Positions 1 to 34,507 of a DNA stretch of 34,507 nucleotides are shown here, in pieces. This DNA comes from an uncultured Alphaproteobacteria bacterium (GTDB lineage Bacteria > Pseudomonadota > Alphaproteobacteria > UBA11222). Both the position numbers and the translations under genes were made by a program. Under the pieces are notes generated by a model. It did no database searches and was not told the origin of the DNA. It saw only the letters and a program-made list of their open reading frames with translations. How positions within the stretch are numbered: the stretch's first letter is position 1; each line of letters opens with the position of its first letter. The stretch is from contig CALAQW010000029.1 in assembly GCA_937888955.1 (NCBI GenBank), positions 1-34,507 of the forward strand. Direction: 5' to 3'.

Positions 1-2
1 CG

Positions 3-569
3 GTGTGCGGCTTACGCCTGGTCAACACGCTCGACCCGACGCGCAACCTCTCAAACATCACCTTCAACAATGCCCCGGCGGAACTCGTCGGCGCGGAAGG
101 CAGCGGTTGGTCGACCATCCGGCAGGTACTTGACCGGGCGGCTGTTCTGACGGCGTTCGAGCAGGTTGGCGGTGCCGACGCCGCGCTGCAAACGGCGAAG
201 GAATATGCGCTGGGCCGCTATGCGTTCGGCCGGCCGATCGCTTCGTTCCAGGCGATCAAGCACAAGCTTGCGGATATGTATATCAAGAACGAGCTTGCCC
301 GTTCGAACAGCTATTACGGCGCCTGGGCGCTGTCGACCAATGCGCCGGACCTGCCCGCAGCGGCAGCCGGTGCGCGGATTGCCGCAACCGACGCGTTCAA
401 CTTCGCGGCCAAGGAAAACATCCAGACCCATGGCGGCATGGGCTTCACCTGGGAATTCGACTGTCACCTGTTCTACCGGCGGGCAAAACTGCTCAGCGTT
501 TCTTTGGGCAGCGCGCTGTCCTGGAAAGACAAGCTGATTACCGAGCTTGAAAAGCGCAACGCAGCCTAG
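3..569 (+). CDS. acyl-CoA dehydrogenase, C-terminal part (5' end outside window)
   Basis: Frame open from the window edge; ACAD C-terminal motifs 'YALGRYAFGRPIASFQAIKHKLADMYI' and 'IQTHGGMGFTWEFDCHLFYRRAK'. Confidence 0.9.
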   Translation: MCGLRLVNTLDPTRNLSNITFNNAPAELVGAEGSGWSTIRQVLDRAAVLTAFEQVGGADAALQTAKEYALGRYAFGRPIASFQAIKHKLADMYIKNELARSNSYYGAWALSTNAPDLPAAAAGARIAATDAFNFAAKENIQTHGGMGFTWEFDCHLFYRRAKLLSVSLGSALSWKDKLITELEKRNAA

Positions 570-597
570 ACAATCCCGCATATCAGGAGACAGATAA

Positions 598-1827
598 ATG
601 GATTTCGAAGATACACCGGAAGAAGCCGAATTCCGTGCCGAAGTACGGGCATGGCTTGAGGCGAATGCACCCAAGAATGCCAGCGCCAATGCATTCAGCG
701 CCGATTTGAATGAAAAAGAGGCACTGAAGATCGCCAAGGAATGGCAGGCCAAAAAAGCCGAGGCGCGATACGCCAAAATCACCTGGCCGCGCGAAATCGG
801 CGGCATGGGCGGCACACCGATCCAGAATGTGATCTATTCGCAGGAGGAGGCCAAATTCAATCTTCCCGGCGGGTTTTTCGACATCGGGCTTGGCATGTGC
901 ATCCCGACCCTGCTGACCCATGGCACGCCGGAACAGGCGGAGCGTTACACCAGGCCCGCCCTCTATGGCGAGGAAATCTGGTGCCAGCTCTTCTCCGAAC
1001 CCGCGGCGGGCTCGGATCTGGCCGGCATTCGCACCCGTGCGGAAAAGGATGGCGATGAGTGGGTCGTCAATGGCCAGAAGATCTGGACCTCGGGCGCGCA
1101 TTATTCCGATTACGGAATTCTGGTGACACGCAGCAACCCCGATGTGCCCAAGCATAAGGGGCTGACCTTCTTCTTCCTCGACATGAAAACGCCGGGTGTG
1201 GAAGTCAAGCCGATCAAGCAGATCTCGGGCGGCGCGAACTTCAACGAAGTTTACTTCACCGATGTGCGCATTCCCGATTCCCAGCGTCTGGGCGCGGAAG
1301 GCGATGGCTGGAAAGTCTCGCTCACCACGCTGATGAACGAACGCGCGGCAATTGGCGGCGGCGGCGGTGCGCTTGGCACCGACGAGCTTCTGAAGCTGTT
1401 CCGCGGGATCGAGATGCATGACGGCCCCGCGATCAACAACATGGCGGTGCGCGAACGCCTCGCGGATTGGTATGTGCAGGGTCAGGGTCTGAAATATACC
1501 CGCTTCCGCTCGCTTACCGCGCTCAGCAAGGGCCAGACACCGGGTCCGGAGAACTCGATCGGCAAGGCGGTCAGCGCCCCGCGCGGGCAGGATTACACCT
1601 CCTTCGCGCTGGAGCTGATGGAACTTGGCGGCATGATCACCGATCCCGATTTGGCCCCGCTCAAGGCCGGCTTCCAAAGCGGCTGGCTGTTTGCGCCGGC
1701 CATGCGGATCGCGGGCGGTACTGATGAAATTCTGAAGAATATCATCGCTGAACGCGTGCTCGGCCTGCCCGGCGAAATCCGGGTTGACAAGGATACGCCA
1801 TTCAACGAACTGCCGACCGGGCACTAA
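598..1827 (+). CDS. acyl-CoA dehydrogenase (tandem paralogue A)
   Basis: 409 aa; 'EIWCQLFSEPAAGSDLAGIRTRAEKDGDEWVVNGQKIWTSGAHYSDYGILVTRS' and C-terminal 'GGTDEILKNIIAERVLGLP'; upstream AGGAG-like SD. Confidence 0.95.
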   Translation: MDFEDTPEEAEFRAEVRAWLEANAPKNASANAFSADLNEKEALKIAKEWQAKKAEARYAKITWPREIGGMGGTPIQNVIYSQEEAKFNLPGGFFDIGLGMCIPTLLTHGTPEQAERYTRPALYGEEIWCQLFSEPAAGSDLAGIRTRAEKDGDEWVVNGQKIWTSGAHYSDYGILVTRSNPDVPKHKGLTFFFLDMKTPGVEVKPIKQISGGANFNEVYFTDVRIPDSQRLGAEGDGWKVSLTTLMNERAAIGGGGGALGTDELLKLFRGIEMHDGPAINNMAVRERLADWYVQGQGLKYTRFRSLTALSKGQTPGPENSIGKAVSAPRGQDYTSFALELMELGGMITDPDLAPLKAGFQSGWLFAPAMRIAGGTDEILKNIIAERVLGLPGEIRVDKDTPFNELPTGH

Positions 1828-1850
1828 CCCCGGCGCGGCACACTTAAATC

Positions 1851-1904
1851 CGATCGGGAAGCACACGACCTGCCGACACGAGGGCGGTGGCCGCTTCCCG
1901 ATCG
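1851..1904. repeat. perfect 12-bp inverted repeat, 30-nt spacer, between ACAD A and B
   Basis: CGATCGGGAAGC (1851-1862) / GCTTCCCGATCG (1893-1904). Confidence 0.75.
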
Positions 1905-1977
1905 ATGCATTTGCCCATGATGCCCCCTCCCCGCAGCGCGGGTGGGCAGCGGCAGGTTCAGGAAAGCAGCATTTCTT

Positions 1978-3207
1978 ATGGATTTTGAAGATACCCCCGA
2001 AGAAGCCGAGTTCCGCGCGCAAGTCAGCGCCTGGCTTGAGGAAAATGCCGGTAATTTCGATGAGGGGCGCGACCGCAGCCGGCCACTCAGGGGCCGTGAA
2101 GTCATCGAACGCTCCAAGGCCTGGCAGAAGATCAAGGCGGATGCGGGCTATGCCGCAATCACCTGGCCCAAGGAATATGGCGGCATGGGCGGCACGTCGA
2201 TGCAGAACGTCATCTACGGACAGGAAGAAGCCAAATTCAACATGCCCGGCAATCTGTTCCTGATCGGGATCGGCATGGCGATGCCGACATTGATGGTGCA
2301 TGGCACCCCCGAACAGCGCGAACGTTTCATCCGCCCCGCCCTTTATGGCGAGGAGGTCTGGTGTCAGCTTTTCTCCGAACCCGGCGCGGGCTCCGATCTT
2401 GCCAATGTGCGTACCCGCGCGGAAAAGGACGGCGATGAATGGGTCGTGAATGGCCAGAAAATCTGGACCTCTGGCGCACATTATTCCGATTGGGGCATTC
2501 TGGTCGCGCGGACCGATCCGACAAAGCCGAAACATAAGGGGCTAAGCTATTTCCTCGTCGATATGAAAACACCGGGGATCGAGGCGAAGCCGATTACGCA
2601 GATTTCCGGCGCGCATCATTTCAACGAAGTCTATCTGGAGAATGTCCGCATTCCCGACGCCATGCGCGTTGGCGCGGAAGGCGATGGCTGGCAGGTTGCG
2701 CTGACCACGCTGATGAATGAACGTCAGGCGGTCGGCAATATGGGCTCAAGCGTCGGGGTCGAGGAACTTATCACGCTTGCACGGCAGACCGAGCTTGGCG
2801 ACGGCCCCGCGATCCGCAACATGGCCGTGCGTGAAAAGATCGCCGACTGGCATATTCAGGCAGAGGGGCTGAAATATATCCGTTTCATGAGCCTGACCGC
2901 CTTGAGCCGTGGTGAAACGCCAAGCCCGCGCGCCTCCATCTCGAAGGCGGTGAACGCACCGCGCAAGCAGGATCTGTCGGCCTTTGCGATGGAGCTGATG
3001 GATCTGGGCGGGATTATCCGCGACCGCGATCTGTCCCCCTTCCGCAGCCGGTTCCAGGAAGAATGGATCGCGGCACCCGGTATCCGGATCGCGGGCGGCA
3101 CCGATGAAATCATGCGCAACATCATTGCCGAGCGGGTATTGGGCCTGCCCGGCGATGTGCGCGTCGACAAGGATACCCCATTCAACGAGCAGCCGACCGG
3201 GCTCTGA
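1978..3207 (+). CDS. acyl-CoA dehydrogenase (tandem paralogue B)
   Basis: Start set to ATG 1978 (MDFEDTPEEAEFRA) by homology with paralogues A and C; ORF track starts at 1942. Full ACAD motifs. Confidence 0.95.
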   Translation: MDFEDTPEEAEFRAQVSAWLEENAGNFDEGRDRSRPLRGREVIERSKAWQKIKADAGYAAITWPKEYGGMGGTSMQNVIYGQEEAKFNMPGNLFLIGIGMAMPTLMVHGTPEQRERFIRPALYGEEVWCQLFSEPGAGSDLANVRTRAEKDGDEWVVNGQKIWTSGAHYSDWGILVARTDPTKPKHKGLSYFLVDMKTPGIEAKPITQISGAHHFNEVYLENVRIPDAMRVGAEGDGWQVALTTLMNERQAVGNMGSSVGVEELITLARQTELGDGPAIRNMAVREKIADWHIQAEGLKYIRFMSLTALSRGETPSPRASISKAVNAPRKQDLSAFAMELMDLGGIIRDRDLSPFRSRFQEEWIAAPGIRIAGGTDEIMRNIIAERVLGLPGDVRVDKDTPFNEQPTGL

Positions 3208-3252
3208 GACAAGACAGCCCGGCGATCGGCGAACGACAAGGGAGCTTGCGCC

Positions 3253-4461
3253 ATGGATTTCGAAGATACACCGGAAGAAGCCGAGTTCCGCGCGCAGGTG
3301 CGCGACTGGCTCGACAAGAACGCCCCGCGCTACCCGCTCGGCACCCGGCCGACCATGGAACAATCCAAGGCCTGGCAGGCGGTCAAGGCCGAAGCCGGCT
3401 ATGCGGCAATCACCTGGCCCAAGGAATATGGCGGCATGGGCGGCAAGTCGATGCAGAACGTCATCTACGGGCAGGAGGAATCGAAGTTCAATCTGCCCGG
3501 CGCCCTGTTCATCATCGGCATTGGCATGGCCCTGCCCACCATCATGGTGCATGGCCGCCCGGACCAGAAGGAGCGTTATATCCGAAAAGGTCTGTATGGG
3601 GAGGAGATCTGGTGCCAGCTATTTTCCGAACCCGGCGCGGGCTCTGATCTTGGCGGCATCCGCACCCGTTCGGAAAAGGATGGCGATGAATGGGTCGTGA
3701 ATGGCCAGAAAATCTGGACGTCGGGGGCGCATTATTCCGACCTTGGCATTCTGGTCACCCGCTCCGACCCGACGGTTGCCAAACATAAGGGGCTGACATT
3801 CTTCATTGTCGATATGAAGACGCCGGGCATTACCGTCAAACGCATCAAGCAGATTTCCGGTGAAAGCCACTTCAACGAGGTCTTTTTCGAAAATGTCCGT
3901 ATTCCGGACGAAAACCGTCTGGGCGCGGTTGGCGATGGCTGGAAAGTTGCCCTCACGGTTCTGATGAACGAACGCTCCGCTGTCGGCAGTATCGGGGTCA
4001 GCGTCGGCACCGAAGAACTCATCGATCTGGCGCGCGAGACCGAGCTGATCGACGGCCCCGCCATCAACAATATGGCGGTGCGCGAACGGATTGCCGACTG
4101 GCATGTGCAGTCACAGGGCCTGAAATATACCCGCTTCCGCTCCCTCACCGCGTTGAGCCGAGGGGAAACGCCGGGGCCGGAAAACTCCATCTCCAAGGCG
4201 GTCAGCGCGCCGCGCCGGCAGGATCTTGCGGGCTTTGCGGCTGAGTTGATGGATATGGGCGGCATCATCCGTGACCCGGATCTCGTGCCGTTCGCGGCAG
4301 GCTTTCAGGATAACTGGCTGTCTTCGCCCGGCATGCGGATCGCTGGCGGCACCGATGAGGTGATGCGCAATATCATCTCCGAACGGGTGCTGAAACTGCC
4401 TGGCGAAATTCGCGTCGACAAGGATCTGCCCTTCAACGAGCTGCCAACCGGCGCGGGGTGA
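3253..4461 (+). CDS. acyl-CoA dehydrogenase (tandem paralogue C)
   Basis: 402 aa; same N-terminus MDFEDTPEEAEFRA and same core motifs as A and B; SD 'AAGGGAG' upstream. Confidence 0.95.
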   Translation: MDFEDTPEEAEFRAQVRDWLDKNAPRYPLGTRPTMEQSKAWQAVKAEAGYAAITWPKEYGGMGGKSMQNVIYGQEESKFNLPGALFIIGIGMALPTIMVHGRPDQKERYIRKGLYGEEIWCQLFSEPGAGSDLGGIRTRSEKDGDEWVVNGQKIWTSGAHYSDLGILVTRSDPTVAKHKGLTFFIVDMKTPGITVKRIKQISGESHFNEVFFENVRIPDENRLGAVGDGWKVALTVLMNERSAVGSIGVSVGTEELIDLARETELIDGPAINNMAVRERIADWHVQSQGLKYTRFRSLTALSRGETPGPENSISKAVSAPRRQDLAGFAAELMDMGGIIRDPDLVPFAAGFQDNWLSSPGMRIAGGTDEVMRNIISERVLKLPGEIRVDKDLPFNELPTGAG

Positions 4462-4492
4462 ATACTCAGCCGGTATGGATAATGATTTCCGG

Positions 4493-4753
4493 TCATGAGA
4501 TTTCCACAGGGTTTGTTTTCGACGCGGCCTCTGACCAGCTATCCCACATATCAATCGGCGCGATCTGCTGTGAGTAAGGGGCAATCAACCGCCATCCCTT
4601 CTCCAGAAATGATGCGGAATCGATAAAGATCACATCTGAAGTCGGCCGATGCCCGCTGAAGTGGGCGTCATCCAACATCTTCAGGATCTCCCGTACGAAG
4701 ACAGCGCGATTGGAAACTTTAGACCGCGAAATATCCTCAAGCACAGAAGTCAT
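4493..4753 (-). CDS. small hypothetical protein
   Basis: ORF of about 86 aa (MTSVLEDISRSKV...) divergent from the TA operon; no family recognised; lies in a lower-GC patch. ORF track extends to a GTG at 4789. Confidence 0.35.
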   Translation of the reverse strand: MTSVLEDISRSKVSNRAVFVREILKMLDDAHFSGHRPTSDVIFIDSASFLEKGWRLIAPYSQQIAPIDMWDSWSEAASKTNPVEIS

Positions 4754-4787
4754 GTTATCGGTCAAAAGAGTGCATGCCCACGCAGCC

Positions 4788-4823
4788 ACTTCCTGTTTCT
4801 TGACGTATCATGAAACAGGAAGT
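4788..4823. promoter_or_regulatory. candidate toxin-antitoxin operator: 12-bp perfect inverted repeat around a TTGACG -35-like box
   Basis: ACTTCCTGTTTC-ttgacgtatcat-GAAACAGGAAGT; TTGACG at 4800-4805, possible weak -10 TAATGA at 4823-4828 (17-nt spacer). Confidence 0.7.
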
Positions 4824-4857
4824 AATGATCTCTGATTTCCATTGGAGAGGAAAAATA

Positions 4858-5082
4858 GTGCAAGCGCGCGAAAAATTTGCAACGCAGATAAGCAGCGACC
4901 TGCTCGCCGAATTGCGAAATCAGGCAAAGGAGGAGGGACGCCAGATTCAGTCCCTCGTCGAGGAAGCTATCGCGGCGCTTATCGAGGAACGCAGGCACGG
5001 CAAGGCGCGGACGCATGTCATGAGCGCCTATCAGAAGAGCCATTTCCGTTTTGCGCCGCTGTACGACAAACTCGCCAAGTGA
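4858..5082 (+). CDS. antitoxin of Doc-type toxin-antitoxin system (ribbon-helix-helix-like N-terminus, Phd-like C-terminal tail)
   Basis: GTG 4858 preceded by GGAGAGG at 7-nt spacing; the ORF-track ATG 4810 lies inside the operator repeat. Sequence 'FATQISSDLLAELRNQAKEEGRQIQSLVEEAIAALIEE...SAYQKSHFRFAPLYDKLAK'; 4-nt GTGA overlap with the Doc gene. Confidence 0.75.
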   Translation: MQAREKFATQISSDLLAELRNQAKEEGRQIQSLVEEAIAALIEERRHGKARTHVMSAYQKSHFRFAPLYDKLAK

Positions 5083-5456
5083 GCCGCGACTATCTCACGA
5101 TAGCCGATGTTCTTGCCATTCACGCGGATCAGATTGCGACATATGGCGGCACGGAAAGCGTACGCGATCCCGGACAACTTGAGGCGGCTCTGTTTCGCCC
5201 GCAATCCGGATATTATGCCGATATACTCGCTGAAGCTGCGGCGCTGTGGGAAAGCCTTTCCCAGAATCACCCTTTCGTGGATGGCAACAAGCGGACCGCT
5301 TTTGCGGCGATGTACACCTTCCTTTCTATCAATGGCGTCGAACTGACCGCCAATGCAGAAGAAACATGGACCTTCCTCTCGGAGCGATATGAACGCCACA
5401 CCCTTACTTTCGAGATGCTTGACGCGTGGCTCCGCAAGAATACTCGCGCATCCTGA
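5079..5456 (+). CDS. doc: Doc-family (Fic fold) toxin
   Basis: GTG start overlapping antitoxin stop; 'HPFVDGNKRTAFAAMYTFLSINGVEL' matches the Doc/Fic motif HxFxDGNKR. Confidence 0.88.
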   Translation: MSRDYLTIADVLAIHADQIATYGGTESVRDPGQLEAALFRPQSGYYADILAEAAALWESLSQNHPFVDGNKRTAFAAMYTFLSINGVELTANAEETWTFLSERYERHTLTFEMLDAWLRKNTRAS

Positions 5457-5502
5457 AAATTTCGCGATTACCGATTGGGGAAAATAACTGCCAATCGCGC
5501 GG

Positions 5503-6225
5503 TTATTTCGGCTCCGGCAGTGTTTGTGCGCGGGCTTCGTCCAGATAGCGGCAGCTTTGCACCGACAGGTCGTCGTTCAGTTCAAACACCAGCGGATTGC
5601 CGGTCGGGATTTCAAGCCCCGGAATATCCGCATCGCTGATATTGAGCAGATGCTTGCAAAGCGCACGCAGGCTATTGCCATGGGCCGCGATGACGAGATT
5701 CTCGCCCGCGCGCACATGCGGTGCGATTTCCACATCCCAATAGGGCAGCACCCGGTCGAGGGTTGTCTTGAGCGATTCGGTCGCAGGCAATTGCGCCGGG
5801 CTCAATCCCTTGTAACGCGGATCGAATTTGGGGTGCCGTTCGTCGTTCTCATCGAGCGGTGGCGGCGGTGTGTCGAAACTGCGGCGCCAGATATGCAACT
5901 GCTCCTTGCCGTGCTTCTCCGCTGTTTCCGCCTTGTTGAGCCCTTGCAGCGCGCCGTAATGCCGCTCGTTCAACTCCCACGCCTTGGTTTCGGGGATCCA
6001 CATCCGGTCCATTTCCTCAAGGCATAACCACAATGTCCGGATCGCGCGGCGCAAAACCGAGGTATAGGCGCGGTCAAAGCTATAACCGCCCTCGCGCAGC
6101 AATTGCCCTGCCTTGCGCGCTTCTGCCACCCCCTGCTCGGTCAGCGGCACATCATGCCAGCCGGTAAACCGGTTTTCCAGATTCCATTGGCTTTGCCCAT
6201 GGCGGATCATTACGAGTGTCGTCAT
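5503..6225 (-). CDS. gpmA: 2,3-bisphosphoglycerate-dependent phosphoglycerate mutase
   Basis: '[29 protein letters not shown]' RHG phosphohistidine motif, '[20 protein letters not shown]', '[10 protein letters not shown]'. ATG 6225 preferred over the GTG at 6228. Confidence 0.95.
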
Positions 6226-6477
6226 CACATTTCCAAACTGTTTTCAAGCCGCGCCGATTGCAAAAGCGCGGCGGTAATTCTTGCTACCCGGTCTAGCGCA
6301 GCTTGACCGGCCGGGCCAGAATTTTCGGCCCCTTTCATGCTTGCTTGTCCGCCTGCCCCTTTCGGCGCCACAGCAAGGACCATAAGCGCGGCAAACTCGC
6401 GGCAAACTCATTGTGCGCCTTTCCCTCCGCTGCTAGCATCGGCGCAAACAAACTAAAATGCTTAAGGGGAGCCCATC

Positions 6478-7269
6478 ATGGCAAAATTCGGAGATTTCAC
6501 GCTGATCGAGGTCGATCTGGCGGATGATTATGTGGCCACGGTCGAAATGCAGAACGGGGATCTGAACTTCTTCGATCTTGAGATGCTGACCTCGCTGGCC
6601 GATTGCTTCGATGCGCTGGATGAAGATCCCGGTTGCCGCGCCATCGTGCTTGCCTCGGGTGGCAAGGCGTTCTGTGCCGGCGCGAATTTTCAGGGCAGCC
6701 CGCGTGCTGAAGGCATGAATCAGGGCGGTGGCGGCGGTCATCTTTACGATCAGGCAGTGCGGCTGTTCGCCAACAAGAAACCGATTGTGGGCGCGATCAA
6801 CGGTGCGGCGATCGGTGGCGGGCTTGGCCTGTCACTGGTGCCTGATTTCCGCGTTGCCTGCCCCGAAGCACGCTTTTCGGCGAACTTCACCCAGCTTGGC
6901 TTCCATCCCGGTTTCGGGCTGACCCATACCCTGCCTGCCCTGATCGGCCAGCAGAATGCCTATGACATGTTCTACACCGGCCGCCGGGTGAAAGCCGAAG
7001 AAGCGAAGGAAATGGGCCTGGTTGACCGGCTGGTCCCGAAAGAAGAGGTGCGCAGCGCAGCACAGGCATTCGCGCGCGAACTGGCCGCTTCCGCCCCGCT
7101 CGCCGTCGTCTCCGTCCGCGAAACGCTGCGCATGGGACTGGCCGACCGGGTGCGTGCGGCGACCGATCGCGAGCTGCAGGAACAGAACTGGCTGATGCGC
7201 ACCGAAGACGCCAAGGAAGGCATCAAGGCCACCGCCGAACGCCGGCCCGCGAATTTCGCCGGTAAATAA
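6478..7269 (+). CDS. enoyl-CoA hydratase/isomerase (crotonase) family protein
   Basis: Crotonase oxyanion-hole segments 'GGKAFCAGANFQG' and 'GAINGAAIGGGLGLSLVPDFRVA'; SD AAGGGGAG. Confidence 0.9.
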   Translation: MAKFGDFTLIEVDLADDYVATVEMQNGDLNFFDLEMLTSLADCFDALDEDPGCRAIVLASGGKAFCAGANFQGSPRAEGMNQGGGGGHLYDQAVRLFANKKPIVGAINGAAIGGGLGLSLVPDFRVACPEARFSANFTQLGFHPGFGLTHTLPALIGQQNAYDMFYTGRRVKAEEAKEMGLVDRLVPKEEVRSAAQAFARELAASAPLAVVSVRETLRMGLADRVRAATDRELQEQNWLMRTEDAKEGIKATAERRPANFAGK

Positions 7270-7334
7270 GCACCTTTTCAGGGATGGCGGCGGCCGATCG
7301 TGCCGCCGTCAGCACTTCTGGCGGGAGGGCCATC

Positions 7335-8417
7335 ATGATCGATCTCGATCCGGGGGAAGAGCTTACCCTCATTCAGGATACCGCGCGCAAATTCGCGACA
7401 GAGGCGCTGAACCCCGCGCAACGCGATTTCGAGGCGGCGCGCGAAGTGGCCGCGGATATTCGCGCCGCTTTCGCTGAAATCGGCCTCGGCGCGCTCGAAA
7501 TTCCCGAGGAACTTGGCGGGGCCGGGCTTGGTGCGGTTGCGAAAGTGACGGTGCTGGAGGAGCTGGCGGCCGGGGATGCGGGTTCGGCCATCGCACTCGA
7601 CCCGCTTGGTGCGGCGCTATACGCGGTGAGCGAGCTGGGCGGTGATGGGGCGGTCGAACAATATTGCCTGCCGCTGCTGGAGCAGGACGGGGCCCGTGCG
7701 GTGCTGGTGCTTGCGGACGAGGCGACACTCGATATCGGTGCCGGCACGGTGAGTGGCACCATTCCCTGGGTGCCGGCAGACCGGGTTGACCTGCTTGCCA
7801 TTCTGACGCGCGAGGGTGCGGTGCTTGTTACAGACGGTCTTGCGCTTGAAAAACTGAAAGGGTCGGGGCTGCGCGCCGCGGGTGCGTCGGAAATCCGGCT
7901 CGACAATGCGCCCATCGCCGCTGCGTGGCAGGACAAAACCGGGGCTGCCCGCGCGCTGGCCCGCGCCCGGCTCGGCGCGGCGGCCCTGCTGTGCGGGGTG
8001 ATGCGCACCGCCTGCATCTATTCGCGCGAATATGCCAAGGACCGGGTCGCATTCGGCAAACCCATCGCCCATCATCAGGGGCTGGCCTTCCTGATCGTGG
8101 AAATGAACGCAGCCCTTGAAGGGGCGCGTATTCTGACCCAGGAAGCAGCAAGCCGCGCCGATCAGGGCCGCGCCTTTGAGGTTGCGGCCGCCCAGGCATT
8201 TGTGGAAGCAGCGGAACAAGCCGCCTATATCGGCCCGAATGCGCTGCAGATCCTTGGCGGGCCGGGCTTCATGGCTGATCTGCCGGTGGAGAAATATATG
8301 CGCGAATGCCGTGCATTGGGGCTGCTTTACGGTGGCATCGACCGTGCCCGCGAGGATATCGGGCAAACCTATCTTGACTGCGATCTGCCGATCCAACTGA
8401 CGGAGTATGAAGCCTGA
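7335..8417 (+). CDS. acyl-CoA dehydrogenase, subunit lacking the EGT Glu motif
   Basis: ATG 7335 after GGGAGGG; 'EYAKDRVAFGKPIAHHQGLAFLIVEMN', 'ALQILGGPGFMADLPVEKYMRECRALGLLYGGIDRARED'; TGATG overlap with the next gene. Confidence 0.9.
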   Translation: MIDLDPGEELTLIQDTARKFATEALNPAQRDFEAAREVAADIRAAFAEIGLGALEIPEELGGAGLGAVAKVTVLEELAAGDAGSAIALDPLGAALYAVSELGGDGAVEQYCLPLLEQDGARAVLVLADEATLDIGAGTVSGTIPWVPADRVDLLAILTREGAVLVTDGLALEKLKGSGLRAAGASEIRLDNAPIAAAWQDKTGAARALARARLGAAALLCGVMRTACIYSREYAKDRVAFGKPIAHHQGLAFLIVEMNAALEGARILTQEAASRADQGRAFEVAAAQAFVEAAEQAAYIGPNALQILGGPGFMADLPVEKYMRECRALGLLYGGIDRAREDIGQTYLDCDLPIQLTEYEA

Positions 8418-9604
8418 TGGATTTCACGATCGACAAGGCCACGCAGGCACGCCTCGAACGGGTGCATGAACTTGGCAAGAACTATATCCGTCCGCTCGGG
8501 CTTGAATGCGACCGGCTGGGCCGTCCGCTACCGCCTGAGCATGACTATTTCAAGATGCTGCACAAGATGGGCATGGGACGCACCCGCTGGCGGCCGAAAA
8601 AACCCGGCGAACCGGAAAAGAAAAAGGACACAAACAAACCCGGCAATACCCGCAGCACCCTGCTCGTGTCAGAGGAAATGTCTTACTGGGACCGGGGGGT
8701 CGCTGTATCGGGGCCAAGCCCCGGGCTTGGCGAGGGACCGCTGATCGCCATGGGCACGGAAGAGCAGAAGGAACGGTTTCTCGGCCCGTTCATCAATCCC
8801 GACAGGCCGCGCTGGGCCGCTTTCGCGATGACCGAACCGGGCGCGGGCTCGGATGTGGCGGGGATTCGCACCCGCTGCGTCAAGGATGGCAAGCACTGGA
8901 TCCTCAACGGCAACAAGTCGTTTTCGGGCGCGTCGAGCCGGGCTGACTGGATCCTCGTCTGGGCGACGATTGACCCCGCACTTGGCCGCGACGGGCATCG
9001 TGCCTTCATTGTGGAAAAGGGGACGCCCGGCCTTGGCAACTTCCATATCGAGAAGAAGACCGGCATCAAGGGGTATGAATCCACCTCCTTCGTGATGAGC
9101 GATTGCCGGGTGCCGGAGGAAAACCTTGTTGGCGGGGAGGAATATTATACCGGCGGCAAGGGGTTCAAGGGGGCGATGAAGACCTTCAATTCGACCCGTC
9201 CGATGATCGCCGCCATGGCGGTGGGGATGGCGCGCGCCGCGGTGGACGAGGCGATGCGCTTTGCGCGGGACAATGATCTGCTTGGCGATGTGCGGGTGCG
9301 CGACCGGCTGGAGCGCATGCACCGCAAGGTGAAGATGTGCCGCCTGCTGACTTTCAAGGCAGCCTGGCTTGCCGATCATCAGATGCCCAATATCGTCGAA
9401 GCCTCCATGTGCAAGGCGCTTGCCCCGCAGGTCGGGATGGAAGCAGCGAGCCTTGGCATGGAACTGCTGGGGCTTGTCGGCGGACGCGGCGATCACCTGA
9501 TCGAGAAGCTGTACCGCGACATGAAAGCCATGGATATCGTCGAGGGGACGGGCCAGATCCAGCGCGTGGTGATGGCGCGGCAGCTTGTCGGCTTCCCCAA
9601 CTAG
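8417..9604 (+). CDS. acyl-CoA dehydrogenase
   Basis: 'FAMTEPGAGSDVAGIRTRCVKDGKHWILNGNKSFSGAS' and C-terminal 'VEGTGQIQRVVMARQLVG'. Confidence 0.93.
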   Translation: MDFTIDKATQARLERVHELGKNYIRPLGLECDRLGRPLPPEHDYFKMLHKMGMGRTRWRPKKPGEPEKKKDTNKPGNTRSTLLVSEEMSYWDRGVAVSGPSPGLGEGPLIAMGTEEQKERFLGPFINPDRPRWAAFAMTEPGAGSDVAGIRTRCVKDGKHWILNGNKSFSGASSRADWILVWATIDPALGRDGHRAFIVEKGTPGLGNFHIEKKTGIKGYESTSFVMSDCRVPEENLVGGEEYYTGGKGFKGAMKTFNSTRPMIAAMAVGMARAAVDEAMRFARDNDLLGDVRVRDRLERMHRKVKMCRLLTFKAAWLADHQMPNIVEASMCKALAPQVGMEAASLGMELLGLVGGRGDHLIEKLYRDMKAMDIVEGTGQIQRVVMARQLVGFPN

Positions 9605-9628
9605 ATAACAAAACTACGGAACGCAGAT

Positions 9629-10423
9629 ATGATGTTTGACGATAATCCCGGCGCCGTCGCGCTTATCACGGGCGCGGGTTCGGGGATCGGCGCGGCCACC
9701 GCGCGGCTGCTTGCTGCCGAAGGGGTGCATGGGCTTGTACTGATGGAATGGAATGCGGACAGTCTTGCCCGCATCCGCGAGGAAGTCGGCCTGCCGGATG
9801 ATCGCCTGCTCTGCCTTACGCAGGATGTGGCGGACCCGAAAGCCTGGGACGATGCAGCGACACAGATCGCTGCCAAATTCGGACGGCTTGACTATGCGGT
9901 CGCAAATGCGGGAATCCCGGCTGGCGGCCCGCTGGTCAAATGCAGTTTCGAGGAATGGCGGCGTGTCATCGCGGTCAATCTGGACGGGGTGTTCCTGACA
10001 CTGAAGACCGGGCTCAAGATGATCGGTGAAGGCGGGCGCGGCGGCGCGATGGTGGTCATCGCCTCGGTTGCCGCGATCAAGGCGGAACAGGGCGCAGGCC
10101 CCTATGCCGCCGCCAAGGCCGGCGCGGTGCAGCTTAGCAAGGTCGCGGCCCGCGAAGGCGCGCGCGACCAGATCCGTGTCAATGTGGTGCTGCCCGGCGG
10201 GGTGAAAACGCCGATCTGGAATGGGTTGCCCTTTTTCGATTCATTATCGGACAAGATGGGCGGCAATGAGGCGGCCTTCGATGCCATGGCCAAGGGGGGC
10301 ACGCCGCTTGGCCGGTTCGCGGCCCCCGAAGAGCTTGCCAATCAGATCGGGCATCTGCTGTCGTCGCGCTCGCAACCCATGACCGGTGCATCCGTCGTCG
10401 TCGATGGCGGGCTCAGCGCGTAA
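9629..10423 (+). CDS. short-chain dehydrogenase/reductase
   Basis: '[16 protein letters not shown]' Rossmann motif, 'VANAGI', Ser and 'PYAAAKAG' Tyr-Lys catalytic residues. Confidence 0.93.
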
Positions 10424-10448
10424 ACCCTTACAACCAGGCGGAAGTCAG

Positions 10449-11291
10449 ATGGCGAATAATAGCGAGCAGATCGAAATCTGGAACGGTGATATCGGGCAAC
10501 GCTGGACCGAGGAGCAGGCACTGCTCGACGCGATGTTGGCGCCGCTTGGCCTTGCAGGGTTGGAGCGGGCCGATATCACACCCGGCACGCGCGTGCTCGA
10601 TATCGGTTGCGGTTGCGGGGATACAAGCCTTGCGATCGCCGAGCAGGTCGGCGCGGATGGTCATATCACAGGCATCGACATATCCGAGCCCATGCTGGCA
10701 CGGGCGCAGGCGCGCGCTGAAGGTCGCAAGAATCTGACCTTTCAGAAAGCTGACGCCACGACCCACCGCTTTGCGCCGGCGAGCGCGGATCTCATCTTCT
10801 CGCGGTTCGGCGTCATGTTCTTCGATGACCCGGTGGCCGCATTCTCAAACATGCGCGGCGCGCTGACGCCGGAAGGCCGATTGTGCAATGTGGTCTGGCG
10901 GCCGGTGCGCGAAAACCCCTGGGTCCTGAAAAGCCTGATGGTCGCGGCCGAGCATGTTCAGATGCCGCAACCGGCGGGCCCTGAAGATCCCGGCCCCTTC
11001 TCCTTTGGCGAGCCTGAACGCGTCGAACGCATCCTGGGGGCGGCCGGCTTCGATAACATCGCGCTTGAACCCCTTGATGCAAAGATCACGGTCGGCGCTG
11101 GGCTCGGCCTTTCGGATGCCGTGACGTTCCTGCTTGGTATCGGGCCATTACGGCTGATCCTGGCCGAGCAGGATGACGCCACACAAAACCGCGTACGCGA
11201 TGCGGTGACCGAGGCGGTGAAATCCGACTTCGACACAGACGGCCTGCAGATGGATGCCGCAATCTGGATCGTCACGGCACAGAGCAAGTAA
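10449..11291 (+). CDS. class I SAM-dependent methyltransferase
   Basis: '[37 protein letters not shown]' SAM-binding motif; ATG 10449. Confidence 0.88.
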
Positions 11292-11498
11292 GTATTCCCA
11301 GGCCAGATTTGGCATGAGCGGCGTTTTCTGGCAGGATAGCCAGGAAAAATTGCTTACAGACGTCACCGTTCGGCATCGTAGTTATCTGCCGTGCGCTGAT
11401 GGTTTGAGAACGAGTTTGCGGGGGTAGGGACAATCTTTTTCTGGAGTGACCGGCAACGAACGGCTCGCGTCAGGTGCCGTCATGATTTTATCATTCTC

Positions 11499-12410
11499 TT
11501 GATCGTGGGGATTACCGTCATGGCACCCGCTATGTCGGCCGCGCAGGAAAGCACCGTCTCGCCGTCAGCACAAACATCGCCAGACGCGACACAAGAGCCA
11601 GCAAGGGGAGTTATCGACACCCCAATCGATGACCCCGATGCACCTCTTTATTCGCCCTTTACGGCACGTTATCTGCTTGACGAGATCCGCAATCTGCGTT
11701 CGGAGTTCGAGCGGAGCCGCGCACAGATCATCGAACGCCAGATTACCCGTGAATATAACATCGCGCATGAAGCCGCAGGCTATGCGCGCAATGCCGTTGA
11801 ATTATTTTTCTTTGTCATTACCGCTGTGATGACCTTGCTTGTTTTTCTGGGCTGGAATTCACTGCGCGATGTCCGTAACCGGATTAATGATATCGCCGAA
11901 GCCAAGGTTGGCGAACTGGTGGAAGGCTATGCCGAGCGATTGAATGCGATCGAGCAGGAACTCCATGAAAAGTCGGAACATCTGCTCGCCACACAACGTG
12001 AAATTGATGATACGAACGAAATTCACTCCCTGTGGTTGCGCGCCAGTCAGGAGACGACACCTGCGGCAAAAATCGCGATTTATGATGAAATCCTGCGGAT
12101 CCGCCCCGACGACACTGAAGCGCTGACATTCAAAGCGGATGCAGCACTTGAGCTTGAAGAGCCGCAATGGGCGCTCAGCCTGACAAACCGGGCCATCAGG
12201 CTCGATCCCGACAGCCCGCATGCCCTGTATCAGCGCGCCTGCGCCTATGCGGCGATGGAAATGCCAACAGAAGCATTGGCGGACCTTGAGACCGTCATCG
12301 GGCAATCTGAAAATTACCGAGAGACAGCCAGGACCGAACGCGCATTCACCCTGCTACACGGCAATGATGCCTTCGAAAAACTCATCAACCCGATGGAGCT
12401 TGCCATATGA
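11499..12410 (+). CDS. membrane-anchored tetratricopeptide-repeat protein (start uncertain)
   Basis: Hydrophobic N-terminus ending AMSAAQ, internal TM 'AVELFFFVITAVMTLLVFLGW', coiled coil, then TPR-like 'AIRLDPDSPHALYQRACAYAAMEMPTEALADLETVI'. Start is TTG 11499 or ATG 11520. Confidence 0.75.
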   Translation: MIVGITVMAPAMSAAQESTVSPSAQTSPDATQEPARGVIDTPIDDPDAPLYSPFTARYLLDEIRNLRSEFERSRAQIIERQITREYNIAHEAAGYARNAVELFFFVITAVMTLLVFLGWNSLRDVRNRINDIAEAKVGELVEGYAERLNAIEQELHEKSEHLLATQREIDDTNEIHSLWLRASQETTPAAKIAIYDEILRIRPDDTEALTFKADAALELEEPQWALSLTNRAIRLDPDSPHALYQRACAYAAMEMPTEALADLETVIGQSENYRETARTERAFTLLHGNDAFEKLINPMELAI

Positions 12411-13846
12411 CACTAATCAGCTTTCTTGCCTTCATGGCATTATTTCTTGTCATCGGGCTGCTATCCTTCCTGCGGGCGAAACAAACCAAACGCGATTACT
12501 ATCTGGCGGACCGCAATGTCAGCCCGTGGATGACCGGGTTATCGGCGGTGGCGACGAATAATTCCGGATATATGTTCATCGGGGTGATCGGCTACACCTA
12601 TGCTGTGGGCCTTGCCTCGATCTGGTTGATGATTGGCTGGATTCTGGGGGATTATCTGGCCTCGACCTTCGTTCATCGCGAATTACGCAAAGCAACCAAA
12701 CGCACCGAAGAAGCCTCCTTCTCGGCGGTGCTGGCGCGCTGGGGCGGTACTGAATTCGCCATTTGGCGCCGGCTTGCGGCGATTGTGACAATCATCTTTC
12801 TGGGCGCTTACGCGGCGGCGCAGATCAGCGCCGGCGGCAAGGCGCTGCACGGGGTGTTCGACTGGGCACCGGAAACCGGCGCAATACTGGTTGCCGCAAT
12901 TGTGCTGGCCTATAGCGTTGCGGGTGGGCTGCGCGCATCAATCTGGACGGATACGGCGCAATCAGCCGTCATGATTGCTGCGATGGCGCTGCTGCTGATT
13001 GTGGGCGTTTATGGCCTTGGCGGTATCGACAGCACGATCGCGAAGATGGGCGAGGTCGAAGGCTTCCTTGACTGGTTTCCTGACGATCTGCTGTTTCCCG
13101 GCGCTTTAGGCATGATCCTGTTTGTTGTCGGCTGGATGTTTGCTGGGCTGTCTGTCATTGGCCAGCCGCATGTGATGGTCCGTTTCATGGCGCTCGATAA
13201 TCCGGGGCATATGCGGCGCGCGCGCGGCTGGTATTACGGTTACTTCATCCCCTTCTATCTGCTGGCGACGGGGGTTGGCATGCTGTCGCGGATCTATCTG
13301 CCCGAACTTGACGGCCTTGACCCCGAGCTTGCCTTGCCGACCATGGCGCGCGAGCTCCTGCCGCCGATATTGGTCGGGTTGATCCTGGCAGGCATTTTCG
13401 CCGCCACCATGTCGACGGCAGATTCGCTTGTGCTGAGCTGTTCGGCAGCGCTTACCCATGATTTGCTGCCCCGCAAGCTTGAACGCAGCTGGGAGCTGAA
13501 AGGCGCAACCGCGCTTGTCACCCTGTTTGCGCTGATTATCGCGCTGGGCGAAAATCAAAGCGTCTTCAGCCTTGTCATCCTTGCCTGGTCGACGCTGGCG
13601 AGCGCCTTTGGTCCATTGCTTATTCTCTACGCGCTGGGGCGCACGATCTCCGAACGCCACGCCATCCTGATTATGCTCGTTGGGGTATCAACCGCGCTTT
13701 ACTGGCGCTATCTCGACTGGCATCTCGATGTCTATGAGGGGATGCCTGCGATCCTGGTGGGGCTCATTATCGGCTGGCTGCTGAGCGACAAGCGCGCACC
13801 GCTGACCATAGCCGATAAGCCGGCGGAGGGGCAGGCCACCAGCTGA
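12407..13846 (+). CDS. sodium:solute symporter (SSS family, PutP-like)
   Basis: Many TM segments; 'DYYLADRNVSPWMTGLSAVATNNSGYMFIG', 'AGIFAATMSTADSLVLSCSAALTHD'; ATGA overlap with the TPR gene. Confidence 0.92.
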   Translation: MTLISFLAFMALFLVIGLLSFLRAKQTKRDYYLADRNVSPWMTGLSAVATNNSGYMFIGVIGYTYAVGLASIWLMIGWILGDYLASTFVHRELRKATKRTEEASFSAVLARWGGTEFAIWRRLAAIVTIIFLGAYAAAQISAGGKALHGVFDWAPETGAILVAAIVLAYSVAGGLRASIWTDTAQSAVMIAAMALLLIVGVYGLGGIDSTIAKMGEVEGFLDWFPDDLLFPGALGMILFVVGWMFAGLSVIGQPHVMVRFMALDNPGHMRRARGWYYGYFIPFYLLATGVGMLSRIYLPELDGLDPELALPTMARELLPPILVGLILAGIFAATMSTADSLVLSCSAALTHDLLPRKLERSWELKGATALVTLFALIIALGENQSVFSLVILAWSTLASAFGPLLILYALGRTISERHAILIMLVGVSTALYWRYLDWHLDVYEGMPAILVGLIIGWLLSDKRAPLTIADKPAEGQATS

Positions 13847-13926
13847 GCCACAGCAAAGCTGCCCCGGCTGGCGCGAGAGGCGGCCGGTGCAGCGTGTAGA
13901 TTGTTTCCTTATGAATTACGGCTGGT

Positions 13927-14799
13927 TTACTGCGCCTTATGGCCGTAGGTATCGCGGTCGTAATATTCCGACTGGTGGGTAGAATCGCGCCCGCCCCAGC
14001 CAAATTCGATCATCCAGCCCGACGGGTTGGCCGCATAGAATGAATACATCTGATCGTTGGCGTGGCAGCCCGGCGTGATGCCCACATGGATATCGTTCTG
14101 CTGCACAAGATCATAAGCAAGCCCGACATCATGGAAGGCTTCATATTCGAGCATCAGGTGATTGATCCGCTTGTCGCTTGGCAAGCCGAAGGCCAGCGTG
14201 TGATCACGATCATTGCAATGCAGGAACATAATCTCGAACGGCTTGTCCATACCCGGAATCGGGATGCGGTATTCCACGCCGCCACGCATGCCAAGCAGGC
14301 TGTAGAAGGCGTGGGTTTTCTCAAACCCCACCGTCTCGCGCAGGATGAGATGGCCCAAACCGCCCGTACCGGTCTTGAACCGGCCATGCATGGCGCGGCC
14401 CGGATGGAACGGTTTATGGGTCTGCACATGCGGGCCGTGAAAAATCTCCAGCGCATTGCCGCTTGGATCCTCAAGCCGCATCAGCTCAAGCACATGCCGC
14501 TCCTGCGCGTCCTCGGCGCTGGCGAGCTGTACCGTCACGCCTGCGTTCTCAAGCTGGGCACGCATGGCGCGAAACTCCTCCGCACCGGCAACACGAAAAC
14601 CAAGGAAGGAAAGATCGTCGCTGCCATCCTCTTCAACAATGATGCGGTGATGCCAATAATCCATACGCAGGAAGCATTGCCTGGGATGAGCGCCATCAAC
14701 AACCTCAAGCCCGACGATCCGGGCGGCATAATCGCGCCAGTCCGCGAGGCTTTTGACGCCGATCCCCATATAGCCAAGTTCGGTTACTTTCTGCATCAT
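13927..14799 (-). CDS. type I (VOC) extradiol ring-cleavage dioxygenase, BphC/HsaC-like
   Basis: Two-domain VOC protein with metal-ligand contexts 'GGLGHLIL' (His), 'INHLMLE' (His), 'GWMIEFGWGG' (Glu), plus 'GCHANDQMYSFYAANPSG'. Confidence 0.9.
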   Translation of the reverse strand: MMQKVTELGYMGIGVKSLADWRDYAARIVGLEVVDGAHPRQCFLRMDYWHHRIIVEEDGSDDLSFLGFRVAGAEEFRAMRAQLENAGVTVQLASAEDAQERHVLELMRLEDPSGNALEIFHGPHVQTHKPFHPGRAMHGRFKTGTGGLGHLILRETVGFEKTHAFYSLLGMRGGVEYRIPIPGMDKPFEIMFLHCNDRDHTLAFGLPSDKRINHLMLEYEAFHDVGLAYDLVQQNDIHVGITPGCHANDQMYSFYAANPSGWMIEFGWGGRDSTHQSEYYDRDTYGHKAQ

Positions 14800-14840
14800 T
14801 CTGTCCCCTTCCCTTTACCCGATATAACGGGCCATTTTTA

Positions 14841-15719
14841 TCACTGGCGCAAGCTTGCCCGGATCTGATCGGGCCGGGCGAGGCTACCGCCCGCTCCTTC
14901 GATCGCCGATACCGCTTCGGTAACGATTTCAAGGTTTGTCTTCGGCGTGCCAAGTCGCGCATCCTCAAGTCCTACCCGGACATGTCCGCCCAACGCGACC
15001 GCAAGCGGTATGAGCGGCGTCAGATCCACATCGAGACCTGCGATCATCCAGGGCGCATCAGGTGCGAACTCGCGCAGCAATTCATGATAGGCCTGCAACG
15101 CATAGGGTTTTGGCGGATAGCTGAAGGTAAAGCCATCGGTAAACATCAACCGATAGATGGGCTGCCCCGCGCCGGGTTGTTCCGCCGCAAGCTGCGCCCC
15201 GAGCCGCAGAAATCCCGGCTCGTAAATCGCATAGGCCATCGGCAGGCCAAGCGTTGCCGCAAAACCCAGCCCGGCGCGGATATGTTCAACCGAATTGGTA
15301 TAGACAAACCCCTTATCGCCGGCCGCCACCTGCCCCGCATGCGCAAAATTCATCGATCCGGGATCCAGCGCCCCCCATTCGACAAGACCGCGATCCGCCA
15401 GCCCCTTCAGGGCGGCAAAGCGTGCATCAGCCCCGCCTTGGGGATCGATATCCGCACTGCCATCGGCGGGCAAGGTCGGATAGACAATCGCATCGCAACG
15501 GCTGCGAATCCCGTCGACAATCGCGGCGTAAAGATCGGCATCGTCTTTTTGCCGCCCCGTCGCCACATCATAGGCATGAAAATGCACGATTGCGGCCCCG
15601 GCCTCGACGCAGGCCACCGCATCGTTAACGATTTCATCGACGCTGACCGGAACATGGGGCTGACGCCGTTTTCCCCATGGGCCATTGAGCGCGACTTCAA
15701 GCCAGCATTGACCGGCCAT
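14841..15719 (-). CDS. beta-keto acid cleavage enzyme (BKACE, DUF849)
   Basis: 'AAIVHFHAYD' (HxH metal site) and 'GGHVRVGLEDARLG' (R..GLED motif); SD GGAGGG. Confidence 0.9.
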   Translation of the reverse strand: MAGQCWLEVALNGPWGKRRQPHVPVSVDEIVNDAVACVEAGAAIVHFHAYDVATGRQKDDADLYAAIVDGIRSRCDAIVYPTLPADGSADIDPQGGADARFAALKGLADRGLVEWGALDPGSMNFAHAGQVAAGDKGFVYTNSVEHIRAGLGFAATLGLPMAYAIYEPGFLRLGAQLAAEQPGAGQPIYRLMFTDGFTFSYPPKPYALQAYHELLREFAPDAPWMIAGLDVDLTPLIPLAVALGGHVRVGLEDARLGTPKTNLEIVTEAVSAIEGAGGSLARPDQIRASLRQ

Positions 15720-15820
15720 AACCCTCCCCCTGCCGCTTGTTCTTTTATGGGATTAAGTGTAGAGAAGCCCGGCATTTCCACAAAGCGTTATTACCCGAAC
15801 AACGCACCGCGTCAGGGAAG

Positions 15821-15849
15821 AAAAAAAGGCCGTTCCCGCAGGAACGGCC
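15821..15849 (-). terminator. Rho-independent terminator (3' end of sRNA candidate)
   Basis: Minus strand GGCCGTTCC-TGCG-GGAACGGCC-TTTTTTT. Confidence 0.92.
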
Positions 15850-15913
15850 CGAGTTTAGGGAGGAAACGCCCAGGAAGGGCAACGGCGGGAGGGATGAAAA
15901 TCCCTGTGCCGTG
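15821..15913 (-). ncRNA. small RNA candidate resembling the alphaproteobacterial MmgR/alpha-r8 family
   Basis: Minus-strand ACGGC..AGGGAU-UUUC-AUCCCU..GCCGU hairpin, GCCC-UUCCU-GGGC hairpin, unpaired UUUCCUCCCU (15857-15866), 9-bp GC-rich terminator with U7; promoter-like boxes immediately upstream. Confidence 0.75.
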
Positions 15914-15918
15914 AATTC

Positions 15919-15946
15919 ATATTAGCTGAATCGTGGCGGCATTCAA
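15919..15946 (-). promoter_or_regulatory. candidate sigma70-type promoter for the sRNA
   Basis: -35 TTGAAT (15946-15941), 16-nt spacer, -10 TAATAT (15924-15919), placing the start near 15912 at the base of the first hairpin. Confidence 0.55.
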
Positions 15947-15986
15947 CAAAAAAATGCTGCTTTGCAACAAAATTTTTGCGTCGCAC

Positions 15987-16025
15987 AAAAATTAATTAAC
16001 ATGCTGATTTATATAATTAATTTTT
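15987..16025. repeat. perfect 12-bp AT-only inverted repeat, 15-nt spacer
   Basis: AAAAATTAATTA (15987-15998) / TAATTAATTTTT (16014-16025). Confidence 0.7.
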
Positions 16026-16091
16026 CTTATCTCCCAACATGCGAAAGCAAATCCGCCTTGGCTGCGACAAAATTTCCCGCAACCACGTAAC

Positions 16092-17360
16092 CTAAATTGT
16101 CGAATTTGGCGGGCAATCCGCGATTCGCCGATAAAAAAGCAGCGCCGCAATCAGGCTGAGCGCCAGAAATCCGAATACCAACTGATATGCCGCGACCGGC
16201 GCAGGCGCGCCAGGAGGCACGAATTGCCCGATTATCAACCCGGCCAGAAATTGCAGCAGCCCCGCGCCTGCCATATTGCCCATGTTGAGCAGGGTAATGC
16301 CGCGCCCCACCAATGCATCGGGGAAAATCGACCGCCCATGGGCCAGCGAGATCGCGGTATAGCCATTGCAAAACCCCAATACAATGAATAGTCCGGTGAC
16401 CGGGACAAGTCCGGATTCCGGTGCCAATGCCAACAACAGCAGCGCCGAGGCGCTTCCCGCACCGCCCAGCAGGATTGGCCGCTTGCGGCTGTTCATCCGA
16501 CGATCGAGCGGCCCCCAGAACAGCATGCCAAGTGCGACCGCGATCGACATCAGCAGCAATATATTGCCCCGCCCCGGCCCGTCGAGCCCATAGACATCAT
16601 TCAGAAATGGCGCGCCCCAAAGCCCCAATACGCTGATCATCGCGCCGTAGGCGACAAATTGCAGGGCAAAGATATAGGGCAAAGCGGGATTGCGCAGCAC
16701 CGCCCCCAGCCCGCGCATGCTCTGCAACAGGCTTTCGCGCGGACGTGGTGGCTGCAATTCCTGCGCAGGCGCATTGCGCACGGTTCCAAGCACAAGCAAT
16801 GCCATCAATGCGGTAATCACGGCCAATGCCCAAAAAGCACCGCGCCAGCCAATCCACTCCGAAACCGCGGCAAGCGGCGTCGTTGCAAGCAGTACCCCTA
16901 ACGTGCCCGCGGCAATCTGTATGCCCGACAATGTCGCAAACCGGTCGGCGGGAAACCAGCGTGTATAAATCATCAATGGGCCCATGAGCAGACAGGCGCA
17001 CCCGACGCCCATCATCACACGCCCGCTCCCAAGCCCCAAAAGACCATCGGCACGGGCAAAAATCACGCAACCGACAATCGCAAATATCATCAGCACAACC
17101 ATGGAATTACGCGCACCATAGCGGTCAAGCATCAGCCCGACAGGGATCTGTGCCAGTGCGAATGAAAAGAAGAAAGCGCCGCTCAACACCCCAAGCCCAC
17201 CGGGTGCAAGCTGCAGATCACGTGACAATTCCGGCGCGATCACACCGGTCGAAGACCGCAAGAACTGACTGATCATATAGGCGCCGCACAACACAGCGAC
17301 GAGTCCGATGACCCGCCACCTCCCTGGCATTGCTTGCTTGTCCTGCGGCATTATTTCCAC
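16092..17360 (-). CDS. major facilitator superfamily transporter
   Basis: 422 aa with about 12 TM segments; MFS motif-like 'PVGLMLDRYGARNSM'. Confidence 0.92.
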   Translation of the reverse strand: MEIMPQDKQAMPGRWRVIGLVAVLCGAYMISQFLRSSTGVIAPELSRDLQLAPGGLGVLSGAFFFSFALAQIPVGLMLDRYGARNSMVVLMIFAIVGCVIFARADGLLGLGSGRVMMGVGCACLLMGPLMIYTRWFPADRFATLSGIQIAAGTLGVLLATTPLAAVSEWIGWRGAFWALAVITALMALLVLGTVRNAPAQELQPPRPRESLLQSMRGLGAVLRNPALPYIFALQFVAYGAMISVLGLWGAPFLNDVYGLDGPGRGNILLLMSIAVALGMLFWGPLDRRMNSRKRPILLGGAGSASALLLLALAPESGLVPVTGLFIVLGFCNGYTAISLAHGRSIFPDALVGRGITLLNMGNMAGAGLLQFLAGLIIGQFVPPGAPAPVAAYQLVFGFLALSLIAALLFYRRIADCPPNSTI

Positions 17361-17404
17361 CGGACCGGGGGGTCTTGTGCCCGGCAGGGGTTCTTCGGTC
17401 TGGG

Positions 17405-17818
17405 CTATGCGGTTGTGTAGCGTGCGCGCACACCGCGTTCGATCGCCGCTGCATGCAGACGGTCGACATCAAGCTCATGCCGGATCAGTTCCAGTAAACG
17501 CAGCTCTTCCTGCTCGAGCGTACCGTCCGCTGCCGCCACCTCACAGGCCAGAGCATAAGCCGTTTCGCAAAGCGCGGGCGACAATGCCTCTTTCACAAGC
17601 CCCAGAACCGCATCCAGCCCGTCTTCGGGTTCAAGCAGGCTGACGCAATCCTCGGCCGCGGCAACCAGCGCATCACGATTAACCTCTTCAAAGACCGGCA
17701 GGCTTTCCACGATTCCGCCAATTGTGCGGAATTCGCGGTCGCGCATCACGCTATCGGCAGCGGACATGGTCACCATGACATAAATGAGCGCGCTTTGATG
17801 GTTGATCGTGGATGCCAT
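17405..17818 (-). CDS. TerB-like (tellurite resistance/DjlA-type) helical domain protein
   Basis: ATG 17818 preceded by AGGAG; 'ALIYVMVTMSAADSVMRDREFRTIGGIVE' and 'ALACEVAAADGTLEQEELRLLELIRHELD'. Confidence 0.78.
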   Translation of the reverse strand: MASTINHQSALIYVMVTMSAADSVMRDREFRTIGGIVESLPVFEEVNRDALVAAAEDCVSLLEPEDGLDAVLGLVKEALSPALCETAYALACEVAAADGTLEQEELRLLELIRHELDVDRLHAAAIERGVRARYTTA

Positions 17819-17898
17819 TGCTGATTTTTCTCCTGCTTGGACCGCAGCTTGCTGTCGCATGAAACTGCTGCCGACCCTATGGCGAGTATCCCGCCCGG

Positions 17899-20703
17899 TC
17901 AATCACCAAGAAATGCCCGCACAGCGCCGATCGTTTCAGCGATTCCGCAGCGCTCCACCGTGATATCGGGGGGAAAACAACTCGTCAGCCTTGTTGGCAT
18001 CTGCCTGTCGAGGATAACGAAGACACCCTTGTCATCCTGCTTGCGCAAGAGCCGCCCGAAAGCCTGCTTCAACTTCATGCGTGTCAGAAATTCATCATAG
18101 TGCCGCCCGCCAAACGCATTGCGCCTTGCGCGGTGCAGAATATCGGGGCGCGGCCAGGGCACCCTGTCAAAGACGATCAGCCGCAGCGCGCTTCCGGGCA
18201 CATCCACACCATCACGCACCGCATCGGTCCCGAGCAGGCAACTTGTCATATCGGCGCGGAAAATATCGACAAGCGTACCGACATCCATGCCGTCCACATG
18301 CTGCGCGTAAAGCGCGATATCCTGTTCGGCCAATGGAAAAGCGATCCGACTGTAAACCGCGCGCAACCTGTGTATCGCGGTGAAGATACCCAACCCCCCA
18401 CCGCCCGCCGCAAGAAACAGCTCCCGATATGCGGCGGCGGTTTGCGCGACATCGTTCTTTGCCAGATCCGATACGATGAAAACGCGACTTTGCGCGGCAT
18501 AGTCGAACGGCGACTCAAAGCGTGCCCGTCGCGTCGGCAATGGCAGATGTTGCACACCTGTGCGGATTTCCGCATCCGTCCAGTCATCAGGCAGATCCCC
18601 GGCCTTATCCTGCAGGGTCGCGGAGGTAATAAGCACGCCATCAGCGCCACTCAGCAAGGCCGAAGCGAAAGGCAAAGTGGGATCGACCCAGTGGCGTCTG
18701 ATCCCCACATCATTGTCGCGCCCGGCAATGCGCTCCAGTCCCGCCCAGTCGACGAATTCAGCCGGCGTCTCCCGATGCAGATCACGCAATATCTGTTCCC
18801 ATGAGGGCAACAGAACAAGCGCGCGGCGGCGCAGGCTTCTGCACACAGCATCGATCCGGTTACGCGAAGCACTGTCAAGCTGGCTCGTCTCATTATCAAG
18901 CCGCGACGCCAACGCATTTGAAAGACGCTTGAGCGGTTCGCCTATGCGGGCAAGTCCCCGGGCGAATGCGTCCGCCGCATCGAGCAATGGATCGGGCAGT
19001 TCGACCAGCTCCGCCTCCAGATCAAATCCCGAGCGTGGATCAGCCGCGCGTGCCAGAACCAACTGCCGCAACGCGGAAAAGAACTCCTCCGCCACTCCTT
19101 GCGGGCGACCCGCGTGCAACCTTTCGCGCCAGCCAGGCGCGGGCAGGATTGCCGCTGCACGGCGGGCTGCGATCAAGGCGCGGCCATCCTCCTCTTCCTC
19201 GGAAACCAGATCGCCGACCCGTTCTGTCAGACCACGCGCACGCCCACTCCGCTGCGCTTCCGCCCCGCGAATCCAGCGGCGCAGTTCGGCACACTCGAAA
19301 ACGCTGAGATGTGCGGAAAATGCGCTGTCGGCCGCCTGAAAAAGATGATGCCCCTCATCAAATATATATCTGCTTGGCGCGGCGGGCGTCAGTCTTTGCC
19401 CTTCTGCCCGATCAGTTGACTGTAGCGCTGTCCGCGACGGCTCCGACGACAGCTCCGGGATTTGCGGCTGCGGCTGCGCCAGGGCGGCATGGATCATGAC
19501 AAGCGCATGATTTGCAATCACAATTTCGGCTTGCCGCGCCTTGCGGATGGCCTTTTCGATAAAACATTTACGGTAATGTGTGCAGGCCGAATAGATGCAT
19601 TCCCCCCGATGATCGCTTAAACCTGAAACGAAATTCGCGCCCAGCAGCCCACCAAGCCATGCGGGGAAATCTCCACCGCTCAGATCGCCATCGCGGCAAT
19701 AGCGTGCCCAGCGGGCGATCAGACCGGGCCCTGCGGGATTTGCGGGCCGCCCGCCGATCATTGTTTCCTGAAGATTAAGCAGGCAGAGGTAATTTTCCCG
19801 CCCCTTACGAATTGCGACTTTTGCGGATTTTTCCGCCGGGTCGGCATACAGGCGATCGGTCTCACTGTCGATTTGGCGCTGCAAATTCTTTGTGTAGGTC
19901 GATACCCAGACGCAGCCATCATTCTGCCGCGCCCATATTTCCGCCGGCGCAAGATAAGCCGCTGTCTTGCCGATGCCGGTGCCGGCTTCGGCAAGGATCA
20001 CATGCGGATGCCCGGCCTGTTCGAGCGGCGCGAAGCTTTCTGCCGCAAGCGCCGCGAAATCCGCCTGCTTCTCCCGCTGCTCGGCCGCCTCACCAAGCAT
20101 CTGCCGCAACTTTTCGCGCGCCGCAGTCGCGGAAACAGGCCGATCACCGGCTGGCGGCGGTGGCGCAAACTCTTCCCACTCCGCAAGATGGCGCCAGATA
20201 TCCAGCCCGCCAAGCGGTCCGGCCGCCGATACCGGCGATCCGAGCCTGCCGGCAACTAACGCCCCCCATGACCAACCAGCACGCAGCATCTGCTGTGCGG
20301 CTTGCGCCGTCTCCTCACGGTCGGGATATCCGGGATCCGACAAGCCATCCAGCATCCGTTCGGCCGCAGAAAACAGCGACAGCGCCAGGCCGATCTGGTC
20401 ATCAGGCACAGGCAAGCCAAGTGCCGCAGCAATCCCCGCAGGCGTTGGAAGCACAAACCGGGCCGGATAGACGAACGCGAATAATTCCAGAATATCAAGA
20501 TGATGCATGCCCGGATTGGCATTGACCGACAATCTGCGGGCAACATTGCCCCGGTGGCATAGCAATAGCGGCCCTGCTTCCCAACGTTGCAGCGCCGCAC
20601 TGCGGTCAAGCTCCTCATATTCGCCGTCGGCACTGATCGCGATGGCCCCGGCCAGGCCCGGTAAAAGCACGGTTGGAAGCTGCAAAAGATCTGCGCTATC
20701 CAT
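17899..20703 (-). CDS. DinG/XPD-family FeS ATP-dependent DNA helicase
   Basis: Walker A 'EAGTGIGKTAAYL', 'DEGHH' box, Cys set 'YLCLL...ECIYSACTHYRKC', C-terminal 'MKLKQAFGRLLRKQDDKGVFVILDRQ'. Confidence 0.93.
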   Translation of the reverse strand: MDSADLLQLPTVLLPGLAGAIAISADGEYEELDRSAALQRWEAGPLLLCHRGNVARRLSVNANPGMHHLDILELFAFVYPARFVLPTPAGIAAALGLPVPDDQIGLALSLFSAAERMLDGLSDPGYPDREETAQAAQQMLRAGWSWGALVAGRLGSPVSAAGPLGGLDIWRHLAEWEEFAPPPPAGDRPVSATAAREKLRQMLGEAAEQREKQADFAALAAESFAPLEQAGHPHVILAEAGTGIGKTAAYLAPAEIWARQNDGCVWVSTYTKNLQRQIDSETDRLYADPAEKSAKVAIRKGRENYLCLLNLQETMIGGRPANPAGPGLIARWARYCRDGDLSGGDFPAWLGGLLGANFVSGLSDHRGECIYSACTHYRKCFIEKAIRKARQAEIVIANHALVMIHAALAQPQPQIPELSSEPSRTALQSTDRAEGQRLTPAAPSRYIFDEGHHLFQAADSAFSAHLSVFECAELRRWIRGAEAQRSGRARGLTERVGDLVSEEEEDGRALIAARRAAAILPAPGWRERLHAGRPQGVAEEFFSALRQLVLARAADPRSGFDLEAELVELPDPLLDAADAFARGLARIGEPLKRLSNALASRLDNETSQLDSASRNRIDAVCRSLRRRALVLLPSWEQILRDLHRETPAEFVDWAGLERIAGRDNDVGIRRHWVDPTLPFASALLSGADGVLITSATLQDKAGDLPDDWTDAEIRTGVQHLPLPTRRARFESPFDYAAQSRVFIVSDLAKNDVAQTAAAYRELFLAAGGGGLGIFTAIHRLRAVYSRIAFPLAEQDIALYAQHVDGMDVGTLVDIFRADMTSCLLGTDAVRDGVDVPGSALRLIVFDRVPWPRPDILHRARRNAFGGRHYDEFLTRMKLKQAFGRLLRKQDDKGVFVILDRQMPTRLTSCFPPDITVERCGIAETIGAVRAFLGD

Positions 20704-20752
20704 CGCCGCACCCGGCAGGTGTCTGAAACCGGACTGGAACCACTTGTCTCAC

Positions 20753-22615
20753 CTATTGGGCGGGAACGCGATATGATTGCAGCAAATCATGCAACGCTTC
20801 ATGATTGACAGGCTTTGTCAGCACATTATCCATTCCCGCCTGCCGGCAACGCTCATAATGATCTTCGAATGCATGCGCGGTCAGCGCGATTATCGGAACC
20901 CTTCCCGCAGCTCCGGGAAGTTCACGAATCTTCCGCGTTGCCCCCAGCCCGTCAAGATCAGGCATCTCAAGATCCATCAGGATGAGGTCAAACCCACCCT
21001 CGGATGCCGCATCAACCGCCGCGCGCCCGCCTCCGACGATGACTGCCGAATGTCCGAATGCGGATAAAATTGCCGCCAGCACCCGCTGATTGACTTCATG
21101 ATCATCGACGACAAGGATCCGCAACTTCTCCCCTTCTTGAAGATCAGCCTTATCCGTCGCGACTTTTTTCGCCGCCATATGCCGTGCGCCTTCCGCCTGC
21201 ATATCGCTATCCTGTTCGGCAATTTGCACAGGTATCTCGAACCAGAATTCGCTTCCCCGACCCTCACGGCTTACCACACCGATCTCACCGCCCATCAGAT
21301 TGACCAGACGCTTACAAATGGCAAGCCCCAGCCCGGTGCCGCCATAGCGACGCGTAATTGTCTGATCGACCTGACTGAATTCCTTGAAAATAATGGACAA
21401 GGCACGTTCGGGAATGCCGATCCCCGTATCGGTCACGGTGAATCGCAATCGTGGTTCCCCCGCCTGCGCACCGGTTTGGCCGTTCGCCCAACCAATCGCA
21501 AGATCGACGCTGCCCCGCTCGGTAAATTTCAACGCATTACCGATCAGGTTGAAAAGGATTTGCCGGATTCTGGCGGTGTCGCAGATCACTTCAGCAGGCA
21601 CGTCTTCCGCAATCCGGCAAGACAGCCCGACCCCTTTTTCCTCAGCCCGCGCCGACAGCAACGTCACCGTACTGTTGATCGCCTGCCGCAAATTGCTGCG
21701 CACCTTGTGCAAGCGTAGCTTCCCCGTCTCAAGCTGTTCAAAATCAAGCAGATCATTGACCAGACTGTCCAACGTTTCCGCCGAATCGTGAATGGCGTCG
21801 AGATATTCACGCTGCTTTGGCTCAAGCCGCGTCCGCTGCAACAGGTCGGTCATCCCGATGATACCATTCATCGGCGTGCGCAGCTCATGGCTGACTGTGG
21901 CGATAAAGCGCGACTTCGCGCGGGTGCCGGCTTCGGCTGCATCGCGCGCCAGCTCCGCATTCTGGCGCGCCTGTTCAGCAAGAATATTCGCCTCGGATAA
22001 TTGATCGACCAGCTCCACATTCTCAAAGCGCAAATTGATCGACCCGAGCTGCATATCATGCAGTTGCCGCGCCCATCCAAGCAGGCTTGCATAATAGAGG
22101 CAGCCCATGGCCAGCAGCGCCAGACTGATCGGTTGTGCATCCAGCAGCAGTGCCAGCCCCGGCGGCACCGCAGCCGCAAGGTAGAAGGCGTAAAGCGCAG
22201 GAGGGTAGATGGAACGCGACATGGTCGCCGACAATGAGATCGACAGCAGACACAAACCAAGCAGAGAGATTTTTGGTAAAGAATCAGGCGCAAACCAAAG
22301 GAAACCCGCCGATCCCCAGCTTAACCCCGTTACCACCGACAACAGGGAGAAGCGGGCACCGATTTGCTGCGCGGACAGTTTTGAAAAGCCCGTGTCAGTG
22401 TGGATTTTCCGCAGGCGGTCAAAGCCAAGTGTCCCCAGAATCTGCAGGCCAACTACGAATATCGGTGCCCAGAACGGACCGTCTTCATTGAAGACCAGCC
22501 CCATCATCCCAAGCCCCAAAATCGGGATGTATCGGGTTGCCCGGCTCAATTCCAGCAACAATGCGACCTGGGCTTCCAGCCGCCGCTGTTCTATGCTTGA
22601 TGCAACTTCGGACAA
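20753..22615 (-). CDS. hybrid sensor histidine kinase/response regulator
   Basis: N-terminal TM region, HisKA '[19 protein letters not shown]', HATPase '[20 protein letters not shown]', receiver '[13 protein letters not shown]...[13 protein letters not shown]...TKPV'. Confidence 0.95.
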
Positions 22616-22646
22616 TGGCGGCCTTATCGTAACCGATTTTCCATCA

Positions 22647-22675
22647 TTGACGGGGGTGTTCCCCGCCCCTACATT
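22647..22675 (+). promoter_or_regulatory. candidate sigma70-type promoter for the lysine-tRNA ligase gene
   Basis: TTGACG (22647-22652), 17-nt spacer, TACATT (22670-22675). Confidence 0.6.
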
Positions 22676-22726
22676 CGCGACCCGATTTTCGCCCGTGGCA
22701 AATGCCGCCTGATCTTTATAGCATCC

Positions 22727-24310
22727 ATGTCCGACTCATACGAAACCTATCTCAACAGCAAAGCCTGGCCTTTCGAAGAAGCACGGCGATTGCTCAAACG
22801 CACTGGCGGCAAACTGCCTGACAAGGGGCATGTGCTGTTTGAAACAGGCTATGGGCCGAGCGGGCTGCCGCATATCGGTACATTCGGCGAAGTTGCGCGC
22901 ACTGCGATGGTGCAGCATGCCTTTGCGCAGCTGAGCGATATTCCGAGCCGGCTTATCTGTTTTTCCGATGATCTGGACGGGATGCGGCGGGTGCCCGACA
23001 ATGTGCCGAATGCCGACATGCTGTCGCAACATCTGAAGAAACCGCTGACCCAGGTGCCAGACCCGTTTGGCGAGCATGAAAGCTTCGGGCATCACAACAA
23101 TGCGCGGCTGCGCGCCTTTCTCGATGCGTTCGGCTTCGATTATGAATTTGTCAGCGCGAGCGAGATGTACCGCTCCGGACAGTTCGATACGACATTGTTG
23201 CGGATTCTCGAGAATTATGAGGCTGTAATCAATGTAGTGCTGCCCGAACTTGGCGAAGAACGGCGCAAGACCTATAGCCCGTTCCTGCCGATCTGCACGA
23301 AAACCGGCCGTGTGCTCGAAGTGCCCATCGTCGAAACCCGGCCTGCGTCAGGCACGGTGATCTATCGCGACGAAGATGGCACGCTGACCGAAACGCCGGT
23401 GACAGGCGGCCACTGCAAGCTGCAATGGCGCGCGGACTGGGCCATGCGCTGGGCCGCGCTTGACGTCGATTACGAAATGTCGGGCAAGGACCTGATGACA
23501 TCAGTGCAGCTGAGCAGCCGGATCTGCAAGATCATTGGCGGCCGCCCGCCCGAAGGGTTTAATTATGAGCTGTTTCTGGATGAAAATGGCGAGCGGATAT
23601 CAAAATCGCGTGGCAACGGGCTGACGATCGATGAATGGCTGCGCTATGCCTCGCCTGAAAGCCTGCAACTATTCATGTTCCAGAAACCGCGCAAGGCAAA
23701 GCGGCTTTATTTCGATGTTATTCCCAAGGCGGTGGACGAATATCTGTCGCATCTTGCCGCCTTTTCGGATCAGGCGCTTGCTGACCGGCTGAATAATCCG
23801 GTCTGGCATATTCATCATGGCGAACCGCCGGTGGAAGATGTGCCGATTTCCTTCTCGATCCTGCTTAACCTGGTCAGCGCCAGCAATTCCGAAGATCGCA
23901 ATGTGCTGTGGGGCTTTATCCGGCGTTATCTGCCCGACGCGACCGCGGATGTACATCCCATTCTTGACAGCCTCGTGGATCGGGCGATCGCCTATTATCA
24001 CGATTTCGTCAAACCTGCGAAAAACTATCGCCTGCCGACGGAGACAGAGGCCAAAGCCCTGCGCGCACTGTCGGATGCGCTTGGCGATCTGCCCACCGAT
24101 TCTGACGCTGCCACATTGCAAAACACGGTTTTTGCGGTCGGCAAGGAACATGGCTTTGATAATCTGCGCAGCTGGTTCCAGACGCTTTACGAGATTCTGC
24201 TCGGGCAAAGCCAGGGGCCACGCATGGGTTCCTTCATCGCGCTTTATGGCATTGCGGAAACGCGCGCATTGATTGCCCGCGTTCTGGCGGGTGAAGATCT
24301 GGCGAGCTGA
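22727..24310 (+). CDS. lysK: class I lysine-tRNA ligase
   Basis: '[15 protein letters not shown]' HIGH-type motif, '[10 protein letters not shown]' KMSKS-type motif, archaeal/alphaproteobacterial class I LysRS layout. Confidence 0.95.
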
Positions 24311-24398
24311 CTTCCGCGTCAATAAATCACACACGAAATCACACACCCCGCAGTCAAGATCACTGTTCCGCCGCAACCAATCCGCCTATCATGCGGTT

Positions 24399-25289
24399 AT
24401 GTGGCGGGGTGCAAGGCGATCGCTGAGCGTTATCAGGTGGGGCTTTCGAAGCGGGCCCGGCTTTGCCGTTGCTTTTCTCGCGATATTGTTTGCGCCGGTT
24501 GCAAGCGCAGGCACTTTCGATCTGCCGCAGGCTATCGAACTATATGAGAGCGGCGCGTTCGAAGCGGCGGCCAAACTTGCCGAAACAGGGGACAGTTCAG
24601 AAAGCCTGACACTCGCCGCGCGCTCCCGGCTTGCCTATCTTTCCTATGTGAATCGTAAGGCCGCGAGTTTTGCAGCCCTTGAAGGCTGCGCCGCACTTGC
24701 CGAACGCGCGATTGCGCAGGATCCGAGGAATGTGGAGGCGCATCTGCAATATGTGGTGGCGCTTGGATTTATGGGGCGGGTTGCAGGAAATATACGCGCC
24801 CATCTTGCGGGTTACGCAACCGATGCCCGCACGCATCTTGATACTGCCCTGCGTCTTGATCCGGAAAATGGCTGGGCGCATGGCATGCTGGGCGCGTGGC
24901 ATATGGAAATCGTCCGCAAAGGCGGCGCCTTTCTTGCCGGATCGATCTATGGTGCGAAACTCGATAAAGGGATCGCACTTTACCAGCGCGCATTGCAACT
25001 CGACCCGGACAACCCGGTCTTGCATTACGAATTTGGCCTGGCGCTAACAGCACAGGATATGCGGCGATTTGGCACCCAGGCCGAAACCCAACTCAGACAG
25101 GCCCTGGCATTGCCGGCACGCAACGTGTTCGAACAGCTGGCCCAGCAACGCGCACAGCAATTGCTGGTCGCACTTGCAACCCGCAACCGCACTATCGTGA
25201 CCGCTGCGATCAGGGTGCAGACAGAATTCCCAGCCGGCGGGGATAGAGCGGCCGAAAAGGCCGGACCACCCGCCTACGGATTACGCTGA
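24399..25289 (+). CDS. exported TPR-repeat protein, hypothetical
   Basis: ATG 24399; signal peptide 'GPGFAVAFLAILFAPVASAGTF'; TPR-like 'IALYQRALQLDPDNPVLHYEFGLAL'. Confidence 0.75.
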   Translation: MWRGARRSLSVIRWGFRSGPGFAVAFLAILFAPVASAGTFDLPQAIELYESGAFEAAAKLAETGDSSESLTLAARSRLAYLSYVNRKAASFAALEGCAALAERAIAQDPRNVEAHLQYVVALGFMGRVAGNIRAHLAGYATDARTHLDTALRLDPENGWAHGMLGAWHMEIVRKGGAFLAGSIYGAKLDKGIALYQRALQLDPDNPVLHYEFGLALTAQDMRRFGTQAETQLRQALALPARNVFEQLAQQRAQQLLVALATRNRTIVTAAIRVQTEFPAGGDRAAEKAGPPAYGLR

Positions 25290-25613
25290 TCAATCCTTAT
25301 ATTCGATCAAAATCGCGCGAAATGGTTGCTTGCCGATATTGCGCGCCTGTTCGACGCCACCTTTCTTGACCAGAATGGCATTACCACGCCGGACATTCAG
25401 CTCGATCCGCCCTTCAAATTCCCCTTCATTGCCGGGCAAACTTTCCGCTTCGATCAAATCGCCACTGACATCGCAAAGCAGATAATCGCATTCATGTTTA
25501 TGCGGCGGCAGAAGCTGTCCGGGTTCAAGCCGTTGATCCCAAATCCGGATATCGTCATCCTCATACAGAACTTTCGTGGCAATCGGGCCAAGTTCCGCTG
25601 CTTCCTCAGACAT
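25290..25613 (-). CDS. cupin-domain protein
   Basis: AGGAGG 7 nt before ATG 25613; 'WDQRLEPGQLLPPHKHECDYLL' cupin motif. Confidence 0.8.
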   Translation of the reverse strand: MSEEAAELGPIATKVLYEDDDIRIWDQRLEPGQLLPPHKHECDYLLCDVSGDLIEAESLPGNEGEFEGRIELNVRRGNAILVKKGGVEQARNIGKQPFRAILIEYKD

Positions 25614-25654
25614 CTCCATTCCTCCTGTTTGTTTTTGTTTTATATTCGCCCCGA

Positions 25655-26290
25655 TTATTGGGATGCCCAGATAATTCGCGCAATCCAAAGCAGGTCTGAC
25701 GCGGCAACAACCCGATCGGGGAATTCAGGATTGAAAGATAGAAGCTCAACCCGGCTCGCCGTCTGGCGAATGAGTTGCTTGGCCATCACCTCGCCGTCCG
25801 TGGTTTTCACCACCACCCGATCACCGCGCCGCACATCGGCCTGCGGTGAGACAATAATGACATCCCCGTCGCGATAGACCGGCAGCATGCTATCGCCGCT
25901 GACCTCCAGCGCATACACATTTTCATCGCGGGTATTTGGAAAATTCACCTCATCCCAGCTGCCGCCCACCGGAAAACCGCCATCATCAAAGAACCCCGCA
26001 TCACCGGCCTGCGCAAAGCCGATGACCGGGATCGGCCGCGACCCGCGCGGCCGGTCCCCCGGCGACAATTGCACCAGTTCCGCGAAATCGGCAATCGATG
26101 CGCCCGTGACCGCCAAAATGCGCGACAGGCTTTCCGTGCTTGGCCAGCGCGGCTTGCCGTTCTGAATTCGTTTAGAGCGGTTGAAAATCGTCGGGTCGAG
26201 TCCGGCGCGCTTTGCCAATCCTGAGGGGGAATAACCGTAACGTGCCGCCAGTGCGTCAATCCCGTCCCACATTTGCTGATGCGTCAGCAT
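25655..26290 (-). CDS. LexA/CI-like S24-family transcriptional repressor
   Basis: N-terminal HTH 'SPSGLAKRAGLDPTIFNRS', 'FAQAGDAGFF' (candidate Ala-Gly cleavage site), 'SGDSMLPVYRDGDVIIV' Ser, 'VMAKQL' Lys. Confidence 0.9.
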   Translation of the reverse strand: MLTHQQMWDGIDALAARYGYSPSGLAKRAGLDPTIFNRSKRIQNGKPRWPSTESLSRILAVTGASIADFAELVQLSPGDRPRGSRPIPVIGFAQAGDAGFFDDGGFPVGGSWDEVNFPNTRDENVYALEVSGDSMLPVYRDGDVIIVSPQADVRRGDRVVVKTTDGEVMAKQLIRQTASRVELLSFNPEFPDRVVAASDLLWIARIIWASQ

Positions 26291-26326
26291 TCGGTACTCC
26301 AGCCTGCTTAACCATGATTTGCTATG

Positions 26327-26354
26327 ATGATTATCATGTAATAGGAATTATTAC
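26327..26354. promoter_or_regulatory. two adjacent inverted repeats in the divergent S24 repressor/DUF952 region (candidate operator)
   Basis: ATGAT-T-ATCAT (26327-26337) and GTAATA-GGAAT-TATTAC (26338-26354). Confidence 0.5.
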
Positions 26355-26411
26355 TTATTCTCCGATGGTAATCAATGGCAAGCGCGCGCAAAACAGGCTA
26401 AAGGCAAGGAT

Positions 26412-26771
26412 ATGATGGAAAGCCAACTTATCTATAAGATCTGCCGCAAGGCGGAATGGGAAATAGCGCAACGGGAAGGGGTTTTTCGCGGCGCGCCGGT
26501 CGATCTGGCCGATGGGTTCATCCATTTTTCGACTGCTGCGCAACTGCGTGAGACCGCAGCACGCCATTTTGCCGGTGAGGCAGAACTGCTCCTGTTCAGC
26601 GTCGAGAGTGCAACCTTGGGCGATGCACTAAGATGGGAGATATCGCGCGGTGGCGATCTGTTTCCGCATCTTTATGGTGTCCTGCCGCTGGAACAGATAA
26701 TCTCAGTCGAAGCCCTGCCGCTTGATGCGGCGGGACGGCATTGCTTTCCGCCCGGGCTTGACGACGAGTAA
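26412..26771 (+). CDS. DUF952 family protein
   Basis: 'IYKICRKAEWEIAQREGVFRGAPVDLADGFIHFSTAAQL...FPHLYGVLPLEQI' matches the DUF952 pattern. Confidence 0.88.
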   Translation: MMESQLIYKICRKAEWEIAQREGVFRGAPVDLADGFIHFSTAAQLRETAARHFAGEAELLLFSVESATLGDALRWEISRGGDLFPHLYGVLPLEQIISVEALPLDAAGRHCFPPGLDDE

Positions 26772-26779
26772 CGTATAAA

Positions 26780-27835
26780 ATGGATATCTATTCGCTTTCA
26801 GGGCGTTTTCTACGGCTGCTTGAGGCGGAACGCGCCCATTCCCTGACGATCAGGGCACTGTCACTTGGGCTTGGACCGCATTATGCGCCGCCTGCCCGGC
26901 CGGCCCTGCGTCAACAGCTATTCGGGCTTGATTTCCCCAATCCGATCGGGCTGGCCGCGGGCTTTGACAAGAATGCCCAGGTGCCTGACGCAATGTTGCG
27001 AACGGGATTTGGCTTTGTCGAAACAGGCACCGTCACCCCGCGCGCGCAACCGGGCAATCCCCGCCCGCGCATTTTCCGCCTGCCCGAAGACGATGCGGTG
27101 ATCAATCGGCTTGGTTTTAACAATCGCGGGCTTGCCTTCTATAAAGCGCGCCTTCTCAAACGCCGAAACCGGCCGGGCATCGTCGGCGCGAATATCGGCG
27201 CCAATAAGGATAGCGACAACCGCATCGCGGACTATTTCACCGCCTTTGAAGCGCTGAATGGCTGCGCTGATTATTTTACGGTGAATGTCTCTTCCCCCAA
27301 CACGCCGGGGCTGCGCGGGCTGCAGGAACCGGAAATGCTGCGCGAACTGTTGCATGGGCTCAGCACGATCCGTGCGAGACTGCCGCATAAGCCGCCGATC
27401 CTGCTGAAAATCGCCCCCGATCTTGACCGTGACGGGCGGCAGGAAGTCGCGCATGTCGCCCGCGACAGCGCCATTGACGGGCTGATCGTGTCGAATACGA
27501 CGATCGGCGGGCGCAAATCGCTGAAAAGCCCCCATCGCGGCGAACAGGGTGGTTTGTCGGGCAAGCCGCTGTTTACGCTGTCAACGGAAGTGCTGTCGGA
27601 TATGTATCGACTGACAGAAGGGGAATTGCCTCTGATCGGCGTGGGCGGGGTCGGCTCGGGCAACGACGCCTATCGCAAGATCCGCGCCGGCGCGTCACTG
27701 GTTCAGCTTTACACCGCGATGACTTATGAAGGCCCCGCGCTTATTCCCGCGATCCTTGATACGCTTGCCGCGCTGCTCGAACGGGACGGATTTGCCAATA
27801 TCGCTGAGGCAGTGGGGGCGGATCACAATCGCTGA
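26780..27835 (+). CDS. pyrD: class 2 (quinone-dependent) dihydroorotate dehydrogenase
   Basis: 'NPIGLAAGFDKNAQVPDAM', 'TVNVSSPNTPGLRGLQ', 'LIGVGGVGSGNDAYRKIRAGASLVQLYTA'. Confidence 0.97.
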   Translation: MDIYSLSGRFLRLLEAERAHSLTIRALSLGLGPHYAPPARPALRQQLFGLDFPNPIGLAAGFDKNAQVPDAMLRTGFGFVETGTVTPRAQPGNPRPRIFRLPEDDAVINRLGFNNRGLAFYKARLLKRRNRPGIVGANIGANKDSDNRIADYFTAFEALNGCADYFTVNVSSPNTPGLRGLQEPEMLRELLHGLSTIRARLPHKPPILLKIAPDLDRDGRQEVAHVARDSAIDGLIVSNTTIGGRKSLKSPHRGEQGGLSGKPLFTLSTEVLSDMYRLTEGELPLIGVGGVGSGNDAYRKIRAGASLVQLYTAMTYEGPALIPAILDTLAALLERDGFANIAEAVGADHNR

Positions 27836-27909
27836 CTTTTCCCGATGCGCGATCCGCACTAAGCTGCAGCCCAATAGTCCAGATACAGAACAAACCACAG
27901 GGAAGGCTC

Positions 27910-28257
27910 ATGAGCGTCAAAATCTATCACAATCCGCGCTGCAGCAAATCGCGGCAGACACTGGCGCTGCTCGAAGAAAAAGGCGTGAGTGCAGAAGTCA
28001 TCGAATATCTGAAAACACCGCCCTCAACCGAGGAACTATCGGAAATTCTCACCATGCTCGGCATGGCGCCGCGTGATTTGATGCGCAAGAAAGAAGCGCC
28101 CTACAAGGAACAGGGGCTTGATGATCCCGGCAAAAGTAACGAAGCGCTGATTGCCGCGATGCACGCGAACCCTGTACTGATTGAACGCCCCATCGTTGTC
28201 GCAAACGGCAAGGCGGCAATCGGCCGCCCGCCCGAACAGGTCCTCGATATCCTCTGA
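27910..28257 (+). CDS. arsC: arsenate reductase (glutaredoxin-type, ArsC family)
   Basis: 'IYHNPRCSKSRQTLALLEEKG', 'ANPVLIERPIVV'. Confidence 0.95.
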   Translation: MSVKIYHNPRCSKSRQTLALLEEKGVSAEVIEYLKTPPSTEELSEILTMLGMAPRDLMRKKEAPYKEQGLDDPGKSNEALIAAMHANPVLIERPIVVANGKAAIGRPPEQVLDIL

Positions 28258-28291
28258 GCACTATTGCAAGCAATTTGGACAACTTGGGCAC

Positions 28292-28323
28292 CGGCCGGAA
28301 ACGGGCAATCAGACTTCCGGCCG
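28292..28323. repeat. 9-bp perfect inverted repeat at convergent gene ends (possible terminator structure)
   Basis: CGGCCGGAA (28292-28300) / TTCCGGCCG (28315-28323), 14-nt spacer; no U tract. Confidence 0.45.
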
Positions 28324-29010
28324 ACGCCCGCCAAATGTTCCCATACGGAAGTTCTTGTAAAAACAATCAACATCGATAAAACCGATATCGGTCAGCCATT
28401 GCAATTGATCGGAAAGGGTTGCCTCCTGATCGAAACGCATCCGTTCACGCGCGGCGGTCAGTTCTTCCTCCGCCACCCCTGCCCCGCGCACCCGCCGCAA
28501 CCATTCCGCCTGGTACAGCCTGTGCACCGCATCGGTCGGGCCAAGCAACTGCTCGGCATTCAGGAACCAGCCGCCGGGCTTCAGCAAACCGAAAATCCGG
28601 CGGTAAAGCGCCTGCTTGTCGGTATCGCCCAGATGATGAATGGCCAATGCGGAAACAACCGCATCGAAAGGCCCGTCAGGAAGGGGGCCCGCAATATCGC
28701 CTGTGACGATGTCGACCGCACGCCCCATCGCGGCAAACCGTTCGCGCGCGCGGGCAAGCATTTCAGGTGACAGGTCGATCAGGGTAATCTGGGCTGCGGG
28801 CCAGAAAGCCTGCGCAAGGCCCGAGAGCAGGCCCGTCCCCGCACCAATATCGAGAATCCGCGGCGCGGCGTCAGCAGGCCAGCCAGGCACGGCCAGAACC
28901 GCCCCGTAAAGATCGTCGAAGCCGGGTACAAGCTGCCGCCGCAAACCATCATAATCGGCCATCGCCGCCGCATCGAACGCTTTGCGGATATCCTGTGCCG
29001 GATGAGGCAT
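28309..29010 (-). CDS. class I SAM-dependent methyltransferase
   Basis: 'PRILDIGAGTGLLSGLAQAFWPAAQITLIDLSPEML', 'FDAVVSALAIHHL'. Confidence 0.9.
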   Translation of the reverse strand: MPHPAQDIRKAFDAAAMADYDGLRRQLVPGFDDLYGAVLAVPGWPADAAPRILDIGAGTGLLSGLAQAFWPAAQITLIDLSPEMLARARERFAAMGRAVDIVTGDIAGPLPDGPFDAVVSALAIHHLGDTDKQALYRRIFGLLKPGGWFLNAEQLLGPTDAVHRLYQAEWLRRVRGAGVAEEELTAARERMRFDQEATLSDQLQWLTDIGFIDVDCFYKNFRMGTFGGRRPEV

Positions 29011-29032
29011 AACTGCTCCCTAGCTGTCTAAA

Positions 29033-30364
29033 TCAAACCTGTAAACCGCGCACAAGACGCGGGAAATAAGCCCCCAATGTCACTGCGCGCGCCACATTGA
29101 ACAGCAAAAAGGCAAGCCACAGCCCATCTATGCCGAGCGGCAGCAACGCCCACCATAGCAAAAGGAAAATACCGGTTGAAGCAAGCGAGGCATTACGCAT
29201 CTCCGGCCCGCGCGTGGCCCCGATGAAGATCCCGTCCAGCAGGAAACACCAGACCGAGACGATGGGCATGGCAACAGCCCAGCCCAGAAATTCGCGCCCC
29301 ATACCCCGCACATCCGGATCGATGGTCAGAAGATCGATAATCACCGCGCCCGACAATAGATAGGCCAAGCTTATCAGTATCGCCATTGCGGCCGCCCATA
29401 TTCCCGACAAACGTACCGCCGCCAGCAATGCGCGTGGATCGCGGGCGCCGATTGCCTTGCCGACGAACACTTCCGCAGCAAATGCAAAACCGTCGAGGAA
29501 ATAGGCGCTGACAGACACAAATTGCAGCAGAATGGCATTCGCTGCCAGCACGACATTGCCCGCCTTGGCACTTTGCGCGGTAAACCAGGCAAAAGCCGCA
29601 AGCAACGCCACCGTGCGGATAAAGATATCCCGGTTGATTGCGATTGTGCGCAACAACGGCGCGCGCGCCATAATCCGGCGCCAGTCCCACTGCCCGCCTT
29701 CCGATTTGCGGGACTTGCGCAGATAACGCAACGCGACGATGACGCCGAGCAGGGCCGCGGACAATTCCGCAAGCAAGGTGCCAGCAGCAATACCGGCCAC
29801 ACCCCAGCCAAGCCCCGCCACGAACCAGAAATCGAGCGCGATATTGAGGCCATTGAGAAAAACCTGCAACAGAAGTGCCGTGCGCGCACGCTCCAGCCCG
29901 ATGAACCAGCCAAGCAGCGCATAATTGGCAAGGGCGGCAGGCGCGCTCCATATCCGGATATCGAAATAGCTGCGCGCGAGCGCCTCAACCTCGGCCGTCC
30001 CGTCCAGCAATGCGAAGGAAATGAAACGCAGCGGCCATTGCAACGCGATCAGCAACCCGCCACCCAAAAGCGCAATCAGCAAAGCCCGGCCGAGTGCCGC
30101 GCGCAATTCAGGCTCGTCTGCTGCCCCGCGCGCCTGGGCGGTAAGCCCGGTTGTTCCCATGCGCAGAAAGCCGAAGGTCCAATAGACGCTGGTAAAGATA
30201 AGCGCGCCAAGCGCCACGCCGCCGATATATTTCGGATCGCCGAGCTGGCCGATCACCGCCGTATCCACGATACCCAGAAGCGGTGTCGTGACATTGGACA
30301 GGACAATCGGCCCGGCGATCGCGAATATGGCGCGATGGTTCAGGCTGGCCGTTTCCTGCCGCAT
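29033..30364 (-). CDS. MATE family efflux transporter (DinF-like)
   Basis: 443 aa, about 12 TM; 'IAGPIVLSNVTTPLLGIVDTAVIGQLGDPKYIGGVALG'. Confidence 0.93.
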   Translation of the reverse strand: MRQETASLNHRAIFAIAGPIVLSNVTTPLLGIVDTAVIGQLGDPKYIGGVALGALIFTSVYWTFGFLRMGTTGLTAQARGAADEPELRAALGRALLIALLGGGLLIALQWPLRFISFALLDGTAEVEALARSYFDIRIWSAPAALANYALLGWFIGLERARTALLLQVFLNGLNIALDFWFVAGLGWGVAGIAAGTLLAELSAALLGVIVALRYLRKSRKSEGGQWDWRRIMARAPLLRTIAINRDIFIRTVALLAAFAWFTAQSAKAGNVVLAANAILLQFVSVSAYFLDGFAFAAEVFVGKAIGARDPRALLAAVRLSGIWAAAMAILISLAYLLSGAVIIDLLTIDPDVRGMGREFLGWAVAMPIVSVWCFLLDGIFIGATRGPEMRNASLASTGIFLLLWWALLPLGIDGLWLAFLLFNVARAVTLGAYFPRLVRGLQV

Positions 30365-30373
30365 GGCGGCCGC

Positions 30374-30826
30374 TCAGGCAGTATCGCCCTGCTCGTCCTT
30401 CATGCGGAAATGGCCATGGGCGGCCGCGATGGGTTTGTCACGATGTTCCTGCCAGGCTTCGACCCGGACATTGGCGACCCGGCGACCATGCTTTGTCACC
30501 GTACCGCGCGCATAGGTATCAAGCGCCCGCCCCGAACGCAGATAATCGATATTGATATCGATAGGGCGCGGCAGATGATCGGTATCACTGACCCAGGCAA
30601 GATGGATCATCATGGCGGTTTCAAGAAATGCCCCGATGGCGCCGCCATGAATCGCGGGCAGCATGATATTGCCAACCAGCGCATCGTGATAACGCAGGAT
30701 CATGGTCAATTCGTCGCCGCGCAATTCGGCATCGATATGCAGAAACTGCGCATAGGGGATCGATTGCAGCAGCGCCTTGAGATGCTTCTCATCGCGCGAG
30801 GAACGGAGACTTTGCAACGCATCCAT
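30374..30826 (-). CDS. PaaI-type hotdog thioesterase
   Basis: ATG 30826; 'PAIHGGAIGAFLETAMMI', 'INIDYLRSGRALDTYARGTV'. Confidence 0.85.
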   Translation of the reverse strand: MDALQSLRSSRDEKHLKALLQSIPYAQFLHIDAELRGDELTMILRYHDALVGNIMLPAIHGGAIGAFLETAMMIHLAWVSDTDHLPRPIDINIDYLRSGRALDTYARGTVTKHGRRVANVRVEAWQEHRDKPIAAAHGHFRMKDEQGDTA

Positions 30827-30827
30827 C

Positions 30828-31361
30828 TTAGCGCTCTCCACTTTCAGCTTGATCGGCCGGCAATTGTCCGCCTGCCGCCTGCGCCGCCATATCCTTCCAG
30901 TCGGCAATCGGTCCACCGGTGATCATGAAGGAAGCAACGCAAGTGGCGATCGGGTCATCAAGCCGGTGCTGCCCGTTGTTCAGATGGTAGGCCGTGCCGC
31001 GCACGAAGGCGACATTGTTCGTGACCTTGTAACATTCCGCCCGGCCATAGACATCCTCGCCCGGTGTGGCGGGGCGCATATAGTCGATCCGCAGATCAAG
31101 CGTCGCCATCCCCTTGCGCTCACCCATATGACAGTGCACGGCAATGCCCGATGCATTGTCCAGCAGCGAGGTAATCACCCCGCCATGGATCACGCCGGTA
31201 TCGGGATTGCCGACGAGCTTTTCAGCATAAGGCACCATCAGGATCGCTGCATTGGGTTCGACATCGACAAATGTCATGCCGATAGCCGCCGAATGCGGCA
31301 CATGCTGCATCATGAATGCGCGCTGTTCCCGGATTTCCGCAAGATAATCAGGCTCGCTCAT
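30828..31361 (-). CDS. PaaI-type hotdog thioesterase
   Basis: ATG 31361 (MSEPDYLAEIREQ); 'GVIHGGVITSLLDNASGIAVH', 'LRIDYMRPATPGEDVYGRAEC'. Confidence 0.87.
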   Translation of the reverse strand: MSEPDYLAEIREQRAFMMQHVPHSAAIGMTFVDVEPNAAILMVPYAEKLVGNPDTGVIHGGVITSLLDNASGIAVHCHMGERKGMATLDLRIDYMRPATPGEDVYGRAECYKVTNNVAFVRGTAYHLNNGQHRLDDPIATCVASFMITGGPIADWKDMAAQAAGGQLPADQAESGER

Positions 31362-31417
31362 ACTCACTTCCTCAACGACCAGGGCAACGGGCCGTACACA
31401 CAATCAAAAAAGAGCGC

Positions 31418-32350
31418 TCAGTCAAACAGGGTGGACACCGATTTCTCTTCGGAAATACGGCGTACAGCCTCCCCCATCAGCGGCGCGATCGATACGGTGC
31501 GGATATTCGGTGCGTTCTGAACAGCTTCGGTCGGGGCAATTGATTCGGTAATGACAAGGCTTTCGAGTGCGGAATCCTTCACCCGCGCCACCGCACCGCC
31601 CGACAGCACCCCATGGGTGACATAGGCATAGACGGCTTCAGCCCCCTTTTCACGCAACGATCCAGCAGCATTGCAAAGGGTGCCCGCAGAATCGACGATA
31701 TCGTCGACCATGATGCAGATACGTCCCTTCACATCGCCAATGATGTTCATCACTTCCGACTCGCCCGCGCGTTCGCGACGCTTGTCGACGATGGCAAGAT
31801 CCGCATTGACCCGCTTTGCCACGGCGCGCGCGCGCACCACACCGCCCACATCCGGCGACACGATCACAAGCGGCTTGTCGCCGAACTGCTCCTTGATGTC
31901 GCGCACAAGTACCGGTGCCGAGAACAGATTATCAGTCGGAATATCGAAAAAGCCCTGGATCTGGCCCGCATGCAGATCGAGCGTCAGCACCCGATCGGCC
32001 CCTGCCGTGGTGATCAGATTGGCAACGAGCTTCGCTGAAATCGGCGTACGCGGCCCGGGTTTGCGATCCTGCCGGGCATAGCCGAAATAAGGAATCACCG
32101 CGGTAATGCGGCGCGCCGAAGCGCGGTTCAGCGCATCGATGCAGATCAGCAATTCCATCAGATGATCATTTGCGGGATAGGAGGTCGACTGAATGACAAA
32201 AACATCCTCACCACGGACATTTTCCTCGATCTCGACAAATACCTCCATATCGGCAAACCGCCTTACGCTGGCCTTGGTAAGGGGCAGATTGAGGTAGCTG
32301 CCAATCGCCTCCGCCAAAGGGCGGTTGCTATTGCCCGAAAGAAGCTTCAT
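31418..32350 (-). CDS. prs: ribose-phosphate pyrophosphokinase
   Basis: '[16 protein letters not shown]', '[18 protein letters not shown]', '[14 protein letters not shown]' PRPP-binding motif. ATG 32350 chosen over GTG 32356. Confidence 0.97.
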
Positions 32351-32359
32351 TCGCACGCC

Positions 32360-32387
32360 TGTATAGTAGTGGGTTGCACAATGTCAT
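32360..32387 (-). promoter_or_regulatory. candidate sigma70-type promoter immediately upstream of prs
   Basis: -35 ATGACA (32387-32382), 16-nt spacer, -10 TATACA (32365-32360); predicted start 0-5 nt before ATG 32350. Confidence 0.5.
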
Positions 32388-32504
32388 ACGCGACCCCGGA
32401 GGAAAGACATCCCCACCTTACCCCTGCGCCAGCCGCCAGACCGGTTGTAGCAAGCGAAGAAAGCGATTGTAAACGGCGGAACCCGCGAATGCCGCAAAGC
32501 AGAT

Positions 32505-33383
32505 TTAATTTTCCGCCGCTTCTGCGAGAGACTGGCGGTAATCTTCCACCAATTGCAAAATCCCTTCTTTCGCTCCATCGGCTATCAGGGCTGCCAGCGG
32601 CCCCCAATTACCATCAAGCTGTCCTTTCGGTATCTGGTTGCGTTGATCAACCACGCCGATCTCTGCTCCGTCCGGGTCGATGACACGCCAGGAGATCCAG
32701 ACATCCTCCTGCGCGAGGCCAACTGACGTAAGCGTGACTTTTCCCGCAACCTTAATCACATCTGACCGCGCCCGATCAGTCATCCTCGGATCTGTCAGCT
32801 TCAACCCCGCATCGCGTAATGCGGCACGTAATGCGACAGGCAGTGTCTGTGCACCATCGCCGGGCGCTGTGGGTATCGGTTGTACAGCAACAGACAGACC
32901 AAAGGTTCTGGGTGCACCCGGCGTTCTGAGATGCGGGCTGACCGTTTCAGCGATCATTTGCGCAAGCTGTGTCATTTGCGGCGAATTCGCACCTAAATCG
33001 GCTGGCAATTGGGCACCATCGAACACGCTGACAACATCGCCTGCCGGGGCAATCAGGGACCAGTGAACAATGCCTTGTCCCGCACTTGTATCTACCACCA
33101 TGCGCAGGCGGTGCGCCCCGTAAAGCGCTTGCGCGGCATGTGCGGGAATATCGACATTGCGCAGCGCCTCGGCAACAGCTTCCGCCAATGCGCCACCCGG
33201 TTCCGCCGCCATCCCTTCGACCGGCAGGACATGAATACCGGTATTTGCGGTAATCTCACCCAGCATCGAGGGTTGTTTTTCAGGCGTCGGCCGCATCTCC
33301 GGCAAATAGATGACGGCGGTATCGCATGCGCCCGTGAACATCAGCATGCACAGCAACAAGAGGTGGCGTGGCAAGCGTAACAT
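32505..33383 (-). CDS. putative lipoprotein, hypothetical
   Basis: ATG 33383 with GGTG-rich SD; N-terminus 'MLRLPRHLLLLCMLMFTGACDT' with lipobox-like TGAC. Confidence 0.75.
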   Translation of the reverse strand: MLRLPRHLLLLCMLMFTGACDTAVIYLPEMRPTPEKQPSMLGEITANTGIHVLPVEGMAAEPGGALAEAVAEALRNVDIPAHAAQALYGAHRLRMVVDTSAGQGIVHWSLIAPAGDVVSVFDGAQLPADLGANSPQMTQLAQMIAETVSPHLRTPGAPRTFGLSVAVQPIPTAPGDGAQTLPVALRAALRDAGLKLTDPRMTDRARSDVIKVAGKVTLTSVGLAQEDVWISWRVIDPDGAEIGVVDQRNQIPKGQLDGNWGPLAALIADGAKEGILQLVEDYRQSLAEAAEN

Positions 33384-33394
33384 GCTGTCCACCT

Positions 33395-34213
33395 TCACCG
33401 TTCAGCTGTCGCAAGCATTATCGCCGACAGCGCGCGACCATAATCGGGTTCCCCCAAATGGGTTGCGCGGCGAAAACTAAAAAACCGCTCCGGCTCGGCA
33501 TAGGTGCACAATGCCGCCTGGCCCACCGTGCCTATTCCGGCCAGCTCCAGACGCCGGGCAACATAGGGGGCGAGATGAAACTGCCGCTTATCGGGCTGCC
33601 GACCCGGCGTGAAAAAATCACGCCACCCTTCTTCCTGTTCGACAAAAGCAGCTTCCATGGCCGCATCGACTTCATAGTTTTGTCCAGAGATGGCAGGGCC
33701 GATAACCGCAGCAATATTTTCAGGCTGCGCGCCTAACCGCAGCATCGCGTCGACAACAGCCTCGCAGATTCCGGCCAATGCACCGCGCCACCCCGCATGG
33801 GCCGCGCCGATCACGCGAGCGACAGGATCCGCAAACAATACCGGTGCACAATCAGCGGTCAGCACAGACAGGATGATGTCAGGACAATCTGTAACAAGCC
33901 CGTCCGCCTGCGGTCTGTCGTGGACCTGCGCAGGCTGGCGAATGGTGTGGACCTGGTTGCCATGCACCTGATGGACCCCGGTCAGAACGGTATCTTTTCC
34001 AAAGCTCGCCTGCACACGCGCGCGATTTTCGGCAATCGCGGCCCTATCGTCACCAGACCCCAGGCCACAGTTGAGCGCACCGTAAATGCCTTGCGATACG
34101 CCACCATGGCGGGTGAAAAAACCATGCCGGAGCGCGGGCGCCGCAAGGTGCGGGGAACTGAAATGCGGTGGCGCGGCATGATGAAGCCCGCCATGGGGTT
34201 CATTTTCTGTCAT
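33395..34213 (-). CDS. pgeF: PgeF/YfiH family (laccase-domain, COG1496) protein
   Basis: 'TGVHQVHGNQVH', 'ADGLVTDCPDIILSVLTADCAPVLFADP', 'IGAAHAGWRGALAGI'. Confidence 0.93.
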   Translation of the reverse strand: MTENEPHGGLHHAAPPHFSSPHLAAPALRHGFFTRHGGVSQGIYGALNCGLGSGDDRAAIAENRARVQASFGKDTVLTGVHQVHGNQVHTIRQPAQVHDRPQADGLVTDCPDIILSVLTADCAPVLFADPVARVIGAAHAGWRGALAGICEAVVDAMLRLGAQPENIAAVIGPAISGQNYEVDAAMEAAFVEQEEGWRDFFTPGRQPDKRQFHLAPYVARRLELAGIGTVGQAALCTYAEPERFFSFRRATHLGEPDYGRALSAIMLATAER

Positions 34214-34225
34214 ACGCTCCGCGCC

Positions 34226-34507
34226 TCACCGTTGCGCCATTGAAAAGCCGGGCCGCTCTGACAAGGCGGGGGCACGCATCGCCAGAACCTTGAACAGCTG
34301 GCCCATCTGCTCAGGGCCGATCAACCGCTTAACCGTCTCCGCCATGGCGGCCCGCGCTTCGGGATCAAGTTTCTGCGACAAGGCAGCGGCCCTGTATTCG
34401 ATCCCAAGCTCTTTCAGGAAATCGGCCTGTGTGACCGGCCCGTCCACCAAGGCCCCGGCCGCGGTGGCAGCCAGGGCCAGCGCGGCGAAATCGACATGGG
34501 AGATCGG
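34226..34507 (-). CDS. MidA/NDUFAF7-like SAM-dependent methyltransferase, C-terminal part (5' end outside window)
   Basis: Minus frame open to the window edge: 'ISHVDFAALALAATAAGALVDGPVTQADFLKELGIEYRAAAL'; located next to pgeF as in many alphaproteobacteria. Confidence 0.85.
   Translation of the reverse strand, partial: PISHVDFAALALAATAAGALVDGPVTQADFLKELGIEYRAAALSQKLDPEARAAMAETVKRLIGPEQMGQLFKVLAMRAPALSERPGFSMAQR

What the first reader, a model, noticed from the sequence alone, without database searches (positions are those of the whole stretch)
15821..15946. Intergenic sRNA with an unpaired UUUCCUCCCU anti-Shine-Dalgarno-type motif
Seen in sequence (minus strand): promoter-like boxes TTGAAT-N16-TAATAT, a predicted start at the foot of hairpin 1 (ACGGC..AGGGAU-UUUC-AUCCCU..GCCGU), hairpin 2 (GCCC-UUCCU-GGGC), a single-stranded GUUUCCUCCCUAAACUC, then a 9-bp GC-rich terminator with seven U. 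No ORF explains this. Established knowledge (from memory): the alphaproteobacterial alpha-r8/MmgR sRNAs (Rfam suhB family) carry a conserved unpaired UUUCCUCCCU core plus an intrinsic terminator, and MmgR limits polyhydroxybutyrate accumulation in Sinorhizobium. Inference: this is a divergent family member next to catabolic genes; its targets here would be the new part.
Basis: partly seen in the sequence, partly recalled or inferred. Interest (0 to 1): 0.62.

Follow-up and report, generated by a model that had tools for sequence, protein, structure and literature searches.

The report
PHB-linked small regulatory RNA (αr8/MmgR family)
This is a genuine, strongly scoring member of a known family of small RNAs that bind ribosome-binding sites of messenger RNAs in Alphaproteobacteria, and its promoter carries what looks like the binding site of PhaR, the protein that senses stored bioplastic (PHB), a wiring that turns out to be common to most members of the family.

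Summary
Window 15912-15821 (minus strand) encodes a three-stem-loop RNA with an unpaired UUUCCUCCCU and an intrinsic terminator. It hits Rfam RF00519 (suhB/mmgR, αr8) at 70.8 bits against a gathering score of 41 (E 7e-13). Hairpin 2 and the terminator covary across about 100 relatives. It is not 'divergent': among 144 alphaproteobacterial genomes it is one of the best-scoring copies, and it is the only copy found in its genome. The added finding is upstream. A perfect match to the published Sinorhizobium PhaR (AniA) consensus lies at 15971-15991, a similar box precedes the phasin gene of this genome, and the genome encodes PhaR, phasin and Hfq. Across the class the PhaR core dyad TGCRNYGCR lies within 150 nt upstream of 60 of 88 non-redundant αr8 loci (shuffles 6; background about 5%), and phaR and αr8 genes co-occur (66 of 71 αr8 genomes). 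PhaR binding to mmgR was shown experimentally only in S. meliloti; here it is inferred. Most likely mechanism: a PHB-responsive, Hfq-dependent sRNA that blocks translation by pairing at Shine-Dalgarno sites, as shown for Caulobacter SisA. Specific targets could not be resolved. New member of a known kind.

The parts
15971..15991 (-). PhaR/AniA-type operator, TTTTTGTGCGACGCAAAAATT, about -59 to -79 from the predicted start
   Evidence: Full match to the S. meliloti consensus WNWD2NYGCRNYGCRNH2WNW (PMC12542648); one of two matches in 34.5 kb, 0.38 expected, and the only intergenic one; present at about the same place in the 4 same-family genomes with the sRNA
15958..15966 (-). Second, imperfect TGCAAAGCA(GCA) dyad between the operator and the -35 box
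   Evidence: also TGCAGAGCA in G001 at the same distance; does not fit the RNY centre of the consensus
15941..15946 (-). -35-like box TTGAAT
   Evidence: Sequence; only TTG kept in same-genus G001 (TTGCGC)
15919..15924 (-). -10-like box TAATAT, spacer 16
   Evidence: Sequence; TATTAT in G001
15882..15912 (-). Hairpin 1 at the predicted 5' end
   Evidence: other αr8 loci have a hairpin here too, mean z -2.0 over 100 loci against -0.4 for a control segment; sequence differs between genera of the same family
15868..15880 (-). Hairpin 2 GCCCUUCCUGGGC
   Evidence: all 5 pairs of the modelled helix have changes on both sides among relatives
15857..15866 (-). Unpaired seed UUUCCUCCCU
   Evidence: exact decamer in 89 of 103 αr8 loci
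15820..15850 (-). Intrinsic terminator with T run
   Evidence: 11 covarying pairs
15813..15887 (-). RF00519 (suhB/mmgR) covariance-model hit
   Evidence: 70.8 bits, GA 41
14841..15719 (-). Downstream gene, beta-keto acid cleavage enzyme (BKACE); candidate target by seed pairing at AGGGGGAGGG
   Evidence: PF05853; second strongest seed duplex of 34 window gene starts, -14.6 kcal/mol, kept in G001 at -16.1
13927..14799 (-). Next gene, glyoxalase-fold/extradiol-dioxygenase-like; candidate target
   Evidence: PF00903, PF22632; strongest seed duplex, -19.1 kcal/mol
16092..17360 (-). Upstream MFS transporter; the sRNA has its own promoter region downstream of it
   Evidence: PF07690

Best explanation
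The locus encodes a roughly 92-nt trans-acting sRNA of the αr8 (suhB/MmgR/SisA) family. Its promoter carries a PhaR operator, so the RNA most likely responds to the PHB store: PhaR sits on the operator when no PHB is present and is drawn off it by PHB granules, together with its release from the phasin promoter. The RNA then, with Hfq, uses its unpaired UUUCCUCCCU to pair with G/A-rich ribosome-binding sites of carbon-metabolism mRNAs and blocks their translation. Shown here: sequence, fold, family membership, covariation, conserved operator, presence of phaR, phasin and hfq genes. Shown elsewhere: PhaR binding to the mmgR promoter and de-repression in a phaR mutant of S. meliloti; seed pairing upstream of start codons with Hfq for SisA of Caulobacter. 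Inferred here: transcription, PhaR binding, the sign of its effect (the box lies upstream of -35 in this lineage), and the targets.
For: RF00519 hit, 70.8 bits; fold z -5.4 and unpaired seed; covariation score 0.481 against 0.171 shuffled, all 16 pairs with changes on both sides. Operator: perfect consensus match 15971-15991, with the consensus from PMC12542648, where PhaR binds mmgR by EMSA; similar boxes (TTTTTTGTGCGCTGCACAAAAAA and TGTTGCAGTGCAACA) in front of the phasin gene of this genome. PhaR at C42, phasin at C65, Hfq at C12. Class-wide: TGCRNYGCR within 150 nt upstream in 60 of 88 non-redundant αr8 loci, shuffles mean 6, max 14; 33 of 48 against 5.4% of background pieces from the same loci; spacer-3 dyad in 57 loci against 4-8 for spacers 0, 2, 4 and 5; 63 of 88 loci in phaR+ genomes and 0 of 5 in phaR- genomes; phaR and αr8 co-occur, 66/71, Fisher p 3e-15. 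Mechanism precedents: PMC12559287.
Against: No transcript data. About 30% of loci lack the dyad. In the window the box lies upstream of -35, whereas in S. meliloti mmgR it lies close to the start, so repression is less certain. The seed does not pair well with the phasin leader of this genome (about -10.5 kcal/mol), so the PHB phenotype of MmgR may be reached through other targets. The Caulobacter paper found no shared motif upstream of sisA-D.
Confidence: 0.75

Rival explanations
1. An αr8 sRNA whose TGC dyads are bound by another regulator, or are of no consequence; the RNA responds to nitrogen or stress and not to PHB.
For: S. meliloti mmgR also responds to NtrC and nitrogen source (PMC7143759); the PhaR box here is upstream of -35, and the second dyad is imperfect.
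Against: The full 21-nt PhaR consensus is matched, the phasin promoter of the same genome carries similar boxes, and none of 5 αr8 loci in phaR-less genomes has TGCRNYGCR.
Confidence: 0.17
2. The RNA works mainly on its neighbours: made from the MFS-BKACE intergenic region, it represses the downstream BKACE-glyoxalase genes, whose ribosome-binding sites fit its seed.
For: The two downstream genes give the strongest seed duplexes of 34 window gene starts, and the BKACE site is kept in G001; the sRNA/MFS/BKACE/glyoxalase order is kept in G001.
Against: Post-hoc ranking in one window with a seed that fits any good Shine-Dalgarno; the neighbourhood is not kept in the other genus of the family, while the sRNA is; studied family members are trans-acting.
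Confidence: 0.05
3. Only the read-through terminator of the MFS gene, without an independent RNA.
For: Same strand as the MFS gene, which ends about 180 nt upstream of the predicted start.
Against: Conserved hairpin 1, hairpin 2 and seed, own promoter-like boxes and operator, and conservation in genomes with other neighbours.
Confidence: 0.03

Closest known systems
MmgR of Sinorhizobium meliloti (RF00519, αr8)
   Same: Unpaired anti-SD-type seed UUUCCUCCCU, three stem-loops, terminator, PhaR/AniA box in the promoter region (PMC12542648, PMC7143759, PMC12559287)
   Different: PhaR box lies upstream of -35 here and not close to the start; neighbours differ; NtrC control not examined
SisA-D of Caulobacter crescentus (αr8)
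   Same: Seed and architecture; the αr8 RNAs with proven base-pairing to mRNA 5' regions (PMC12559287)
   Different: One αr8 copy found here against four; a sponge RNA like CrfA was not sought; not next to an FGase gene (sisA is); the Caulobacter paper reports no shared upstream motif
SorX / BjrC1505 type sRNAs (RF02784, RF02356)
   Same: C-rich anti-SD-like core plus terminator
   Different: Core CUCCCUGUU, not UUUCCUCCCU; the window does not reach the SorX threshold and has no listed BjrC1505 match

Membership tests
RF00519 suhB/mmgR (αr8) | Covariance-model score above gathering (41 bits) | tested here: met
   70.8 bits, full model 1-77
RF00519 suhB/mmgR (αr8) | Unpaired 10-mer UUUCCUCCCU downstream of a weak hairpin | tested here: met
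RF00519 suhB/mmgR (αr8) | Rho-independent terminator | tested here: met
   covariation of the stem
RF00519 suhB/mmgR (αr8) | Own promoter | tested here: inconclusive
   Boxes TTGAAT-N16-TAATAT by eye, not listed by the sigma-70 scan; TTG-N16-TAnnAT kept in G001; no transcript data
RF00519 suhB/mmgR (αr8) | Helices supported by covariation | tested here: met
   16 of 16 pairs with changes on both sides, 94.9% of cells paired (the alignment was fitted to the structure)
RF00519 suhB/mmgR (αr8) | Hfq-dependent trans-acting RNA | not testable with these tools
   hfq gene present; function needs experiment
PhaR regulon (as mmgR in S. meliloti) | PhaR consensus box upstream and phaR gene in the genome | tested here: met
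PhaR regulon (as mmgR in S. meliloti) | PhaR binds the promoter and changes the RNA level | not testable with these tools
   Known only from S. meliloti EMSA and mutant (PMC12542648)
αr8 next to an N-formylglutamate amidohydrolase gene (common synteny, not defining) | Adjacent FGase gene | tested here: not met
   Neighbours are MFS and BKACE; Sis paralogues B-D also lie elsewhere

The most novel reading that the evidence does not exclude
PhaR control of αr8 sRNAs is an ancient, class-wide circuit of Alphaproteobacteria: the PHB sensor PhaR controls phasin and αr8 together, so that the filling of the carbon store is turned into post-transcriptional control of catabolic mRNAs.
Probability: 0.6. 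Interest if true: 0.55.

Novelty: new member of a known kind. Interest (0 to 1): 0.38.

Why it matters
MmgR and SisA are the αr8 RNAs that have been studied, one linked to PHB storage and one to starvation and nutrient uptake, with no common input known. A PhaR box in front of about two thirds of αr8 genes suggests a common input, PHB status, and makes the link between the two model systems testable. The window adds a single-copy member in an uncultured lineage.

Tried and rejected
Target census: GGGAGGAA-N(0-8)-ATG occurs 34 times in G000 and a same-composition permutation AGGAGGGA only 3 times, which looked like selection for seed sites; but the ratio GGGAGGAA/AGGAGGAA is 1.58 in αr8+ genomes, 1.30 in αr8- genomes and 1.83 in αr8- genomes of at least 3 Mb (a hand-picked subset of 51 genomes), so it looks like general ribosome-binding-site preference and says nothing about targets. 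Seed-to-phasin pairing: weak. The exact decamer AGGGAGGAAA gave RBS-positioned hits in G000 for an LLM-type oxidoreductase (C27) and a GST-like protein (C163), different genes from those in G001, so no conserved exact-decamer target. First multiple alignments mixed strands and were replaced. Other Rfam hits at this place (RF02278, RF02784 and others) are below their gathering scores. Lagares 2016 and 2017 are not held, so whether the class-wide promoter conservation is already published is not known to me.

Full report
Observation. The 92-nt RNA from 15912 to 15821 folds into three stem-loops at -42.8 kcal/mol, z = -5.4, with the GUUUCCUCCCUAAACUC stretch open; the pairing probability of the seed is near zero. 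A terminator scan finds the last stem-loop; the promoter boxes, by my count 8 of 12 consensus positions, were not listed by the sigma-70 scan.

Identity. Rfam gives RF00519 (suhB, 'Makes More Granules Regulator') at 70.8 bits, gathering score 41, E 6.9e-13 over the whole window, and nothing else above threshold. It is the only copy found in this genome. Of 144 genomes drawn from the class, 87 have a hit and 71 one above the gathering score; the window's copy is among the best scoring. A model built from 13 relatives finds the copies in the fetched loci; counted on that alignment, all 16 modelled pairs show changes on both sides, 94.9% of cells pair, and the covariation score is 0.481 against 0.171 for shuffles and at most 0.13 for slid partners (the alignment leans to the model's structure). 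The 5' hairpin, largely outside the Rfam model, is kept as a structure (mean z -2.0 over 100 loci, control -0.4) while its sequence differs between the two genera of this family. The decamer UUUCCUCCCU is exact in 89 of 103 loci.

Setting. The organism is an uncultured alphaproteobacterium of a small family; exact matches to a 37-nt piece of the RNA come from unnamed alphaproteobacterial MAGs and from Zavarzinia. The sRNA lies between an MFS transporter and a BKACE gene followed by a glyoxalase-fold, extradiol-dioxygenase-like gene. This order is kept in the same-genus genome G001 and not in the other genus. The adjacent N-formylglutamate amidohydrolase gene described for most αr8 loci (PMC12559287) is absent. 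The original description of the suhB motif already called it a small RNA with its own promoter and terminator, in several copies in many alphaproteobacterial genomes and without fixed neighbours (PMC1273637).

Upstream operator. The AT-rich region before the -35 box holds two TGCNNNGCA dyads, 15985-15977 and 15966-15958. The first, in TTTTTGTGCGACGCAAAAATT, fits in full the PhaR (AniA) consensus WNWD2NYGCRNYGCRNH2WNW derived in S. meliloti, where PhaR binds the mmgR promoter in EMSA and represses mmgR (PMC12542648). Full-consensus boxes lie at about the same distance in G001-G004. The genome encodes PhaR, one phasin and Hfq, and the phasin promoter carries a similar box upstream of its -35 plus a second one further downstream. 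This internal comparison is the strongest reason to call it a PhaR operator.

Class-wide test. In 100 αr8 upstream regions (150 nt) the dyad TGC-N3-GCA occurs in 57, against 10.8 in dinucleotide shuffles (max 18 in 200 trials), 11 downstream, and 4-8 for spacers 0, 2, 4 and 5; spacers 1 and 6 are also high, which I attribute to the motif often continuing as GCRGCA. After removal of similar upstream regions, TGCRNYGCR occurs in 60 of 88 loci from 70 genomes, shuffles 6.0, max 14, downstream 5. Against 150-nt background pieces of the same loci it is 33 of 48 versus 5.4% (6.1% for AT-richer pieces). phaR and over-threshold αr8 co-occur in 66 of 71 αr8 genomes (p 3e-15), and TGCRNYGCR is in 63 of 88 loci of phaR+ genomes and 0 of 5 of phaR- genomes; genome size and common descent confound the co-occurrence, and five loci are few.

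Mechanism. Demonstrated for αr8 RNAs elsewhere: SisA pairs by the conserved 10-mer with mRNA 5' regions, with Hfq, and represses TonB-dependent receptors (PMC12559287); MmgR limits PHB and phasin levels (PMC7143759, PMC8401924). From this I infer that the window's RNA blocks translation at G/A-rich ribosome-binding sites and that PHB status, through PhaR, sets its level. The sign in this lineage is open because the box lies at about -59 to -79.

Targets. The seed fits any good Shine-Dalgarno sequence. A genome-wide pattern census suggested an excess of GGGAGGAA before ATG in G000, but αr8-less genomes of similar size show the same preference, so it is not evidence. Within the window the two downstream genes have the strongest seed duplexes of 34 starts (-19.1 and -14.6 kcal/mol), a post-hoc lead only. 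The phasin leader pairs weakly.

Verdict. An ordinary, well-supported member of a known sRNA family. The part worth following is the wide conservation of a PhaR-type box in αr8 promoters. The S. meliloti case is published; I could not read the 2016 phylogenetic paper on mmgR, so I cannot say that the wider pattern is new.

Noticed in passing
L203 (G001) 251-325, L204 (G002) 251-321, L205 (G004) 251-320 minus strand: A second conserved sRNA-like element in the same family, core CUCCCUGUUGAAACUUGGGC plus terminator, with sub-threshold hits to SorX RF02784 and BjrC1505 RF02356; in G002 and G004 it lies 2.4-4.6 kb from the αr8 gene on the same contig. Not in the window.
   Followed up: partly
L007 (G038) 1272-1871; L139/L151/L157 (G153): Three tandem αr8 copies with starts about 230-290 nt apart in two genomes of one genus.
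   Followed up: no
L199 (G001:C23:30276-30356): A weak αr8-like paralogue in the same-genus genome (41.6 bits) with altered seed CCUCUCCCU and no PhaR dyad; not found in the window's genome.
   Followed up: no
window 598-4461 and 7284-9604: Several acyl-CoA dehydrogenase-like ORFs, three of them in tandem (598, 1942, 3253) with very similar N-termini, suggesting duplication in a catabolic region (by eye).
   Followed up: no
L031 1863-2080: Intergenic region between phaR and the divergent acetyl-CoA acetyltransferase gene carries TTGCAATGCGCAA-type repeats, possible PhaR autoregulation.
   Followed up: no
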